Origin: an uncultured Clostridia bacterium
Lineage (GTDB): Bacteria; Bacillota; Clostridia; Christensenellales; Aristaeellaceae
NCBI GenBank assembly: GCA_947166385.1
Contig: CAMVEB010000018.1
Coordinates: 1 to 64,000 of the forward strand
Reading direction: 5' to 3'
Length of the DNA: 64,000 bases
Part shown: in pieces, positions 1 to 64,000 of the stretch
Numbering within the stretch: position 1 is the stretch's first letter
Layout: each line of letters starts with the position of its first letter
Position numbers and translations under genes: made by a program
Notes under the pieces: generated by a model
The model's input: only the letters and a program-made list of their open reading frames with translations
Database searches by the model: none
What the model was told of the DNA's origin: nothing

Positions 1-56
1 TGAAAATGGCCCTTTATTCCCGACGCAAAATGGCCCTTTTCACCCGACGCTAACAA
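1..56. mobile_element. Probable terminal end of an IS21-like insertion sequence (cut by window edge)
   Basis: Two tandem copies of a motif AAAATGGCCC...CCCGACG lie at 3 and 27 (period 24) and finish in CGACGCTAACA, which on the minus strand reads TGTTAGCGTCGGG. IS21-family ends typically carry long iterated transposase-binding motifs and a TGT.../...ACA terminus. No transposase is inside the window, so the rest of the element should lie to the left. Family assignment is inference from the repeat layout. Confidence 0.5.
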
Positions 57-198
57 TGTTATCTTGCCCTGTATCTTGTATGTTTTGAGCTTTATCAAGA
101 TTTAATGATAATTTTGACGTTCTATATATTGTATTTGAATTTCGTTTATTAACTACAAAAACACAAGAACTTGTGGTTTTGCGCTAACACACCGAGGA

Positions 199-253
199 TC
201 AGAGCACTTCATTCACATCGAAGGGGTCGTTGGTTCGAGTCCAACTGTCACCA
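199..253 (+). other. 3' half of a tRNA gene (CAC anticodon loop), likely attachment-site remnant
   Basis: An anticodon arm (207-223, loop TTCACAT), a 5-nt variable region, a perfect T arm (229-245, GTTGG/CCAAC) and a 3' acceptor strand TGTCACC plus A at 246-253 are present. No matching 5' acceptor strand (GGTGACA) or proper D arm lies upstream, so this is not a complete tRNA. A valine-type 3' half followed by its own terminator is the usual product of a tyrosine recombinase integrating into a tRNA 3' end. No integrase is visible in the window. Confidence 0.55.
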
Positions 254-264
254 CTCAAAAATCC

Positions 265-302
265 GGTAGGCGTTATGAATCAACGCTTGCCAGATTTTTT
301 TG
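265..302 (+). terminator. Terminator behind the tRNA 3' half
   Basis: A stem of about 12 pairs, including wobbles (CCGGTAGGCGTT with AACGCTTGCCAG), is followed by a T run. It looks like the original tRNA transcription terminator. The stretch 302-554 after it has two GCGTACCC direct repeats (from 301) and the hairpin-like AGTAGAAAAG...CTTTTCTACT inverted repeat at 475-542 but no gene. Confidence 0.6.
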
Positions 303-471
303 CGTACCCTTTTGCGTACCCCTGCGGGCGAATCGTTCACGTCAACCATAGGCCATTAGCCCGGTTAAGCTTCCGAGATTCCTTGCTATTAAGGATTCTG
401 TAAGAATTGAAAAAGAAGGACAAAGACCGTTATTACAGAACGTAAAAGTAAAGAGATCTTATTGTCCCAAA

Positions 472-545
472 TCAGTAGAAAAGCTCACCTGATGCAGGTG
501 GGCCTTTTCGACGGCTTCGTCAGGTGAACTTTTCTACTGATTTTT
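472..545. terminator. Long inverted repeat, likely bidirectional terminator
   Basis: AATCAGTAGAAAAG and its complement CTTTTCTACTGATT bracket a loop (472-545) containing a second pair, CACCTGATGCAGG / CGTCAGGTG. It sits just beyond the end of the minus-strand SLOG gene, where a terminator is expected. Confidence 0.5.
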
Positions 546-554
546 GTTACCGTC

Positions 555-1085
555 TTAAATCACCGGCCTGATGCAGCATACCTGAATGCCCATCTGCCTG
601 GCATATCGTATCGTCATTTCTGTCCCGCCCGGCTGCCCGTCATAAGCGGCCAGCAGCATATCCGCGTTGTTCACAAGATAACGGTTCCGGGCAAACATGC
701 AGGATTTCGTGTACTGGTGCCCTGTGGCCGTGACGATGTCCGCCCGGTCAAACAGCGCGTTGTGCCGCTTCTGATACTCCGGTGCCCACTTCGCCGCTTG
801 CTCGTCGAACGGTGACACCATCTCCAGGAGGATCTCCGGGTACTTCTTCTTTAACTCCAGCACGGTCTCAGCCGCGAACATATCCATGCCCATCGCACCT
901 CCGGAGATGAAATGCTGGTATCCTTGCCAGATGAAGCTCTCAATCGTGTCGTGCAGCCGCTTCTTGAAATCGACACACCGTGGATCAGCCTCATCGAACC
1001 CGAAGGGCATCTTCTGGGGCCGATAGCCGGTGAATGCCACACGCCTGCTCTTCGGTACGTTCTTTATTCTCACAGCGTTTTCCAT
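555..1085 (-). CDS. SLOG-fold DNA/nucleotide-binding protein (YpsA/DUF1273-like)
   Basis: 176 aa. The N-terminal FTGYRP, the glycine-rich SGGAMGMD near residue 62 and the late NNADMLLAAYDGQPGGT are the nucleotide-binding motifs of the SLOG/DUF1273 family (YpsA relatives). Such proteins are thought to bind or sense nucleotide-derived ligands and are common in phages and mobile elements; some act in stress or conflict systems. The start is set by GAGGAGG ten bases upstream. It is the last gene of a minus-strand group that includes the 94-aa protein and the S24 repressor. The ligand and partner cannot be read from sequence. Family assignment is firm, function is not. Confidence 0.8.
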   Translation of the reverse strand: MENAVRIKNVPKSRRVAFTGYRPQKMPFGFDEADPRCVDFKKRLHDTIESFIWQGYQHFISGGAMGMDMFAAETVLELKKKYPEILLEMVSPFDEQAAKWAPEYQKRHNALFDRADIVTATGHQYTKSCMFARNRYLVNNADMLLAAYDGQPGGTEMTIRYARQMGIQVCCIRPVI

Positions 1086-1140
1086 ACATCGATTGCCTCC
1101 TCACATGACCATGGCCTCGTAGTAATCATACTTTCGGCAA

Positions 1141-1425
1141 TTATCCCACCCGCCTTTCCACAAACCATTTGCCGATCTTCTCGGCACCATACTCTGGGCT
1201 GTGCTCAAAGAACAGATACCGCTGCTGCCCGCCGATCATAACCGTATACCTGTCACCCTGGCCACCGGCCTTCATTGCCGGAGCGGGTTGGATCTTCAGT
1301 ACACGATCGATTTCATACTTGTGGCCGTCTTCCCATTCGATGATCCGGGGAAGCATGGTCCCGTCAGCGGAAAAGTGTACCTCGACCTCGATGTATTCCT
1401 TTTTGTACTTAGTTGCCTCCGCCAT
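1141..1425 (-). CDS. Small conserved protein of the GGQGDRYT / WFVERRV family
   Basis: 94 aa when started at the Met preceded by GGAGG with an 8-base gap; an upstream in-frame extension of 16 residues lacks support. It contains WEDGHKYEIDRV followed by AGGQGDRYTVMIGGQQRYLFFE and ends GKWFVERRV. A shorter relative with the same C-terminal block is encoded at 3964-4152. Small proteins with this WEDG...IDRV and GG-G-RY block are widespread in Firmicutes next to repair or repressor genes, but I do not know a demonstrated function. No membrane segment or signal is visible. Confidence 0.65.
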   Translation of the reverse strand: MAEATKYKKEYIEVEVHFSADGTMLPRIIEWEDGHKYEIDRVLKIQPAPAMKAGGQGDRYTVMIGGQQRYLFFEHSPEYGAEKIGKWFVERRVG

Positions 1426-1505
1426 CGCAATCGCCTCCGAAAAAAAGGGTGCAAAAAACAGGCCGAACGGCATTCCCGTTCAGAAACAGGGAACCCTTCA
1501 AGGTT

Positions 1506-2354
1506 TTATTTCTTCTCGCGCTGAATCTCGTCCAACACAGCTTGTTCTTCCTGTGTGGGATAATCGCACTTTTTCACTACGCCGAGCACTCTTCCGACGA
1601 TCGTGCTCTCATCGAACTCGTGTAGCTGAATATCGTTATATTCCGGATTCAGGGAATGGAGATGGTCACCTTGGTATTGTTTTATAAAACCGTCGCCGTT
1701 GATTACAAACAGACCGATCTCGCCGATTTCCAGTTCCTGCGTGTGCTTGACATACACATCCTGGCCGTCATGGAAGTCCGGTTCCATGGACGCGCCGTTA
1801 ACGGTGACGATCTCATCCGCACGGTCAGACTCCCATGTGTTCCGGATAAACACCGGTTCGCCGGAGTCTTCCGCTTCCAGCATGACGCCAGAGCCGGCGG
1901 CTGCCTGCTGGTAGTTGTGGTAGATGACATGGAACTGTGTCCGGCAACGGTCCCAAAGTTCTGTCATGGCGATCTCCGCCATCTTTGAAAGGGTGGTGTC
2001 CAGGATCAACCGATCCCGGACGCTGATGCTCCGATATTCCTCTATATGTCGTTGTTCAGCCTCGGACAGGCAGTCAACACTAGCCGGAGTGTTAAAGAAA
2101 GCCGCGATGCTGATGCCCAGTTCTTTGCAAAGGGCAGGGATCAGGTTGAGGTCCGGGCGTGATCTGCCAGCTTCCCAGTGCGTCACATAAGCTTTCTGTA
2201 CACCCAGATTTTGGGCAAGCTGCGCCTGAGATAATCCCAGCTGGGTGCGCCGGGTGTGGATCAGGTCACCATACTGCTTCTTATTGAAGGTAAGTGTGCT
2301 GGCTTCCTTCGCTTCCGCAATCGTAGTGATGTTTCCGGCTGTTGGCTTCTTCAT
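1506..2354 (-). CDS. XRE-family repressor with S24 autoprotease domain
   Basis: 282 aa from the Met preceded by GAGGAGG. Residues about 28-85 form a helix-turn-helix (LGLSQAQLAQNLGVQKAYVTHWE). The C-terminal third is an S24/LexA-type peptidase: the catalytic serine is in VNGASMEPDFHDG and the lysine in GFIKQYQG. Such CI-like repressors hold a prophage silent and self-cleave upon RecA activation. The promoter at 2387-2415 reads into it. It probably controls the neighbouring element genes; the operator was not defined. Confidence 0.88.
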   Translation of the reverse strand: MKKPTAGNITTIAEAKEASTLTFNKKQYGDLIHTRRTQLGLSQAQLAQNLGVQKAYVTHWEAGRSRPDLNLIPALCKELGISIAAFFNTPASVDCLSEAEQRHIEEYRSISVRDRLILDTTLSKMAEIAMTELWDRCRTQFHVIYHNYQQAAAGSGVMLEAEDSGEPVFIRNTWESDRADEIVTVNGASMEPDFHDGQDVYVKHTQELEIGEIGLFVINGDGFIKQYQGDHLHSLNPEYNDIQLHEFDESTIVGRVLGVVKKCDYPTQEEQAVLDEIQREKK

Positions 2355-2386
2355 ACGGAATCCTCCTCGCATGGGTCGGTGTATGT

Positions 2387-2415
2387 ATCATATCACAAGC
2401 GATGGATTTTTGCAA
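2387..2415 (-). promoter_or_regulatory. Promoter of the S24 repressor gene
   Basis: On the minus strand a -35 TTGCAA (2410-2415) and -10 TATGAT (2387-2392) are separated by exactly 17 bases, 33 bases ahead of the start codon. Prediction from consensus match only. Confidence 0.6.
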
Positions 2416-2691
2416 CACCAAACGGATAAAAATATTATTCTTTTCAATCCATGAATGCCGGAATATTAAATTTTATCAGCGATACACACGTTCACAGCAG
2501 ACTATTGAGCGGATAATTATTTTATGCTATCCTTCTGGCGTAAGGCACGGCCCCAAAGGGAATTCTGACACCGCGCCGGAGGAGGGATCGATTCATGTTT
2601 TTAGCAATTCCGCGATATGCTGTCTTGCAGTATCCGAATTGTCGCTTCATAATCAGGAAAGGATGTTCCACCTTATTCTGAATTCCGATGA

Positions 2692-2883
2692 TATCATCAT
2701 GATCATCTGATTTTTACAAGTTTATTCGATCCGGACGAGTATGAATGTTCGGAGTGCGGGGCGGTCTGTCGCCGCGCATCTTCCGCCTGTCCCCGGTGCG
2801 GAGCAGCGCTCCGGGCGGTGCTGGACACGCAGGAATGGATCGACGAGGAAGAAGAAATGGACTGGATGCTGTCTGACGACTGA
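2692..2883 (+). pseudogene. 5'-truncated zinc-ribbon protein fragment
   Basis: An open frame ending TGA at 2881 encodes YECSECGAVCRRASSACPRCG, a CxxC...CxxC zinc ribbon, then an acidic tail WIDEEEEMDWMLSDD. The frame is closed by a stop at 2689 and has no ATG, GTG or TTG start, so the 5' part is missing. It is clearly related to the split zinc-ribbon gene at 13475-13794 (YECSVCCRRY...CPGC and IDWLLEDL tail). It is useful as the reference showing how that split gene should read across its junction. The upstream 2416-2691 stretch holds no recognisable gene. Confidence 0.5.
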
Positions 2884-3033
2884 ATCAGACGGATCAGCTG
2901 TTTTTTAATTGGTAAAAAACGAACCAACGGAAACTGCCATCCTTCTCCTGTGATGCGTATATACAGGTGTAAGGAGCAAACAAGCTCCTTCAGGTAAGAA
3001 AACAACAAGCGCATCGCGCAGGAGGGTAAAAAA

Positions 3034-3339
3034 ATGACTACGGAAATGATGGAACTGAATCTCAATGAAATGGAAATGGTTACAGGCGGCGAAATCAGCA
3101 GCGCGGAAGATCACTTTATCGGAGCGGTCACGGGCATGACCATCGGCGGGCTCGGAGGACTGGCGGTTGGCAGCGCCGTGGGAGGGATCGTCGGCGGTGT
3201 CCCCGGCGCTTGCGTAGGAGGACAGATCGGAACGATCACCGGCATGGTTGGCGGTGCCATAGCCGGCGGGATCGTAGGCGGCAAAGCCATTGGAAACGCC
3301 GCAGACAATCTGGTGAATAAATTCCTGGATCTCTTCTGA
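3034..3339 (+). CDS. Double-glycine leader bacteriocin-like precursor
   Basis: 101 aa with GGAGGG 7 bases upstream. The N-terminus MELNLNEMEMVTGG matches a double-glycine leader (LxxxEMxxVxGG) cleaved by C39 peptidase/ABC exporters, leaving about 79 residues. The mature part is packed with GG/GxxxG repeats (GGLGGLAVGSAVGGIVGG), typical of class II two-peptide or Blp-like bacteriocins that insert into membranes. No exporter, immunity protein or partner peptide lies nearby, so it is an orphan that would need a distant exporter. A Nif11/NHLP-type peptide is less likely given the short leader. Two terminator-like hairpins follow. Confidence 0.7.
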   Translation: MTTEMMELNLNEMEMVTGGEISSAEDHFIGAVTGMTIGGLGGLAVGSAVGGIVGGVPGACVGGQIGTITGMVGGAIAGGIVGGKAIGNAADNLVNKFLDLF

Positions 3340-3421
3340 GACTGACTTCAAATGAGAATGTGGTATTTGCAGTTCCATCTCGTGTGTGCTAAACTCTGTA
3401 AGTCGTTAGCCACCTAATGAC

Positions 3422-3479
3422 CTCCTTTTGCTCCTATGCAGTTGGCAGACCGCACGGGTATTATAGCAAAAGGAGTTTT
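3422..3479 (+). terminator. Inverted repeat with T-run downstream of the bacteriocin-like gene
   Basis: Perfect 11-base arms CTCCTTTTGCT (3422-3432) and AGCAAAAGGAG (3465-3475), followed by TTTT, enclose a 32-base loop. It may be a terminator or a structured 3' end. Confidence 0.5.
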
Positions 3480-3512
3480 CATATCATTGGCATAGCTATA
3501 AGCTCTCCCGAA

Positions 3513-3535
3513 CCCCACGCCTAGCGTGGGGTTTT
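3513..3535 (+). terminator. Rho-independent terminator
   Basis: CCCCACGC-CTA-GCGTGGGG then TTTTA; a perfect 8-bp stem. Confidence 0.7.
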
Positions 3536-3545
3536 ATGAAGACAA

Positions 3546-3574
3546 GAAGCGGCGTTCGTCAGGAACGCCGCTTC
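3546..3574. terminator. Bidirectional terminator hairpin
   Basis: Perfect 12-bp arms GAAGCGGCGTTC / GAACGCCGCTTC. It sits between the plus-strand bacteriocin-like gene and the end of the minus-strand operon 5226-3647, so it can end transcription from both sides. Confidence 0.65.
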
Positions 3575-3646
3575 GATTTGTTATAAAATAGAATAGAATG
3601 CAATTTTTGACTTTTGCTTGGAGAACTGGTATCGCATGCGCCTCCT

Positions 3647-3964
3647 TCAGCCAGCCTCTGTCTGTTGCCTGTATGCCATTTCGCCGCAGTTGAGAAGAAT
3701 CATGGCGATATTGCCTTCCAGTTCCTCAAACGGAATGCGCATAGCCCTCGCATGCTCCAGGAAGCGCGCGATCACGTACAGGGTCTTTTGCCGGGCTTCA
3801 TATCCATACATCCTGCGGATAAGGTTGATGGACAGCCTGAAGTTGTTCACGAAATACTGAAGAGCCAGGCGTTCATCCATATCCGTTTCGAAGCGCTCAG
3901 GCTTGTCGATGCTGAGTTCTTCCAATTCCTTATCTTCAACCAAGTCGTAATAAGCCTGTGCCAT
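3647..3964 (-). CDS. Small helical protein, unknown function
   Basis: 105 aa from MAQAYYD; its ATG overlaps the TGA of the preceding gene (TGATG), so translation is probably coupled. Helix-rich with no transmembrane segment and a C-terminal half reading like a helical bundle (ALQYFVNNFRLSINLIRRMYGYEA). It is the last member of the XRE-ImmA-small protein operon. I do not recognise the family. Confidence 0.6.
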   Translation of the reverse strand: MAQAYYDLVEDKELEELSIDKPERFETDMDERLALQYFVNNFRLSINLIRRMYGYEARQKTLYVIARFLEHARAMRIPFEELEGNIAMILLNCGEMAYRQQTEAG

Positions 3965-4152
3965 CACGCCACCCTCCGCTCCACGAACCACCGGCCCAGG
4001 TTGCATCCTGAGACCGTGGCATAACGCTCAAAAAACAGATAGCTCTGCCTGCCGCCGATCCAGATGGTATAGCGGTCTCCCTGACCGCCGGCCCGCCGGG
4101 CCGGGGCCGGGCGGACAGGGACATAAACCTTGACCGGCTTTTGCTTATCCAC
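3964..4152 (-). CDS. Short GGQGDRYT / WFVERRV family protein
   Basis: 62 aa, GTG start with GGGAGG 8 bases upstream; overlaps the ImmA stop. RAGGQGDRYTIWIGGRQSYLFFE and GRWFVERRVA match the C-terminal half of the protein at 1141-1425, while the WEDG...IDRV half is absent. Two copies beside two different repressors suggest a role linked to mobile-element regulation, but none is established. Confidence 0.6.
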   Translation of the reverse strand: MDKQKPVKVYVPVRPAPARRAGGQGDRYTIWIGGRQSYLFFERYATVSGCNLGRWFVERRVA

Positions 4153-4678
4153 TCTGGCCGCCTCCCTTCAGAAAGGTACTGTTCAGATCCACCGGCACGC
4201 TCATGTTGTAGCCGCGCTGCACCATGCTGTACAGCTTGAAGGCGAAGAACGGCGCCGGGATCAGCAGCTGTCTCGCCGCATCGAAGAAATCCGTGTCACG
4301 CGGCTGCATGACGTTCATCACATCGTCATCCCCGATCAGGAAATCAGCCGCGAAGAAATTGGCCTGACGCTCCAGACGGCTCCTGACATTATAGACATCA
4401 AAATCCGACATGGCGCCGGCTTTCAGCTGCGTCCTGTGGAGAATCAGATGCCCCGCCTCGTGGGCGGCTACCACGCGCTGCTCCTCCTCCGGCTGATTCG
4501 CGTTGATGACCACATACCTGGTCCTGTTCATCACGGTGCAGTATCCGCGCAGACCGTCGCGGGGATACTTCGCGCTGCGGACCAGAACAACGCCCATGGC
4601 ATCGAGCAGCTCATACGGGTCAGAAGTGCCGAAGCGCTTCCGGCACCGCTGCGCCTGATCAAAAATCATATCGTTCAC
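4145..4678 (-). CDS. immA: ImmA/IrrE-family metallopeptidase
   Basis: 177 aa from a GTG placed 8-10 bases after GGAGGAGG; an ATG at 4669 is the alternative. MIFDQAQRCRKRFGTSDPYELL is the usual family N-terminus and AHEAGHLILH is the zinc HExxH motif. ImmA peptidases cut the cognate XRE repressor after DNA damage, switching on element excision; the repressor here is the gene directly upstream. The frame is open further upstream to 4810, but that extension does not resemble the family. Metallopeptidase assignment is secure; the substrate is inferred from gene order. Confidence 0.82.
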   Translation of the reverse strand: MNDMIFDQAQRCRKRFGTSDPYELLDAMGVVLVRSAKYPRDGLRGYCTVMNRTRYVVINANQPEEEQRVVAAHEAGHLILHRTQLKAGAMSDFDVYNVRSRLERQANFFAADFLIGDDDVMNVMQPRDTDFFDAARQLLIPAPFFAFKLYSMVQRGYNMSVPVDLNSTFLKGGGQSG

Positions 4679-4806
4679 TACACCTACGCCTCCTCCGGGC
4701 CGGAAAAACGATCCCTGCCCTTTTCCTGCATCCTGATCGTACCGAAAACGATGACGGGAAATTCCCCCATCCCTCCCATGTGACCGGAATGCAGAAAGAA
4801 AAGTGA

Positions 4807-5226
4807 TCATTCCTCTCCGTCTTCCCGGAGATAGATGCGGGGCGTATACTTCTTCGCCCGCTGCTTGGAATCAAGGAAGAGCTGCTGCATCTCCGTCAGG
4901 AAGGCTATCTGGTCCTCATCCGACAGCTCGCCGCCGGCGAAAAGCTGGCGGGCTTCCGAAAGGATGGCCTGCGCCTGCCGCTGGCCGCGGGAGCCGAACT
5001 GCTTGCCGACATCCTCCAGAAACTCCTCATCCTCCATCCGGAGATAATTGACATCCACGCCCAGCACGGCGGCCAGCGCATCATACGTCTCCTTATACCG
5101 GGGATAGGATATTCCGGCCTCATAAGAAGCGACACTCCTGCCGCTGACGCCGATCTTCTCCGCCAGCTCGCCCTGGCTGAGCTTCATATCTTTCCGGAGC
5201 TTTCTCACCTTTTCACCGAACTTCAT
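4807..5226 (-). CDS. immR: XRE-family transcriptional repressor (ImmR-like)
   Basis: 139 aa. Residues 5-60 form a helix-turn-helix (MKLSQGELAEKIGVSGRSVASYEAG); the rest is helical. GGGAGG lies ahead of the ATG. It is transcribed divergently from the 62-aa gene at 5422 across a region carrying a strong promoter and an inverted repeat. Pairing with the downstream ImmA peptidase matches the ImmR/ImmA switch of ICEBs1-type elements. The symbol is by analogy. Confidence 0.8.
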   Translation of the reverse strand: MKFGEKVRKLRKDMKLSQGELAEKIGVSGRSVASYEAGISYPRYKETYDALAAVLGVDVNYLRMEDEEFLEDVGKQFGSRGQRQAQAILSEARQLFAGGELSDEDQIAFLTEMQQLFLDSKQRAKKYTPRIYLREDGEE

Positions 5227-5267
5227 GTTTTTTCATCCTCCCTCATTTGAAGTGTGCGAGTTTCATA

Positions 5268-5296
5268 TTGACACCGACGTTCACCTGTGCTATTAT
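5268..5296 (+). promoter_or_regulatory. Strong promoter for the early operon
   Basis: TTGACA (5268-5273), exactly 17 bases, TATTAT (5291-5296). It drives the plus strand away from the repressor gene toward 5422 and beyond. Confidence 0.75.
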
Positions 5297-5308
5297 CCGC
5301 ACTGTGAA
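5280..5308. promoter_or_regulatory. Inverted repeat over the -10: candidate repressor operator
   Basis: TTCAC-CT-GTGC (5280-5290) and GCAC-T-GTGAA (5299-5308) form an imperfect palindrome centred on the -10 box. This is the expected site for the neighbouring XRE repressor. No binding data. Confidence 0.5.
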
Positions 5309-5421
5309 ATTTAACTTCGAACCGAGTTTATCATGGCCAAAGGGGAAAGTCAAGACTTTTATGCGGAAATTATTGAAATTGATCTTCAATAATATACCCG
5401 GAGCAGACGGAGGTGAACAGC

Positions 5422-5610
5422 ATGGTGGAAGAAAAACGCGTACAGATTTTCGGCAAAGACACAGATGGAAACAAAAAACATGGCTTTGACCTGGTGCTGA
5501 TCAACGGGAAACCGTACATCGAATCCATCTACAAGGGTCATCGCAAGATCAAAACCCCCGTTGATACAACAATCTCTGCTCTGGAAAAACTTCAGCAGCA
5601 GACGGGATAA
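5422..5610 (+). CDS. Small hypothetical protein
   Basis: 62 aa; GGAGG 8 bases before the ATG. Basic and beta-rich (VQIFGKDTDGNKKHGFDLVLINGKPYIESI in two parts), no membrane segment. It is the first gene after the strong divergent promoter, as expected of a small element-encoded regulator, but it has no motif I recognise. A 13-bp terminator follows at 5671. Confidence 0.55.
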   Translation: MVEEKRVQIFGKDTDGNKKHGFDLVLINGKPYIESIYKGHRKIKTPVDTTISALEKLQQQTG

Positions 5611-5670
5611 ACCACCGGAAACCATAACAGACTACCGAGCCCGGGGACGATTGAAAGATCGAGCCACCAT

Positions 5671-5735
5671 ATGCCGGAGTCATTACGAAGAGCCCATTTG
5701 GGCTGAAAATTCGTGATGACTCCGGCATTTTTATT
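5671..5735 (+). terminator. Terminator with 13-bp perfect stem
   Basis: ATGCCGGAGTCAT (5671-5683) pairs with ATGACTCCGGCAT (5716-5728), followed by TTTTTATT. The remainder of 5736-5962 holds no gene. Confidence 0.65.
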
Positions 5736-5962
5736 CTTCTGACCGCGGTTCCGCAGGTATCCGACGGCCAGCTTTCCGGAAAACCTGCTGCTTTTATGGG
5801 CATCAGAGGCGCATGAACCCCTGAAGCTCACACCACAGATACGTTACGACCGGTGATCCCTGATCTGAAAAAAGATTTTATTCCGATCCGTCCAAAATGC
5901 CGGAGGCCCGCCATTTATGTCGAGGGACAAACAAGACTCCCCTCGGAATGGAGGTTACGACC

Positions 5963-6145
5963 ATGCAGGAAACCAGGAAGAGCCAGCCCCGTGAAGCAAA
6001 AGAAGATCTGATCGACAGCCTGATTGCCATATCGCTGCTGACGCGGCGGATGGCTCAGCTATTGGACATCCAGATCCACCAAAACGACACGACCACACAG
6101 AAAGGAGAAATGAACAATGACAGAACTAAACAAACTGAACGATGA
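5963..6145 (+). CDS. Small hypothetical phage-type protein
   Basis: 60 aa starting MQETRKSQ with GGAGG 8 bases upstream; overlaps the next gene by 29 bases. A helical central stretch LIDSLIAISLLTRRMAQLLD is followed by a charged tail. Unknown function; its place at the head of the rrp5-DUF2800-DUF2815 operon suggests an early phage role. Confidence 0.5.
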   Translation: MQETRKSQPREAKEDLIDSLIAISLLTRRMAQLLDIQIHQNDTTTQKGEMNNDRTKQTER

Positions 6146-6428
6146 GCTTATCAGGATGGCCAAACGCTGTAAGGAAATCCTGGGAGCCATACAGGTTATC
6201 CATGAGGTGATCACCCGATATGCCACGGAAGAAGCAGCCGAAACAGCGCCGGAGAAGAAACGCTTCACCATTGAAGAAGTCCGCGCGGCGCTTCTGGAGA
6301 AACGCAAAGCCGGCTACCGGGACGAGGTGAAAGCCCTGCTCGTCCGCCACGGCGCGGAGAAACTGACCGATATCGATCCCGCTGAATATGAAGCCCTGAT
6401 GGCGGAAGCGGAGGTCATCGGAACATGA
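6117..6428 (+). CDS. Phage early protein of the 'rrp5-like' type
   Basis: 103 aa. The N-terminal half is helical; the C-terminal half FTIEEVRAALLEKRKAGYRDEVKALLVRHGAEKL...DPAEYEALM matches a small phage family often labelled rRNA-biogenesis rrp5-like in Firmicute prophages. Members sit directly ahead of DUF2800, as here (ATGA overlap). The real function is unknown; a role in replication or recombination is inferred from context. Confidence 0.65.
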   Translation: MTELNKLNDELIRMAKRCKEILGAIQVIHEVITRYATEEAAETAPEKKRFTIEEVRAALLEKRKAGYRDEVKALLVRHGAEKLTDIDPAEYEALMAEAEVIGT

Positions 6429-7567
6429 GCCGAGCACACGCTTTACTCTCCGCGTCCGCCGCGCACAGATGGATTCCGTGTCCGCCATCCGCCCTGTTAC
6501 AGGAAAAGTACGAAGACGAAGGATCCGAATACGCCGCGCAGGGAACATCGGCACACAGTCTGGCCGAATGGAAAGTCCGGCGTCTGCTGGGCGACATACA
6601 GCCCGACCCCCGTCCGGATCTCACGTACTACGACCAGGAGATGGAGGACGCAACCGAGCAGTACGCCGCGTATATCGCGGAAACGATCGCTGAAGCAAAA
6701 AAGACCTGCTGTGATCCGTGCGTCATGGTTGAACAGCAGGTGGACTTCAGCCGCTGGGCGCCGGAGGCCTTCGGAACCGTCGACGCGATTGTCGCGGGCA
6801 GCGGACATCTCTGGATCACAGACCTGAAATACGGCACCGGCGTCGAGGTCTCCGCCGAAAGGAATCCGCAGGCTTGCTGCTACGCGCTCGGATGCCTGGA
6901 ACTCCTGGACGACCTGTATGATATCGACCTGATCACGATCCAGATCTTCCAGCCCAGGCGGGAGCATATCAGCAAATGGACCGTCCACAAGGACGACCTG
7001 ATGAAATGGGCGGAAGAAACCCTCCGGCCCGCCGCGGAACTCGCTGCCGCCGGGAAAGGCGATTTCCGCCCCGGCGACCACTGCCGCTTCTGCAAAGCAC
7101 GGCATGAATGCCGCGCCAGGGCAGAACAGCAGATGGCGCTGACACGTTACGATTTCAAACTTCCTGCCACGCTGAGCGATGAAGAAATCGAAGATATCCT
7201 GCGCCAGGTGGACCACCTGGTTTCCTGGGCGGAAGACATCAAAGCCTACGCGCTGGAATCCGCCATCAGCGGAAAACACTGGAACGGCTTCAAACTGGTC
7301 GAAGGCAAGTCCGTCCGCCGGTACACCGACGAAGAAGCTGTGGCCAAAGCCGTCCAGGCGGACGGCAAGGATCCCTACGAACGGAGGGTGCTGGGCATCA
7401 CCGCGATGACGCAACTCCTCGGACGAAAACACTTTCATGAAATCCTCGGCGGTCTTGTTGAAAAACCCAGGGGAAAAGCAACGCTCGTGCCGGAGAGCGA
7501 CAAACGTCCGGCGATCGATTTCACTGATTCCACTGATTTCAATAACGAAGAAGAAAAAGGAGAATGA
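6425..7567 (+). CDS. DUF2800 protein, PD-(D/E)XK (Cas4/RecB-like) nuclease
   Basis: 380 aa. Begins SAAHRWIPCPPSA, typical of DUF2800; EQQVDF...GTVDAIV...WITDLKYGTG gives the conserved acidic and E/D-x-K active-site pattern, and a cysteine cluster (CRFCKARHEC near residue 222) resembles the Fe-S cysteines of Cas4/AddB-like nucleases. Probably the exonuclease of a phage recombination pair, with the DUF2815 annealing protein immediately downstream (ATGA overlap). Start overlaps the preceding stop; complete. Confidence 0.82.
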   Translation: MSRAHALLSASAAHRWIPCPPSALLQEKYEDEGSEYAAQGTSAHSLAEWKVRRLLGDIQPDPRPDLTYYDQEMEDATEQYAAYIAETIAEAKKTCCDPCVMVEQQVDFSRWAPEAFGTVDAIVAGSGHLWITDLKYGTGVEVSAERNPQACCYALGCLELLDDLYDIDLITIQIFQPRREHISKWTVHKDDLMKWAEETLRPAAELAAAGKGDFRPGDHCRFCKARHECRARAEQQMALTRYDFKLPATLSDEEIEDILRQVDHLVSWAEDIKAYALESAISGKHWNGFKLVEGKSVRRYTDEEAVAKAVQADGKDPYERRVLGITAMTQLLGRKHFHEILGGLVEKPRGKATLVPESDKRPAIDFTDSTDFNNEEEKGE

Positions 7568-7572
7568 ATCCC

Positions 7573-8163
7573 ATGAGTAACACCAACAATACGAACAGCA
7601 ACGCTTCCACCACCATCATTACCGGCCGCCGTACCCGCCTGTCCTACGCCCAGCTCTTCGAGCCGAAGGGTTTTGACGGCAGCAAGCCCGTGTACTCCGC
7701 CAGCCTGATCATCCCAAAGGATGACAAGCGGACCCTCGACCTGATCCGCACCGCCATCAAAGCCGCCTACGAGGCCGGCGCCTACAAGCTGCGCGGCAAC
7801 GGCAAGAACACTCCGGCGCCGGAGGATATCAACCTTCCGCTGAACGACGGCGACAAGAAGCGCCCGAACGATCCGGTGTACGCCAACAGCTACTACATCA
7901 ACGCCAAGAACCAGGACCAGCCGAAACTGTTCGGCCTGGACGGCGAAGAAGTCCAGAACCGCCAGGAGATCTACTCCGGCTGCTATGCCCGCTGCAAGAT
8001 CCAGTTCTATTGCTACAACCGGAACGGTAACAAAGGCATTGCGGCATCCCTTCTGGGACTGCGCAAGAGCGCGGACGGCAAACCGCTGGGAGGATCCATC
8101 TGCACCGCAGACGACTTCGATGTGGACGAGGATTACACCGACGAGGAGGATTTCCTGTCCTGA
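7573..8163 (+). CDS. DUF2815 protein, ssDNA-binding/annealing type
   Basis: 196 aa from the second Met (GGAG 10 bases upstream); the first at 7564 overlaps the previous stop. TGRRTRLSYAQLFEPKGFDG and the acidic C-terminal tail (DDFDVDEDYTDEEDF) are DUF2815 features, like single-strand-binding proteins. It should act with the DUF2800 nuclease in phage recombination/replication. Followed by a GC-rich hairpin. Confidence 0.82.
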   Translation: MSNTNNTNSNASTTIITGRRTRLSYAQLFEPKGFDGSKPVYSASLIIPKDDKRTLDLIRTAIKAAYEAGAYKLRGNGKNTPAPEDINLPLNDGDKKRPNDPVYANSYYINAKNQDQPKLFGLDGEEVQNRQEIYSGCYARCKIQFYCYNRNGNKGIAASLLGLRKSADGKPLGGSICTADDFDVDEDYTDEEDFLS

Positions 8164-8173
8164 CACAGCTGAT

Positions 8174-8210
8174 GGGCGGCGGGGCAACCTGCCGCCCTTC
8201 ATTCTTTTCC
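8174..8210 (+). terminator. GC-rich hairpin after DUF2815
   Basis: GGGCGGC (8174-8180) pairs with GCCGCCC (8191-8197), then a T-rich run. May attenuate rather than stop transcription, since a ribosome site and start follow. Confidence 0.5.
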
Positions 8211-8223
8211 GGAGGTGCACTGA

Positions 8224-8256
8224 ATGAAAATCTGTCTATGCGCTGCAAAAGCGTAA
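8224..8256 (+). pseudogene. 5' stub of a broken phage gene
   Basis: GGAGG and an ATG open a frame reading MKICLCAAKA then TAA. DUF2815 is normally followed by a long gene (often DNA polymerase), so this looks like the first codons of a gene cut by the repeat-rich DNA that begins here. It marks the left junction of the accessory region. The identity of the lost gene is inference. Confidence 0.4.
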
Positions 8257-8410
8257 CACGAAGAAGCCGCAGCCGGAGCGCAGCCAGCTCCGGCGTGCCG
8301 GAATGCCGCCGAAGTAGCGGCAGAAAAAGCTCCGGAAAATGCGTTTGTTCGCCTTGATTTTCAACGAATCTTTGGCATAATAATATCAGCGGTCTGCCTG
8401 TTGTGACCTG
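8255..8410 (+). repeat. Copy of the 5'-flank of the Rpn-like gene
   Basis: This stretch matches about 11860-12000 (shared GAGCGCAGCCAGCTCCGGCG, AATGCGTTTGTTCGCC and TTTGGCATAATAATATCAGC blocks). It jumps at 8410/8411 straight to sequence corresponding to 12653, losing about 650 bases of promoter and coding region. Confidence 0.75.
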
Positions 8411-8779
8411 ATCCTGCAGGTCAGCGCCTCCGCAAACAAAGCGCTGTACCGGGAGATTTATCAGAGAGGAGGTGCGAGCATGTGTGAAGCCCTGATGGAA
8501 ATCATGAAAGATGATATCGATAAAAAAGTTGAACAAGGCAGAGCTGAAGGTGAAGCCAAGGGCAGAGCTGAGGGCAGAGCTGAAGGTGAAGCCAAGGGCA
8601 GAGCTGAAGGCGAAGCCAAAGGCAGAACAGAAGGTGAAGCCCAGGGCCGCATTGCGGAATCTGTCGTGATCTATCGCGACGAGATGAATCTGGATGACAG
8701 TTCTATCATCACCAAAATACGGGATAAATTCGGTCTTTCCCAGGAAACTGCCGAGGCATATGTCCTGGCTGAAAGATAA
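8411..8779 (+). pseudogene. 5'-truncated copy of the Rpn-like PD-(D/E)XK gene
   Basis: Corresponds to the last third of the intact gene at 12062-12961 (same MCEALMEIMKDDIDKK start of the tail and identical LSQETAEAYVLAER end) but lacks the nuclease domain. An internal ATG (8480) could give a 99-aa peptide. The Gly-Arg/Ala-Glu-Gly-Glu-Ala-Lys repeat is 20 residues longer than in the intact copy, showing repeat-number change. Confidence 0.8.
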
Positions 8780-8804
8780 TCATCGTCATCATGACTCATT
8801 TTCC

Positions 8805-8837
8805 AGGGCGGTGCACGCTATGTGCGCCGCCCTTTTT
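8805..8837 (+). terminator. Terminator after the truncated Rpn copy
   Basis: AGGGCGG...CCGCCCT stem (8805-8811 / 8827-8833) followed by TTTTT; the same hairpin follows the intact copy at 12987-13014. Confidence 0.7.
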
Positions 8838-8898
8838 TGAGGGTATGTGGGCAAGTTTTGGTAATGCTGTTGAATCACTCATGAAGTAAGGAGGAGAA

Positions 8899-9249
8899 AT
8901 GACCATGAAACGCTTAGCCCAAATGCTTCGGATAGGGTATGAATCACCCCTGACAGGGGAGACCATACTGTCCTATGATGAGCTGATTCTCTTGCTTGAT
9001 TATGTCTTTCAGCAGAAGTACGCGATCATTCTGGGCGGGGATGTTCTGGACGCAAATGATCAACATACATACCTGAACTGGTATTATCAGCCCCAGGAAT
9101 CCATCACCCGGGTTGAAAACATCACACAGAGCTGTCAGGCAGCCAAGAGATATATCCAAGAGATGGCGGAAGCCAGATCCCGTCATTATGTGGTTGTTCT
9201 TGATGATGCACTTGACCCCGGCGTGGCTGTGGTGTGGCAAGAGAAATGA
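8899..9249 (+). CDS. Small acidic protein, possibly an immunity protein (Imm40-like)
   Basis: 116 aa; GGAGGAG upstream (either of two Mets, 8899 or 8905). Contains YDELILLLDYVFQQKYAIILGGDVL and NWYYQPQ, reminiscent of Imm40-type immunity proteins of polymorphic toxin systems. No toxin gene is adjacent. No signal or membrane segment. The family link is from memory of the motif and is tentative; it could equally be an unrelated orphan. Confidence 0.45.
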   Translation: MTMKRLAQMLRIGYESPLTGETILSYDELILLLDYVFQQKYAIILGGDVLDANDQHTYLNWYYQPQESITRVENITQSCQAAKRYIQEMAEARSRHYVVVLDDALDPGVAVVWQEK

Positions 9250-9274
9250 CAGCTAAACAGACAATATGAATCGT

Positions 9275-9319
9275 GGCTATTCCCCAATTTCAAAGATTTC
9301 TTGATTTTGGGGAATAGCC
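9275..9319. promoter_or_regulatory. 13-bp inverted repeat over the ATPase promoter
   Basis: GGCTATTCCCCAA (9275-9287) and its exact complement TTGGGGAATAGCC (9307-9319) are 19 bases apart. The right arm fills most of the spacer between -35 and -10, so a bound protein would block the promoter. A second site with the same core and the same 19-base gap lies at the end of the gene. Confidence 0.75.
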
Positions 9320-9329
9320 GTTGTATAAT
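9301..9329 (+). promoter_or_regulatory. Promoter of the DUF4143 ATPase gene
   Basis: TTGATT (9301-9306), 17 bases, TATAAT (9324-9329). Confidence 0.7.
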
Positions 9330-9357
9330 GAGGCCATCCGGAGAGGAGGGCTGCGCC

Positions 9358-10575
9358 TTGAAACTGATCGTTCGCTCTGCGTATCTCGAGGAAATGGCTT
9401 CGCTTGCGCTGGCGCCGGACATCAAGGTCATCACCGGTGTCAGGCGGTCAGGCAAATCAAAACTGATGGAAGCGTTTTCGGAGCGGCTGAAACAGGCGGA
9501 TGCCGGCGCAAACATCATCCATATCAACTTCAACCTGACGGAGTTTGAGGGCCTGCTGGAGTACCACGCGCTGGAGCAGTATATCGAAGCGCGGTATCAG
9601 CCGGGGAAGAACAATTATGTGCTGATCGATGAGGTACAGATGTGTCCTTCCTTCGAAAAGGCCATCAACAGCCTGCACGCGAAGGAGAAATATGACATCT
9701 GGGTGACCGGATCAAACGCCTTCCTGCAGAGCAGCGACCTGGCCACGCTCTTTGTGGGAAGGACCTATGAGGTGCATGTCTTCCCCTTCTCCTTCAGCGA
9801 ATACCTCGCCTATTATCCGGCCGAAAACCTGTACGGAAGCCTGAGCAGCTACATCCGCGAAGGCGGCATGGCCGGGTCCTATCTGTACAGGAACGAGGCG
9901 CAGAAATACCGGTACATCGACACGGAAGTCCTGAACGCGCTGATTGTCCGGGACATCATGACCAAATATCATCTCCGGAACGAGCCGCTGCTCCATGAAC
10001 TGATCGACTTCCTGATGGACAACATCGGCAATGTGACGTCCGTCCGCACCATCGCCGACACACTGGCCTCCGGAAAAAATAAGGCCGATCACAAAACCAT
10101 CGGAAAGTACATCGATGCGCTGTGCAAGGCCTTTGCGTTCTACCGCATTCGCCGTTATGACATCCGGGGAAAGCGATACCTCCAGTCCGAGGACAAGTAC
10201 TATCTGACGGATCACAGTTTTCGCTTCGCCCGGCTCGGCACAAAGAACATGGACTACGGCCGGGTGCTGGAGAACATCGTCGCCGTGGAACTGCTTCGGC
10301 GAGGTTATGAAGTGTATGTGGGTGTCCTGTATCAGAAGGAAATCGACTTCGTGGCCATTCGCCAGGGAGAAAGGCTGTATATCCAGGTGGCTAACGACAT
10401 TTCATCCCCTGACACCTTCCGGCGGGAGATTGACCCGCTGCTGAGGATCCGCGATGCTTATCCCAAACTGCTGATCGCCCGAATCTACCAGCCTGCCTGG
10501 CAGCACGAGGGCATCCGGATCATCGATGCCGCCGACTGGCTGGCGGACGCTGTTCCCCAAAGGGAAGAATCGTGA
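9358..10575 (+). CDS. AAA ATPase with C-terminal DUF4143 (AAA_14 family)
   Basis: 405 aa from a TTG preceded by GAGGAGG with an 8-base gap. Walker A is VITGVRRSGKSKL (near residue 22), Walker B YVLIDEVQ (near 88), then WVTGSNAFLQSSDLATLFVGR and PFSFSEYL, all AAA_14 hallmarks. The C-terminal half is DUF4143, which resembles a PD-(D/E)XK-type domain (EIDFVAIRQGERLYIQV). Proteins of this family occur in many copies in anaerobes; proposed roles include toxin-antitoxin-like or mobile functions, but none is proven. The palindrome pair at 9275-9319 and 10552-10588 brackets the gene. Confidence 0.85.
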   Translation: MKLIVRSAYLEEMASLALAPDIKVITGVRRSGKSKLMEAFSERLKQADAGANIIHINFNLTEFEGLLEYHALEQYIEARYQPGKNNYVLIDEVQMCPSFEKAINSLHAKEKYDIWVTGSNAFLQSSDLATLFVGRTYEVHVFPFSFSEYLAYYPAENLYGSLSSYIREGGMAGSYLYRNEAQKYRYIDTEVLNALIVRDIMTKYHLRNEPLLHELIDFLMDNIGNVTSVRTIADTLASGKNKADHKTIGKYIDALCKAFAFYRIRRYDIRGKRYLQSEDKYYLTDHSFRFARLGTKNMDYGRVLENIVAVELLRRGYEVYVGVLYQKEIDFVAIRQGERLYIQVANDISSPDTFRREIDPLLRIRDAYPKLLIARIYQPAWQHEGIRIIDAADWLADAVPQREES

Positions 10576-10588
10576 GGTTTTGGGGAAC
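10552..10588. repeat. Second TTCCCCAA-N19-TTGGGGAA palindrome, overlapping the stop
   Basis: GTTCCCCAA (10552-10560) and TTGGGGAAC (10580-10588) with a 19-base gap, the same core and gap as the promoter site at 9275-9319. The stop codon TGA (10573-10575) is inside it. Confidence 0.75.
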
Positions 10589-10637
10589 TGAGAGCGGATG
10601 AGATCGGGCCCAACAGATCACTAAGGGGGCATACCGG

Positions 10638-11135
10638 TTGACGAAGGTTGAAACTTATTCGCTTGACGGCAACAATGCATCAAGCATTCCTTTACCGCAT
10701 GACTGTGAGATCAAAGACATCCGGGAAGATGACGATTATCTGATCATCGATTTTGAGGACGACATATCTTATCATGATGCGATCAGGGCTGTTCATCCGG
10801 ATGCCCAGACCTTGACGGTTCGTTTTCACTTGGAATATGGCGGGCTGAACGGTGTCAAGGCTTATGGCGGACTTCAGGGCATCTACCAACATCGCCGTTC
10901 AAAAAAGCACGGCAACGGGTTCATGCTGGTCAAAAGCCTAAAGAAGCTTCGAAAGCTGATGAAGGAGTGCGATTTTCCTGCAACGTATCTGTACCATTAT
11001 GTGGCCTATCACCAGGTTATCGTGGAATTGTTCGTCAATGATTCAACACTGCTGATGTTATGGGCGGACTCTGTTGAGTTCGAATGGACGCTGAAAGAAC
11101 CAGACGAGAAAGATCAAATTGACCCGGTTTCGTGA
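10638..11135 (+). CDS. Hypothetical protein
   Basis: 165 aa from a TTG start with a G-rich ribosome site. Mixed alpha/beta, acidic, no membrane segment (EIKDIREDDDYLIIDFEDDISYHDA in its first part; VELFVNDSTLLMLWADSVEFEW near the end). Size and composition resemble small immunity-type proteins, but I do not recognise it. It follows the ATPase gene by 62 bases. Confidence 0.5.
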   Translation: MTKVETYSLDGNNASSIPLPHDCEIKDIREDDDYLIIDFEDDISYHDAIRAVHPDAQTLTVRFHLEYGGLNGVKAYGGLQGIYQHRRSKKHGNGFMLVKSLKKLRKLMKECDFPATYLYHYVAYHQVIVELFVNDSTLLMLWADSVEFEWTLKEPDEKDQIDPVS

Positions 11136-11460
11136 GTACACTTTGAGTACACTTCTCATGCGAGCCAAAACAAAACAGGTGAGAATCGCGAAAAACCGCA
11201 TCAAAAGCGAGCAAGTCCGCTACATTTTCAAGAGGATTATGCCTGCAATTTACTCATTGTGCGATTAACTATTCCTCCGGCTTTGGCAACACGTGCGCCT
11301 CTGTTGCCCCTCATCAGTCCGGGTTGAGCACAAACCCGATCGGCACGGCGTAGGCGGCACGTCGGGCCAAATAGGGCCGAAAAAAGGCCGCTTCGATTGA
11401 AGCAGCCTATCCCGATCGGAGCATTAATTCGTCCACAACTTGTGGACGAATTGAATATAG
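11136..11460. other. Gene-free stretch
   Basis: No plausible gene on either strand. There is a direct repeat GAGTACACTT at about 11142 and 11153 and some GC-rich hairpins around 11330-11395, but nothing assignable. Confidence 0.5.
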
Positions 11461-11489
11461 CTGATTCCTTCCATGCCGGAGAATCCAGT

Positions 11490-11610
11490 CCGCAGCCTCA
11501 ATCGGCTCGGAAAGGCCTTGGGGCGGCCTTTCCGCTTGTTTCGGCTGACTCTCTTACCTTCCTTCTGCCTTCGGCAGACAGCCCACCGGGCTGTCGGTCG
11601 GTTCGTTCCC
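11490..11610 (+). repeat. R1 structured repeat, copy A (variant)
   Basis: Starts CCGCAGCCTCAATCGGC and carries GCTTGTTTCGGCTGAC. Its first hairpin is CGGAAAGGCC (11508-11517) with GGCCTTTCCG (11525-11534), unlike copies B-F in sequence but still paired. The second half holds different hairpins (TCTGCC...GGCAGA, ACAGCCC...GGGCTGT). Confidence 0.7.
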
Positions 11611-11712
11611 CGCAGCCTCAATCGGCGCGACTCCACACTGTGGAGATTGCTTGTTTCGGCTGACCTCAGCTCTGACGAAACTTCTGCCACCGGCAGTCGT
11701 CAGAGCTTCGCC
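11611..11712 (+). repeat. R1 structured repeat, copy B
   Basis: 102 bp. Hairpin 1 CTCCAC/GTGGAG (11631-11636 / 11640-11645); hairpin 2 AGCTCTGACGA (11668-11678) with TCGTCAGAGCT (11697-11707), enclosing CTGCC/GGCAG. Exactly repeated in tandem as copy C. Confidence 0.85.
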
Positions 11713-11814
11713 CGCAGCCTCAATCGGCGCGACTCCACACTGTGGAGATTGCTTGTTTCGGCTGACCTCAGCTCTGACGAAACTTCTGCCACCGGCAGTC
11801 GTCAGAGCTTCGCC
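11713..11814 (+). repeat. R1 structured repeat, copy C (perfect tandem of B)
   Basis: Base-for-base identical to copy B, with a period of 102. The identity implies a recent duplication. Confidence 0.85.
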
Positions 11815-12009
11815 CGCAGCATCCGGCGCAAAGAAATCCTCCTGAAAAGCTTCCGGCCGCGACCGGAGCGCAGCCAGCTCCGGCGTGCCGGAAAGCCAGC
11901 AAAACAGCGGCAGAAAAATCTCCTGAAAATGCGTTTGTTCGCCTTGATTTTCAAAGAATCTTTGGCATAATAATATCAGCGGTCTGCCTGCTGTGTCCTG
12001 GTGAATCCC

Positions 12010-12038
12010 TTGCCCGGCATGGACAGGTATGATAAAAT
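12010..12038 (+). promoter_or_regulatory. Promoter of the Rpn-like gene
   Basis: TTGCCC (12010-12015), 17 bases, TAAAAT (12033-12038), 24 bases before the start. Absent from the truncated copy at 8411. Confidence 0.55.
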
Positions 12039-12061
12039 AAAACTGCTCGGAGGCGTCATGA

Positions 12062-12961
12062 ATGGCTGAAAAGAATATCCAGTGGCATCCCGGATTCTAC
12101 GCGGGAATTGAGCTTGAACTGAAGGCCTATCATCTTTCCTTCGAGCAGGAACACCAGCTGACTCGCGGACCGTTGTCGATCGACCTGCTGATCATCAAAA
12201 AGCTGATGGACGAGAAGATCGAAAACGATATTGCCGAGATGTTCTGCCGCCACAACGTGGTTGAATTCAAATCCCCGGAGGATGAGCTGAGCATTGACGT
12301 CTTTTTCAAGACGCAGGCGTATGCAGGATTGTATAAAGCCTCCGGCGAAACAGTCAATGAGATCCCTGCGGATGAGGTAACGGTATCGCTTTTCCGGGAT
12401 GTATATCCACGGGAAATGGTGGATCAGCTGAAAGCCCTGGGGTTTACCGTAACTCAGCGGCATCCGGGCATCTATCAGATCGACGGGAAACTCCCTTTCC
12501 CGACACAGCTGGTGGTAACAAGTCAGCTTCGTCCCGGACAGCACACGGTACTCCGGATTCTGTCGAATCACGCGGAGCAAAAAGATATCGAGGATTTTAT
12601 CAAAGCCTCCATGCACTACAAGGACAGCGGAGACCGGGCCCGGGCGGATTCCATCCTGCAGGTCAGCGCCTCCGCAAACAAAGCACTGTACCGGGAGATT
12701 TATCAGAGAGGAGATGCGAGCATGTGTGAAGCCCTGATGGAAATCATGAAAGATGATATCGATAAAAAAGTTGAACAAGGCAGAGCTGAAGGCGAAGCCA
12801 AAGGCAGAACAGAAGGTGAAGCCCAGGGCCGCATTGCGGAATCTGTCGTGATCTATCGCGACGAGATGAATCTGGATGACAGTTCTATCATCACCAAAAT
12901 ACGGGATAAATTCGGTCTTTCCCAGGAAACTGCCGAGGCATATGTCCTGGCTGAAAGATAA
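12062..12961 (+). CDS. Rpn-like PD-(D/E)XK nuclease-fold protein
   Basis: 299 aa; GGAGG 8 bases upstream (an ATG four bases earlier hits a stop at once). SIDLLIIKK...VVEFKSPEDELSIDVFFKTQAYA carries the D...ExK...Q pattern of PD-(D/E)XK nucleases near residues 40-100. The C-terminal part has GRAEGEAKGRTEGEAQGR repeats followed by a small helical domain (IRDKFGLSQETAEAYVL), the layout of Rpn/'nuclease family transposase' proteins that are multi-copy in Clostridia. These may assist RecA-independent recombination; no activity is shown for this one. A truncated relative lies at 8411-8779. Confidence 0.78.
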   Translation: MAEKNIQWHPGFYAGIELELKAYHLSFEQEHQLTRGPLSIDLLIIKKLMDEKIENDIAEMFCRHNVVEFKSPEDELSIDVFFKTQAYAGLYKASGETVNEIPADEVTVSLFRDVYPREMVDQLKALGFTVTQRHPGIYQIDGKLPFPTQLVVTSQLRPGQHTVLRILSNHAEQKDIEDFIKASMHYKDSGDRARADSILQVSASANKALYREIYQRGDASMCEALMEIMKDDIDKKVEQGRAEGEAKGRTEGEAQGRIAESVVIYRDEMNLDDSSIITKIRDKFGLSQETAEAYVLAER

Positions 12962-12986
12962 TCATCGTCATCATGACTCATTTTCC

Positions 12987-13014
12987 AGGGCGGTGCACGC
13001 TATGTGCGCCGCCC
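12987..13014 (+). terminator. Terminator after the Rpn-like gene
   Basis: AGGGCGG...CCGCCCT hairpin, the same as at 8805-8837 but with a weaker T run. Confidence 0.55.
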
Positions 13015-13038
13015 TTCACAGATTTCGCCCTGCCCCTT

Positions 13039-13474
13039 TTATCGGCATCCGCCGTCCGCCGGATCTTCCCCGTCCTCCGTTATTTCCTCCAGGCAGTTAA
13101 TCAGCTCATCCAGCTTATCGTCCAGCCTTTCCCATTCCTTCCAGGCCGGAGAATCCAGTCCGCAGCCTCAATCGGCGCGACTCCACACTGTGGAGATCGC
13201 TTGTTTCGGCTGACCTCAGCTCTGACGAAACTTCTGCCACCGGCAGTCGTCAGAGCTTCGCCCTCGCAGCATCCGGCGCAAAGAAATCCTCCTGAAAAGC
13301 TTCCAGCCGCGACCGGAGCGCAGCCAGTTCCGGCCGGCTCATCCCCCGGAATGACTCCGGATCCATCCGGTCAATCTCCCCCGCGGAAAACAGCGGAGGG
13401 GATTTCTTCTTCCGGAAATCCCGAAACAGCAGGTCCGTGCCGGGATTTGTGATCATCCCATACATGGTTTTCAC
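13039..13474 (-). pseudogene. Gene split by an R1 repeat (unknown family)
   Basis: The 5' part (13474-13262, GTG with GGAGG 8 bases upstream, directly after the previous stop) encodes MKTMYGMI...FSAGEIDRMDPESFRGMSRPELAALRSRLEAFQEDFFAPDAA. It then runs into the R1 copy and stops within four codons. The 3' part (13158-13039) continues as LDSPAWKEWERLDDKLDEL and INCLEEITEDGED, ending TAA. Removing about 103 bases joins them in frame as one ~110-aa, helix-rich acidic protein. The phrase resembling EEL-kMSPE-R also opens the 684-aa protein at 16256. Function unknown. Either broken, or restored by loss of R1. Confidence 0.6.
13159..13261 (+). repeat. R1 structured repeat, copy D (inside a gene)
   Basis: Near-identical to copies B and C, with TGGAGATCGC instead of TGGAGATTGC. 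It sits between codons for ...APDAAR and LDSPAW of the minus-strand gene 13039-13474. Confidence 0.8.
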
Positions 13475-13794
13475 TCAGAGATCCTCCAGCAGCCAGTCAA
13501 TTTCCTCCGCCTCGTCCATTCCGCAACCTCAATCGGCGCAGAGGCGTTACATCCGCCTCTGCTTGTTTCGGTTGACCTCGCCTCTGATGAAACTCCTGCC
13601 ACCGGCAGTCATCAGAGGTTCGCCCATTCCAGGGAATCTTTGACCCCGGTCATGACAGACTCACAGCCAGGACATACCGGAGCTGCTTCTTTATACCGCC
13701 GGCAGCATACAGAGCATTCATATTCCCCTTTTTCCAGAAGATGCGTATGATGAATCCAGTGCGGTTCTTCTTTTTTCTTTTTGATTCTGACCAT
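13475..13794 (-). pseudogene. Zinc-ribbon gene split by an R1 repeat
   Basis: The 5' part (13794-13624) encodes MVRIKKKKEEPHW...YECSVCCRRYKEAAPVCPGC...VKDSLEW. R1 then brings a stop four codons later. The 3' part (13519-13475) encodes MDEAEEIDWLLEDL and TGA. The relative at 2692-2883 reads VLDTQEWIDEEEEMDWMLSDD through the same point, so the two halves clearly belonged together. R1 ends in GAGGTTGCGGA just before ATGGAC, so the 3' half might restart. The last codons hold the ribosome site of the next gene. Confidence 0.7.
13520..13623 (+). repeat. R1 structured repeat, copy E (inside a gene)
   Basis: Hairpin 1 is GCAGAGGCG (13538-13546) with CGCCTCTGC (13554-13562); hairpin 2 is CCTCTGATGA (13581-13590) with TCATCAGAGG (13609-13618). 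Both stems differ from copies B-D but keep full pairing. Flanked on both sides by AATGG on the minus strand. Confidence 0.85.
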
Positions 13795-13861
13795 ATTATT
13801 CTCACCTGTCACTTTATAAATACGGAAACGGCTGAGCCGAACCGATTAATATCCAATATCA

Positions 13862-14092
13862 TCAATAAAACCAGTCACAGAAAGCTTTCAGAATGGCATA
13901 TGCGAACACCACGATACAGAAGATATCAGTGCCGCTCAATTTCCTGGTCCTGGGTGAAAACCGCGGCGACGAAGATGAACCCACATCCTTTGTGCAATCC
14001 TCATAAATCTTGTAAGCGATATACTCTTCCCCCAGATCCGTTTTGCCGTCTCCGTTGAAATCAAACATGCCTCCCATGAAATCATCTGACAT
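13862..14092 (-). CDS. Small EF-hand-like membrane protein
   Basis: 76 aa from MSDDFMGG with GAGGGG upstream. FDFNGDGKTDLGEE is a calcium-loop (EF-hand/dockerin-type) motif, followed by a Ser/Arg linker and a C-terminal hydrophobic segment GTDIFCIVVFAYAILKAF, likely one transmembrane helix. First of the small-gene trio before the R1-split genes. Function unknown. Confidence 0.6.
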   Translation of the reverse strand: MSDDFMGGMFDFNGDGKTDLGEEYIAYKIYEDCTKDVGSSSSPRFSPRTRKLSGTDIFCIVVFAYAILKAFCDWFY

Positions 14093-14201
14093 ATGAACCC
14101 CTCCTCTGCATCCATCATACATGCAAAAAGGATCCGTATACAGAATCTGTTGCGCAAAATATCATCAGCTATTTCTCTTCATCCGTCCATGATAAACAAA
14201 T

Positions 14202-16256
14202 TTACCTCCGGCTGTCTTCCTTCGCCAGCTGCACCGCGCATTTCTCCGCGGAGGAATAAGCAAAATACCGCATCTGAATGCTATACTGCCTTGCCACCCT
14301 GGCAATATTGTTATACTGGCTGTGACCGATACAGTTTGTCTGAATCCAGACTACATCCGCATTCCTGATGAGATCGGAACTGAATGCATACTGATCCGTA
14401 TCCACAAACCGAACACCCGGCAACATCGGCCTGATAACCCGCAGGAATGAGTCGTGACCGCCGAAGACAACCGTCCGCTTCCTTGTCTCATAAGGGAATC
14501 TGATTTTCTCCTCCGCCTTTTCCCGGACATCATTTTCCCGATTGAAAACCAGTTCCCTCAAATCCGCCAGTTCCCTGTGTTCTGATCTGTATTTTTTCAG
14601 ATCAGACTCATATTCCGCCATCTTTTCGCCCGCGATCCTGCGTTCCGACGCCAGCGCCTCCCGCAGGGCTTTGATTTCCTGCCTGGCTTTTCCAAGATCC
14701 TTTGTCAGTTTCTCCAAACGGATTTCAGCATCATCCTGTATCTCTTCTCCGACCGTTTCCCCTGCAATGCTGTCCCGGATCTGCTCTATTGTTGCAGTCT
14801 CTTCCTCCGGCTCCGTTATTTCGGCAACCAGTTCATCTGTCTCCTTCTCCGGTAGCAAATCATTTGTCAGGGGCAAAACCAATTGATAATGAGATAGGAA
14901 CAGGGCTTCCGCGGCCGCTGCCACCGACCTGGCCGTACCTTCCGCCAGGCCCTCGCTGTTCAATTGCTCATATTCCTTTTCAAACGGATGCTTTCCCGGC
15001 GAAACAACGCCCCGGCTCATCTCATAAATGATCTGAGACAGATTTTTCCCCTGATGGTATGTATGATAATAATCCACTGATTCCGGCACAGGATTTCTCA
15101 TAAGCCACCCGTTATAATTAAAGGACAGATCGCTCTCTTCCTCATCCCAGATCCCGGATCTGCCATCCGGATCATACCAGGGCAACATCTGGACCGCAAA
15201 CAGGCAAAGATTGTTTCCGGAATTAAAGATCCAGGGCTCATCCGCGCCGGCCTCCATCAGGCAGATCAGCGCAAAACAGATTTCAAAAGGTTCCTCCACT
15301 GAAAAGCCGGATAAAGCATCGATCATTTCACGATATGGTACTTCCTTCCAGAGCCGGGAGCGTTTCATCCGAAGATATTGATTCAGATGGCTCAAAAACT
15401 CTATATCCAGTTTTTGCAGAGATTCTGTTTCATTATTAAACTGATCCACATCATCATGGGTGAACATCCGTCTGGAAACATTGACTGTCTCATGGAACCG
15501 CCACATTTCCTCTTCAAATTTACTGAATTTCTGATCAATCTCATGATGCAGTTTCATCTGCCGGCTAACCAGATCCCAGAGCTTTTCCCGGAAATGCCGA
15601 CAGGCAGTTTCAACATCCTCACCGGGCAGCAGATCCATCAGTTTCTGATATGCAGAGCTGGGAGGAACATCCATCAAATTCTCTTCGCAGATTATCGATC
15701 CGTCCCCCTGATGACGAGCCGTCAGCAGGTGAATCACAGCATTGATCAGATCATTGGAATAGCACGGATGATGAAATCCGACGGGAAGATAATGCGCATC
15801 CATATTGCCTGTCAAATCCGGCAATAAATCCAGCGCCGCCGAAACCGTCCCACCGGAGCATAGATGATCCAGAATCCAAATCGCCGCCGCAATTCTGATG
15901 TCCGCATCCGCATCTGTCTCATTGTATGGATACGGATCCTGTGCTTCCGTTCTCGAAAAATTCCCCATAGGTTTTTTTATTCCAAGCTGTCCGGAAATCT
16001 GTTCGACCCGGTCCATGTTATTCAGAAACGCTTTCTTCCGTTTTTCAAAGAACAGGCGATGCAGCTCCAGCTCATATTCCTGATTCAGCCGGGCGGGACG
16101 AAAGCCAAACTGAGCAGGCAGAATATTATAAGCAAAAAGCTCATTCAGCGCCTTCAGATCCGATTCATCCGGCCCCTCTTTCAGCTGCCGACAGTATTCC
16201 CGGATTGCTTCCGGACTCATCTTTTCCAATTCTTCCTGACTGAGTATTCTTTTCAT
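14202..16256 (-). CDS. Large coiled-coil protein with C-terminal DUF2325
   Basis: 684 aa from MKRILSQEE (an in-frame GTG lies four codons earlier). Residues 1-430 are helical and unfamiliar; about 480-590 is a long charged coiled coil (EIRLEKLTKDLGKARQEIKALREAL...). The last ~95 residues, VVFGGHDSFLRVIRPMLPGV...DVVWIQTNCIGHSQYN, match DUF2325, a small Rossmann-like domain of unknown role found with defence and repair genes. Lies downstream of the BREX block, separated by an IS remnant. Could be the sensor or scaffold of an accessory module; this is inference. Confidence 0.65.
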   Translation of the reverse strand: MKRILSQEELEKMSPEAIREYCRQLKEGPDESDLKALNELFAYNILPAQFGFRPARLNQEYELELHRLFFEKRKKAFLNNMDRVEQISGQLGIKKPMGNFSRTEAQDPYPYNETDADADIRIAAAIWILDHLCSGGTVSAALDLLPDLTGNMDAHYLPVGFHHPCYSNDLINAVIHLLTARHQGDGSIICEENLMDVPPSSAYQKLMDLLPGEDVETACRHFREKLWDLVSRQMKLHHEIDQKFSKFEEEMWRFHETVNVSRRMFTHDDVDQFNNETESLQKLDIEFLSHLNQYLRMKRSRLWKEVPYREMIDALSGFSVEEPFEICFALICLMEAGADEPWIFNSGNNLCLFAVQMLPWYDPDGRSGIWDEEESDLSFNYNGWLMRNPVPESVDYYHTYHQGKNLSQIIYEMSRGVVSPGKHPFEKEYEQLNSEGLAEGTARSVAAAAEALFLSHYQLVLPLTNDLLPEKETDELVAEITEPEEETATIEQIRDSIAGETVGEEIQDDAEIRLEKLTKDLGKARQEIKALREALASERRIAGEKMAEYESDLKKYRSEHRELADLRELVFNRENDVREKAEEKIRFPYETRKRTVVFGGHDSFLRVIRPMLPGVRFVDTDQYAFSSDLIRNADVVWIQTNCIGHSQYNNIARVARQYSIQMRYFAYSSAEKCAVQLAKEDSRR

Positions 16257-16310
16257 GAGACAACCCACACTTTCCAGGATTCTTCATCTATATCATTTCC
16301 TGCGATCCTG

Positions 16311-16670
16311 TTACCAATCCTGATCCTTCTCATACGCGTCATAAAGATCCTGAACAGTGTGGAGCCATTGCTCCCGGGGATCATATTTTTCCCGTGCCCA
16401 GGACAGATCTTCTTCCCTGAACGGTCGGATCCGGAACGTGTGATCATCATATATCCTGTTGCCTTTGGCCGTGATCGTCAGGGTGTCTTCCGTGCATTCC
16501 AGAATCTCCCCATGCATTTCGTGAGTTCTGTTCAGCATATATACAAAACAGTCTCCCTCTTTGTCCTCCTCCACGGAAGGCCAGATCAGGGCCGTATGGT
16601 GCAGAAAGAACGTGTCATCTTCCAGGCACTCCATCACATACGGGATTTTCTGATTCGGTTTCCAGATCAT
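16311..16670 (-). CDS. Hypothetical acidic protein
   Basis: 119 aa from MIWKPNQ, with GGAGG upstream and ATG overlapping the stop of the gene before it (TAATG). Beta-rich N-terminal half and acidic helical C-terminus (REKYDPREQWLHTVQDLYD). Unknown. Coupled translation suggests it acts with the 16670-17128 product. Confidence 0.5.
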   Translation of the reverse strand: MIWKPNQKIPYVMECLEDDTFFLHHTALIWPSVEEDKEGDCFVYMLNRTHEMHGEILECTEDTLTITAKGNRIYDDHTFRIRPFREEDLSWAREKYDPREQWLHTVQDLYDAYEKDQDW

Positions 16671-17128
16671 TACAATTCCTCCGCCAATTCTTCCCAAGTA
16701 AAGCTGTTCTTATCTCTTTTGACCGGTCTTTCCGCTTCCAGTGTCTGGACATACCTGTGCATCAGGCGCTGGAGTCGTTTGATCTTCTCCACATCCTGAC
16801 CCTCATAATCCCAGTAATGATATTCCAGCGCTCTCAACAATTCTACCCGACGATCATGATCCAAGTTTAATCCGTTCTTAGCCTGCCGGAAAACTTCTTC
16901 GAACGAGGCAAGCTCATACCAGTCAGGTTCCGGTTCTTCCCAGTCTTCTTCAGCCCGTGTGTCATTCTCGACCAAAAGCAGATCCGGAATACCCAATTCC
17001 TTCCGAACGGCACCTATCAAATTGCGAGCATCCAGGGGATGTTCATATTCTCCTGTGCCTTCTGAATTTTCCGTCCCTGAATGAGCCACCTGTCCGATGG
17101 GAGTTGAGCCACCAGCCAGAATCGACAT
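16670..17128 (-). CDS. Hypothetical acidic protein with N-terminus altered by an IS end
   Basis: 152 aa as an open frame, but the first ~17 codons lie in the IS21-like terminal repeats, so the natural N-terminus has been lost or replaced. The body (LDARNLIGAVRKELGIPDLLL; RRVELLRALEYHYWDY; IKRLQRLMHRYVQTLEAERP) is helical and acidic. Unknown family. A 5' truncation is likely. Confidence 0.5.
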   Translation of the reverse strand: MSILAGGSTPIGQVAHSGTENSEGTGEYEHPLDARNLIGAVRKELGIPDLLLVENDTRAEEDWEEPEPDWYELASFEEVFRQAKNGLNLDHDRRVELLRALEYHYWDYEGQDVEKIKRLQRLMHRYVQTLEAERPVKRDKNSFTWEELAEEL

Positions 17129-17300
17129 TTTCGAATCGATTTGAATGTTTAATTCTCGGGGGCTAGCCCCCGAACCCCCAGAGTTTAACGCTTTTGTTTT
17201 GCCGGGGGAGTGATACCAGGTGGATCAAATGCTACCGGAACACTGGCTCAGTTCAAACCGGAATGATGGCTCAATTGCTTCCGGAATGATGGCTCTTTAG
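17080..17300. mobile_element. IS21-like remnant: both ends, no transposase
   Basis: TGAGCCACC occurs at 17082 and 17105 (period 23), and the inverted motif CCGGAA...TGGCTC occurs at about 17234, 17257 and 17280 (period 23). Inverted, iterated ends with a fixed period are the mark of IS21-family transposase sites. Only ~120 bases separate them, including a perfect 16-base palindrome at 17157-17172, so this is a deletion derivative or a MITE. It fuses to the genes on both sides. Confidence 0.55.
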
Positions 17301-17670
17301 GACCGGAATATCCACCTTCCGTATAAAAAAGCTTTCCTTCAGTATTTTCCAAATAGGCGCGCCACTTCTGGGAATCCCGCATCTTCTGGAATCTATATTC
17401 ACAGAAGAATTCCGTAGCGGCATCCATAATCCGTTTTGCAGCTTTTTCCGGCAGTCTGAAATACTGCTTTGATAACAGTTGGTTCGGATAAAACGGATTC
17501 GGCGCCCGATCATATCGTGACAGCCATACCTGTCCCCGGTCATTCATCGTTATTCGCTGCTCCGCTTCATCATATGCTCTTAATCGGTTCCAGTAACTCC
17601 CTTGCTCGCTGATGATCCGAAATTTTCTTATCCTGCCTGTGAAGGGATCCAGCTTAACTTCTTTTTTCAT
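17248..17670 (-). CDS. Hypothetical protein, C-terminus running into the IS remnant
   Basis: 140 aa; the last ~18 residues are encoded by the IS-end repeats, so the original C-terminus is gone. The body (MKKEVKLDPFTGRIRKFRII..., YFRLPEKAAKRIMDAATEFFCEYRF) is basic and mixed alpha/beta. Follows the actin-like ATPase gene by 24 bases, same operon. Unknown function; 3' truncated. Confidence 0.5.
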   Translation of the reverse strand: MKKEVKLDPFTGRIRKFRIISEQGSYWNRLRAYDEAEQRITMNDRGQVWLSRYDRAPNPFYPNQLLSKQYFRLPEKAAKRIMDAATEFFCEYRFQKMRDSQKWRAYLENTEGKLFYTEGGYSGPKEPSFRKQLSHHSGLN

Positions 17671-17694
17671 TGACTTTAAATTCGTATTACCCCA

Positions 17695-19314
17695 TCAATC
17701 AGGATACAGTTCGTTTTGCCGTTCCTGTAACGCAATCCAAGTCGGCCCTTTTGATGTAACATCTGTCTCCTTCAGGTTCCACGGCATATTGTTGATCTCG
17801 GGAATCATTTCAAATGGCTGCGCCAGCATCTGTGAGATTACCAGCCGCTGATCATTTCTGATTTCAAGCCTGGTATTCCGCCCGATATAGTCAAAAACGT
17901 CAGAATCCTTGAAGAACGGGATCCCGGCATTCCCCTGTGCTTTCTTCATATATTCGATGGAAACCCTGTAAAATTCCACAGACCGGGCACCGCCCATCAC
18001 AAAAACATGCATCGGCAGACGGGCATCCACGGTCTGCTCCAGCACTTCATTTCTTTTTCTCCTCGCTTCCTGGACGCATGTGCCGAACAGTGTCCTGCAT
18101 TGACGCCGCGCATCCCTGAGCTTTTCAAAATCCACCTCCAGCGGTATAGCAGCCCGAAGAAACTCATCGTTATTAAAATCAACCTTCTGTTTGAGAAACG
18201 CTTTCGCTTTCTGGGTCGATCCGGCATTCACGGATTTCACAATCTTCTCTGACAAAGAATCAAAACCGTATCCAATGACGTTCTGGGCCAGACAATCGAC
18301 CTGTTCACCAAATCTATCCGTCATTTTCAGGAAAGTTGCGATGTCCTCCGTACCGCCGCCGATATCCACCACCGTATAGAATCCCGCCGGTGTATTGAGA
18401 TACTGCTGATACAGCAACACTTCCGCATAAATCTCCGGAAGGATGTTCATGTTAGAATTTGTTATATTGCTGTTATTCACGTAAAACGCATCCAGTTCAT
18501 GGATATCAATCTCTGTTTGCCCATGGTATTGCTGCTCAAACAGATACGCGACTTCCAGTACATGCCTGTACAGCATAGCACGGGTGTCGTTTCTATGCGC
18601 TTCCAGCGGAACACCCATATTAATATACCAGGAGGTATTGTCCGCATCCTTCATGTTGCTAAATTTCTGATTAACCACATTCCGGATGAGGGATATCACA
18701 TAGCTGAGAAAGAAAACGCTGCAAAGCTCTTCCTTGACAGACTGCGTCATCACAGAAGGATCATTCAGCACCTGATTCTTCTGCAGGGCATCGCTGATCA
18801 TATTGTACTTAAAATACCGGATCTCCTCACATTCCTCTGTGTGATCAAAAATCTTCAGTTTCTGCGTTTTGGGATCGAAATACAGAACAGACGGCAGGTA
18901 ATAATCTTCTTTGGTATCGCCCTGTCCAAACTGAACGCTGTATTTGATATGCACATTGGACGGAGCGATCTCATAGGCAGCTTTTGTATAGGTCGTTCCA
19001 AAGTCCAGGCCGATATAGACGCTAGTTTTCTGCACCCTCGCTCCTGCCGACGGCGCCACATGCCCCGGATGAGATCTTGGCGCAATGACCTGGCGGCGGG
19101 CTGTACTCTGCGCGGGAGGCACAACAGGCCTGGAGACTGCCGGCTTGACAGCAGCAGGGCTGGGAGATCCTATTTCTTTCTTCTGAACTACCGGTTCTTT
19201 GATTGGTTGCTGTACCTGTTTTTTCGGTTCAACCGTAACTTCTGTTTGATGATCGATTTTTTGTTCTGAAGACTCCGACTTTTTCCCGAAGAGTCTTTTC
19301 AAAAAATCAAACAT
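17695..19314 (-). CDS. Actin/Hsp70-like ATPase with disordered N-terminus
   Basis: 539 aa, AAGGAG upstream. After a ~95-residue Lys/Pro-rich linker come phosphate-1 VYIGLDFGTTYTKAAYE, phosphate-2 VVDIGGGTEDIATF (near 316) and adenosine-loop VFVMGGARSVEF (near 438), the ASKHA fold. No substrate-binding domain of true DnaK is present. It directly follows the SNF2 helicase gene (6-base gap), so the two probably work together. Pairs of an ASKHA ATPase and a SNF2 helicase occur in defence islands, but the mechanism is not known to me. Confidence 0.75.
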   Translation of the reverse strand: MFDFLKRLFGKKSESSEQKIDHQTEVTVEPKKQVQQPIKEPVVQKKEIGSPSPAAVKPAVSRPVVPPAQSTARRQVIAPRSHPGHVAPSAGARVQKTSVYIGLDFGTTYTKAAYEIAPSNVHIKYSVQFGQGDTKEDYYLPSVLYFDPKTQKLKIFDHTEECEEIRYFKYNMISDALQKNQVLNDPSVMTQSVKEELCSVFFLSYVISLIRNVVNQKFSNMKDADNTSWYINMGVPLEAHRNDTRAMLYRHVLEVAYLFEQQYHGQTEIDIHELDAFYVNNSNITNSNMNILPEIYAEVLLYQQYLNTPAGFYTVVDIGGGTEDIATFLKMTDRFGEQVDCLAQNVIGYGFDSLSEKIVKSVNAGSTQKAKAFLKQKVDFNNDEFLRAAIPLEVDFEKLRDARRQCRTLFGTCVQEARRKRNEVLEQTVDARLPMHVFVMGGARSVEFYRVSIEYMKKAQGNAGIPFFKDSDVFDYIGRNTRLEIRNDQRLVISQMLAQPFEMIPEINNMPWNLKETDVTSKGPTWIALQERQNELYPD

Positions 19315-19320
19315 GTATGC

Positions 19321-22300
19321 TCACTCCTTGATCACCAGTATTCCCACAGCCACATCACCGCAAGTGATCGGACAGTTAAATTTTGAATTCAATCGCCGGA
19401 TCTGTTCCTCCATGACTTCCGACGCGTGTTTAATGCGCCCTTCCCACATTCTGATCACACGCTCGTTTTTGTTTCCCAATCGCAAAGTGATCAGCGTATC
19501 CTGGTATCCTTCTATCTTCCTGGCAGTTGTACGACGCAGATACTGTTCCTGATTTCTTATTGTATCATTGTTCTGAGCGCTGTGCAAAGTCTCAAAAGCA
19601 TCATACTGCGTCCATGCCTCATCGATCAGCTGATTGACCGCTTCGATTGCCTGATCCAGATCATCCTCACCAAACATATTGATATCAAAAGAATCTCCTC
19701 TGAGCACGGCTGCCGTCATCAGGCATTCCACCACCGCAGGATCAATTCTTTCATGAGAAGAAATGCTATTCAGGAAATAATGCAGCTCATTCAGTTTTCT
19801 GGCGCCGTCAGCCGTCCATTGCTGGATATAGAAAGTATAGTTCCCTACCGAAATATGCAGGCTGTCCGGCAGATCCCTTTTGCTGATCTGGATCGCTGAG
19901 CAGCTTGAAACAAAGAGGTTTTCTGCTTTGATCGTATTAACGATCCATTTGACCAGCGGATGGTTAATATCAACGATTTCCCGGTATACTTTGCTTTCTT
20001 TTTCTGTTTCCTTCCGGTTGCTGAAACAGCAAAGCGTTTCCTGCCGCGCATTACACAAAGCGCTGGTCGTCTGCCGCTCGGACTTCCTGATATAACTCAT
20101 CAACGCATCCGCCGCATGAGGCGACAGGCGAATCTTTGCCGAGTCCGACATTCCGGTACGTTCGACCGTAGAGCCTTGGAATCTGCTGTTCAGGAAATCC
20201 TGCACCGTGAACATGAGCTCCTCCGCCGTGATTCTTCTGAGGCTGTCATGCGCACTCTTGATACTGTTCAGCACAAAACTCTGATAAACCGACAGCATGC
20301 CCGATTTGATTTCCAGGTCTTTGCTAATCCGCTGTTTATTGATGATCGCCTGTTCCACCTGCATCGCTTTTCGGTTGACATCTTCCTCCGTCTGATAATC
20401 ATTGAGGAAAACGTCCAACTCCAAACTCTGGATCACTTCCCCCAAAATCTCTTCCAGATCTCCGATCGAATCTTTAAAGACCTGAATGCGATCATACAGC
20501 CTGGACAGGATCCGGTCCTCGATCGTATCCTTACAAAACGCATTGAAGATATAGATGTTCGGGGATTCCTGCCCGATTCTGTCCAGACGGCCGATCCGCT
20601 GTTCCAGCCGCATGGGATTCCACGGCAAGTCGTAGTTGATTTCATACCTGGCAAACTGCAAATCAATACCTTCCGAACCGACCTCCGTGGATACCAGAAC
20701 ATTGTAATTCCTGTCCCTGAAGCACATCAGGCAATCCGTCTTCTCGCTGTCCTTCATGCCACCCATGATCATGATGCTGCGGATGCCGGCCTTCGTAAGC
20801 TGCCGATACAGGTATTCCACGGTTCCGCGGAAGAAGGAGAAGATCACGACCTTCTCATTTGGATTACTCGTGATCAGCGACCGAATCATCTCCAGCACCC
20901 GCTGAAATTTCGTATCCTGCCGGATCAGTTCAGAAAGATCCACCTCGGCAAAGTACGGCATCTGCACAGACTGATATGCGTTCCTACCTGAGACGATCTC
21001 GGGAAAAAGATCGTCATCCTCATCAGAATCAACATATCCTGTTGTTCCTCTCCAGTTGGCCAGAGCCGCCGGCATACAGCTCGCCATTTGCCGCTGCCTG
21101 GTGATCAGGCTGAAATTGTTAAAGGCGTTTGCCTGATCTCCCTTGCTCTTCAGATAGGTCGTTACCCGCTGGTAGAAGTCTTTTTCTATCTGGGAAAGCG
21201 GGTAATTGATCGCGGCCACTTTCCGCTCCGTCCGGTTTTCGATCACATCCCGTTTCCGGGTTCTGGTCACAAACCGGTCATAGAAATACTTCCCACGGAT
21301 ATTCGAAACAGTCTCCACCCGCCTCTGGGTCGATTTCATCACACTGTCTATCGTTTTTGTCAATTTAAGAAGATCACTGTCATTTTTATATGTAGCATTG
21401 GAAAGCGTTGCCCGCAGCAGATCTTTCACAACGGTAATATTGTCATTTTCATCAATCGCGGACGCCAGCTTCACCAGCGGATAGTTCTCCGCCAGCTGCA
21501 TCTCAAAATTGGTTTTGTTATGGAATTCCTCATCCGACAGCAACCTGAGCAAGTTATAGAAGTTCTCAGACCCGGTCTGTATCGGCGTGGCGGACAGCAG
21601 CAGAAAGCCCTCAGACGTATCCCGCAACAATTCTCCCAGCTCATAGCTCTTCGTGCTGCTGTTTCTCAGATAATGAGCCTCATCAATGATTACCAGATCA
21701 AAGATCTTTCTGACGTCACGGTTCTCTTCCAGCAGCTCCTTGATCTTATCCGCCGTACGCAGCCCTTCCAGGCTGACGACCGCCACGTAATTCTCTCTTT
21801 GCGGATATGACAAGGAATCCTGAATAAGCGTCAGCAATGAAGAACCATTATCGTCATTCTGGGGACTGACGATCTTCGCCTCGATCCCAAAGTATTGCTT
21901 AAGATCTATTTTCCATTTAAACCGCAGAATAGCAGGGACAACAATCAGAAGCCGCTTGGCATTGATTCTCGCCCGAAGTTCCTCCCAGATATACATGGAT
22001 TCAATGGTTTTACCAAGACCAACTTCATCCGCGATCAATAGCCGATCCGTATAGGATTCCAGAAACTTCGTCACAGGGATAAACTGATGCGGCATAAACC
22101 GGGTAGCACTGTTGCTCATGGAATACAGAATGTTCGTCAGTTCCCCTGAAAGACGGTATTTGTACATGATCCTTTTCAGATCATCTATCCCCTGAAAGCG
22201 TCCAGCAGAGAAATTGGAAAACATGTCATTGCTTTCAACGGCAATCAGTTTGTCGCCAGGAATATACATGTTTTCGCCATCACTGAACTTAACCTGCCAC

Positions 22301-22383
22301 CGATCTCCTCGACGCAGGCCTGTTATGATCCCGGAACGATTATCATACTCATAAACAACCTGCTGACCTGAACTGAAATCCAT
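19321..22383 (-). CDS. SNF2/RapA-type helicase (accessory defence gene)
   Basis: 1020 aa, GGGAG upstream. A small N-terminal SH3-like start (GQQVVYEYDNRSGIITGLRRGD) precedes DEVGLGKTIES (Walker A, near 118), VIIDEAHYLRN (near 234), LLLSATPIQTG and QRIGRLDRIGQESP (near 600), a complete SNF2/HepA motor. The ~350-residue C-terminus is unfamiliar. SNF2 ATPases move along or remodel DNA and appear in DISARM (DrmD) and BREX loci; no DrmA/B is present, so this is an accessory of BREX or a separate module. Confidence 0.85.
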   Translation of the reverse strand: MDFSSGQQVVYEYDNRSGIITGLRRGDRWQVKFSDGENMYIPGDKLIAVESNDMFSNFSAGRFQGIDDLKRIMYKYRLSGELTNILYSMSNSATRFMPHQFIPVTKFLESYTDRLLIADEVGLGKTIESMYIWEELRARINAKRLLIVVPAILRFKWKIDLKQYFGIEAKIVSPQNDDNGSSLLTLIQDSLSYPQRENYVAVVSLEGLRTADKIKELLEENRDVRKIFDLVIIDEAHYLRNSSTKSYELGELLRDTSEGFLLLSATPIQTGSENFYNLLRLLSDEEFHNKTNFEMQLAENYPLVKLASAIDENDNITVVKDLLRATLSNATYKNDSDLLKLTKTIDSVMKSTQRRVETVSNIRGKYFYDRFVTRTRKRDVIENRTERKVAAINYPLSQIEKDFYQRVTTYLKSKGDQANAFNNFSLITRQRQMASCMPAALANWRGTTGYVDSDEDDDLFPEIVSGRNAYQSVQMPYFAEVDLSELIRQDTKFQRVLEMIRSLITSNPNEKVVIFSFFRGTVEYLYRQLTKAGIRSIMIMGGMKDSEKTDCLMCFRDRNYNVLVSTEVGSEGIDLQFARYEINYDLPWNPMRLEQRIGRLDRIGQESPNIYIFNAFCKDTIEDRILSRLYDRIQVFKDSIGDLEEILGEVIQSLELDVFLNDYQTEEDVNRKAMQVEQAIINKQRISKDLEIKSGMLSVYQSFVLNSIKSAHDSLRRITAEELMFTVQDFLNSRFQGSTVERTGMSDSAKIRLSPHAADALMSYIRKSERQTTSALCNARQETLCCFSNRKETEKESKVYREIVDINHPLVKWIVNTIKAENLFVSSCSAIQISKRDLPDSLHISVGNYTFYIQQWTADGARKLNELHYFLNSISSHERIDPAVVECLMTAAVLRGDSFDINMFGEDDLDQAIEAVNQLIDEAWTQYDAFETLHSAQNNDTIRNQEQYLRRTTARKIEGYQDTLITLRLGNKNERVIRMWEGRIKHASEVMEEQIRRLNSKFNCPITCGDVAVGILVIKE

Positions 22384-22419
22384 ACTATAACTCCCTATAT
22401 CACATGATCATGATGATCG

Positions 22420-22737
22420 TTAACTGACTTCTTCCAGATACCTGATCTTCTTTCCGGTTGCCTGCGCGTACTCGATTTCCCCCCGGGTACTGGATCCGAT
22501 ATAGCCGCCGACATTGATGACATAGATTTCATCCGCCATATCGATTTTCGCCCGGTGCATATCATCCAGCATCTCCTTCGTTCCAGGCGTCCAGACTTCC
22601 TCATCCCCGGCATGGCCAAAGAGACCGACGCTGATCACAATATTCCCTTCCAGCGTCAGCCGCTTCTGCACTTCCAGAAAAGCATCCTTGAAACGGGTGC
22701 TCCCGCAGAGGGTGATAACCTTATACTTCCCGACCAT
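22420..22737 (-). CDS. Nucleoside 2-deoxyribosyltransferase-like / DUF4406 Rossmann protein
   Basis: 105 aa from MVGKYKV (a GTG three codons upstream is possible). VITLCGSTRFKDAFLE, then HRAKIDMADEIYVINVGGYIGSSTRGEIEYA is the nucleoside-binding pattern of this family (CGSTRF; the late STRGEIEYA with the usual acidic residue). Members cleave or bind modified nucleotides. Inside a defence operon it could make or degrade a nucleotide signal; that is speculation. Confidence 0.7.
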   Translation of the reverse strand: MVGKYKVITLCGSTRFKDAFLEVQKRLTLEGNIVISVGLFGHAGDEEVWTPGTKEMLDDMHRAKIDMADEIYVINVGGYIGSSTRGEIEYAQATGKKIRYLEEVS

Positions 22738-22791
22738 GCAAATCACGCTTCTTTCTATGCGGCCTTCACAAACATCTATCCGGAATGTATT

Positions 22792-24075
22792 TTACTCATG
22801 CCCAAATCCATGACGAAAAATCATCATGTCTAATTGTGCGTTTTGTTCCATGATAGGAGCAATGGCTTCTTGCAACTGTAGCATTGTTTCATTTTCTTTC
22901 ATAATCTTCGATAATTCAGGCCCCAGATTAATACCTGCAGCCATATTCTCAGTTATTCTATTGATTGTTATCTTTCCAGTGCTCTCCAATTCGCACAATC
23001 CACTTGTAATAGGCATTGCTCCTGCAATCGCTTCTTTGAATGCACGAATAGCCGGTTGCGCATTCATGTATTCTTGCATTATTGCACCAAGATTTCTATA
23101 CTCAGACAAATCCATGCTTTCCATCATTATTTGGCCTGGTGTTTTTCGTGCAATTTTTTCCTGAACAACTTCGTGCGCTGCTTCAATTTCTTCCTCAGAC
23201 ATCTTAACCTCATCAATATGCTCTAAGCATATTAAAAGAGCATCTTTGATTTCCTTAATCAGACTTAATGCATCGTTATATTCAACCGTACTCATTCGTT
23301 TTACATGGGCAATTTGATTTCTGTACCCATTTAGTTTTTGCCATTTCTCACCCAAGCTATCTATGCTTATTTTTCCAGCAAAATATCTTTCCCAGTTGGA
23401 TTTTAACCTATGGGATTCAATCAATTCTTCAACCTTTTGCTTCGCTTCTTTCTGGGTTAAATCTATCTTCTCTAGTTTTTCCAGAAAAATGTTATCCAAA
23501 GGTTTTACGGGATAGCGAGTAAATAACAAATCGCCCAGGCAATTAAAATTCGCATCATAAAGTTGATCACAATCATTACTATTATTTTGTTTTTGGGTTA
23601 TGGAATCAATAGCCTCTTTTACTTTTTTCGGCGTCGTGCTATCGTACCATTTGCTACCAGCAACATTGATCATAAACCTGTAAATTACATTTCTAAGCAG
23701 ATTTTCTACTTCTGCCATTTGAGGGTAAAGCTTTTGTGTATAGTATAGTGAAACATCATCCCAAATGGTATAGATAATGAACTGTTCACCATTTGTTTTA
23801 TTGATTCTTTTGAACAGACTGTCTAATTCCTCCATTGTACGAGCAATTTCATCATCTGTTTTATTGATTTGAACGCAAAGATGAAACACCCTTTCTTGTC
23901 TCTTTTTCCAGATAACATCTTTCAATGTCAATTCATAATCAAATGACTGCTTTGAAAGCAGCAATTTCTTTTCAGAAAAGGACAATCTCCCATTTGTTTC
24001 GAGAAATTTTATGAACAGATCAACACTTTCGCAAAAATCGTTTTTGCTTTTTATAAACAGGTATTCAATCCTCAT
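22792..24075 (-). CDS. HEPN-motif protein, candidate RNase effector
   Basis: 427 aa from MRIEYLF. Clearly more AT-rich than its neighbours, pointing to separate acquisition. NGYRNQIAHVKR (near residue 250) is an R-x4-H HEPN catalytic motif within a helical region (residues about 120-300), and TARGET-like LDSLFKRINK...EQFIIYTIWDD precedes it. HEPN ribonucleases are common toxins in abortive-infection systems. The C-terminal ~120 residues are helical and unfamiliar. Not a match to any named BREX protein that I know. Confidence 0.55.
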   Translation of the reverse strand: MRIEYLFIKSKNDFCESVDLFIKFLETNGRLSFSEKKLLLSKQSFDYELTLKDVIWKKRQERVFHLCVQINKTDDEIARTMEELDSLFKRINKTNGEQFIIYTIWDDVSLYYTQKLYPQMAEVENLLRNVIYRFMINVAGSKWYDSTTPKKVKEAIDSITQKQNNSNDCDQLYDANFNCLGDLLFTRYPVKPLDNIFLEKLEKIDLTQKEAKQKVEELIESHRLKSNWERYFAGKISIDSLGEKWQKLNGYRNQIAHVKRMSTVEYNDALSLIKEIKDALLICLEHIDEVKMSEEEIEAAHEVVQEKIARKTPGQIMMESMDLSEYRNLGAIMQEYMNAQPAIRAFKEAIAGAMPITSGLCELESTGKITINRITENMAAGINLGPELSKIMKENETMLQLQEAIAPIMEQNAQLDMMIFRHGFGHE

Positions 24076-24126
24076 GCTACATCCCCGCCTTTTCAACACC
24101 GTCAACCCAAAGGCTCATATTGAAAA

Positions 24127-24828
24127 TCATTCATTTTCAACCAGCACTACAACACCCTGAACCGGACCTGCCTCTGTTATGACGTCCACGACATCCCCAA
24201 CTTTCACATCCGGATTATCTATCCAGAATGCTTCTGTTTTGCCGTTATCCAGTCTCGATATGCTGCAATGTACATGTTTCCATACATTTTCAGCTGTATA
24301 TCTGTCCATGTCTTCTTCATCATCTTCGATTACAGCTTCGTCTACCTGTTCTATCTCTTCGTTTTGTTTTACCATACTCAGAGCCAGGTTATATTCTTCT
24401 CTTGTCTCATAATCCTCCGGATCAATTCCGTATTCCCATCCGGATTCGCAGTTCAATCGCCACGCATATCGATTATCATTCACTGTGTCTGAAATGGCAT
24501 TTAACAGCGGGTCATCGCTAACGATCACATCGGATTCTCTCGGATAGGTATTAGGGTCAAGCCCAGGCGGATCTGTCGTTACGTTAAATGATCCCTTTGC
24601 GCCAAGATAAGCACCTGTTCTCATTAAGTCCCCTGTTGTTTTCATACGTCCTGAAGCTATTCCAATGGCAGAAACGCGGTAGGGATTGATCTTGCCCTTC
24701 GCTTCATAGTGGTATTTCTTTTCCATATGATTCGCGACTGCATTCATTGCAGCGCCACCTGCCAAATCAATCAACGCATCCGCAATTCCGAAACCTTTGA
24801 AGCTGGAGCTTTTCCTTTTCTTTGCCAC
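24127..24828 (-). CDS. Hypothetical BREX-linked protein
   Basis: 233 aa from a GTG (VAKKRKSSSF) with AAGGAAG upstream; an ATG frame further upstream overlaps brxL and has no ribosome site. A basic N-terminus, a Gly/Ala-rich segment (ADALIDLAGGAAMNAVANHMEKK), an acidic middle (EEIEQVDEAVIEDDEEDMD) and a C-terminal beta domain ending VGDVVDVITEAGPVQGVVVL. I do not recognise the family. Confidence 0.5.
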   Translation of the reverse strand: MAKKRKSSSFKGFGIADALIDLAGGAAMNAVANHMEKKYHYEAKGKINPYRVSAIGIASGRMKTTGDLMRTGAYLGAKGSFNVTTDPPGLDPNTYPRESDVIVSDDPLLNAISDTVNDNRYAWRLNCESGWEYGIDPEDYETREEYNLALSMVKQNEEIEQVDEAVIEDDEEDMDRYTAENVWKHVHCSISRLDNGKTEAFWIDNPDVKVGDVVDVITEAGPVQGVVVLVENE

Positions 24829-24859
24829 TGAAATCACTTCCTTACTTAGTGATTGCCTC

Positions 24860-26920
24860 TTATTCAACTCCCAGCGCCTTAAAGACCGCATCCTCCGGAC
24901 TGCTGTAGAAAATAAGATTAAAGCATCCGATCAATTCCGCAGGAACCGTTCCCAGATCAGCAGCAGACGTAATCGGAAGCAGTACTTTCTTAGCCCCGCT
25001 GTCCAGGCACACCTGCAGGGAATTTGCCAGCTCTTCAACCTTCATCAACGTTCCGCTGATACTGATCTCACCCATCACAGCCAGAGAACTCAGCGCAGGT
25101 TTCCCCAACGCAATCGAACAGAGCGCAATCAGAGACGGCAGTGCCAGCTTCCCGGTCATGCCAATCCCCTGAAGATCCTGATAGTTGATGATATAGTCCT
25201 TCGTGGTGGTACTGATAGCTCCGCTGATCCTGTTTCCATTTGCTTTCAGATAATTAAACGCGGTCATGCTGCTTTCCCGGGAATCTCGATCTGAACCGAT
25301 CCCGGTTCGGTCTAATTTTCCATTGCCCGGCAGCATCTGGCTTTCCAGACGGAATACACCGATCATCCCGCTTTTTCCTTGGCTGACTGTATAAATCTGG
25401 CCAGGATTACTCATGCCCTCTGGGATCAGTTTTCCGCCGCCCTGCTCAGGAACAGAAACAAAGCGTTCATCAAAAGTGCTGTTATCGATATAGCTGAAGT
25501 TCACATCGTAGAACTCCATACCACCGAGCTTTTTTAGCTGCTCCTTTACACGGCGACGCATTTCTAGGGCCAGAACCAGTATTTCTTCCAGTTCTTCTTT
25601 TGTATACTCACCATCCGGATACAGCAGTTTGATAAAGCCGCCAACCATGCGGCGCACAGCAATGGTATCGCGCTGGTTCAGGTTGCGACCCAGATGGAAA
25701 TATTGATCCAGCGCATCGCCGAACTGTTCCTTACGCAGTTCCCGCAGGAATTCCGCCAGATAGTCAGTGATAAACCCCCAGTCATTGGTAAAGTGCTCTG
25801 GTCGGAATTTAGGAATTTCCCATCCTGGGATATAACAGTGCATACGATCCAGAAATGCAGTGTCGGTACCCATCTCCGGTGGGAACGGGTCAAACAGACT
25901 ACTAGTTTTGAGCAGCACATCCACGCTTTGATTGATGTTGCCGACAAAAACCATAGACGCAGAGGCAGCTTTTTCCTCTTTGCCACGAGCAAAAGAACCG
26001 GATGCCATGTAGTCTTTCATGATCTGGATGCCATCTTTGTCCTTAAAATTAATACCGGCTACTTCATCGAAGGCCACGACATCCCACAAACCTACCAGAC
26101 CAACCTGCTTACGCGCCATGTTATAAAACAGGTTAGCCACTGTCGTTTGTCCCCCTGAAACCAGGATGCTATTTGGAGAGATTTCCTTGTACAGATGGCT
26201 CTTGCCAGTAGATCTGGGTCCAAGTTCGCAGAGGTTAAAATTGTTCTCCACAAGCGGAATCATACGGGCTAGCAGTAGCCATTTTACGCGAGACTTCAGC
26301 GAATCTGGTTCCATTCCGATAGACCGCAGCAGAACATCCATCCATTCCTCTTTTGTGAAGGCTTTTCGCCCTGCCTTCAACTCATCAATATCCACATGAG
26401 GCATCTGAATGGGTGTCACTTTCCGGATCTTGATAGGAGAATCATGCTTCTCTTCTTCGTTATAATCATACTCCAACTGCACAATGCACCAGATACCACC
26501 ACAGAGCAGCCTGTCAAACTTTTCGGGATATTCTTCACTGATAGGCAATCCCTTCAGTCCAAGATTAGAAAATTCTGCCATATAAGTATCTTTCCTGACA
26601 TCCAACAGAACCGTGATCTTATCGATGACCGTATAGCTTCCCTTCTGACGGAGCATGGAAAGAATCTTCTGTGCTTCATCCGGACGAACGAAGTTATCTG
26701 CCAGAATGCGTTTTACATTCTGAACGCCTCGCTCAATGATAGCTTCGTCATCAGAAGAACAGTACTGGCCTAGCAGGAACTCAAGTACATAGACTGGTAC
26801 GTTCGCACCTTCCTTGATCTTCTTGGTAAGATCTTTCCGGACTATTTTCCCATCAAAGCACTGACGCAGCTTCTCTTTTATAGTTTCTCTGGTATCCATT
26901 ATGGATTCATTTTCAGTCAT
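24860..26920 (-). CDS. brxL: BREX protein BrxL (AAA+ with Lon-like C-terminus)
   Basis: 686 aa (second Met, 8 bases after GGGAGG). Walker A GPRSTGKSHLYKEI near 235, VVAFDEVAGINF as Walker B, GNINQSVDVLL sensor, and a C-terminal Lon-protease-like domain (GKPALSSLAVMGEISISGTL). BrxL forms ring complexes on DNA and is needed for phage restriction in type 1 BREX. Last core gene of the operon, as usual. Confidence 0.9.
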   Translation of the reverse strand: MTENESIMDTRETIKEKLRQCFDGKIVRKDLTKKIKEGANVPVYVLEFLLGQYCSSDDEAIIERGVQNVKRILADNFVRPDEAQKILSMLRQKGSYTVIDKITVLLDVRKDTYMAEFSNLGLKGLPISEEYPEKFDRLLCGGIWCIVQLEYDYNEEEKHDSPIKIRKVTPIQMPHVDIDELKAGRKAFTKEEWMDVLLRSIGMEPDSLKSRVKWLLLARMIPLVENNFNLCELGPRSTGKSHLYKEISPNSILVSGGQTTVANLFYNMARKQVGLVGLWDVVAFDEVAGINFKDKDGIQIMKDYMASGSFARGKEEKAASASMVFVGNINQSVDVLLKTSSLFDPFPPEMGTDTAFLDRMHCYIPGWEIPKFRPEHFTNDWGFITDYLAEFLRELRKEQFGDALDQYFHLGRNLNQRDTIAVRRMVGGFIKLLYPDGEYTKEELEEILVLALEMRRRVKEQLKKLGGMEFYDVNFSYIDNSTFDERFVSVPEQGGGKLIPEGMSNPGQIYTVSQGKSGMIGVFRLESQMLPGNGKLDRTGIGSDRDSRESSMTAFNYLKANGNRISGAISTTTKDYIINYQDLQGIGMTGKLALPSLIALCSIALGKPALSSLAVMGEISISGTLMKVEELANSLQVCLDSGAKKVLLPITSAADLGTVPAELIGCFNLIFYSSPEDAVFKALGVE

Positions 26921-26966
26921 TTTCATTCCTCCCTCGTATCAGAGCGGTGGCGTTTCATTCGGCAAT

Positions 26967-29900
26967 TTATTTAATCGGAGCCAGCACATCTTCAAAGATG
27001 GCATAGTTGTGTTTCACACCGTCGTCCAGATCAATGGAAATCATCTGATCCGCCAGATGGTGCACCTTTTCCTCGTACTTTAGCAGTTCTGCATCCTGCC
27101 CCTGGATCTTGTCCAGCTGTTTCAGCAGGCGAACGCGCTCAGAACCGCTGGCGCTGTCCACACGGCGGGTCAGTTCTTCGATAGCGGTACGATAACGACT
27201 CTGCATTTCATGCACGTAGTCTGTACGAACACGGGCGACGGTATCCTTGGCCCAACGATGCATATAAACCAAACACTTGAATCCGTTTTTCTTGCCGGAA
27301 TCAAACATCCAGTAGATGGGGCGCTTCTGGTAGATCTTCAGGTGATCCTTATAGAAATCATTCAGAAAATACTGCCGAATCAGCTCACGGGCAGAGCCAC
27401 TGCTATTGGAATAAAGGGCGCTGGCGATATACTTCAGGTTTTCCTCCAGCATTTCCTCGCCAAAGGCTCTCTTGACCCACTCCACAAACATTGTCACGAT
27501 GTCATCGCTGAAATACTCATCGTCCGTAATCGGCAGGATGCTGTCTTTATCCGGGAACAGAGATTCATATCGATCCGGCGGCAGATCTATGATTGACAGA
27601 GACCCAGCGTTCATTTCTCGCTCTTCCTGCTTTTCCTTTTCGAGTTGTCTAACATATTCCTGCCAGTCCCCACCGGCAAACTGCAACCCGGATTTCTTCA
27701 GACTATACCGCCCCAGCATGCAGCCGATAGCATAGGAAACCAAGCTGCGGATGTCCCTGCCTAGATCTGCCTTTCGCACAGTAACATCCTTATCCGCTAC
27801 TTCGGGAGTTAGTTCATCTTGCAAGCCGTAGACTTCAATGAAAATGCGGTTCTGTTCTTCTTCATTTTGTTTTAGCTGATAAAATCGCTTATCGCACTCT
27901 TCCTTCCACAGCCAATAACAAGCCTCTATTGGGCAACTGACTTCGGGGCTTTCATCATAATAATGTGCTTTGCTAGCCACACCATAGGCACCACTATCAA
28001 AAGCATACGAATCAACAATACATAAGAATGGATGGCGCTGGAAATCCCAAGATGTCTCAAAAGAATCCCAATCTTTCTTTGATATCTCGATTGCTTTCTT
28101 AACAAGCTCTGAGACAATTTCAACTTTGCCTTCGATATAAGGTAGATTCTTAATATCTCCCGTTTGAATACTCAAAGTTGGATTTAGCATCTTTAAAAAA
28201 TTGAAAGCAATTTTCGTATTAAGTAAGCCAATAACATAATATGGATTAATCTTTGGATACGGAAACAAAGACGATCCAGCAACATCGAAGATCGCGCCTT
28301 GTGGAGAATAACGAACTCCAAATGTGCTTGTGCTTGTCTTTGTCCATGTTAGAGATGGGAGGAAATAATATTCTCTGCTCATAACGCGAACCCACGTACC
28401 TTGTGGGAGGTGGGAAGTAAACTCCTTCATTTCCACTCCATCATTCTCATAATTGACGACATATTCATAATTTCCATACCATTTTCGATATAATCCTCCC
28501 TTGTTGTATGGGAACCATTTCTTCCCAGAAGCAGCAGCGACTTCAGTGTTTGGCATGTTAAGACCCATTTTGTTCATTTCTACTTCATGCCATAATCTCA
28601 GGAATCGATCATTATTACCAGTCGTCATACCATGGCGTGTTGTACCAATAGAATCAATATTTGGATATTCAAATAACTCTCTCATTCTATTGGAAATCCA
28701 ATATGCATATGCTCTACCAGGGATTTGTTGAAAAAGTTCTTTTGCTGCATAGCTATAGTTTGTTTCATTAAGTAATTCTGCCTCTTTTTCCTTTGTTGTA
28801 TAATCAACTAACCTTACATATATTGCTTTATAGTTTCTAACTTTTTCATTCCGTAAAACGAATGAAGTCGTTTGGACAACTTCACCATTAATCTCTTCAA
28901 ATGCTCGCGCACCTAAATGCGCCATATTGACAATGTCATATTTTTCCAGGGTTTCCCGTAATTGTTCAAAGCTTGATAAGAACATCCACCCATGCATGGT
29001 TATCATTCCCTGAAGAGCGTTCTCCCTCAGCAGTATTAAGCACCTTTCAATAAAGATCGAATACAAATCAACACGAGCTGATGAGTAATTGCTTTTTACA
29101 TATTTGTTAAGGACTCCATCACAATTTGCAACTGCCATATACGGCGGGTTCGTCACCACTACATGGTATTTCTGCGCCAACGCTTGCTCCTGCTCAATGA
29201 TTTGTAGCAGCCGCTCCTGAGTGGCGTCAATGCCCACTTCTCCCATGGTAACCTGCCCAGCAGGATCAGTCATACGAACAAAGCGGCGCAGCAAATCCCA
29301 GTCATACTCCTGCGGCTGGAGAATGGATCCGTATTCCTTGGCATCGATGAATTCATCCAGCAGCGCCTCTATCTGCATGGTGGCATTGTTGCGCTCGATG
29401 TCGCTCATGGAATTGCCCAGATAGCGCAGGTGATCCCGATTGATGCCGTTGCTCTCCTGAATAGCCATCACGTGGGGCTGAACGCCGCGACGGAACCATC
29501 CCTTGTCGTAACGACGGGCTACCATCATGACCGCGAAATTCGCCAGCTGTGCAGCCCGGTCGTCGATGTCCAGTCCCCACAGGTTGTTCTGCACGATACT
29601 GGCAACTGCCTCACGAGTAGGATATCCGTAGGCTTCATAAATCTGCACCAGAACGTCAAAAAGATAAACGAGGATATGCCCGCTACCCATGCAGGGATCT
29701 ATGCACAGGAGTTCCTCCGGCTTCAGGGCGGCATAGCTCTCACGGATCTTAGCAAGTTGTGCCTGCACATCAGGCTCCTGCTCAGCCTCTTCCAAATAGT
29801 ATTTCCAATTGCCCTTTAGGTTCTCGTGATCCGGATGCCCTTCCACCCACAGACGGCCCAGGCTGTTTTCCACCATGTAGCGCACGATCCAGTCAGGCGT

Positions 29901-30638
29901 GAAAAGCTGGGTAGCAGCAGGAATGTCCTTCTTGCCAATCTTGATGTTCTTCTTCAAGTTGGCGAACACCTGATCCTTCGGCTCGGCGTTGTAGTACTGA
30001 TAGAGCCAGCCGACGATCTGAACGGCGTCCTTCCAGTCGTCCTCCGGAATGGTCAGCACCATCTGCTCCGGTACACCGCCTTCGCGAAGCAGGTTGTCCG
30101 GCAGCAGCAGCCATGTGTAATCCCGATCCACCAGATGGCATCCCCGGTCATCAGGCTGGAAAAGCGTCAGGATAGGCTTCAAGGCATTACACATGGTCAA
30201 GAGTAGGTATTTGAACAGTTCCTCGTTTTTGTTTTCTTCCTTGAGCCGGATCACAGTATCCAGATCAAGACCATCCAGCTGCACGTTCAGCGCGTCGGTG
30301 AGGATCTGAGGACGGAAAGCACCGTTCTCATCCGAGAACATGCGCGTCCTGCCGGGCAGATATCCATTGACCTCCATGAACCGCAGAGCACAAAAACGGT
30401 CGAACCAGGTATAGGCTACCTCTTCGATGGTTGTCTCATAGCCCTTAGCTCGCATACGTTCGATCAACGCCTGCCGCTGGGTGCGCTGAACAGGCGTCAG
30501 CACCACACCGCGTGCTATACTGGCATTCCAATCCGCGTCTACGCCTTCCACCTCATAGCGATAGGCCTGCTGGCGTACCCGTTCGATCAGTTCGCGCCGT
30601 GCCCAGGTGGCAAATTTTTTGATGGCATTCTTATCCAT
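26967..30638 (-). CDS. pglX: BREX adenine methyltransferase PglX, second copy
   Basis: 1223 aa, AAGGAG upstream. Motif I IDPCMGSGHILVYLFD near 316, catalytic NPPYMAVAN near 500 (N6-adenine type). Ends in the same DELTPEVADKDVTVRKADLGRD...VLAPIK block as the first copy at 33296-36931. The middle (about 28100-29110) is AT-rich and unlike the other copy; it is where target recognition is expected. PglX methylates the host BREX site; a second copy placed after PglZ is unusual and probably gives a second specificity. Intact. Confidence 0.9.
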   Translation of the reverse strand: MDKNAIKKFATWARRELIERVRQQAYRYEVEGVDADWNASIARGVVLTPVQRTQRQALIERMRAKGYETTIEEVAYTWFDRFCALRFMEVNGYLPGRTRMFSDENGAFRPQILTDALNVQLDGLDLDTVIRLKEENKNEELFKYLLLTMCNALKPILTLFQPDDRGCHLVDRDYTWLLLPDNLLREGGVPEQMVLTIPEDDWKDAVQIVGWLYQYYNAEPKDQVFANLKKNIKIGKKDIPAATQLFTPDWIVRYMVENSLGRLWVEGHPDHENLKGNWKYYLEEAEQEPDVQAQLAKIRESYAALKPEELLCIDPCMGSGHILVYLFDVLVQIYEAYGYPTREAVASIVQNNLWGLDIDDRAAQLANFAVMMVARRYDKGWFRRGVQPHVMAIQESNGINRDHLRYLGNSMSDIERNNATMQIEALLDEFIDAKEYGSILQPQEYDWDLLRRFVRMTDPAGQVTMGEVGIDATQERLLQIIEQEQALAQKYHVVVTNPPYMAVANCDGVLNKYVKSNYSSARVDLYSIFIERCLILLRENALQGMITMHGWMFLSSFEQLRETLEKYDIVNMAHLGARAFEEINGEVVQTTSFVLRNEKVRNYKAIYVRLVDYTTKEKEAELLNETNYSYAAKELFQQIPGRAYAYWISNRMRELFEYPNIDSIGTTRHGMTTGNNDRFLRLWHEVEMNKMGLNMPNTEVAAASGKKWFPYNKGGLYRKWYGNYEYVVNYENDGVEMKEFTSHLPQGTWVRVMSREYYFLPSLTWTKTSTSTFGVRYSPQGAIFDVAGSSLFPYPKINPYYVIGLLNTKIAFNFLKMLNPTLSIQTGDIKNLPYIEGKVEIVSELVKKAIEISKKDWDSFETSWDFQRHPFLCIVDSYAFDSGAYGVASKAHYYDESPEVSCPIEACYWLWKEECDKRFYQLKQNEEEQNRIFIEVYGLQDELTPEVADKDVTVRKADLGRDIRSLVSYAIGCMLGRYSLKKSGLQFAGGDWQEYVRQLEKEKQEEREMNAGSLSIIDLPPDRYESLFPDKDSILPITDDEYFSDDIVTMFVEWVKRAFGEEMLEENLKYIASALYSNSSGSARELIRQYFLNDFYKDHLKIYQKRPIYWMFDSGKKNGFKCLVYMHRWAKDTVARVRTDYVHEMQSRYRTAIEELTRRVDSASGSERVRLLKQLDKIQGQDAELLKYEEKVHHLADQMISIDLDDGVKHNYAIFEDVLAPIK

Positions 30639-30656
30639 GAAGATCGCTCCTTATTT

Positions 30657-33281
30657 TCAATCAAAGAAGTTAAACTCATCGATCGCCATTGCGATCATGA
30701 TGTGGAATTCCTCCCTCTGCGGCAGCTGTAGACCACGTTCGTCCTGAATGACGAGATAGTAAGGCGTATGCTGGTCGTACTTTTGTTGCTTCAGATTGAA
30801 GGTTACACGCCAAGTGCGGGCGCAATTATCTTCATCTGTTTTGTCAGCAATCAGCTTTTGTGTGTCACTGATGGAGTGTCCGGCAGCGTCGGTAAAGTAC
30901 AGCCTGTAGGTTTCCGCACTCCAGTTGGTGCTCACTGCTTCCTTCTGGTAGAACTCCAGGCTGAAGATCATATTGCTGATCTGATGGGAGGCAGACAGAA
31001 GACTGATGGTTACCGGCTTGGTGTCATACTTTGCCTTATTGCGCTGATATTCTTTGCTGTCGTTGCGCAGGTGCTGATATGAAATGACCGGCACAACCAT
31101 TTCCTGGAGGCTGGCTCCGCCGTGAACAAAGTTCAGTCCTGCACCGGGCATCTTGATCCGGATGCTCTCACGGGGAGCAAAGCCCTCAAATCCGCTGCCT
31201 TCCTCACTCATGCGGATGTGCATAAGATATTCCGGTTCCGCGCCTTCTTTCAGAATCGCATAGCGTCGACCATACTCAATGCTCTGATCCGTGAAGGAGG
31301 CTTTGCCCACCTTGTCGGTTTCAGACAGGGGATCGTGGGTATAAAGGAAGCCGTGATCCGCCGTGATCAGAATATGGGTGCCGTTCATGTCCCCGGTGAT
31401 CTTCTTCACCAAGCCATGCAGCTCCCGGATCGCCGTATCACAGGCAGTAAACACATCGGCCTCGTTGCCGTGGCTGGATGCGTCTACCCGGTCATGGTAA
31501 ATATAGATGACTTCCATTCCCGCGATGAGATCCCGGACTTCCTTTTGCTTCAGGCTGATGATTTCTTCATAGCGTACCGCGATACTCTTTGGGTTCCGCG
31601 CCTTGAGGATCTTATCCCGATAATTGCTGTCCGTCGGAACTCCATCTGCCAGCACCTTCACGATGCCATTTTCCGTGCTGATCGACAGTTCGTTATGCGG
31701 CAGAAGCGCTGCCATACCGAATTTAGTGATGGTAGGGAAAATGCCCTGCATACTCTCCAGGCTAACCTTTGCTTGCTGCTCACGCTTCAGGACATCGACG
31801 AGGCCGGAAGCCACTTCATAGCGCAGCGCATCAGAAATGACCACAAAGGTCTTGGAGCGTTCCGGACGGCCCGTTGTGGGGCTTTTCCTAACAACGACTC
31901 GGTTTTTATAGAAATCCACCTGCCGGGGGATGCCACGCACATAGCCCAGATCCTTCAGATCATCTTCGCTGACATTTGTCCAGTTTTCGCCTAGCTCCTT
32001 CATGAACCAGTTCACATAGAGCTTTTCCACCTGATCCGCTACATGGGCAAACAAGTCTGTAATTGTTTCCTTGTATCCTTTCAAGCTCTCACCATAAGCT
32101 ACATGGAACAGCCGATAGAAGGTGTCCATGCGGTAGTAATCCTCGGTGTAAGCCTTCCAGGTCTTTTCCGGCAGTGGCTCGTGGAATCCGGCAGCGTGCT
32201 CCAGATAGAAGCCTTGCATATTGGCCACCTGAAGCAGGCCATCATAATAGATGCCCACCGCGTCATACCAGACGCAGGTACGGCGCTTCTGCACAGCAGT
32301 GGTAATGGTATCAATGTCGATGATCTCATTGCCGATATCACGCATGAGACGAGCCAGAATCACTTCATTGATGCAGGGGAAGCATTCCGTTTCTAGCAAA
32401 TCTGAAAGCGGTAGCTTTTCAAAGCGGTTAGGTAGCTGAAGCTCTTCCTCAACTTGACGGGCAACAGTATAGAGGCTCTGTTTTTCATCTGAATGTAGCC
32501 ACTCGGATACCAAATCATAGCAACGCGCCTGATGAGAAAGGGATATATACCGTTCCAATCCGCCCAGATTCTCTGCCTTCATGGTGCGGGTGGTCGCTGT
32601 CAACAGGACATGAGATGCTACCCGAAGTAGACTAATTTTTTCTTCGTTATAACCGGACGCGCTGGCAACCAACTGCCAGAAGGCATCCTTAGCGCCATAG
32701 TCCACCAGAGATTGATAGACCTCGTTTGCCTCCAGATCCAGACCAGCTTCCAGCACTGCCTTGATAATGGCATTGGGCTGCGGTTGCTTGACTCCGGCGA
32801 TTACGCTCATCACAGCCAGATGCACCTGCGCAGGCGTGTTGATGGTCGGCATCGAGGTGATCTTTGCCCGGCGGGCCTGGGCATTGAAGAATTTCCGATA
32901 CCGTTTTACCAGGCTGCGCATCTGCTGGTTATCAAACAGGTGCATCTCCAACATCCATTGGGAGATCAGATCTGTACGGTAAGGCTCGCCGCTGTACAGC
33001 TGAATGTCCAACAGCCAGTTATCCTCCAGTTTTTCATAGGACACCGGGCAATAAATCACATAATTGCCATAGGGATCATCATGTCCCAGCAACTTTTTGA
33101 CCGTAAACAGATTGCTGCCCGTCAGCTGCACCAACTTGGCATTCTCCAGTTCAAAGTCATCCAGCTTATCCGCATACTCCCGCTCTTCATCCAGCCAGAA
33201 GATCACCCGCCGCTTGTAATATGGCGGCAAAGGCTGAGCAAAGCGCTTATTCAGTTCGGAGACCACTTTTTCGGTGTCCAT
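30657..33281 (-). CDS. pglZ: BREX phosphatase-fold protein PglZ
   Basis: 874 aa, GGAGG upstream. VVISDALRYEVA (near 482) and HILITADHGFLYTHDP (near 638) are the metal-binding motifs of the alkaline-phosphatase-like PglZ domain. Core BREX protein, binding PglX; its catalytic substrate in BREX is unsettled. Sits between the two PglX genes with gaps of 14 and 18 bases. Confidence 0.92.
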   Translation of the reverse strand: MDTEKVVSELNKRFAQPLPPYYKRRVIFWLDEEREYADKLDDFELENAKLVQLTGSNLFTVKKLLGHDDPYGNYVIYCPVSYEKLEDNWLLDIQLYSGEPYRTDLISQWMLEMHLFDNQQMRSLVKRYRKFFNAQARRAKITSMPTINTPAQVHLAVMSVIAGVKQPQPNAIIKAVLEAGLDLEANEVYQSLVDYGAKDAFWQLVASASGYNEEKISLLRVASHVLLTATTRTMKAENLGGLERYISLSHQARCYDLVSEWLHSDEKQSLYTVARQVEEELQLPNRFEKLPLSDLLETECFPCINEVILARLMRDIGNEIIDIDTITTAVQKRRTCVWYDAVGIYYDGLLQVANMQGFYLEHAAGFHEPLPEKTWKAYTEDYYRMDTFYRLFHVAYGESLKGYKETITDLFAHVADQVEKLYVNWFMKELGENWTNVSEDDLKDLGYVRGIPRQVDFYKNRVVVRKSPTTGRPERSKTFVVISDALRYEVASGLVDVLKREQQAKVSLESMQGIFPTITKFGMAALLPHNELSISTENGIVKVLADGVPTDSNYRDKILKARNPKSIAVRYEEIISLKQKEVRDLIAGMEVIYIYHDRVDASSHGNEADVFTACDTAIRELHGLVKKITGDMNGTHILITADHGFLYTHDPLSETDKVGKASFTDQSIEYGRRYAILKEGAEPEYLMHIRMSEEGSGFEGFAPRESIRIKMPGAGLNFVHGGASLQEMVVPVISYQHLRNDSKEYQRNKAKYDTKPVTISLLSASHQISNMIFSLEFYQKEAVSTNWSAETYRLYFTDAAGHSISDTQKLIADKTDEDNCARTWRVTFNLKQQKYDQHTPYYLVIQDERGLQLPQREEFHIMIAMAIDEFNFFD

Positions 33282-33295
33282 GTCGGATCCTCCAG

Positions 33296-36200
33296 TTATT
33301 TGATAGGTGCCAGCACATCCGCCAGCTTTGCGTAATTCACCTTCACGCCATCGTCCAGATCGAGCGGAAGCATCATATCGGCGTAATGATGGATTTTCTC
33401 CTCGTACTTGCGAAGCTCCTCCTCTTGTCCCTGAATCTTAACCAACTGTTTTTGCAAGCGGACACGTTCGGAGCCGCTGGCGATTTCTACCCGGTTTGCA
33501 AGATCCTCCATGGCTGTGCGATAGCGGGCCTGCATCTCGTGGACATAGTCCGTACGCACACGGGCCACGGTATCCGGCTGATAGCGATGCAGGTAGATCA
33601 GGCACTTGAAGCTGTTCTTCTTGCCCGCGTCAAAGAGCCAGTAGATAGGCCGCTTCTGATAGATCTTCAAGTGATCCTTATAAAAGTCATTCAGGAAGTA
33701 CTGCCGGATCAGCTCGCGGGCGGTGCCGCCGCCGTTCGGATAAAGAGCGGAGGCGATGAACTTCAGGTTATCCTCCAGTTCGTTCGGACCAAAGACCGTC
33801 TTGACCCAGTCCACAAACATAGAAACCACATCGTCAGAGAAATAATCGTCATCGGTGATGGGCAATACGCCATCCTTATCTGCGGGATAAGTTACATACT
33901 GCGCTGCATCCCATTCGCCGCCCGCATACACCAGACCGGGCTTATCCAGCGAATAACGCCCCAGCATGCAGCCGACGGCGTAGGAAACCAGGCTGCGGAC
34001 ATCCCGGCCCAGGTCAGCCTGACGAACGGTCACATCTTTGTCGGCCACTTCCGGAGTCAGTTCATCCTGCAGGCCGTAGATGTCAATGAAGATACGGTTG
34101 AGTTCCTCTTCGTTGGCTTTCAGGTGCTGGAAACGCAAATAAGCTTCCAACCGCCAGAGATTGAAGCTGAGTTCTACGGTTGAGCTTGCTTCAATTGCTA
34201 AATTGGCCTCTTGTGCGCCTGCTTTTCCCTGATTGGCCTGTTTCCATTTATTGTATTGATCGAACAAAGGCGAAATAGCCTGAGCATTATGCCGGTCACG
34301 GATCCAGCGGACGAGAGGATGAACTTGGAAATCCCAGGAGGTTTCGAAGGAGTCCCAATCTTGTTTTGATAATCCAATACACTCTTCCGCTTTTTCCTCT
34401 ATCTCAGGTTTCTTCTCTTTTTCAATTTTGAAAGGAAGAATTGATATATTGCCTTTCTGAAAGTTTAATGTTGGGTTGATTACACCAAGATAGAATTGCA
34501 CAACATTCGAACATAGAAGCGCTAGTGTATATAACAGATAGTTGCTCTGGACATCAGCAAAAGAGCCACTAGCATCAAATAGAAATCCTCGCGATGTATA
34601 TCGAGCTGAAAACTTGTAAGATGTTAATGCGTTCCAGGTAACATTTTCTTTAAAAATATACTCAAGATTGAATGCATGAGCTGGCACTTTTCCTTTTTCG
34701 TCCTTCAAATTTCTCATGAATTCACCATCGTTTTCCCAATTCACGACACAAGTATTATTTCCATACCATTTTCGGAAATCTCCCCCTTTATTGTATGGAA
34801 ACCATTTCTTTTTGCTGGCTACAGCTTCCGTTCTATTTGCAATAAGTAAGCCTAGTTTTTCATAGCCTATCTCATACCAGAATCGAACAAAAACCTCGTT
34901 GTTTCCTGTTATCATTCCAGCTCGTGTTTTTGCAAACACTTCAAATTGTTGTTCATTAGCAAAAGGCAAGAAGGCTTTATCGCTTACCCAATATGCAACA
35001 GGAGCTCCCGGTATCTTTGAATAATTGTCCTGATGAGCCAAATAACGTCCTGTGCCATTTAGAAATGCTTCTTCTCTTTTTTCAATGGTTTCAACTTCTC
35101 CTTGCTCCTTAAACAAACGTGCATAGCAACTCAAATAATTATTGATATGTGTTTTACGTATCACAAATGATACGGTGCCAAAATCAGAACCAAAGATTCC
35201 CCTACCTGGATGTATCATATTTAAGTAAGTATTGTTCTTAAGTATTTTATATCGAAGCGCTTCATAACTTGATATAAACATCCATACAGGAATATTGATC
35301 ATCGACATTAATCCATCATTGCCGCACATTAATAGACAACGTTCCATCATGACGGTGCTCATATCACTCTTTGTGTCCGGATACCATTGCTTAACATACT
35401 TGGACAGCTTATCTCCCATACCGGACGCACCCATATACGGCGGATTCGTCACAACCACATGATACTTCTGTACCAGCGCTCTACACTGAAGAATCATCGG
35501 TCTCAACGTAGCCAGCAAGCTGGTAGCATCCGCCTGTGCCACAAAATCCATAAGGTCAGCCTGTTGCTGCATCTCATCCAGCTCTTTTTCAAGCATGGCA
35601 AGATCATCCAGCGTGACATTAGGCTGGATAATACTGCCGTATTCTTTGGCATCGGCAAAGCTGTCAGACAAGGATTTTGCCACTTTGATTGCTTCGTCTT
35701 CAAACAGCGAGGGATGATTTGCAAAAGCTTGCCGCATCTGACGCTCAAAGGTCGGCCAGTCGCCGCTATCCTGCAGGGCAAAGACATGCGGCTCGATTCT
35801 GCGCCGGAACCAGCCTTTGTCGTATTGCCGTGCTTTCATCATGACGGCAAAGTATGCCAACTGTGCAGCTCGGTCGTCGATGTCCAGGCCCCAAAGGTTA
35901 TTCTGCACGATACTGGCCACAGCATCCCGGGTAGGATAGCCATAGGCCTCATAGATTTGCACCAGCACATCAAAAAGATAGACGAGGATATGTCCGCTGC
36001 CGCAGCAGGGATCAATGCAGAGGATATCCTCCGGTTTCATCTGGGCATATCCGCTGCGAATTTTCTGAAGCTGGGCCTGAACCTCCGGCTCCTGTTCCGC
36101 TTCCTCAAGGTAGTACTTCCACCCTGCCTTCAGGCTGTCATTCGGGTGGCCTTCCACCCAAAGCCGACCGAGGCTGTTCTCTACCATGTAACGGACGATC

Positions 36201-36931
36201 CAGTCCGGGGTGAACAGCTGAGTCGCCGCAGGAATGTCCTTTTTGCTGATTTTGATATTCTTCTTCAGGTTGGCAAAAACCTGATCTTTGGGCTCCGCAT
36301 TGTAATACTGGTACAGCCAGCCGATGATCTGCACTGCGTCCAGCCAGTCTTCCTGCGGGATCATGGTCACCAGCTGCTCCAGCACAGAGCCTTCCCGCAG
36401 CAGATGCTCTGGGAACAGAAGCTCAGTATAGTCGTCGATCCGCTGGAACATGCCGGGCAGAATCGCACTCAGGTGATTGCAAAGGGTGATCAGCAGATAT
36501 TGATACAGTTCTTCTGTCTTGTTAGTTTCCTTGAGCTCGATCACCTTATCCAGATTCAGTCCGTTCAGTTCCAGATTCAGGGCATCGGACAGGATCTTCG
36601 GCTTGAAGGTGTTCTGCTCATCTGTAAAAGCACGGGTGTGACCGGGCAGATAGTCATTGACCTCCATAAAGCGCAGGGCGATGAAGCGGTTGAACCAGGT
36701 ATAGGCAACTTCCTCCATGGCCTGCTGATAGCCATCACGCCGGATCAGGAGGATCAACGCCTGCCGCTGGCTTTTTTGCGCAGGAGTAAGCACCACACCG
36801 TGAATGTTCTCAGCGCGTTCGTCGATGATTTCCTTTTCTGTGATGCCGTACTGCTCTGCCTTCTGGGACACACGGGCAATCAGTTCACGTCTTGCCCAGA
36901 CGGCATATTTTTTGATGGCATTTTTATCCAT
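33296..36931 (-). CDS. pglX: BREX adenine methyltransferase PglX, first copy
   Basis: 1211 aa, AGGAAGG upstream. Motif I IDPCCGSGHILVYLFD near 309 and NPPYMGASG near 498. N-terminal (ATQLFTPDWIVRYMVENSLG) and C-terminal regions are closely similar to the second copy; the section from about 34380 to 35400 is AT-rich and different. Standard position for pglX (after brxC, before pglZ), so this is probably the ancestral copy. Confidence 0.92.
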   Translation of the reverse strand: MDKNAIKKYAVWARRELIARVSQKAEQYGITEKEIIDERAENIHGVVLTPAQKSQRQALILLIRRDGYQQAMEEVAYTWFNRFIALRFMEVNDYLPGHTRAFTDEQNTFKPKILSDALNLELNGLNLDKVIELKETNKTEELYQYLLITLCNHLSAILPGMFQRIDDYTELLFPEHLLREGSVLEQLVTMIPQEDWLDAVQIIGWLYQYYNAEPKDQVFANLKKNIKISKKDIPAATQLFTPDWIVRYMVENSLGRLWVEGHPNDSLKAGWKYYLEEAEQEPEVQAQLQKIRSGYAQMKPEDILCIDPCCGSGHILVYLFDVLVQIYEAYGYPTRDAVASIVQNNLWGLDIDDRAAQLAYFAVMMKARQYDKGWFRRRIEPHVFALQDSGDWPTFERQMRQAFANHPSLFEDEAIKVAKSLSDSFADAKEYGSIIQPNVTLDDLAMLEKELDEMQQQADLMDFVAQADATSLLATLRPMILQCRALVQKYHVVVTNPPYMGASGMGDKLSKYVKQWYPDTKSDMSTVMMERCLLMCGNDGLMSMINIPVWMFISSYEALRYKILKNNTYLNMIHPGRGIFGSDFGTVSFVIRKTHINNYLSCYARLFKEQGEVETIEKREEAFLNGTGRYLAHQDNYSKIPGAPVAYWVSDKAFLPFANEQQFEVFAKTRAGMITGNNEVFVRFWYEIGYEKLGLLIANRTEAVASKKKWFPYNKGGDFRKWYGNNTCVVNWENDGEFMRNLKDEKGKVPAHAFNLEYIFKENVTWNALTSYKFSARYTSRGFLFDASGSFADVQSNYLLYTLALLCSNVVQFYLGVINPTLNFQKGNISILPFKIEKEKKPEIEEKAEECIGLSKQDWDSFETSWDFQVHPLVRWIRDRHNAQAISPLFDQYNKWKQANQGKAGAQEANLAIEASSTVELSFNLWRLEAYLRFQHLKANEEELNRIFIDIYGLQDELTPEVADKDVTVRQADLGRDVRSLVSYAVGCMLGRYSLDKPGLVYAGGEWDAAQYVTYPADKDGVLPITDDDYFSDDVVSMFVDWVKTVFGPNELEDNLKFIASALYPNGGGTARELIRQYFLNDFYKDHLKIYQKRPIYWLFDAGKKNSFKCLIYLHRYQPDTVARVRTDYVHEMQARYRTAMEDLANRVEIASGSERVRLQKQLVKIQGQEEELRKYEEKIHHYADMMLPLDLDDGVKVNYAKLADVLAPIK

Positions 36932-36959
36932 GGTGGTCGTCCTTCCTGCTTACCTAAGC

Positions 36960-39900
36960 TTATTTCAGGTCAATAACATCCACACCGTTCAGGGCATTCT
37001 TCAATTTTTCCCGTATTGCTTCCACGTAGGCGTTTATATCCTCTTCACTCTGCAAACGCTGCGCAGGGAAAGTATAATTGCGATATACCTGTTTAATTCG
37101 TTTCGCGGGCTTAGGCGGATCTTCTGGCTTTACAGGCGGATCAACAGGCTTTGGCGCGGGATGAAGATACTTATTGATCTTATCGACGATATCATCCGTG
37201 TAATCCTGCATTGGCTGCACAAGACCATCCAGCAGGGCAAGGCTTGCCAGTTCCTTGACTTTTTCACGACGCCCCACATAATACGCATCTGCCTTTGTGA
37301 GATAACTCTTTAACTGAGGATCAGTCGGATTAATTCCAATCAGCTCATGTACTGCAGCCATACCTGCAGCTATGCGTTCCTGCAGATCATTGCGCTTCGC
37401 ATCCAGTAATCTTTGATGGACTACTGTGACCTTATCCATATGAGAGTTCAGATCGGGAATTCTTTTATAATTATAGGGACCTTGTTGTGGAATCATCAGA
37501 ATCAGTCGGATTTCACACAGCGCTTTATGTGCATCTTCATCAACATCCACATATTCCAGGTCGTTCTGAATGTCGTCAATGAAACGGGTTGCTTTGTCAA
37601 ATGTATCGACCTGGGTAGCAAAGAAGGCTTCAACGCGACCCATATCATCTTTGCTGTCTTCCAAATCTCCTTCCAGTTTCAGAAGTCCATTCACCAGCGC
37701 AGCGTTATCTTTCTGCTGCGCCAGAACATCCTGTGTCAGACTGAGCGCTTTTGACAGAACAAGTCGATCCGGATATTTATGCCCTGCGTATCTAGAATCC
37801 AGAGCTTCATAATGCTTCTTCTGGCTATCGAAACGCTCAACAATAAAGTGCACAAGTCCATCTTCGTCTTCTGGCACGTTCATTACATCGAAATAGTCTT
37901 GGAGGAAAAGCCGCGCCTGATTCCGCTTTTCTTTCTCCAAAATGTATCTCTTGCTGATGGAAGTTTTTCCGATCTCTGATTTCTTGCGAAGAAGGTCCGG
38001 CAGCTTAGGATTGTCTGGCTGAATCGTAGCACCAGCATATTTGATGGTAACCCTTTGGTCATAGATCAGTTTAGCAACAACTGCAGCAATATCGATTTCT
38101 CGCCAGCCATATGGCATATCACTGAACCATTTCTGGATATCTGCCATAGATGTGGGCATCTTTTTGGTATCCTGAATGACTAAACGCTCATAAATGGCAT
38201 CCGCTGCTTCCTGATTATGCTGCATGCCGTATGCCAGACCATCATTCGCGCTGCCATTCAATACAGCGATAACATCTGCATCAGAATCCGCAAAGCGAGT
38301 GATTTTATCCAGCTCACTGTATACGTGTGTTACCAGGTATTCCAGCGCTTTATCAATTCTGGCTTTCGCATCACCACCATGCAGATCCAGCTTTTCTCCG
38401 TCCGCATAAATAACGCCTTCTTCGATGGCCTGTCGGATCTGCTGTTCTGCCCGTTCCTCCAGTCGTGTGGCTTCTTCCTGCTGATCCCGAATAATGTCCT
38501 GCACAGACTTTGGCTTCTGAGTAAGGTTCTGGCCCTTCACATACTGGCGAATCTTCATGGCACTTTCCAGCGCTTTGAAATAATCCGTCTCCGCCAGAAC
38601 GACCACTACCTCTTTGCCCTTGCTCTCCGTCATAAGCCGGAAGTCACCTTTCATCTCATCAGGGGTAGCGTCTGTTAATACGCGAAGTCTCATGCCGCCC
38701 GTCAATACGCCAATTGCATGTCCATCCACAAGCTGGTCAAACGGAAAATCCGACTTCCCGTAGTGGAATTTTTTGTTGGTATAGATCCCGCCATAGATAA
38801 TGCTACCAATACGCTCAGATATTTTCGCGGTGTCCACAGGCGTATTGGTAATCTCACGCTGAATGTCCTGCTCTTCATCTGTCAGGAAATTATACTGATC
38901 GGCATGTCGAGCGATATAATTCTGACTCATCAGACGATCCAAGCTTGCCTGAATTTCAGCCTTCCGAGCTAGTTTATCCATGCGGATATCATCCGCCATC
39001 AGGATCGTCAGGTTATCCAGCGTTGCGGGCATGTATTCCTGAATGTAGCGCAGCAGATACAGAAGCTTTAGAACGTTCACATCGTCCTTCTGGATGCCAA
39101 ACCCCTGCTCCGCATCCCGGATGGCTTTTTCGATCACATTTCGGATCGCAGGATCAAGGGAACGATGCACAGTATCATAGAAACGATGGAAAGGTACGAT
39201 GGCGTATTCATCCCTGTCGAGAATGCTTCCTGCAGCATCCTGAGCAGAAACCATGGTGATCGCTTCCTGGAACCCTGCCAGCATGGGCCGGGCGCTATCA
39301 GAAGAATTCTTACCCGAATTTCCGTGCCTCCGGATTTCCGTAAATACACGCTGAAGTAGGATAAACTGATATGGCACAAAGGGATAGTTTGCCGCGAATT
39401 CCTGTCCGCCTAAATAATCGCGCTTGATCGCAACGATATTCGTTGTAAAAGCAAAGAGGTTTCTGAGAACAGCTGCGTTCTGATCATATTCTTTTTCCAG
39501 CAGAGCTTCTGCTTCCGGCGTCTTCTTCAGCAGACGACGCTGAATCACCTCGTCAACGGAGGAAGATGACAGGCTCAAACGAGTCTTGAAGCGATCCTGA
39601 ATGCGGGAGAATTCATCAGACCGCACTTTGATGATCTCATCCAGTGCGGACTGGCCGGTGCAGACTACCCAGACCTGTCCCTTACATTCACTACCCAGCT
39701 TTTCGATGACGCCCTGCAGGTCAAGGAGCAGGCTGACGTTAGTACCTACATACTGACCAACTTCATCGGCCATAAAGAGCAAATGGAAGTTTTTCGGTTT
39801 GCTCTCTACGTATTCCTTTATCTGGGACACAAGCAACTCAATGGAAAACTCGACTGGAGCTTTATCCTTGAACCACGCGTTTGCATGCTCTTCGCTCATG

Positions 39901-40544
39901 TCCAGGACTTCCATCAGGGTTGGGACGATAAACTTACCTTTGAAAGCGAATCCCTGACGATCATCATCCCAGTTCTTTCCGCTGCGCCGTAGATAGGCCG
40001 CTTTGAATTCATCATACTTGCCCTGCCGGAGAATATAGTACTCTAGCTGGGCAACCTTGAGATTTCGTCCATATAAGCCCAGATGCTCATAGAATACTTT
40101 CGCAAACACACGCTGCACAGCGGTATCATCTTTATTAATTGAGCTCTGGATTCCAATGTTGAAAAGAATCGTTTCTGTTTCAGGCTGAGTTGCCTGGTCG
40201 ATCAACATGAAGGTAGCCGGATCGTCCGCAAACTTCTCGCGGAACCGTTCTACCGTCCGGATCCCTCCGATTTCCTTGTTTTCCATGATGTAAGAAAGCA
40301 TTTTCAGGAAATGGGATTTACCACTACCAAAGAAACCGGAAATCCAAACGCCTATATCCGCTGTCGGAATATCCAATGCATCTGCGTAAAAGCTGAAGAA
40401 GGAAATGAAATGCTTTTTAAGTTCGTTGGTGATGACGTACTCACCAACCTCCTGCTCTATGACCTTTTCCACATCTTCGTCAACTTTGATAACGCCATTG
40501 ATCGGACGGTCAATCTGCTTTTCAAACATGTTGCGAATGATCAT
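36960..40544 (-). CDS. brxC: BREX ATPase BrxC
   Basis: 1194 aa from MIIRNMF, AAGGAGG 8 bases upstream (the open frame extends 21 codons further, without support). Walker A ISGFFGSGKSHFLKML near 66-80; long helical remainder with TGQSALDEI and coiled segments; Pro/Lys-rich linker (PAPKPVDPPVKPEDPPKP) before the C-terminal ~45 residues. DUF499-type BrxC is the large ATPase of all type 1 BREX systems. Confidence 0.92.
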   Translation of the reverse strand: MIIRNMFEKQIDRPINGVIKVDEDVEKVIEQEVGEYVITNELKKHFISFFSFYADALDIPTADIGVWISGFFGSGKSHFLKMLSYIMENKEIGGIRTVERFREKFADDPATFMLIDQATQPETETILFNIGIQSSINKDDTAVQRVFAKVFYEHLGLYGRNLKVAQLEYYILRQGKYDEFKAAYLRRSGKNWDDDRQGFAFKGKFIVPTLMEVLDMSEEHANAWFKDKAPVEFSIELLVSQIKEYVESKPKNFHLLFMADEVGQYVGTNVSLLLDLQGVIEKLGSECKGQVWVVCTGQSALDEIIKVRSDEFSRIQDRFKTRLSLSSSSVDEVIQRRLLKKTPEAEALLEKEYDQNAAVLRNLFAFTTNIVAIKRDYLGGQEFAANYPFVPYQFILLQRVFTEIRRHGNSGKNSSDSARPMLAGFQEAITMVSAQDAAGSILDRDEYAIVPFHRFYDTVHRSLDPAIRNVIEKAIRDAEQGFGIQKDDVNVLKLLYLLRYIQEYMPATLDNLTILMADDIRMDKLARKAEIQASLDRLMSQNYIARHADQYNFLTDEEQDIQREITNTPVDTAKISERIGSIIYGGIYTNKKFHYGKSDFPFDQLVDGHAIGVLTGGMRLRVLTDATPDEMKGDFRLMTESKGKEVVVVLAETDYFKALESAMKIRQYVKGQNLTQKPKSVQDIIRDQQEEATRLEERAEQQIRQAIEEGVIYADGEKLDLHGGDAKARIDKALEYLVTHVYSELDKITRFADSDADVIAVLNGSANDGLAYGMQHNQEAADAIYERLVIQDTKKMPTSMADIQKWFSDMPYGWREIDIAAVVAKLIYDQRVTIKYAGATIQPDNPKLPDLLRKKSEIGKTSISKRYILEKEKRNQARLFLQDYFDVMNVPEDEDGLVHFIVERFDSQKKHYEALDSRYAGHKYPDRLVLSKALSLTQDVLAQQKDNAALVNGLLKLEGDLEDSKDDMGRVEAFFATQVDTFDKATRFIDDIQNDLEYVDVDEDAHKALCEIRLILMIPQQGPYNYKRIPDLNSHMDKVTVVHQRLLDAKRNDLQERIAAGMAAVHELIGINPTDPQLKSYLTKADAYYVGRREKVKELASLALLDGLVQPMQDYTDDIVDKINKYLHPAPKPVDPPVKPEDPPKPAKRIKQVYRNYTFPAQRLQSEEDINAYVEAIREKLKNALNGVDVIDLK

Positions 40545-40557
40545 ACGGGCATCCTCC

Positions 40558-41115
40558 TTAAACAACGCTGAATGCGCGATAGTAGTCATTGGGTGGTAAT
40601 TTCCCAAAGAGCTTTACATGGTGGCCATCATAATCTCCCGGGTACATTACCACGATGGGGATTCCGGTAAAATGTGGCTGCAATGCCTCCAGCAGCGCAT
40701 GGATACGCATAAACGGAAAGACTTCACCAACACCTGTCAGAAGCACAACATCTCCCGGCAGATGATCCGGATAGTCGATTTTTGCTACGAATTCCGAATC
40801 TCCTATGGCATCGTGAATCTGTTCTAACAAGTATTTACTGCCATCTTCTGCTTCCATATCCGGGATGGCATCCAGAATGCCTATATCCTCACAGATTTCC
40901 AGGAACAGCTCATATAGATTCCTGTGGATGATTCTGCAGGGCAAAGATGTGTCTGTAAGTATCTGCTCCGTAAAATAGCGTACTGCCATTTCATCCTTCG
41001 GATCATACGGAAAAATCCGGATGTTTACCTCGTTACTTAACCCTTTGCCTGATAAAAAATCCTGATCACCAAGCAATGTTCTTACTCGATCCAGACGTTC
41101 TTCTATCGTTTGCAT
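40558..41115 (-). CDS. brxB: BREX protein BrxB (DUF1788)
   Basis: 185 aa from MQTIEERL with GAGGAG upstream. MRIHALLEALQPHFTGIPIVVMYPGDYDG...LFGKLPPNDYYRAF is the DUF1788 signature. Small conserved BREX component of unknown activity; ends 13 bases before brxC. Confidence 0.9.
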   Translation of the reverse strand: MQTIEERLDRVRTLLGDQDFLSGKGLSNEVNIRIFPYDPKDEMAVRYFTEQILTDTSLPCRIIHRNLYELFLEICEDIGILDAIPDMEAEDGSKYLLEQIHDAIGDSEFVAKIDYPDHLPGDVVLLTGVGEVFPFMRIHALLEALQPHFTGIPIVVMYPGDYDGHHVKLFGKLPPNDYYRAFSVV

Positions 41116-41126
41116 CGTCTCTCTCC

Positions 41127-41738
41127 TCAAGAAAAGCAGTTGAAAGCCGGAAGCATATATGCATCCTCGCTTGCCCGAAGAGCGTTCTCCAGGATGGAGC
41201 ATATCAACACCGGATTCAGCTGCTTTGATTTCGTGCTGTCCAAGTATTCATTGTCGACAAGAAGTTTAACGATCACAAAACCAAGACGCTGGATGGTCTG
41301 ATCACTCCAGGATGCCACTGCATCATCCTGCTCCTGCAGACGCGAGAAAAATGAATTGACATCGATTTTGCTAAACGCCATATTCTGCGTTCTGTATTTT
41401 TCTGCAATCACAGTAAGCATAAAGTCACTGATGAGCTTGTGCTCCTTCATCATGGCGTATAAACATATCTGTCTGGAAACATCCTGTGGTTTTGTTGCGA
41501 TTGCTGCAATCAGATCCATATCGTTCATTCCGCGCAAACGCCTGCAGCAAACTTTCGCCATCCGCTTTATCTCACGTTCCGTGGGATACTGAAAAAGATT
41601 TTCATAAACTATACGGTTAATTGCTTCCTCGTCATCTATTCCTTCAGCCAGCAGTTTGGCAGTTGTTTTCATCTCATAAAACAGGAATTGCTCCCGCGTG
41701 ATCGATGCTTTGTAGCACGACTCCATGCTGCCTGTCAC
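41127..41738 (-). CDS. brxA: BREX protein BrxA (DUF1819)
   Basis: 203 aa counting a GTG start; an ATG four codons on (41726) is also plausible. MDLIAAIATKPQDVSRQICLYAMMKEHKLISDFM is DUF1819. BrxA is a small helical DNA-binding protein opening most type 1 BREX operons. Adjacent to brxB (11-base gap). Confidence 0.88.
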   Translation of the reverse strand: MTGSMESCYKASITREQFLFYEMKTTAKLLAEGIDDEEAINRIVYENLFQYPTEREIKRMAKVCCRRLRGMNDMDLIAAIATKPQDVSRQICLYAMMKEHKLISDFMLTVIAEKYRTQNMAFSKIDVNSFFSRLQEQDDAVASWSDQTIQRLGFVIVKLLVDNEYLDSTKSKQLNPVLICSILENALRASEDAYMLPAFNCFS

Positions 41739-41759
41739 TTCCTTTCCTCGAAACTCGCT

Positions 41760-42749
41760 TCATACTCCAAGGACATCGTCGATTCCTTCCTGCAAAAACT
41801 CTGCATATGCATCCCTGACATGTCCCGGGCCGGTAATCGTCATTTCACCTATGAACTGGGTCACCCAAGCATAGAAAGTGCCGGAGATGTGCACAGGAAC
41901 GGTGATATCAAATGTCTCCCTTCGGACGTTACTGACATTCACTCCTTCGCCGAACTTATCGATCATCTGATCCATCAGATGCCGCTTGCAGCGAAGGGTC
42001 ACCTCCTCTTCATTGCCGTCATACATCCAGAAAACCTTGTCGGTATAATCCTGAATATTGAAATCTTCTGGTTCTGGGACTCGCTTCTTCTGAATCTGTT
42101 TGACCTTCGTCATCCGGTCGACGCGGAATGTATTTACTTCCTGCCGCTTATCGGAATATCCTACCAGGTAATAGCGGTCATTATTCCAGATGGTTGCGTA
42201 GGGAGAAACAATGTAGTCTTCTTCCGGTGTGCCCGCATGTCTCGGAACCTGCACCTTGTCTGTGTTGTACTGCATGTACTTGAAGGTGATTTTCCGATCC
42301 CGATCGATTGCCCTACGAATCGCCTGTACGCTGAGAAGGATTTGTTTGTTCGGTGCTTTCACGTGTTCCGAAACAAGAATCTGAGGCGTAAGGCCAGCCT
42401 GATATGACGGTCCCGCCAGCTTAACCAGCTTCTGAATCAGATCATTGCTCTTTTCCATTGTGATGAACTGGGAAGAGGAAACTGCGTCCACCAGGATTTG
42501 AAGCTCTGGTGCGCTCAGATCCCGGTCAATCCAGCTGTATGTGGTGGAGAAGCCTTCCTTCTCATTGATCGAGATCTCATAGCCTGCTTCCAGTAGGGAT
42601 TCGATGTCCGCCCGGAGGGTTATAATGGACACAGGACACCCCTTCGCGGCCAGTTCCTTACGGATCTCAGCCGTGGTGACGGGGTGCTCTTCGTCCGAAT
42701 TCTGTTCAAGGTACTGCATCAGGTAGAGGACCCGTGGTTTCATTGCCAT
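41760..42749 (-). CDS. brxR: WYL-domain regulator (BrxR-like)
   Basis: 329 aa, GAGGGA 6 bases upstream. N-terminal winged helix (VTTAEIRKELAAKGCPVSIITLRADIESLLEAGYEI), then a WYL domain (RYYLVGYSDKRQEVNTFRVDRMTKV) and a C-terminal extension. WYL proteins of this layout directly upstream of BREX (BrxR) repress the locus and may sense a ligand. Three TCACA/TGTGA half-sites overlap its promoter. Name by position and domain layout. Confidence 0.82.
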   Translation of the reverse strand: MAMKPRVLYLMQYLEQNSDEEHPVTTAEIRKELAAKGCPVSIITLRADIESLLEAGYEISINEKEGFSTTYSWIDRDLSAPELQILVDAVSSSQFITMEKSNDLIQKLVKLAGPSYQAGLTPQILVSEHVKAPNKQILLSVQAIRRAIDRDRKITFKYMQYNTDKVQVPRHAGTPEEDYIVSPYATIWNNDRYYLVGYSDKRQEVNTFRVDRMTKVKQIQKKRVPEPEDFNIQDYTDKVFWMYDGNEEEVTLRCKRHLMDQMIDKFGEGVNVSNVRRETFDITVPVHISGTFYAWVTQFIGEMTITGPGHVRDAYAEFLQEGIDDVLGV

Positions 42750-42759
42750 AGGTGTTCCC

Positions 42760-42795
42760 TCACAGTTTGTGAAATATAGGAGATTTTATCACAAA
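42760..42795. promoter_or_regulatory. Candidate BrxR operator
   Basis: TCACA (42760), TGTGA (42768-42772) and TCACA (42789-42793) half-sites; the outer pair reads TTTGTGA-N16-TCACAAA. The right half-site touches the -10 of the BREX promoter. Confidence 0.55.
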
Positions 42796-42811
42796 AGCAG
42801 GAATCTGTCCA
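42783..42811 (-). promoter_or_regulatory. BREX operon promoter
   Basis: Minus strand: -35 TGGACA (42806-42811), 17 bases, -10 TAAAAT (42783-42788), 33 bases before the WYL gene start. No other strong promoter was seen inside the BREX block. Confidence 0.6.
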
Positions 42812-42855
42812 TAGAAGACCCCTAAAGCAAACTTGCAGGGGTCACGAACTCCCTA

Positions 42856-42884
42856 TTGCGCAGTAAATCGTCGTGTGTTATAAT
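42856..42884 (+). promoter_or_regulatory. Promoter of the LexA-type gene
   Basis: TTGCGC (42856-42861), 17 bases, TATAAT (42879-42884). Confidence 0.65.
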
Positions 42885-42890
42885 CCGATT

Positions 42891-42907
42891 CGTGGATGAC
42901 ATCCACG
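42891..42907. promoter_or_regulatory. Perfect palindrome at the LexA-type gene's transcription start
   Basis: CGTGGATG-A-CATCCACG, 8-bp arms one base apart, 7 bases after the -10 box. Candidate autoregulatory operator. Confidence 0.6.
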
Positions 42908-42925
42908 ATAGAAAGGAGGCGGCGT

Positions 42926-43525
42926 ATGAGGCGAAAAAACCCAGAATACATGAAGGAAATCATTGATTTTGTTGATCGTTTCTATCCTCGTTATGGCAGA
43001 TCCCCCAGCTGCAGCGAAATCGCCGCAAATACTACCCTGAATCGAAGTGCCGTCCATAACTACCTGGTCGCCATGAACGACGATGGCATGATTGAGTACA
43101 ACGGGCAGACCATCCTGACCCCGAATACTCGGGCTATGCAGCAAGAGATGCGCAGAATCGGAATCGTTGGCTCCGTTGCCTGCGGTCTCCCTACTGACGC
43201 CAACGTTGAACAGGACGAGTACATGAACCTGCCGATGACCATGGTGGGTAATGACGATGTTTACATCCTGTATGCTTCAGGCGACTCTATGATTAATGCT
43301 GGTATTGACGATGGCGACATGGTTCTTGTCCGGCGACAGGAAACAGCCCGAGACGGAGACATTGTAGTAGCGTATGTGGAAGGTGAAGGAAACACACTTA
43401 AGCGCCTCCAGCATGAAGGCAATCAGGTGATCCTTCATCCAGAAAATCCCATGCTTGCTGACATTCCTGTTGATTTCCTGAAAGTTCAGGGAGTTGCCAT
43501 CTGGGTCTTCAAGAAAGTGGGTTAA
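42926..43525 (+). CDS. LexA-type repressor/autoprotease
   Basis: 199 aa, AAAGGAGG upstream. Winged-helix N-terminus (IIDFVDRFYPRYGRSPSCSEIAANTTLNRSAVHNYL) and S24 protease: cleavage-site region GSVACGLP (Cys-Gly rather than Ala-Gly), catalytic Ser in ASGDSM (near 122), Lys in TLKRL (near 158). May be a second host LexA or, more likely here, the repressor of the prophage to its right. It is divergent to the BREX operon, so DNA damage could affect both. Confidence 0.85.
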   Translation: MRRKNPEYMKEIIDFVDRFYPRYGRSPSCSEIAANTTLNRSAVHNYLVAMNDDGMIEYNGQTILTPNTRAMQQEMRRIGIVGSVACGLPTDANVEQDEYMNLPMTMVGNDDVYILYASGDSMINAGIDDGDMVLVRRQETARDGDIVVAYVEGEGNTLKRLQHEGNQVILHPENPMLADIPVDFLKVQGVAIWVFKKVG

Positions 43526-43868
43526 TTGTTACGCATATTTAATTATTCTGTAACATTCAGGAGGAATCCTAGGCAGGGCAAGGAGTTCAAGCTTGTGGAA
43601 AAGATCTTCAGAAGTTGTGGACAACGAGAAGCCCTTATTTCCCAATGCTTTCTGGATTTTTTCGAATTGGCAAATCCACCAATTTCACCATTCCAATAAC
43701 CCAGTGTCTGGTGTTATGATGGCAACCCGCTCGCATTTGACCCTCCCATTCAGAAGCGGAAATGTTACAGCCGCTTGCTTGGCTTCAGCGGCTTCCGGAA
43801 CGCTGAAACAGCTCGAAATGAATTCCGGAGCACTCAAAGGACCCTCAGACTCGGGAAGGAGACCTACA
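43526..43868. other. Gene-free stretch
   Basis: No convincing gene. A long open frame from 43593 has no ribosome site and an unlikely composition. Confidence 0.45.
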
Positions 43869-44012
43869 ATGGAGATTACGGAGGAAGAATTCATGACGCC
43901 AGATACCGAACCGGCGGAGACGAACATCACCATGGAAGCATGGCCGATCCCGCCGGAAGACGAAACGCGAGAGTTTGAAGAATTCCTGATGGAAATTGGT
44001 CTCCGATTCTGA
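43869..44012 (+). CDS. Very small acidic protein
   Basis: 47 aa (MEITEEEFMTPDTEPAE..., ending EEFLMEIGLRF) with AAGGAG upstream. Highly acidic, no motif. Plausible small early phage protein; could also be spurious. Confidence 0.4.
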   Translation: MEITEEEFMTPDTEPAETNITMEAWPIPPEDETREFEEFLMEIGLRF

Positions 44013-44159
44013 ACGCTGCTTCCTCATCTGAGCTGGACGCTGGGCAAGCGAAGATGAGTTGAAACTCGTTTGATGTAGACGCCACCCCACGTCCGGCATG
44101 AACGAGATCTGTATTCCCAGCGCATATTTGTACTTCAGATGGTCAAGGAGGACACAAAC

Positions 44160-44381
44160 ATGAAGCAGGCACAGAGCACAGTTACCAGCAACGACGACAC
44201 AGGAACAGAAGAAGTTTTCAGATGCATGACGTGTGGCGCGGTCATCGGCCACTATGGGCAAGGATCCTTTGGGACCACAAAGTGTCCTGCCTGTAAAGAA
44301 GATTACAGATTTGACTTTAAGGAAGATTGTCCAACACTGAAGCGGATAACGCGTCGCGTACGAGCGAAGTCTGCAACGTAA
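44160..44381 (+). CDS. Small zinc-ribbon protein
   Basis: 73 aa, GGAGG 8 bases upstream. FRCMTCGAVIGHYG...TTKCPACKEDYRF is a CxxC-x(n)-CxxC zinc ribbon followed by a basic tail (RITRRVRAKSAT). Early-region position suggests a phage regulator or DNA/RNA-binding protein. Confidence 0.55.
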   Translation: MKQAQSTVTSNDDTGTEEVFRCMTCGAVIGHYGQGSFGTTKCPACKEDYRFDFKEDCPTLKRITRRVRAKSAT

Positions 44382-44410
44382 GATAATATAATGGTTTCCG
44401 GGACATGGAA

Positions 44411-44485
44411 GAGAGCTGAAGTCTTCGCAGGAGAGACAGGAGCTTCACATGAACCCCGAAGTCTTGTGAGAGAGCTGAAGTCTTC
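44411..44485 (+). repeat. Direct repeat GAGAGCTGAAGTCTTC, period 59
   Basis: Identical 16-mers at 44411-44426 and 44470-44485, each followed by an AGGAGAGACA-like block; a partial CGAAGTCTTG lies between them. The core GAAGTCTTC is itself nearly palindromic. Leads into a strong terminator, so it may be part of a small RNA. Confidence 0.55.
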
Positions 44486-44499
44486 ATAGGAGAGACATG

Positions 44500-44562
44500 A
44501 GCCCCGGCAGGAACGAACACAGAGGATGACTTCTCTGTGCCGTTTCCGCCGGGGCTTTTTCT
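44500..44562 (+). terminator. Two-stem terminator, possible 3' end of a small RNA
   Basis: Outer AGCCCCGGC / GCCGGGGCT (44500-44508 / 44548-44556) encloses CACAGAG / CTCTGTG (44518-44524 / 44533-44539), then TTTTTC. Confidence 0.7.
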
Positions 44563-44796
44563 TTACCCCTTTTTCCCCCATGACCCGGCCATGAGGCCGA
44601 AAACATAAACACACCAGCTGGCTGGCCGCCGGTCGCTCCGGCAGTCTTTCAGGGCCACCCGGTTGGCGTCAAAGCACCGACCGCTGAAAGGGTCGCTGCA
44701 AATCACGAGAACGGAGAAGTTCAAGATGATGCGCAGCCTTATTGAGTTCACCCTTTTTGCTTCCCCGTTCCGACCGAACGAACGGAGGAAGCGAAA

Positions 44797-45276
44797 ATGG
44801 CATCCGGCGAAAAGAAAATCTCCATCCGGATCAACGGAATCAAAATCGAAATCACTGAAGAAATCAAAAGGAGCTGGTACAAGATGATCAATGATACCCG
44901 TCATGAAGCACAAAGAAACGGCACCTGCGGACAGGCAGACTACCGGCGCTGCAGCGGCGACTGCGCCCTCTGTCCCCGGCAATTAACCGGCAACTTCGTC
45001 AGCTATGAGGAAGCCTTCACGACCGCTGATCCGGCCCCCGGACCCGCGGAGACCGCCGAACAGGCGGACACCCTGGAGCGCATGCTTGCCCAGGCCAGGA
45101 GCCTCTGCGAGGATGGGGATCTGATTCTGACGATGTGCATGGAGAAGCTCTCCAGCCATGAGATCGGGAGCCGGCTCGGGATCCCGCAGAAAACCGCCTA
45201 TCACCGCATCCGCAGGCTGCTGAAGGAACTGCGTGACTACTACAAAGAAAATTTTGAATTTTCCGAAAAAAAGTGA
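44797..45276 (+). CDS. Phage sigma-like protein (region-4 HTH)
   Basis: 159 aa, GGAGG 8 bases upstream. The N-terminus has CGQADYRRCSGDCALCP, a cysteine cluster that may bind metal; the C-terminus LSSHEIGSRLGIPQKTAYHRIRRLLKEL is a sigma-70 region-4-like helix-turn-helix. No region 2, so it probably acts as an activator or partial sigma. Upstream 44563-44796 has no gene. Confidence 0.6.
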   Translation: MASGEKKISIRINGIKIEITEEIKRSWYKMINDTRHEAQRNGTCGQADYRRCSGDCALCPRQLTGNFVSYEEAFTTADPAPGPAETAEQADTLERMLAQARSLCEDGDLILTMCMEKLSSHEIGSRLGIPQKTAYHRIRRLLKELRDYYKENFEFSEKK

Positions 45277-45352
45277 CTCAAAACGGCGATTTTTTGCCAG
45301 TTCTTAGTAAGGGGACTTTTTTCCCCATCATCAAATGAGGAGGGCCAAACAC

Positions 45353-45817
45353 ATGGCTAACGATCCCTATATCATGAGCTGGGACGATGTCCTGGAGAAC
45401 GACGGGCAGGAGTTTATTGTCCTGCCGGAAGGCGACTACACCTACACCGTGACCGGGTTTGAACGCGGGCAGTTCCCCGGCGGACCGAAGGTACCCGCCT
45501 GCCCGAAGGCGACGGTCACCCTGACGATCGACAACGAGCTGGGAGCGGCGATCGCGAAGGTGGACCTGCTGCTGTACCGGACGATCGAATGGAAGATCGC
45601 GGCGTTCTTCCGGAGCATCGGGCAGAAGAAGCACGGAGAAAAGACCGTCATGGACTGGAACAAAGTCGTCGGAGCCCGGGGAAAGGCGCACTTCCGGCCG
45701 CGGGAATACAACACGAAGGACGGACAGAAGCGAGAGGTCAACGATGTGGACCGGTTTATTGACTATGAAGGGGATGCCGCGTTCACCAAGGTCGAGAATG
45801 AAGAACTGCCGTGGTGA
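45353..45817 (+). CDS. DUF669 phage protein (ssDNA-binding type)
   Basis: 154 aa from MANDPYIM with GAGGAGG upstream. LPEGDYTYTVTGFERGQFPG...PKATVTLTID and the acidic/Trp end (EELPW) are DUF669, a family encoded next to phage helicases and recombinases, probably binding single-stranded DNA. Start of the right-hand phage replication module. Confidence 0.82.
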   Translation: MANDPYIMSWDDVLENDGQEFIVLPEGDYTYTVTGFERGQFPGGPKVPACPKATVTLTIDNELGAAIAKVDLLLYRTIEWKIAAFFRSIGQKKHGEKTVMDWNKVVGARGKAHFRPREYNTKDGQKREVNDVDRFIDYEGDAAFTKVENEELPW

Positions 45818-45835
45818 AAGAGAGGAGTATAACAA

Positions 45836-47815
45836 ATGAATACTATCCTATCCGCGCTGGAGCACCTGCGGTGTTCCGAGCTGGACCATGCCGACTGGAT
45901 TCGGGTCGGCATGGCCCTGAAATCAGAAGGCTATGACGTATCCGTCTGGGACGAATGGAGTAGCCGGGATCCGGCCCGGTATCACCCCGGAGAGTGCGCC
46001 CGGCGGTGGAGAAGCTTCCAGGGCAGCGATGTGCCGGTCACCGGGGCATCGATTGTGAAGATGGCGCAGGACCGGGGATGGCAGCGCGGCGTCATGGACT
46101 GGAACGACGTGCTGGAATACGACGGCGCGCGAAGCGATCCCGACTCGCAGGAGCCTGTCCGGACGCCCACGGAAGAGCTGATCCTGTACCTGCAGACGCT
46201 GTTTGAACCCGGGGATTATGTCGGGTATGTGACGAACGACGCATGGCAGACGGACGACGGCAGGTGGGTGCCCGCCAAGGGCGTGTATTACCGGACGGCC
46301 GGGGAGCTGATCGAATCGCTGCAGCGGTATCCGGACGACATGGGGGCGACCGTCGGCGACTGGAAACCGGAGGCCGGGGCGTGGATCCGGTTCAACGCGC
46401 TGGACGGCAAGGGCGTGCGGAACGAGAACGTTGTGAAATTCCGGTACGCGCTGGTGGAATCGGACGTGATGCCGATTGACGAGCAGATCCTGATGTACCG
46501 GAAACTGGAGCTGCCGATCGCCGCGCTGGTGCACAGCGGGCGCAAGAGCGTGCACGCGATCGTGCGAGTCGACGCGGAGAGCTTCGAGGAATACCGGAAG
46601 CGCGTGACCTTCCTGTACGATTTCCTCGCCTCCCACGGCGTGAAGGTGGATACCCAGAACCGAAACCCGAGCCGTTTATCCCGGATGCCCGGGGTGACCC
46701 GGAACGGGCAGGCGCAGAAGCTGCTGGGCGTGAACATCGGGCGGAAAAGCTGGGTGGACTGGATGGATTTCGCGGAGGGGGCGGCGGACGAGCTGCCGGG
46801 GATGAGCCCGCTGTCGGAATACGCGGAGCATCCGCCGGATCTGCCGGAGGAGCTGATCAAGGGCATTCTGCGGCAGGGGCATAAGATGCTGATCTCGGGC
46901 AGCAGCAAGGCCGGGAAATCCTTCCTGCTGATGGAATTATGCATCGCCATCGCGGAGGGGATCCCCTGGCTGGGGTTCCCGTGCAAGCAGGGGAAGGTGC
47001 TGTATGTGAACCTGGAGATCGACCCGGCAAGCGGCATCAACCGGTTTATGAAAATCTACGAGGCGATGAAGCTGCCCGCAAGGCATATGGAAAATATCCT
47101 GATCTGGAACCTGCGCGGGCATGCCGTGCCGCTGGACCAGCTGGTGCCGAAGCTGGTCCGGCGGCTGCGGGATCAGCGGCTGAGCGCGATTATCATCGAC
47201 CCGATCTACAAGGTCATCACCGGGGATGAAAACAGCGCCTCCGACATGGCGGCATTCTGCAACCAATTCGATAAGATCTGCAACGAGACGGGGTGCAGCG
47301 TGATCTACTGCCACCACCACTCGAAGGGCGCGCAGGGGGCGAAGCGGACGATTGACCGGGCCTCCGGCAGCGGGGTTTTCGCCCGGGATCCTGACGCGCA
47401 GCTGGACATGATTGAGCTGGAACTGTCTGAAGAAGTACAGAACCTTGTCGCGGAGCGCGGCGCCACCGCCTGGCGGATGGAATGCAGCCTGCGGGAATTC
47501 CGGAACTTTGAGCCGGTGGATTTCTGGTTTGAATATCCGCTCCACCGGGTGGACAGCAGCGAAAGTCTGCGGGAGATGCCGGCGCAGGGAACCTTTGACG
47601 CCGGGAAACTCAAGAATAAGTTTTCCAAAAGCACAGAAAACGCCGAGCGAGAATTCCGTACCGCGTATGACGCGCTCAATCTGGATGGCACCGTTACCGT
47701 GAAAGATATGACAGATTACCTGGGCTGCAGCGACAAGACCATCTATGCGCGGCTGAAAAAGATGAACGGCGAATATATCCTGAAAGGCGGGAGAATTAAA
47801 CATGAATCGATATGA
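45836..47815 (+). CDS. Phage primase-helicase (PriCT-like start, RepA-type AAA)
   Basis: 659 aa. SELDHADWIRVGMALKSEGYD...DEWSSRDPARYHPGEC is a PriCT_2-type domain (residues 10-70); the middle resembles an archaeo-eukaryotic primase region (ALVHSGRKSVHAIVRVDA); ISGSSKAGKSFLLMEL (Walker A near 358), IIIDPIYKVITGD and CHHHSKG form a RepA-like helicase. A small HTH closes it. It should prime and unwind phage DNA. Confidence 0.82.
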   Translation: MNTILSALEHLRCSELDHADWIRVGMALKSEGYDVSVWDEWSSRDPARYHPGECARRWRSFQGSDVPVTGASIVKMAQDRGWQRGVMDWNDVLEYDGARSDPDSQEPVRTPTEELILYLQTLFEPGDYVGYVTNDAWQTDDGRWVPAKGVYYRTAGELIESLQRYPDDMGATVGDWKPEAGAWIRFNALDGKGVRNENVVKFRYALVESDVMPIDEQILMYRKLELPIAALVHSGRKSVHAIVRVDAESFEEYRKRVTFLYDFLASHGVKVDTQNRNPSRLSRMPGVTRNGQAQKLLGVNIGRKSWVDWMDFAEGAADELPGMSPLSEYAEHPPDLPEELIKGILRQGHKMLISGSSKAGKSFLLMELCIAIAEGIPWLGFPCKQGKVLYVNLEIDPASGINRFMKIYEAMKLPARHMENILIWNLRGHAVPLDQLVPKLVRRLRDQRLSAIIIDPIYKVITGDENSASDMAAFCNQFDKICNETGCSVIYCHHHSKGAQGAKRTIDRASGSGVFARDPDAQLDMIELELSEEVQNLVAERGATAWRMECSLREFRNFEPVDFWFEYPLHRVDSSESLREMPAQGTFDAGKLKNKFSKSTENAEREFRTAYDALNLDGTVTVKDMTDYLGCSDKTIYARLKKMNGEYILKGGRIKHESI

Positions 47816-47884
47816 CCAAAATTCTTCTTTCTACGCTGTTTGTATAAATAGAATAGAAGAAGAAAAAACCGTTCGTTACACTCC

Positions 47885-47925
47885 CGAAGTGGGAATGACT
47901 TCCTAAGGTCAGTCATTCCCCTTCG
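47885..47925 (+). terminator. Hairpin after the primase-helicase gene
   Basis: GGGAATGAC (47891-47899) pairs with GTCATTCCC (47912-47920), extended by CGAAG/CTTCG. No clear T run; may be a processing or regulatory hairpin. 47926-48019 holds no gene. Confidence 0.45.
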
Positions 47926-48019
47926 AGGACTGCAACAGTAACCCCCCACCCCAACCGGGCCACACAGGCAAAAGGAGGCTTAGAAAACCGATGAATGAGA
48001 AAGCAGAGGAGGAAGCATC

Positions 48020-48256
48020 ATGCGGAGAAACTGGGAAGCGCTGGCAAACGCGATTGTTTCTCAGGCCGTCACCGATTACCGGATCGCCCGGTACATGGCC
48101 CGGGTGTACCGGTATCGGGAAACATCGCGGGCCATCATCCGGGAAGTGGAGCATTTCTTCCGATCCCGGTGGTTTAACCAGCTGACAGACATTGACGGCA
48201 AAGCGCTGATCAGAAACCTGAGGGAGGAAGATGTATGGACGTTCAAGAATACCTGA
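48020..48256 (+). CDS. Small basic phage protein
   Basis: 78 aa, GAGGAGG upstream; overlaps the activator gene by 22 bases. Helical, Arg-rich (DYRIARYMARVYRYRETSRAIIREVEHFF). Unknown function. Confidence 0.5.
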   Translation: MRRNWEALANAIVSQAVTDYRIARYMARVYRYRETSRAIIREVEHFFRSRWFNQLTDIDGKALIRNLREEDVWTFKNT

Positions 48257-48675
48257 AACAGGGATATCTGCTGGATCAGCGGATCAACTATCACCTGCGC
48301 AGGCTGGAGGAGACGAAAAACATGATTGACGGCGTCAACTCTCCGTTGATCAGGCCAGACAAGGTAAAGACATCCCCGGACGGAGAAGCGCCCTATGTGA
48401 AAGCGTATCTGAAGATGTCCGAACTGAACGAGCGGATTAATCAGGAGATCGATCTGCTGTTTGATTTGCGGAATCAGATCGAGGAAGCGATCCGTACCGT
48501 CGGACCTGAGAGACATCGTCTGGTCCTGCTTTACAAGTATATTGAGGGGCGGACATGGGAGGACATCGGTATCATGCTCAATGCCGACAAAAGCACCGTG
48601 AAGCGCTGGCATCAGGAAGCGCTGCAGATGGTGAAAATGCCGGAAAACCCGATTGTCATCCAGAACATGCAGTAA
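48235..48675 (+). CDS. RinA/ArpU-like late transcription activator (DUF1492-type)
   Basis: 146 aa. N-terminal coiled coil (INYHLRRLEETKNMIDGV...LNERINQEIDLLFDLRNQIEEAI) and C-terminal region-4-like HTH (LVLLYKYIEGRTWEDIGIMLNADKSTVKRWHQEAL). Proteins of this layout lie just before terminase genes and switch on late transcription. Three 10-base-spaced repeats 30 bases downstream are its likely target. Confidence 0.78.
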   Translation: MDVQEYLKQGYLLDQRINYHLRRLEETKNMIDGVNSPLIRPDKVKTSPDGEAPYVKAYLKMSELNERINQEIDLLFDLRNQIEEAIRTVGPERHRLVLLYKYIEGRTWEDIGIMLNADKSTVKRWHQEALQMVKMPENPIVIQNMQ

Positions 48676-48705
48676 GGAGGAAAAAAGCGGAAATTTTTTT
48701 CAAAG

Positions 48706-48732
48706 TGAGCCGGTATGAGCCGAAATGAGCCG
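48706..48732 (+). promoter_or_regulatory. Three TGAGCCG iterons at 10-base spacing
   Basis: TGAGCCG starts at 48706, 48716 and 48726, one DNA turn apart, just after the activator gene and before a TTGACT/TATGAT-bearing leader. Candidate activator binding array for the late promoter. Confidence 0.6.
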
Positions 48733-48744
48733 AGACAAGCTCCC

Positions 48745-48813
48745 TTGACTTATGATATGATACACTTGGCAAAATTGGATGAGGGATCCCGGAAGAAATT
48801 CCGGGATTTTTTC
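48745..48813 (+). promoter_or_regulatory. Late leader, copy 1: promoter-like block plus attenuator hairpin
   Basis: TATGATATGATACACTTGGC and the following 11 bases are repeated at 49476-49506. A 9-bp stem ATCCCGGAA/TTCCGGGAT (48786-48794 / 48799-48807) and T run follow, 88 bases before the next gene. Confidence 0.6.
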
Positions 48814-48894
48814 ATGGACAAAAACAAGGAGGAATACGGAATGCGTGATGGAGCCCAGACATGAATCAAAAAAACATGATGAGGAGGAAACCGC

Positions 48895-49473
48895 ATGAAC
48901 AACCATACACCGGTCAAAATCCCGGAGCTGCCGGGAAAGATCTTTCTGGAAAAAAAGGACAACGGGGTCTATGTGAGATACCTGCTGGGGCGAACATATG
49001 ACAGGGACCGGCAATTCAACGTACCGGAATACAAGGTGATCGGGGTGCAGCTGGAACACATGCCCGGGCTGATGCTGCCCAACGACAACTATGAAGCCTA
49101 CTTCGACAGCCGGGGGATTGAACTGAGCGAGCAGGCGCGGGATCAGGAGGAGAGCTTCGCGGGTCCGGCCCCGACCGAAGAGGAGGAAACCTATCTCCGC
49201 AAACGGGAGATTTTCAAAACCTATGTTCCCTACTTCAACGACCTGTTCTACGAGATCCGCGGGCAGAGCAAACGAAGCCAGTACGAAAAGATCAGCGATT
49301 ACCTGATTACGAGCCTGAACGCCGTGCTGGCGAAGATGCTGGAGATGCTGGAGGGGGAAAAGGGGACGGAGATGCTGCAGCTGATTGAGAAAGAGATGAA
49401 ATACAACGAGGTGATGGTGCTGCTGACGCAGTTCAAGAGCGCCATCTTCGAATTCCGATATGAGAAGATGTAG
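48895..49473 (+). CDS. Pre-terminase phage protein, unknown
   Basis: 192 aa, GGAGG upstream. N-terminal half beta-rich (NGVYVRYLLGRTYDRDRQFNVPEYKVIGV), then acidic linker and helical C-terminus. Occupies the small-terminase position but has no visible HTH. A small-terminase role is possible by location only. Confidence 0.5.
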   Translation: MNNHTPVKIPELPGKIFLEKKDNGVYVRYLLGRTYDRDRQFNVPEYKVIGVQLEHMPGLMLPNDNYEAYFDSRGIELSEQARDQEESFAGPAPTEEEETYLRKREIFKTYVPYFNDLFYEIRGQSKRSQYEKISDYLITSLNAVLAKMLEMLEGEKGTEMLQLIEKEMKYNEVMVLLTQFKSAIFEFRYEKM

Positions 49474-49475
49474 GA

Positions 49476-49536
49476 TATGATATGATACACTTGGCAAAAC
49501 TGGATGGAAACCCCGGAAGATTCCGGGGTTTTTTGC
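49476..49536 (+). promoter_or_regulatory. Late leader, copy 2, before terminase
   Basis: Matches copy 1 at 30 of 31 bases (TATGATATGATACACTTGGC...TGGATG). Its hairpin ACCCCGGA/TCCGGGGT (49510-49517 / 49522-49529) differs from copy 1 at both sides of the same base pair, so pairing is conserved; a T run follows. Confidence 0.65.
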
Positions 49537-49548
49537 GTGGAGGGAAAA

Positions 49549-50811
49549 ATGGATCCGAGATGGGAAGCGGCTTTCACGAAAGTGGAAGCGCTGATGGAAG
49601 GGCATCTGGAGAACATCGGGCAGCTGGCGGGGTTTTCGGACCTGACGGCGCTGCACGGGGAATGGATCCACGAGATGGTCCACGGACACGGGGACTATAC
49701 CCTGCAGGCGCACCGGGGGAGCTACAAGAGCAGCTGCCTGGCGGTGGCGATCGCGCTGATCATGATCCTGGACAGGAAGCGGAACATCATCTTCCTGCGG
49801 AAGGCGGACAACGACGTGGCCGAGATGCTGGGGATGGTGCGGAAAATCCTGAAGAACGACGAATTCAAGGCGATGACCTGCACGATGTACGGGGAGCCGG
49901 TGGAGATCATCTCCGAGGGAGCGGACCACCTGAGCACGAGCCTGTGGCAAAGCCCGATGGGGGCGCAGCAGCTGCTGGGGCTGGGGCTGAAGTCCTCGAT
50001 CACGGGGAAGCACGCGTACTACGTGATCACGGACGATATCTGCAACCTTTCCGACCGGATCAGCCGGGCGGAAAGGGAGCGGACAAAGCTGCAGTACGAC
50101 GAGCTGCAGAACATCCGGAACCGGGGCGGACGGATCATCAACCTGGGGACGCCATGGCACAAGGAAGACGTGTTCAGCCGGATGCCGAACATCCACCGGT
50201 ATGACTGCTATACCACCGGGCTGATCGCGCCGGAAAAACTGGACGAACTGCGCCAGAGCATGGCGCCTTCCCTGTTCGCGGCGAACTACGAGCTGGTGCA
50301 CATCGCGTCGGAAGAGGCGTACTTCGAGACATCGCCGGTGTTCACGGACGACGTGACCGTGCTGCGGGACGGGATCTCGCACATCGACGCCGCGTACGGC
50401 GGGCAGGACTATACCGCCTTTACCTGCGGGGCGCGGCGGGACGGGGTGATCTACCTGTACGGGCGGCTGTGGCACAGGCACGTGGACTGCGTGCTGGACG
50501 AGATCCTGGCCGAGGCCGACCGGCTGATGTGCTGGCCGATGTACTGCGAGGACAACGGGGACAAGGGTTTCCTGCGGAAGGAGATCATCGACCGGGACCG
50601 CTACGGGAAAAGGTATACCGAGCAGCAGAACAAGGTGATCAAGATTTCATCCTACCTGCGGAAATGGTGGCCGAAGATCGTATTCGTGCGGGGAACGGAC
50701 GCGGAGTATATCAACCAGATCATGGACTATACCGAGCAGGCGGAGCACGACGACGCGCCGGACAGCGCGGCGGTGGTGTGCCGGTACTGGGACCGGAGGG
50801 ACTATCTGTAA
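49549..50811 (+). CDS. terL: Terminase large subunit
   Basis: 420 aa from MDPRWEAA, GGAGG upstream. LQAHRGSYKSSCLAVAIAL (Walker A-like, near 55), FLRKADNDVAEML, AYYVITDDICN (Walker B), then the nuclease part HIDAAYGGQDYTAFTCG and CEDNGDKGFLRKEI. It packages DNA into the capsid with ATP power. Confidence 0.88.
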   Translation: MDPRWEAAFTKVEALMEGHLENIGQLAGFSDLTALHGEWIHEMVHGHGDYTLQAHRGSYKSSCLAVAIALIMILDRKRNIIFLRKADNDVAEMLGMVRKILKNDEFKAMTCTMYGEPVEIISEGADHLSTSLWQSPMGAQQLLGLGLKSSITGKHAYYVITDDICNLSDRISRAERERTKLQYDELQNIRNRGGRIINLGTPWHKEDVFSRMPNIHRYDCYTTGLIAPEKLDELRQSMAPSLFAANYELVHIASEEAYFETSPVFTDDVTVLRDGISHIDAAYGGQDYTAFTCGARRDGVIYLYGRLWHRHVDCVLDEILAEADRLMCWPMYCEDNGDKGFLRKEIIDRDRYGKRYTEQQNKVIKISSYLRKWWPKIVFVRGTDAEYINQIMDYTEQAEHDDAPDSAAVVCRYWDRRDYL

Positions 50812-50826
50812 GGAGAGAGCAACAGG

Positions 50827-52122
50827 ATGGGAAGCAAGAAGAGAAAGGCGATCATCCGGGCGATGGACGGATATGCCAACGCGGCGGCCTTCCTGGGGGA
50901 AAGCTCGGAGCTGATCTCGTCGGGGACCTACCTGCGGTCGCACCTGACATCGAAGACGGAGCTGCTGACGGCGGCGTACCGGGAATTCTGGATCGCGACG
51001 CGGATCATCGACATGCCGGCCGAGGACGCGACCCGGGCGTGGTATACGCTGACCGGGGACATCCCGGCCGAGGACATGGCGGCGCTGCGGCGGACCGAGG
51101 CAAGGCACGGGATCAAGCGGGAGATCACCGACGCGATAAGGTGGGCCCGGCTGTACGGCGGGGCGCTGGCGCTGATCGTGATCCGGGGACAGGAAGACCG
51201 GCTGGAGACGCCGCTGGATCTGGACACGCTGGGGCCCGGATGCTTCCAGGGGCTGCTGGTGATCGACAAATCGATGGGGGTCTCCCCTTCCCTGGAGCTG
51301 GAGGACGACCTGGACGATCCGGACTTCGGGCTGCCGATGTGGTACACCGTGGACCTGGAGGACGGGAAAAGCGTGAAGATTCATCACTCGCGGGTGCTGC
51401 GGTTCGTCGGACGGGAGCTGCCGCGGATGGAGATGATCCGGGAGAGCTACTGGGGCGCCAGCGAGCTGGAGCACCTGTGGGACGAGCTGCAGAAGCGGTC
51501 GGCGACATCGGCGAACATCGCGCAGCTGGTTTTCCAGGCGAACATCACGACGCTGAAGATGGGCGACACGGGCGAGATGCTGGTGCTGGGGGACGACCGG
51601 AAGAAGGAAAAGGTGCTGGACATGGTGGCGAAGGAGAACCGGATCCGAACGAGCTTCGGGATCCAGCTGCTGGACAGCAACGACTCCATCGAAAGCCACA
51701 GCTATTCCTTCGCCGGGCTGACGGACGTGTACGAAGCGTTCATGATGGACATCGCGGGGGCCGCGGAGATCCCAGCGACGAAGCTGTTCGGGCGGTCGCC
51801 CCAGGGATTCCAGTCCACGGGGGAAAGCGACCTGCGGAACTACTACGAGACGATCAGCGGGCTGCAGGAGCGGCACCTGCGGCCGGCGCTGGAGCGGCTG
51901 CTGCCGGTGATGGCGATCAGCAGCTGGGGATACCTGCCGGAGAACCTGAGCTTCATCTTCAACCCGATCGCGGCGGAATCGCCGAAGGAGCTGGCGGAAC
52001 TGGCGGAAAAGCTGACGGCGCCGGTGATCGAGGCGTACCGGAGCGGGCTGATTACGAAAGATCAGGCGGTGGCGGAGCTGAAGATCCGGGGAGAGCCGCA
52101 CGGACTGTTTACGAAGATCTGA
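50827..52122 (+). CDS. Phage portal protein (DUF1073-type)
   Basis: 431 aa. REFWIATRIIDMPAEDATRAWYTLTG, ARLYGGALALIVIRGQED and FGRSPQGFQSTGESDLRNYYETISGLQE match DUF1073 portals. Forms the DNA entry ring at the capsid vertex. Very G/C-rich third positions (cgg, ctg) like the rest of the late genes. Confidence 0.85.
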   Translation: MGSKKRKAIIRAMDGYANAAAFLGESSELISSGTYLRSHLTSKTELLTAAYREFWIATRIIDMPAEDATRAWYTLTGDIPAEDMAALRRTEARHGIKREITDAIRWARLYGGALALIVIRGQEDRLETPLDLDTLGPGCFQGLLVIDKSMGVSPSLELEDDLDDPDFGLPMWYTVDLEDGKSVKIHHSRVLRFVGRELPRMEMIRESYWGASELEHLWDELQKRSATSANIAQLVFQANITTLKMGDTGEMLVLGDDRKKEKVLDMVAKENRIRTSFGIQLLDSNDSIESHSYSFAGLTDVYEAFMMDIAGAAEIPATKLFGRSPQGFQSTGESDLRNYYETISGLQERHLRPALERLLPVMAISSWGYLPENLSFIFNPIAAESPKELAELAEKLTAPVIEAYRSGLITKDQAVAELKIRGEPHGLFTKI

Positions 52123-52135
52123 AAGGAGGGATGGT

Positions 52136-52183
52136 TTGAACTACTTTGGAACACGGCTGTCGGAAAACATTTCCAGAAGAGAT
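52136..52183 (+). pseudogene. Stranded first codons of a DUF2213 gene, interrupted by R1
   Basis: A TTG start with AAAGGAGG upstream opens MNYFGTRLSENISRRD, then R1 begins. After R1, 52287 on continues PEGLQAKYI and a stop. The intact gene 140 bases on starts MQYYGTKLSENISLRRPEG. So this is a diverged duplicate of that gene's 5' end. Confidence 0.65.
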
Positions 52184-52286
52184 TCCGCAACCTCAATCGG
52201 CGCGGCTCCACACTGTGGAGACCGCTTGTTTCGGTTGACCTCACCTCTGACGAAACTTCCGCCACTGGCGGTCGTCAGAGGTTCGC
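52184..52286 (+). repeat. R1 structured repeat, copy F (in the prophage)
   Basis: Hairpin 1 CTCCAC/GTGGAG (52206-52211 / 52215-52220); hairpin 2 CCTCTGACGA (52244-52253) with TCGTCAGAGG (52272-52281), inner CCGCC/GGCGG (52259-52263 / 52267-52271) where other copies have CTGCC/GGCAG. Antisense to the gene relation seen for copies D and E. Confidence 0.85.
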
Positions 52287-52325
52287 CCCGAGGGCCTTCA
52301 GGCCAAGTATATTTGAGGTGATAGT

Positions 52326-53681
52326 ATGCAGTATTACGGTACAAAGTTATCTGAAAACATTTCTCTCCGAAGGCCTGAAGGATACCTGTTATGCCTGAAT
52401 GTGCCGGTGGCGCGGTCGGGTACGCAGGAATACTGGCCGGAGGAACTGGGGGTGATGCAGACCGGGAACGGGATGACACGACGGGACGGGATGGTCCCGG
52501 TATACCGGCCGGAAGAGGAGGTGTTTGCGACCGAAACGATGGCGTCCTTCGAGGGGATGCCGGTGACCAACGACCACCCGAGGGACGGGGTCGACATCGA
52601 GAACATCCGGCGGGTGCAGGCCGGGCACGCGCACAACATCCGCAGGGGGCTTGGCGAGGAATCCGATCTGCTGCTGGCGGACCTGATCATCACCGACCCG
52701 GGGCTGATCGACGCGATCCTGCAAGGGAAACGGGAGATCAGCTGCGGGTATACGTATGAACTGCACGAGGAAAACGGACAATATATCCAGAGGAAGATAC
52801 GCGGGAACCATATCGCCGTGGTGGATGCCGGGCGGGCCGGGCCCCGCGTTTCGATTAAAGATCACAAAAAGGACCACAAAAAAGAAAGGAAGGTATCTGG
52901 TATGAAGAAATCCCTGACAAAAGTGCTGGCCCGGATGGCCAAGGACGGCGACGCGGAGACCGTCGCGGAAATCATTGAGGAGCTGATCGGCGACCCTACC
53001 GAAGAGGAGGAAACGGGCGCCACGGCCGGCGCGCCTGCTGCCGAAAATGCCGGAAATGCCGAAAACAAGAGCGAGGGGGCTGCGGTGGAAATCGAAACCA
53101 AAGAAGGAAACAAGGTCACGGTCGACGAGGACGCGCTGACGGCTGTGACCGAGCGGCTGGACCAGCTGATCACCATGTTCGCGCCGCTCATCGAGCCGAT
53201 GAAGCAGCTGATCGCGGTGATGGCGCTGAACGCGCCGGCGGCTGAGGATGAGGAGCCGGAGGAAGGCGCGATCCAGCCGGAGGAGATCGCCGAGATCGTT
53301 GAAGAGGTGCTGGAGACGAAGGAGAACGAGGCGCCCGCGGATGCCGCGGAGGAAGTCGCGGAGATCATCGGGAAGGTGCTGGAACCGCCGATCACCGGCG
53401 TGACGGAGGAAGAAGAGGAAGAGGAAGAGCCTGCCGAATCCGCCGCGGTGACGGACGCGCTGAAGGCGACGCTGCTGGCTTTCCGCCCGAGGCTCCAGGA
53501 CATGACACCGCGGGAGCGGCAGAAGACCTGCATCGACATCGCCAGGCGGCTGTACGGAAAGCCCCGGAAGGGAAACGACAGCGCGTCCATCGGGATGATG
53601 AGACGGCCAAAGGCGCGGCGGAACCCGCGGGATCTGGGGAAGCGGATCATGGAGAGCCGGAACGCGAACTGGCGGAAATGA
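52326..53681 (+). CDS. DUF2213 protein: prohead protease/scaffold
   Basis: 451 aa, GAGGTGAT just upstream. Residues 1-180 are DUF2213 (ETMASFEGMPVTNDHP, GKREISCGYTYELHEENGQYI, GNHIAVVDAGRAGPRV), a head-maturation protease-like domain. The rest is a Glu/Ala-rich coiled scaffold (VAEIIGKVLEPPITGVTEEEEEEEEP) and a basic tail. It probably guides capsid assembly and is then cut. Confidence 0.8.
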   Translation: MQYYGTKLSENISLRRPEGYLLCLNVPVARSGTQEYWPEELGVMQTGNGMTRRDGMVPVYRPEEEVFATETMASFEGMPVTNDHPRDGVDIENIRRVQAGHAHNIRRGLGEESDLLLADLIITDPGLIDAILQGKREISCGYTYELHEENGQYIQRKIRGNHIAVVDAGRAGPRVSIKDHKKDHKKERKVSGMKKSLTKVLARMAKDGDAETVAEIIEELIGDPTEEEETGATAGAPAAENAGNAENKSEGAAVEIETKEGNKVTVDEDALTAVTERLDQLITMFAPLIEPMKQLIAVMALNAPAAEDEEPEEGAIQPEEIAEIVEEVLETKENEAPADAAEEVAEIIGKVLEPPITGVTEEEEEEEEPAESAAVTDALKATLLAFRPRLQDMTPRERQKTCIDIARRLYGKPRKGNDSASIGMMRRPKARRNPRDLGKRIMESRNANWRK

Positions 53682-53698
53682 GAAAGGGGTGACGGCAG

Positions 53699-54184
53699 AT
53701 GGGCAAAGTGCTGAAGAATTTCAACAACGGATTCCCGGGGGCTGTGTCCCGGTCCGTGGATGAGGTGATTGTCTCGCTGCGGAACGGAAGCGGCGGGGAG
53801 ATCGAATTCGGGAAACCGGTTTTCCTGAAGACGGACGGATCCAACGCCGTGACGGTTTTCGACTCCTCGATGAGCGACGCGACCCGGTTCGTCGGGTTCA
53901 CGGTGCGCGACGGGGACAAGACGCCGGAGGAATATGGTTCCTCCACAGCGGTGTGGAAGAACAACGAGCCGGCGGACATTCTGGTGCGCGGGAGCATCGT
54001 GGTCCAGATCGAGACCGCGGCGACGCCGGGGCAGCAGGTGTATATCCGGGTATCGGACGGAAAGCTGACGACAAGCGCCGGATCCAGCGGATCCACCATC
54101 GCGCTGCCGCACGTGAACGCGCGGACGGCGCGGGACAACACGGGACGGTGCGAGATCACCGTCAAAGAACGGAATATTGTATAA
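53699..54184 (+). CDS. Capsid decoration/cement-type protein
   Basis: 161 aa; beta-rich throughout (EIEFGKPVFLKTDGSNAVTVF, RFVGFTVRDGDKTPEEYG, ADILVRGSIVVQIE). Position between scaffold and major capsid fits a head decoration protein. No catalytic motif. Confidence 0.65.
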   Translation: MGKVLKNFNNGFPGAVSRSVDEVIVSLRNGSGGEIEFGKPVFLKTDGSNAVTVFDSSMSDATRFVGFTVRDGDKTPEEYGSSTAVWKNNEPADILVRGSIVVQIETAATPGQQVYIRVSDGKLTTSAGSSGSTIALPHVNARTARDNTGRCEITVKERNIV

Positions 54185-54199
54185 GGAGGAGCCTGGCTT

Positions 54200-55165
54200 A
54201 TGAGTATTTTGACCCCGGCGGTCCGGGATATGACCGCGTATGACGCGTATGTGTTCCTGGAGAAGGAACTGGAGAAAATCGACGAGACGATTCTGGAGCC
54301 CCTGGTCGGGACGGACTGGCCGCGGGATATGCCGGTCGTCACCGGGGGCGGACTGCTGGAGACGATTGCCAGCATCGACGTGACGTATGCCTCCACCGGG
54401 ATGGACGACGACAATATCTTCTACGACGCGGCGAATGATATTCCCGTGATCCAGGCGGATATGAGCAAGTCGGTGGCGAGGTGCTTCAACTTCGCGGAAT
54501 TCATGGCGTTCAACCTGATGGAGAAGGACAAGATGCTGTCCGTCGGGCGGGATCCGGAGACGTTCCTGAACAAGGGGATCCGGCTGCACTGCGACAAGGT
54601 GATCGACCGGAATGTGTACGTCGGATTCAAGAAGGTGAACTCCTGCGGGCTGTGCAACAACCCGGCGATCTCCCGGTCGTCCGCGGTGCCGAACGCGGGA
54701 GGGACATCGACCCGGTGGAGCCAGAAGACAGCGGACGAGGTGCTGACGGATATCAACTACGCGCTGTCCGCCGTGTGGCGGGACAACGACTGCAGCAGCG
54801 ACGCGCTGCCGAACCACATCCTGATCCCGGTGGAGCAGTTTGGGCTGCTGGCGACAAGGAAGGTGTCGGATGATTCGGAGAGGTCGATCCTGACGTATGT
54901 GGAGCAGAACAATATCGCGGCGAAGCAGGGGAAGAGTCTGGTGATCTCGCCGTGCAAGTGGTGCGCGGGGATCGGGTCGGACAGCAGCGACAGGATGGTT
55001 GTGTACTGCAACCAGGTGGATCGGATTTGCTTTAATCTGACGCAGCCGCTGCGAAGGATGGAGACGGAGTATCACAACATGCGCGTGAAGATTCCGTATA
55101 TCGCGCAGTTCTCGGAGGTACGGTTTTTGTATCCGTCAACCGTCAGATATATGGACGCTATTTAA
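54200..55165 (+). CDS. Major capsid protein (DUF2184)
   Basis: 321 aa, AAGGAGG upstream. WPRDMPVVTGGGLLETIASIDVTYAS, ARCFNFAEFMAFNLMEKDKMLS and the C-terminal LTQPLRRMETEYHNMRVKIPYIAQFSEVRFLYPSTV fit DUF2184 capsids. HK97-like shell subunit. Confidence 0.82.
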   Translation: MSILTPAVRDMTAYDAYVFLEKELEKIDETILEPLVGTDWPRDMPVVTGGGLLETIASIDVTYASTGMDDDNIFYDAANDIPVIQADMSKSVARCFNFAEFMAFNLMEKDKMLSVGRDPETFLNKGIRLHCDKVIDRNVYVGFKKVNSCGLCNNPAISRSSAVPNAGGTSTRWSQKTADEVLTDINYALSAVWRDNDCSSDALPNHILIPVEQFGLLATRKVSDDSERSILTYVEQNNIAAKQGKSLVISPCKWCAGIGSDSSDRMVVYCNQVDRICFNLTQPLRRMETEYHNMRVKIPYIAQFSEVRFLYPSTVRYMDAI

Positions 55166-55176
55166 GGAGGCAGCCC

Positions 55177-55479
55177 ATGGAGATAACATCAAAAGTCTGT
55201 GCGGAATTCCGGGATCGGGAGGGCACAGTTGTTTTCAGGATCGGCGAGGAGATGAGACGGGGAATTATCCACGATGTACCGGAAACGGTGAAGGAGGACA
55301 GGCTGTTTCAGATGCTCGTGAAAGACGGATCCATTGACGTTTTCGGGAGCGAAAAGAAGGCTCCGGAAAACCAGCCCAATACGCGGGCAAATGAGGGAAA
55401 AAGGACGGAAGCAAAGAGTTCCGCCGCGCCGGATCAGAACCGGAGCAACGCGGGGAAGACGGAGCAGCCCAAGTGCTGA
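55177..55479 (+). CDS. Small head-region protein
   Basis: 100 aa, AGGAGG upstream. First 65 residues compact (VVFRIGEEMRRGIIHDVPETVKED), then a disordered polar tail. Overlaps the next gene by 7 bases. Unknown function. Confidence 0.55.
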   Translation: MEITSKVCAEFRDREGTVVFRIGEEMRRGIIHDVPETVKEDRLFQMLVKDGSIDVFGSEKKAPENQPNTRANEGKRTEAKSSAAPDQNRSNAGKTEQPKC

Positions 55480-55877
55480 ATGAGAATGACTTCCTGACTT
55501 TTTACCCCCAGTTTACCATATTTGCCCAGGGTGTTGTCCTGTCGGAGTATATCCGGCAGGCCAACGCCCGCTTTTCCGACTTTGAGGATGACGCGGAAGA
55601 GGCCCGGCGGCTGTTTGTGGCGCATCGGCTGACGATGTACGCGATGAGCTGCGCGGCGGCAGGGCCGGAGGCCACGATGGAAATGATCGCGGCGGCCGGA
55701 AAAGGCAGCCAGAACCGGATCGCGTCGAAGAAAGTTGGAGAAGTAACGGTCAGCTATTCGAACTCCTCGGCCGTTTCGGGAGGAGGGTTCGGGCTGCAGG
55801 ATCTGAATGAAACGGTATACGGGCTGCAGCTGATCAGTTTATTGAAAATCTATGGGTTTGGGAGATATATCCCATGA
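55473..55877 (+). CDS. Head-tail connector (DUF4054-type)
   Basis: 134 aa. LTFYPQFTIFAQGVVLSEYIRQANARF, helical core and KKVGEVTVSYSNSSAVSG...LQDLNETVYGLQLISLL near the end. Connector joining portal to tail; overlaps neighbours, consistent with one late operon. Confidence 0.7.
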   Translation: MLNENDFLTFYPQFTIFAQGVVLSEYIRQANARFSDFEDDAEEARRLFVAHRLTMYAMSCAAAGPEATMEMIAAAGKGSQNRIASKKVGEVTVSYSNSSAVSGGGFGLQDLNETVYGLQLISLLKIYGFGRYIP

Positions 55878-56374
55878 AATTAACAATGAAAGAAGATCCT
55901 GAGGAATTTGAGCAGATTGCCAAAGCATTGAAGGATCTGGGAAAGAAACAGGTGAAGATCGGTCTTCCGCCATCGGCGGGAGGCCGTTTTCAGTTCATCC
56001 TGGCGATCCAGGAGCACGGATCGCCGATCAACAGGATTCCGGCGAGGCCGGTGATCCAGCCGGCGCTGAGCTCGCCGGAGGTGCGGGACGCGATCGCGGA
56101 AGGGCTGACGGCGGCTGTGGAAGCGGCGTGGAACGGGGACGAAGCCGGGGCACAGGCCGGGCTGGAGGCCGCCGGGCAGGCCGGGGCGGACGGGATCCGG
56201 GCGTATATCGACGCCGGGGGACTGGCGCCGAACGCGGCGATCACCGTGAGCGGCGGATGGATGAGAAGCCGGGTATCGGGGAAGGCTTTCTGCGTGGCGG
56301 GGAAAGGAAAGAATACGCCGCTGGTGGATACCGGGGCGCTGTATGGCGCGTTTGGATACGAGGTGAGTGAATAA
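55874..56374 (+). CDS. Neck/tail-completion protein (HK97 gp10-like)
   Basis: 166 aa. VKIGLPPSAGG...FILAIQEHGSPINRIPARPVIQPAL is the typical gp10-like core and PLVDTGALYGAFGYEV its end. Needed to finish heads or join tails. Confidence 0.7.
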   Translation: MKLTMKEDPEEFEQIAKALKDLGKKQVKIGLPPSAGGRFQFILAIQEHGSPINRIPARPVIQPALSSPEVRDAIAEGLTAAVEAAWNGDEAGAQAGLEAAGQAGADGIRAYIDAGGLAPNAAITVSGGWMRSRVSGKAFCVAGKGKNTPLVDTGALYGAFGYEVSE

Positions 56375-56376
56375 AA

Positions 56377-56754
56377 ATGATATCAATGGATGTTGCCCTG
56401 CTCGATCGGGAGCTGGGCTTTACGCAGTTTACCGTCCGGAGGGTGAGCTATCACCGGCGGAACGGGGCATCGGAGCCGACGGAGCGGGAGAGGGCGGCGA
56501 CCGGGTGCATTCATCCGGGGACGCCGGAGATGCTGGAGCTGCTGCCGGAAGAGGAACGGCGGGAGGATTTCATCGCGGTGTATACCGGGTTCAATCTGTC
56601 GACCGGGGAGAACTACGGGCGCGGGGTGTATACCGCGCCGGACAGGATCCTCTGGCAGGGGAAGGAATACCGGGTCGTGCGGGTGAGAAACTGGCAGGCG
56701 TTCGGGTATACGCAGGCTTTGGCGGTGAGGGTGTATGAAGAGAGCGATTTATGA
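56377..56754 (+). CDS. Head-tail joining protein, unknown family
   Basis: 125 aa; beta-rich (FTQFTVRRVSYHRRNGAS, ENYGRGVYTAPDRILWQGKEYRVVRV). In the usual slot of a head closure protein. Overlaps the next gene by 20 bases. Confidence 0.6.
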   Translation: MISMDVALLDRELGFTQFTVRRVSYHRRNGASEPTERERAATGCIHPGTPEMLELLPEEERREDFIAVYTGFNLSTGENYGRGVYTAPDRILWQGKEYRVVRVRNWQAFGYTQALAVRVYEESDL

Positions 56755-57328
56755 GGCGATCTGCGCGTGCTTCGGGATGGAGCCGGGGTCGGAGGAGGCG
56801 TCGATACTGATCCGGGAAGCGTATCAGGAGCCGGAGAACACGCCGAGGCCGCCGAGGAACGCGGATGTGATTTACTATACCGTTCAGACGGATGGGATGA
56901 AGGAAGAGGCGCCGGCGGCGTATGAGCGGGTTCATCAGACGTGGACTGTGCACCGGTTTTGCCCGTGGACATTACTGATCGTCTGTTACGGTCCGCAGGC
57001 TGTATCCAACGCGGGGAAGATTCGATCTTTTCTATTTCTGGATGGGTATTCCTTGCCCAGGAGTATCCTGCGGAAGGCAGGGATCTATCCTGTGCCGGAA
57101 CCGAAGGCTCCGATGGAGATTTATGAGCCGGAAGGGTCGCTGTGGAGGAAACGGGCGGATTTGACGATCGCGCTGAGGGTGGAGGAAGAGATGGTTCATC
57201 CGACAAGCATAGACCGTGTGAATAGCACCCCGGAAATCATCGTACACGATTGGCAGCCCTGTAGCGGTCATTCCGCACGGCAGCCGGCTCTCGCCTACGC
57301 TGCTCGGGGTAGCGGTTCTAAGCTCTGA
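56735..57328 (+). CDS. Phage neck protein (LIC_12616-like) with C-terminus replaced
   Basis: 197 aa as an open frame, but only residues 1 to about 170 look phage-derived (FCPWTLLIVCYGPQAVSNAGKIRSFLF..., ending STPEIIVHD). The final ~28 residues are read from the R2 palindrome that begins at 57253. The original stop must have been near 57245. Probably functional if the tail is tolerated. Confidence 0.65.
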   Translation: MKRAIYEAICACFGMEPGSEEASILIREAYQEPENTPRPPRNADVIYYTVQTDGMKEEAPAAYERVHQTWTVHRFCPWTLLIVCYGPQAVSNAGKIRSFLFLDGYSLPRSILRKAGIYPVPEPKAPMEIYEPEGSLWRKRADLTIALRVEEEMVHPTSIDRVNSTPEIIVHDWQPCSGHSARQPALAYAARGSGSKL

Positions 57329-57404
57329 CTTCGCCTTACGGCTCGTCATCACTAAGAACCGACGCTCGCAGAGACTGCCTTTGCGGAACGACCGCACAGG
57401 CTGC
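57253..57404. repeat. R2: 152-nt cloverleaf-like palindrome
   Basis: The left arm (57253-57283) and right arm (57375-57404) are imperfect complements of ~30 bases (GCAGCC-TG-GCGGTC-TTCCGCA-GGCAG). Inside, CGGTTCTAAG (57313-57322) pairs with CTAAGAACCG (57352-57361) at 9 of 10. Composition unlike the phage genes around it. Not related to R1; no second copy seen in the window. Confidence 0.75.
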
Positions 57405-57462
57405 TCAAGACAAGTTGGATTGTTGTGTTTGCTTTTTAGGAACGAAAGGAACGAAAGAAATA

Positions 57463-58578
57463 ATGCTTTCAATTTCTACAATTGCCCAAGTCATCGTCAA
57501 TGCTCAGAGGGCTACAGTGGCGGCGACGCCTTTTGATACGGGACTGCTGATGATTAAGGACAGCAACTATCTGGCCGCGAAGAGGCTGAAGAGCTATGGG
57601 TCTTCGGCGGAAGCGGCGGCGGGATTGGCGGCTGACGGGTTTGGAGATACGACGCAGGCGTATCAGGCGGCGCAGAAGTATTTCGCGGCATCACCGGCAC
57701 CGACAAAGCTGCTGGTATCGTGCTATCCGAGCTCGGAGACGGCGGTGCAGGCTCTGGATCATATCCTGGATATGACGGCCGGGTTTTACGGAGTCGCGTA
57801 TGCGGATGCGATTGCGGACGCGGACTGGATGACGCTGGTGACACATGCGGAGGGGCTGATCAAGCCGGTGGTGCTGTTCGCGCCGCTGATTGGGACGCCG
57901 GCGAACGTCGTGGCGGCGAATTCTTTGCTGGACAGGCTGCACGCGGCCGGGGCGCGGCGGGTGGTTGCGATGTACGCGGGGGCTGTATCTGACGCGGCGG
58001 CGTGGATGGGCACCGCGATGGGCCTGCAGATGGCGCATACGGATTCAGCGTTTTCGCTGTGCTACAAGGCTGTCGGGGGGATTCAGCCTTCGGAGCTGAC
58101 GCAGTCGCAGGTGGACGCGATCGAGGCGCTGGGCGGCAATGTGTATGTGACCCGGGGGTATACGAAGCGGATGCTGGAGGAAGGAACGACGCCATCCGGG
58201 TACCGGTATGACGAGGTGCTGTATATGGACTGCATCGCGGAGGATCTGCAGAACGCGGCGGTGGCTTTGCTGGCGGACAATCCGGACAAGCTGCCGCAGA
58301 CGGACGACGCCTCGACGCAGTTCATCGCGGCGTTTTCATCGGTGCTGGCGGGGTATACGGCGAGGGGGATCCTGGCGACGTCGAAATGGCGCGGGAGCGC
58401 GGTCGGGAATCTGCAGCCGGGGGATTATCTGGAGAACGGGTATATGCTGTGGGCGGATTCGTATGATCATCAGTCGGAAGCGGACCGGGCGGCGCACAGG
58501 GCTGTGCCGATCCATGTCGCGCTGACGATGGCGGGGTCGGTGGAAAGCATTGTGATTATGGTGAATGTGAGGGTATAG
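57463..58578 (+). CDS. Tail sheath protein (DUF3383)
   Basis: 371 aa from MLSISTIAQVIVN. AAGLAADGFGDTTQAYQAAQKYFAASPAPTKLLV and the C-terminal AVPIHVALTMAGSVESIVIMVNV match DUF3383 sheaths, so the phage has a contractile tail. Good AAGGAA site 10 bases upstream. Confidence 0.85.
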   Translation: MLSISTIAQVIVNAQRATVAATPFDTGLLMIKDSNYLAAKRLKSYGSSAEAAAGLAADGFGDTTQAYQAAQKYFAASPAPTKLLVSCYPSSETAVQALDHILDMTAGFYGVAYADAIADADWMTLVTHAEGLIKPVVLFAPLIGTPANVVAANSLLDRLHAAGARRVVAMYAGAVSDAAAWMGTAMGLQMAHTDSAFSLCYKAVGGIQPSELTQSQVDAIEALGGNVYVTRGYTKRMLEEGTTPSGYRYDEVLYMDCIAEDLQNAAVALLADNPDKLPQTDDASTQFIAAFSSVLAGYTARGILATSKWRGSAVGNLQPGDYLENGYMLWADSYDHQSEADRAAHRAVPIHVALTMAGSVESIVIMVNVRV

Positions 58579-58582
58579 TGAA

Positions 58583-59017
58583 ATGGCATACAACATTTAT
58601 TCCCTGCCGGATGTGCGGGCGGTGCTGTCGCATCCGGATATCGGGACGGCGAACCTGCACCAGTGCGGACGGGGGAAGATGGTGATATCAGCGGCCGGGG
58701 ATCTGACGTCCCACACGACGACGGCCGACGGGTATGTGGTTGTGAACCGGCTGAAATCGACCAGCGGGCAGATCACGATTGAGGTGCCGCAGAACTCCCT
58801 GGGGGACTGGTTCCTGCGGCGGTGGGCCAACTGGCAGAAGGGGTGCCGGGACGTGCAGCGGCTGGCGCTGGGATCGCTGGTGGTCGAGGACAAGCCAGGG
58901 AACTTCAGCATTGTCTGCACTGGGGTGACGCTGCAGAAGATGCCGGACCGGACGTATGACAAGACGTCGGGAAATCTGACCTATACGCTTCTCGCGACGA
59001 CGATTACGGAGCAGTAG
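58583..59017 (+). CDS. Tail tube protein
   Basis: 144 aa, starting 2 bases after the sheath stop. IYSLPDVRAVLSHPDIGTANLHQCGRG... NSLGDWFLRRWANW and LTYTLLATTITEQ resemble small tube proteins of myophages. Position directly after sheath supports it. Confidence 0.72.
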   Translation: MAYNIYSLPDVRAVLSHPDIGTANLHQCGRGKMVISAAGDLTSHTTTADGYVVVNRLKSTSGQITIEVPQNSLGDWFLRRWANWQKGCRDVQRLALGSLVVEDKPGNFSIVCTGVTLQKMPDRTYDKTSGNLTYTLLATTITEQ

Positions 59018-59021
59018 AACC

Positions 59022-59417
59022 ATGAGAGAAATCTATAAGACGATTGCAATTCCGATCGACGGAAAAGAAGCGCAGTTCCGGCTGAAGAAACTGGATGCTT
59101 TTTCCGGGGCGGGACTGCTGCGGATGCTGGCCAGGCTGCCGGAGGCGGAAGAGGGAAAGGATTCGCTGACGGATCTGTTCAGCAGGATTCCGGATCAGGA
59201 GTTTAAGGGTCTGATGACGGTCTGCCTGCAGCACGCGGAAGTGCTGCTGCCGGCGGGGTATATGCCGGTCATCACCCAGGGGGAATGGTCGTATACGGAG
59301 CTGCAGTATGATACCGCGGTGTGCCTGAAGCTGACGATGGAAGAGGCGCTATGGACGCTGGAAGGTTTTTTCGGCGAAGGGGCCTCGATCTGCCGGAGCG
59401 GGACCCCGGGTTCGTGA
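59022..59417 (+). CDS. Tail assembly chaperone, upstream frame (G-type)
   Basis: 131 aa. Helical; overlaps in a second frame with 59372-59596. Carries T-TTT-TTC (59366-59372) in frame, the slippery heptamer for -1 shifting, at the codons for GFF. Stops 45 bases later if no shift occurs. Confidence 0.72.
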   Translation: MREIYKTIAIPIDGKEAQFRLKKLDAFSGAGLLRMLARLPEAEEGKDSLTDLFSRIPDQEFKGLMTVCLQHAEVLLPAGYMPVITQGEWSYTELQYDTAVCLKLTMEEALWTLEGFFGEGASICRSGTPGS

Positions 59418-59596
59418 TCTGCGAAGCGGTGAACATGGATGAGTTTGCTTTTCTGCCGGTGGCGATGGGCTTCTGGCAGCAGCATGAGCTATGGGACGGG
59501 ACGTATACGCTGGATGATCTGCTGGATATCGTGGAGATGATCCGGGTGAGAAATGAAAATGAGGCTCGGGCATCGGAGGTGATGAGCCATCGCTAG
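59372..59596 (+). CDS. Tail assembly chaperone, -1 frame extension (T part)
   Basis: Read after a -1 slip at 59366-59372 it continues RRRGLDLPERDPGFVICEAVNMDEF...GFWQQHELWDGTYTLDDLLDIVEMIRV, a typical chaperone C-terminus. No supported independent start lies near its beginning. The fusion would be about 190 aa. Confidence 0.65.
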   Translation, partial: RRRGLDLPERDPGFVICEAVNMDEFAFLPVAMGFWQQHELWDGTYTLDDLLDIVEMIRVRNENEARASEVMSHR

Positions 59597-60425
59597 TCAG
59601 GAGTTTCTTGTCTCTTTCGGGGTTGAGATTGATGAGGGCGGACTGGACAAGATCCAGGAGGCGTTGACTACCAACCGGGAGCTGGCGGAGCAGATGGGTT
59701 CCGCGTTTGAAAGCGCCCGGGAAGCGGTGGTCAATTTTTTTGCCCAGCTATCGGCGTCGCTGGCGGTGGACGGGGCGTCGAACCCGCTGAAGAAGATGCA
59801 GGAACTGGCGAAGGACGGGATGAAGATCGATTTCGATCTGGATACCGGCAAGGCAAAGAAGAGTCTGGAAGCGTTCCTGAAGGAAGCGGAGAAGCCGGTT
59901 GTGATCGCGGGGGACGGCGGGGAGATTGAGGCCGCCGGGAAAAGCGCGATGGGGAATCTGACTTCCCTATTCGCTTCGACGATTCTTGCCCTGAAGGGGG
60001 ATGCCTCGGCGGTTGTTTCCGCCGGGCAGGCGGCGCTGAATCAACTGAAGAGTCTATACGCGGGGACGGTGCTGACGGTCAAGGCCCAGGTGCAGACACA
60101 GGGGGCGCCGAAGAATCCGGGCGGCGAAACGCCGGCGGAAACGCCGCAGGAGACTGGGTCGCCGAAGCTGCCGGGGACGCCGTTTACGAAGCTGCTGGAG
60201 GCGAACGGCGGGGGCGGGGCTTTTCCGAAGATGACGGAGCTGAGGCATACGCTGACGGTTGGCGCCAATGCCGGGCTGCCGAATGCTATGACTACCAATA
60301 ATTCCAAAAACGTCGAAGCCCCAGTCACCATTACCGTTCAAGCCAACGGGAATAATGCTGAGGCTATCGGCAAGTCCATATATAACATGACGGAGAGGTA
60401 TCTGATGAGGACGTTGAGGGGGTAA
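59589..60425 (+). CDS. Short tail tape measure protein, apparent ATC start
   Basis: 278 aa if started at ATC 59589, which has GGAGG 9 bases upstream and yields ASQEFLVSFGVEIDEGGLDKIQEAL, a natural N-terminus; the first standard start is a TTG at 59664. The C-terminus APVTITVQANGNNAEAIGKSIYNMTERYLMRTLRG is the usual end. Tape measures normally have 600-1500 residues, so the middle may have been deleted. Confidence 0.65.
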   Translation: MASQEFLVSFGVEIDEGGLDKIQEALTTNRELAEQMGSAFESAREAVVNFFAQLSASLAVDGASNPLKKMQELAKDGMKIDFDLDTGKAKKSLEAFLKEAEKPVVIAGDGGEIEAAGKSAMGNLTSLFASTILALKGDASAVVSAGQAALNQLKSLYAGTVLTVKAQVQTQGAPKNPGGETPAETPQETGSPKLPGTPFTKLLEANGGGGAFPKMTELRHTLTVGANAGLPNAMTTNNSKNVEAPVTITVQANGNNAEAIGKSIYNMTERYLMRTLRG

Positions 60426-60519
60426 GGGCAGCCCGGGCTGCCTGAGTATGTTCTCGGGTGAGTTTGTAAAAGAACCGGGGAACGGAGGAACGGGAGAACC
60501 GGGGAACGGAGGAACGGGA

Positions 60520-61029
60520 ATGGCATCGTCTGCATATGTTTATGTGCCATCGTATGGGTATACCTATAGCTTTACAGGAGTTCTGTCCATCAACCATACT
60601 TTGTCGCTGAAGACGGATTCGGATGCGGAAGCGGCGACGGGAATTGATTATGTCAATGCCGCGAGGAACGCGCCGAACCAGGTGACGCTGGAGATCATTG
60701 AATCGGATGTGGGGCATGCGGCCGGGTGGGCGGCGCGGATGGCGCAGGCGATGGAGGCGCTGAAGCGGAACAGAACGATCTGCACGGTGAGCACGAAGTA
60801 TTTTACATATGAATCCATGCTGCTGACAGAGTTCACGATGATCGAGGATGCCACGAGCCAGAGCGGATGGCAGGGATCGCTGACGTTCACGCAGTTTGCG
60901 GTAAGCGGGAGTGGGTGGAAGAGCAATGATTATTCCTCGTATGCCGTGAACGTTGGGAACAGCGGGACGGTTGAGCAGCTGACGTATGAGGAGCTGATCG
61001 AATACATGCGGAGGAGCGGACAGATCTGA
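60520..61029 (+). CDS. Baseplate/distal tail protein
   Basis: 169 aa from MASSAYVY with GGAGG upstream. The frame is open back to 60448 through two perfect 8-residue EPGNGGTG repeats (24-base period, each holding a ribosome-site-like GGAGG). SFTGVLSINHTLSLKTDSDAE...GWQGSLTFTQF is beta-rich as in baseplate hub-proximal proteins. Family not certain. Confidence 0.6.
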   Translation: MASSAYVYVPSYGYTYSFTGVLSINHTLSLKTDSDAEAATGIDYVNAARNAPNQVTLEIIESDVGHAAGWAARMAQAMEALKRNRTICTVSTKYFTYESMLLTEFTMIEDATSQSGWQGSLTFTQFAVSGSGWKSNDYSSYAVNVGNSGTVEQLTYEELIEYMRRSGQI

Positions 61030-61388
61030 TGTACTACAGATTGCCTTTGACGGAGGATAAACGGCAGGTGATGACGGCGGACGCGGTGATCGACGGGGCC
61101 GCAGTGCGGGTGCGGTTTGAGATGCGGTACCTGGCGGGGGCGGATCAATGGGTGATTTCCATGTGGGACAACTCCAACGGGGAGATGTGGGTAAACATGA
61201 TTCCGCTGATCTGCTCGCGGGGGGCGGTGAACGACCTGCTGAGGCCTTTCCGGCACAAACGGGAGGGGCGCGGGATCGGGTCGCTGATCGTGCTGCCGGG
61301 GCTTGATCAGCCGGAAGCGGAGGATCCGGGGGAAGGAAACCTGGGGGAATACATGGTGATATACGGAGATACATATGAAGCAGTTTGA
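61029..61388 (+). CDS. Baseplate plug protein
   Basis: 119 aa. VRVRFEMRYLAGADQWVISMWD...WVNMIPLICSRGAVNDLLRPF matches the small phage plug/DUF6983-like family near the tail hub. ATG overlaps the previous stop. Confidence 0.68.
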   Translation: MYYRLPLTEDKRQVMTADAVIDGAAVRVRFEMRYLAGADQWVISMWDNSNGEMWVNMIPLICSRGAVNDLLRPFRHKREGRGIGSLIVLPGLDQPEAEDPGEGNLGEYMVIYGDTYEAV

Positions 61389-62142
61389 AAGGCCTATGGC
61401 GGTATACGCGGACGGAGAGGCATTCGCGCCGGGGGCACGGTTCCGGATTGAGGGGAAAACAGCGATCGGATTATTTCCATCGCTGTTTTTGCTTACGTGC
61501 CGGAACCTGCGGGAGGCGGATTATCTGCGGCTGGAACGGACGCGGGAGATCAGCGTGACGCGGGAGGAATCCCGGGTGGCATATGGGATGGTATCGGATG
61601 TTTTCCGGGAGACTATTGCGGAAGGGACGATCACGACGGCGGCTTTTTCGCTGGGGCTGGATCTGTGGGAGAGCGTTATCTCGGTTTCGGTGGAAGGCGG
61701 GGCAACAGTTTCGGAGACGGTGCGGAGATTGCTGGAGGCCTCGGGAACAGGGATCCCGCTGCTCTCCTGGCCGGGAGAGGATCCGGCAGTGAGCCGGGGG
61801 CAGGCGTATTTCGGCCGGGGCGCGGAATGCGTGGAAACGGCGCTGAACAAAGCCGGGGCGCGGGGATATCTGACCGCGGCGGGGATCTGCGTCGTGCCAA
61901 AGGAGGCGCTGCCGGTGCGGCTGCGGCTGACAGAGAAGGATCTGGCGGACGCGCCGGCTTTTGCCGACGGCGGGAGGAAGGTGATCCTGCGGACGACGGT
62001 GAGCGGATTCCAGCCGGGAGAAGAAGCGGAAGTGGAGTACGGGAGGCGGGTGATCCGGGGAATGATCCTGGAGAGAAGGATCGAGGCGGACAACGCGGAC
62101 GGGCCGTGGAGGACGGAACTGCTGATGGAGGCGCGGATATGA
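61375..62142 (+). CDS. Baseplate hub protein (late control D-like)
   Basis: 255 aa, overlapping the plug gene by 14 bases. REISVTREESRVAYGMVSDVFRETIAEGT and CVETALNKAGARGYLTAAGICVVPKEALPVRLRLTEKDL have the hub layout. Forms the central ring carrying the spike. Confidence 0.68.
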   Translation: MKQFERPMAVYADGEAFAPGARFRIEGKTAIGLFPSLFLLTCRNLREADYLRLERTREISVTREESRVAYGMVSDVFRETIAEGTITTAAFSLGLDLWESVISVSVEGGATVSETVRRLLEASGTGIPLLSWPGEDPAVSRGQAYFGRGAECVETALNKAGARGYLTAAGICVVPKEALPVRLRLTEKDLADAPAFADGGRKVILRTTVSGFQPGEEAEVEYGRRVIRGMILERRIEADNADGPWRTELLMEARI

Positions 62143-62492
62143 AGATGGATCACGAAACGGGAGAAGCGATCAAAGAGGCTGTTTTCGCGCAGCTGCACTG
62201 CGCGCTGCCCGGGACGGTGGTTTCCTTCGACCCGGAAAGGCAAACGGCGGTGATTCAGCCGGCGGTGAAGATTGGGACGATGATGTATCCGGTGCTGCGG
62301 GATGTGCCGGTGTTCATGCCGGTCCCCTTCGAAGTCACCCCCGGCGACGCCTGCATTGTCATCTTCGCGGATATCGATATCGACGCGTGGATCGAAAGCG
62401 GAGAAGCGGAAGAGCCGAAATCGGCACGAAAGCACGCGCTGTCGGACGGGTTCGCGTTTGTGGGATTCAAAAAAGGAGGAGAAGATTCATGA
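62139..62492 (+). CDS. Baseplate spike protein, Gp138 N-terminal domain
   Basis: 117 aa from MKMDHETG, GGAG upstream, ATGA overlap. LPGTVVSFDPERQTAVIQPAVKI...PVPFEVTPGDACIVIFADIDID is the OB-fold Gp138 domain. Membrane-piercing spike; no C-terminal tip domain. Confidence 0.78.
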   Translation: MKMDHETGEAIKEAVFAQLHCALPGTVVSFDPERQTAVIQPAVKIGTMMYPVLRDVPVFMPVPFEVTPGDACIVIFADIDIDAWIESGEAEEPKSARKHALSDGFAFVGFKKGGEDS

Positions 62493-62851
62493 GGATCCGG
62501 GGAAGAGACGAAAACGGAGATATTCTGCCGGTGCTGGGGCCGGCAGATCTGGTATCCGGCGGGGAGGCTGTGGCTTTGCTGGTGAAGGACCGGCTGACGA
62601 TGTACACCGGAGAATGGTGGGAAAACCCGGAATGGGGGTGCGATATCCTGGAGAGGATAAGAAACAGCCGGATCACGGAGGCGGACCTGGCGGCGGTATC
62701 GAGCGCGCTGTCGGCGTATATCCGGGAGACGGCGGGGGTGGCGGATGTGCAGGACGTGAGATGCGAGATGAGCGGGCGCGCGATCCGCTGGAGCTGCATG
62801 GTGATGACAAAGGAGGGAGCATCGAATGTCGTATTTTCCGCCGTATATTGA
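62489..62851 (+). CDS. Baseplate wedge protein (DUF2634/gp25-like)
   Basis: 120 aa from MRIRGRDE, GGAGGAG upstream. LLVKDRLTMYTGEWWENPEWGCDILERIRNSR is the gp25-like core. Overlaps the J-like gene by 26 bases. Confidence 0.75.
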   Translation: MRIRGRDENGDILPVLGPADLVSGGEAVALLVKDRLTMYTGEWWENPEWGCDILERIRNSRITEADLAAVSSALSAYIRETAGVADVQDVRCEMSGRAIRWSCMVMTKEGASNVVFSAVY

Positions 62852-63737
62852 CGAAACAGGGATGCATATGCCGACGTATGAGGAGCGGATGCAGGACCTG
62901 GAAGAGGCTTACCGGACGATCTTCGGGATGCAGGCGGAACTGGATCCGGCGATGCCGGACTACCAGCTGCTGTCGGTGTTTGCCCGGGGGCTGGACGACA
63001 CCGCGGCGCTGGTGCTGGAGGCATACAACGCGCGGAACCCGCAGTATGCCCGGGGGCATACGCTGGATCTGCTGCTGCCGCAGTACGGGCTGGAGCGGCG
63101 GGCCGGGGAGACGGACGCGGAGGCGCGCCGGCGGATTGCCGCGGGGCTGGCGTCGAAAGGCGTATCGATCCCGGACGCGATCTACGCGGCGATCATGAAC
63201 TGCGCGTATGTGACGCACGCGAAGGTGCGGATCAACGACACGGATACGACTATAGACGGGATTCCCGCGCACAGCATCGCCGCGGTGGTCAACAGCGGGC
63301 GGGCGGACGACATCGCGAAGGCGCTCTACGAGAAGAAGCCGCCGGGGATCAGCACCTACGGGACGACGACGAGGATCGTGACCGACGCGCACGGGGGCGA
63401 GCACGAGATCCACTTCTCCCGGCCGGCGAGGACATCGGTGTTCCTGCAGATTACGCTGAAGACGTATGCCGGGTTTGAGGCGAACACGGCGGAGCCCCTG
63501 ATGAACGAGGCGCTGCTGGAGTATGTGAACAATCAGATGGCGATCGGGGAAGACTTCAACGTGCCGCTGCTGACGGGGATGATGTACCAGGCGGCGATGG
63601 GGTATATCAACACATTCGCGGTAACGGACGTGGCGATGTCCTACAGCGGGGGCGTGGCGCAGGACAAGGCGGCGGCCGGATGGAACGTGAAATGGGTGCT
63701 GGCGGACAGCAGCGCTATATCTTATGTATTGGAGTGA
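62826..63737 (+). CDS. Baseplate J/gp47-like protein
   Basis: 303 aa. PTYEERMQDLEEAYRTIFG, DTAALVLEAYNARNPQYARGHTLDLLLPQYGLERRAGETDAEARRRI and SRPARTSVFLQITLKTYAG are baseplate-J features. Wedge component of the contractile tail. Confidence 0.85.
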   Translation: MSYFPPYIDETGMHMPTYEERMQDLEEAYRTIFGMQAELDPAMPDYQLLSVFARGLDDTAALVLEAYNARNPQYARGHTLDLLLPQYGLERRAGETDAEARRRIAAGLASKGVSIPDAIYAAIMNCAYVTHAKVRINDTDTTIDGIPAHSIAAVVNSGRADDIAKALYEKKPPGISTYGTTTRIVTDAHGGEHEIHFSRPARTSVFLQITLKTYAGFEANTAEPLMNEALLEYVNNQMAIGEDFNVPLLTGMMYQAAMGYINTFAVTDVAMSYSGGVAQDKAAAGWNVKWVLADSSAISYVLE

Positions 63738-63739
63738 GT

Positions 63740-64000
63740 ATGGACTATATTTCTCTGTTTCCCCCGGCGGCGAGGGAGAAGACGCGGCTGATGGGACTGG
63801 CCGGGGCTGTGATGCGGCAGGTGGGCGAGATGCAGGAGGTGATTGCCTCCATGGAGGCGGGGTTTTCTGTTGCATCCGCGGTTGGGGTGCAGCTGGACAT
63901 GATCGGGGAAAGCTTCGGGATCCCGCGGAGCGGCGGGCAGACCGACACAGAGTACCGGGAATATCTGCGGGAGCGGCTGAAGCTGTACCGATGGAACGGG
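63740..64000 (+). CDS. Tail/baseplate protein, cut by the window edge (DUF2612-like)
   Basis: 87 codons visible from MDYISLFPPAAREKT. VGVQLDMIGESFGIPRSGGQTDTEYREYLRERL resembles the small wedge proteins following baseplate J. Incomplete at the 3' end. Confidence 0.65.
   Translation, partial: MDYISLFPPAAREKTRLMGLAGAVMRQVGEMQEVIASMEAGFSVASAVGVQLDMIGESFGIPRSGGQTDTEYREYLRERLKLYRWNG

Follow-up and report, generated by a model that had tools for sequence, protein, structure and literature searches.

REPs are palindromes of 20–50 nt preceded by GTAG (PMC8266576), and in the CGTC-tagged kind a stem of 8–9 bp is accompanied by the CGTC tag and a short tail (PMC3733652). REP/BIME elements are mobilised by TnpA_REP (RAYT) and share several traits with R1, the repeat studied here: they are short hairpins, mostly intergenic, located downstream of coding regions and often grouped, E. 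coli REP stems are bulged, and some families lie inside other palindromes (PMC8266576, PMC3733652). R1 differs from REPs in its length of ~105 nt, in the fixed order of its two hairpins, in stems that differ within one genome, in a consensus without GTAG, and in not lying beside RAYT-like genes in the loci compared. Unlike the CGTC-tagged REP, it has a bulged stem of 11 + 5 bp, and its size and tail differ as well.

PATEs derived from IS200/IS605 have a hairpin at each end and a short adjacent target, with neither target duplication nor terminal inverted repeats. R1 is similar in its hairpins, in its want of terminal inverted repeats and, at the sites compared, in its insertion by a short target. 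However, none of the loci analysed revealed a parental insertion sequence that ends as R1 does, and Y1 genes do not appear to track R1 in the assemblies searched, many of which are incomplete. The attC site of integrons is a folded single-strand site in which structure counts more than letters. The same may hold for R1, which differs from attC in its target and in that no cassettes were seen.

The bcr1–bcr18 repeats of the Bacillus cereus group are mobile DNA repeats of 100–400 bp; bcr1 is present in tens of copies per genome, is found in one taxon only and has a mechanism that is so far a proposal (PMC6542083). R1 likewise appears to be a mobile DNA repeat, taxon-restricted and present in tens of copies. 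Compared by description rather than by sequence, bcr mobility is tied to TTTAT motifs (PMC6542083), whereas R1 is tied to GG/CC; letter counts over 95 genus flanks of R1 gave no TTTAT motif.

R1 copies in the analysed window

The window, a stretch of 64,000 nt from an uncultured Clostridia bacterium, carries six copies of R1, all on the + strand (Table 1). The original prediction had reported these six repeats, and covariance-model matches agree, with starts at most 1–2 nt away from those first given. The motif GCTTGTTTCGGYTGAC has six exact matches in the window; with up to 3 mismatches it has 7 where 1.04 would be expected, a number that none of 100 shuffles reached. The hairpin arms match their earlier description. 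The left half is present in all six copies as predicted, but hairpin 2 of the kind described is found in five only, because the right half of the copy at 11489 differs; this copy is a weaker covariance-model match (42.7 bits over 11489–11587). Additionally, the length of ~102 nt first proposed is the spacing of the tandem units; 32 of the 34 non-redundant elements are 104–107 nt long, including the terminal CC.

Table 1. Positions of the R1 copies and of the adjoining features in the window
Feature	Position	Strand	Remarks
R1 copy 1, another subtype	11489..11611	+	R1 left half with stem CGGAAAGGCC/GGCCTTTCCG, right half differs; unit 1 of a three-unit array, end 11611 taken from the next unit
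R1 copy 2	11609..11713	+	end letters common to copies 2 and 3
R1 copy 3	11711..11815	+	identical tandem partner of copy 2, 102-nt spacing
R1 copy 4	13159..13263	+	interrupts a reading frame of the minus strand in its 3′ part; covariance model and R1-free sister
R1 copy 5	13520..13625	+	interrupts a small gene of the minus strand close to its 3′ end; covariance model and R1-free sisters
R1 copy 6	52184..52288	+	inside a DUF2213 gene of a prophage, at its start
Left host flank of the array	11464..11488	-	belongs to a 46-nt repeat, 96% like 13134–13179
Right host flank of the array	11815..11884	-	97% like 13265–13334; a part of this host frame that occurs repeatedly
Host frame cut by copy 4, 5′ piece	13264..13480	-	by eye, start approximate
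5′ piece of the small gene, cut by copy 5	13626..13797	-	by eye, start approximate
First DUF2213 gene start, cut off, left of copy 6	52136..52183	+	by eye
Full DUF2213 gene with the second start, right of copy 6	52326..53681	+	

The fold is conserved while stem letters change

R1 consists of two adjacent imperfect hairpins, in the top-strand order T-CCG, hairpin 1, A, hairpin 2. From one copy to another, and even inside one genome, the letters of the stems differ widely, while the arms stay complementary. The original prediction that pairing is kept as letters change was borne out in two larger alignments. Among 33 varied copies, 24 of 35 pairs vary on both sides, nearly always from one Watson-Crick pair to another; 165 cells show a change on both sides (43.8 after shuffling), and pairing stands at 99.0%. 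In the genus set of 96 rows, the corresponding figures are 31 of 34 pairs and 625 cells (165 after shuffling), with 95.6% paired as against 32–46% in slid controls. When the 88 genus rows of at least 98 nt were counted with two core pairs omitted, double changes comprised 587 Watson-Crick cells, 32 G-U and 17 A-C.

RNA folding of four + strand sequences (two window copies and two relatives) gave z values of -5.05 to -6.07, and no shuffle equalled any of them. The genus copies suggest that hairpin 2 extends to the end of R1, mismatches included, so that the covariation of columns 58/59 with 104/105 need not be a guide/cleavage-site signal. The letters CGTCC end 10 of the 33 varied copies and 7 of the 95 genus copies.

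Distribution of the R1 family

A covariance-model search, as originally suggested, brought further copies of this ~105-nt family: four near-complete genomes of the window's genus gave 44, 41, 50 and 41 matches. The genus takes in genomes from the ruminant gut. Among genomes sampled by known kinship, the exact core was confined to the window's family; it was present in 3 of 80 family, 3 of 200 order and 1 of 391 class genomes. Several R1 copies are located at contig ends.

No R1 match was found in phage and plasmid collections by distant blastn. The R1 core pattern occurred in viral contigs, first in one stretch and then in two, the second of which has four covariance-model matches. As originally predicted, R1 corresponds to no named family in Rfam; when the window was compared with all 4227 families, none matched R1 at gathering score. 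With the limit relaxed to E 5, the stretch 11400–13700 gave five weak matches, all below gathering score; one of them is a minus-strand match that overlaps copy 5 (E 1.9). In the part of the literature covered by our search, no such Clostridia family was named by title or abstract.

Traces of R1 mobility

The original prediction had named a non-autonomous mobile hairpin element as one possibility, and both R1-free sister sequences and nested insertions fit it. The same genome holds sister sequences without R1 for copy 4 (one) and copy 5 (two), and the model found no match in them. A single host repeat carries R1 at differing points. R1 itself was seen to carry inserts of two kinds, an R1 of another subtype and a second hairpin element, and R1 in turn was found inside a copy of that subtype. 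Eight DUF2213 relatives in viral contigs were too distant to yield an empty site for copy 6; three of them were inspected and carried no R1.

At the two sites compared, R1 stands inserted behind GG as read on its bottom strand, which is before CC on the top one; the point is fixed to within 1–2 nt, and the insert spans TCCGCA to the foot of hairpin 2. Permease-like gene ends were sought with a motif in which AAR was obligatory and GGN, GAR or GCN could precede the stop; 13 of 13 ends with R1 read AARGG followed by ATGA supplied by R1, and 3 of 3 ends without R1 read GGN-TAA.

Neither of the two empty/filled comparisons showed a clear target duplication. Copy 4 has none. AATGG flanks copy 5 on either side, so a short duplication is not strictly excluded there, though the sister sequence does not agree with one. 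In the alignment, the ends TCCGCA and TTCRY are not inverted repeats of each other. R1 shows neither the terminal inverted repeats nor, at the two compared sites, a clear short fixed target duplication as in MITEs of DDE transposons. Repeated flanks were observed in 26 of 158 copies, compared with 1.3% of random pairings; 4 of these 26 flank pieces contain an R1-like core and 22 do not, some of the latter being other repeats. Clear repeated flanks of 41–140 nt do not fit plain insertion alone.

Genomic context and the possibility of a structured RNA

R1 contexts are intergenic in 83 of 91 cases, and all four gene orientations occur. R1 is often situated behind the 3′ end of a gene, and often between the genes of a permease and a solute-binding protein; it was also found behind tRNA genes, at stop codons, in prophages, inside other repeats and interrupting genes. 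Its right end faces the 3′ end of the neighbour in 53 of 80 cases (p 0.005), and in 33 of 43 cases within 150 nt of the neighbour (p 0.0006), though these p values treat copies as independent, which arrays and orthologs are not.

A structured RNA was the alternative raised in the original prediction. An RNA that, for example, acts in cis or stabilises 3′ ends, and that multiplied by duplication and persists for what it does as RNA, would suit these positions as well as the strongly covarying fold. On the top strand, G-U cells weakly exceed A-C cells (14 vs 7; 32 vs 17 in the genus set, p 0.044), which also speaks for RNA. However, G-U is rare in R1 when compared with 11 local tRNAs (14 of ~2368 cells vs 7 of 226, p 0.0014), and transcription together with upstream genes reads the bottom strand, whereas the weak signal points to the top one. 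The varied gene contexts and nested insertions weaken this alternative further, and we consider a structured RNA unlikely.

Search for a mobilising enzyme

Membership among REP or IS200 elements, named originally as a possibility, was not upheld by association. Y1_Tnp matched in 7 of 18 R1 genomes (none in 11) and in 28 of 45 genus genomes (none in 17), many of these assemblies being incomplete. Among 38 Y1 loci, which represent about half of the genus-genome matches with two places entered twice, R1 was present in one, outside the insertion sequence there. The only IS200 copy beside R1 ends before R1. Neither profile matches nor loci link a Y1 transposase to R1 as its mobiliser.

RAYT-like genes (frames of 245–334 aa) are present in all four near-complete genus genomes, and the copy in the window's genome has the REP-associated tyrosine transposase as its best NCBIfam match, at 56.1 bits, below the cut-off of 80. 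This would suit a true REP-like element moved by the RAYT-like proteins of the genus, a reading that also appears improbable. The 22 RAYT-like loci, analysed up to ~1.5 kb on each side, contain no R1, and one of them has a different short repeat on both sides, with three tandem units on one. In 19 of the 22 there was no stretch common to at least 3 other loci, and two others share other sequence. Moreover, R1-rich genomes with 17, 12 and 7 exact-core copies gave no Y1_Tnp match, and the missing GTAG tag and the stems varying within a genome argue against a REP.

In the largest gene clusters beside R1, inspected by eye, no transposase was recognised. The gene at 12062, which we take to be Rpn-like, was rejected as a mobiliser; it had only a self-match among the compared frames beside R1 and no Pfam or NCBIfam match. 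An autonomous R1 with a gene between its hairpins was not seen on reading 12 loci with odd model matches. With left ends set there by motif (one locus had no motif match), the 190 nt behind them were mostly nested hairpin elements or other right halves.

A conserved structure with stem letters varying among the copies of one genome, and the presence of tandem arrays, are also compatible with an attC-like folded site that a structure-reading tyrosine recombinase uses outside any integron. No gene cassettes lie between copies in the arrays read, and the GG target is unlike the attC cleavage triplet; we consider such a site very unlikely. Spread through an RNA copy and reverse transcriptase, as a bacterial SINE-like element, is scarcely plausible: right ends behind gene 3′ ends and tRNA genes and flank duplications of varied length in some copies agree with it, but the two compared insertion sites lack a clear duplication.

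Proposed explanation

R1 is probably a non-autonomous mobile DNA element of ~105 nt, mobilised in trans by an enzyme that acts on it as folded single-stranded DNA. This enzyme, encoded elsewhere, would read the shape and bulges of R1, then cut and join one strand in the manner of IS200/IS605 and REP elements. Candidates are the RAYT-like and IS200-like proteins of the genus, though many R1 genomes have no match to them. Copies may persist where harm is small, as they would between the genes of an operon, within other repeats, after a tRNA gene or at a stop codon.

More tentatively, R1, its longer subtype and the nested second hairpin family may form an undescribed class of mobile DNA, whose enzyme would read the two-hairpin shape rather than sequence, so that dozens of copies with different letters could stay mobile in one genome. 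Subfamilies might then have become specialised for particular harbours, among them the ends of tRNA genes and the stop codons of permeases, which R1 itself restores.

It is worth stressing that R1 affects annotation and assembly because it is abundant, nests with related hairpin families, interrupts genes and occurs at stop codons, behind tRNA genes, in prophages and at contig ends. Dozens of copies per genome retain shape and bulges although the letters of their stems diverge, so the rules by which a mobile hairpin is recognised could be read from natural variation. Should the R1 enzyme be found, it may prove to be a transposase or recombinase that reads shape in single-strand DNA.

Structure and covariation of R1

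All six R1 copies in the window were recovered within 1-2 nt of the positions in the original prediction, and the right-core motif has six exact matches there. When up to 3 mismatches are allowed, the window contains 7 matches vs 1.04 expected. Both hairpins are present in five copies, but copy 1 has only its left half in common with them and is a member of another subtype. On the top strand, T-CCG is followed by hairpin 1, an A and hairpin 2, and then by the target CC. The stem of hairpin 1 is imperfect (outer part CARCC/GGYTG, core CTCAAT-CGGC / GCTTG-TTTC, variable inner stem), and hairpin 2 is built of an 11-bp stem, a one-sided 5-nt bulge and a 5-bp stem. The fold z-scores of four plus-strand sequences (two window copies and two relatives) lie between -5.05 and -6.07.

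In a further subtype, hairpin 1 is very short (GCGAGCAAGCTCGC) and the right half is different; it occurs at loci L033, L050, L055, L060, L104 and others, and genomes G064/G093 and G083 have 9-10 such copies each with the exact core. Several truncated copies (L041, L115, L126, L337, L339) break off within or beside the hairpin 2 loop, which may reflect hot spots of deletion, the ends of contigs or breaks in the assembly.

From 55 unique pattern matches, 51 had a length of 95-112 nt; removal of redundancy reduced them to 34, and without the truncated row L066 the alignment holds 33. Here the predicted covariation with preserved pairing holds for 24 of 35 pairs, which show double-sided changes. 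Paired cells make up 99.0% (84.2% in shuffles), 165 cells are changed on both sides (43.8 in shuffles), and sliding the partners lowers pairing to 24-43%. The covarying pairs persist in a larger genus set (103 model matches, 96 distinct, including other subtypes; 80 loci, three near-complete genomes), with 31/34 pairs double-sided and 625 double-changed cells vs 165, in an alignment that is biased towards the model because it was fitted to it. The conserved core also changes pairwise (CGGC/GCTTG, CGTC/GCTCG, GGTC/GCTCCC, AGTC/GCTCCTT).

Nearly all stem changes lead from one Watson-Crick pair to another. Across 88 genus rows, 587 double-changed cells stand against 32 G-U and 17 A-C, in a count that omits two core pairs, often G-U. 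Among about 2368 cells of 74 varied rows there are 14 G-U and 7 A-C, again omitting two core pairs, mostly G-U. The G-U share is lower than that of a small tRNA control (7/226; 11 of the 15 distinct tRNAs of the R1 loci examined) with a Fisher p of 0.0014. The excess of G-U over A-C (p 0.044) weakly points to the top strand as the one that folds.

Insertion sites and target

R1 is an insertion. Copy 5 interrupts a gene of which the same genome holds two sister sequences without R1 (L270, L271). The empty site in L270 reads GAATGG followed by GTAGACGAGG, and the filled one GAATGG, R1, ATGGACGAGG. For copy 4, the empty site (L268) reads CTGCGGGG then GGAATACTCC, and the filled one CTGCGAGG, R1, CTGGATTCTCC. 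Comparison of these sites places R1 behind GG on the bottom strand, to 1-2 nt. There is no clear target duplication at either copy; AATGG flanks the copy 5 element on both sides.

A motif search (AAR compulsory; GGN, GAR or GCN permitted before the stop) found 16 permease-like gene ends, 13 of them with R1. In all 13, AARGG is followed by ATGA, so that the TGA stop comes from R1, and the three ends without R1 read GGN-TAA. In 10 of the 33 aligned copies, the terminal pair is T-A rather than C-G, and this is the form found at permease ends. By eye, all seven genus copies ending in CATCC (L328, L332, L341, L362, L378, L382, L386; two have common flanks) lie at such ends.

One host repeat, which itself has two hairpins (GGGGGCTGCGCGCCCCC ... 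CCAGGG..CCCTGG), carries R1 at two different points (L054, L056, L088 and others). Nesting occurs in both directions: other-subtype R1 sits within the hairpin-1 loop of R1 (L408, L413) and R1 within an other-subtype copy (L415, L416). A second covarying hairpin family (12 distinct copies) is found within R1 and within a host palindrome; it is short, with the core GGGGCTGCCGCCCGTT...GGGCGYTCCGAACCC and a covarying stem of its own. Copy 6 lies in the beginning of a DUF2213 gene of a prophage and interrupts it; the gene restarts behind R1. In a related prophage (L079; 72-78% DNA identity over aligned parts), R1 with other stems occupies the same place.

Locations of R1 and other features
Feature	Sequence	Position or loci	Strand	Length	Remarks
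R1 copies 1-6	window	11489, 11609, 11711, 13159, 13520, 52184	+		
STnc490 match	window	3425-3533	-		
Host segment copies	window	11464-13334			gene between two partial copies, each with R1
Gene between these copies	window	12062-12961			
Prophage-type genes	window	45836-55165			primase/AAA protein, DUF2213, structural cement protein, major capsid protein
Second hairpin family		L409-L411, L414-L417, L419, L425, L427, L220, L113			
Repeat of RAYT-like locus	L315	about 958-995 and 1921-2040		~37 nt	
Flank duplication	L091			41 nt	around start of gene cut at codon 7
Flank duplication	L079			55 nt	
Flank duplication	L330			about 102 nt	tRNA end with terminator
Flank duplication	L011			140 nt	

Genomic neighbourhood and repeated flanks

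In mixed genomes, 83 of 91 contexts are intergenic according to a simple coding score (32 -/-, 24 +/+, 15 convergent, 12 divergent). Among 93 genus contexts, 53 of the 80 right neighbours called (33/43 at ≤150 nt) face R1 with their 3' end, and the left neighbour shows no bias (39 and 41); these counts are not independent, since arrays and orthologs are included. tRNA genes occur in 15 of 80 genus loci, and in 13 of these the right end of R1 lies 25-118 nt behind the tRNA 3' end (coordinates by eye; some orthologs). Pieces of tRNA 3' ends recur around R1; at L330, L377, L401 and L338, direct and inverted pieces alternate with R1 behind tRNA-Met and tRNA-Ala genes. The largest frame clusters of 100 genus loci, judged by eye, contain genes for permeases and binding proteins of sugar ABC transporters (13-14 loci) or merely translate the repeats; none was recognisable as a transposase.

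R1 also forms tandem arrays, in the window with 102-nt spacing and in other genomes too. Its flanks match each other directly (alignment score ≥30) in 26 of 158 copies vs 1.3% of random pairings, and in inverted orientation in 7/158 vs 0.5%. Four of the 26 repeated pieces contain an R1-like core, and several of the remaining 22 are tRNA ends or other repeats. Simple insertion behind GG leaves these repeated flanks, of which the clear ones measure 41-140 nt, unexplained. Within the window, the host segment around copies of R1 looks like a segmental duplication; the enclosed gene, which we take to be Rpn-like, has no match in Pfam or NCBIfam.

Elsewhere in the window, Rfam STnc490 matches with 72.1 bits vs a gathering score of 56. 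STnc490 is an sRNA named from enterobacteria, and its match in a Clostridia genome is odd.

Distribution among genomes

A pattern scan of genome contigs detected R1 in at least 118 stretches; the 80 listed are all from MAGs of Clostridia, Clostridiales or Oscillospiraceae, many of them ruminant. The exact core occurs in 3/80 genomes of the window's family, in 3/200 of the order (slightly looser pattern; all three within the genus, possibly Aristaeella) and in 1/391 of the class, the window's own. As far as the kinship of the genomes is known, this core is confined to the family. With a 721-nt window stretch (two R1 copies plus host sequence; 12 candidates scored per genome), 37 of 45 genus genomes gave BLAST matches at E ≤0.001, and the listed ones from other genomes span an R1 part of the query. 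Further copies, as predicted, were found by a covariance model: scoring 150 candidates per genome yielded at least 44, 41, 50 and 41 in G276, G297, G298 and G325, at least 20 in the window's genome and at least 3 in G026. L035 and L039 come from named ruminant MAGs that seem to belong to the genus, because their transposase coordinates are identical to those of two members.

Mode of movement

Y1_Tnp (PF01797) is encoded in 7 of 18 R1 genomes, in 28/45 genus genomes (11/13 of the best assemblies), and RAYT-like frames in 4/4 near-complete genomes. The proposed association with a nearby Y1 transposase was not borne out: R1 occurs in one of 38 Y1 loci (about half of the matches; two places entered twice), and there it lies outside the insertion sequence, as a second, 99.6% identical copy of that sequence shows. 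As for RAYT-like loci, 19/22 have no stretch common to three or more other loci; L310 and L324 have other sequence in common. In L315, the RAYT-like gene is flanked on both sides by another repeat (three tandem units on one side), also present in the R1 loci L330 and L335, which is a candidate for the REP-like element of its own RAYT-like protein. Against the REP-transposase model (cut-off 80), the RAYT-like protein encoded by the genome of the window reaches 56.1 bits. Given these results at Y1 and RAYT-like loci, no R1 mobiliser was identified.

R1 keeps its two-hairpin fold while the stems vary widely, inserts behind GG and nests. We infer that it moves as a single strand through an enzyme acting in trans, because it has no terminal inverted repeats, the compared sites are without clear duplication, insertions sit in hairpin loops and G-U pairs are few. 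A DNA hairpin is less tolerant of G-U pairs than RNA. The failure to find an enzyme at the Y1 and RAYT-like loci examined and the flank duplications argue against such movement. Of the proposed REP- or IS200-like identity, the way of working agrees, but none of the membership tests established it and some failed. R1 is akin in its way of working to IS200/IS605-derived elements and to REP, as described in PMC8266576 and PMC3733652. With bcr1 (PMC6542083) it has its size, its copy number and its restriction to one taxon in common, but the target differs. The other alternative first raised, a structured RNA, is less likely; R1 may take on an RNA role after insertion, for example in permease operons as a hairpin between cistrons.
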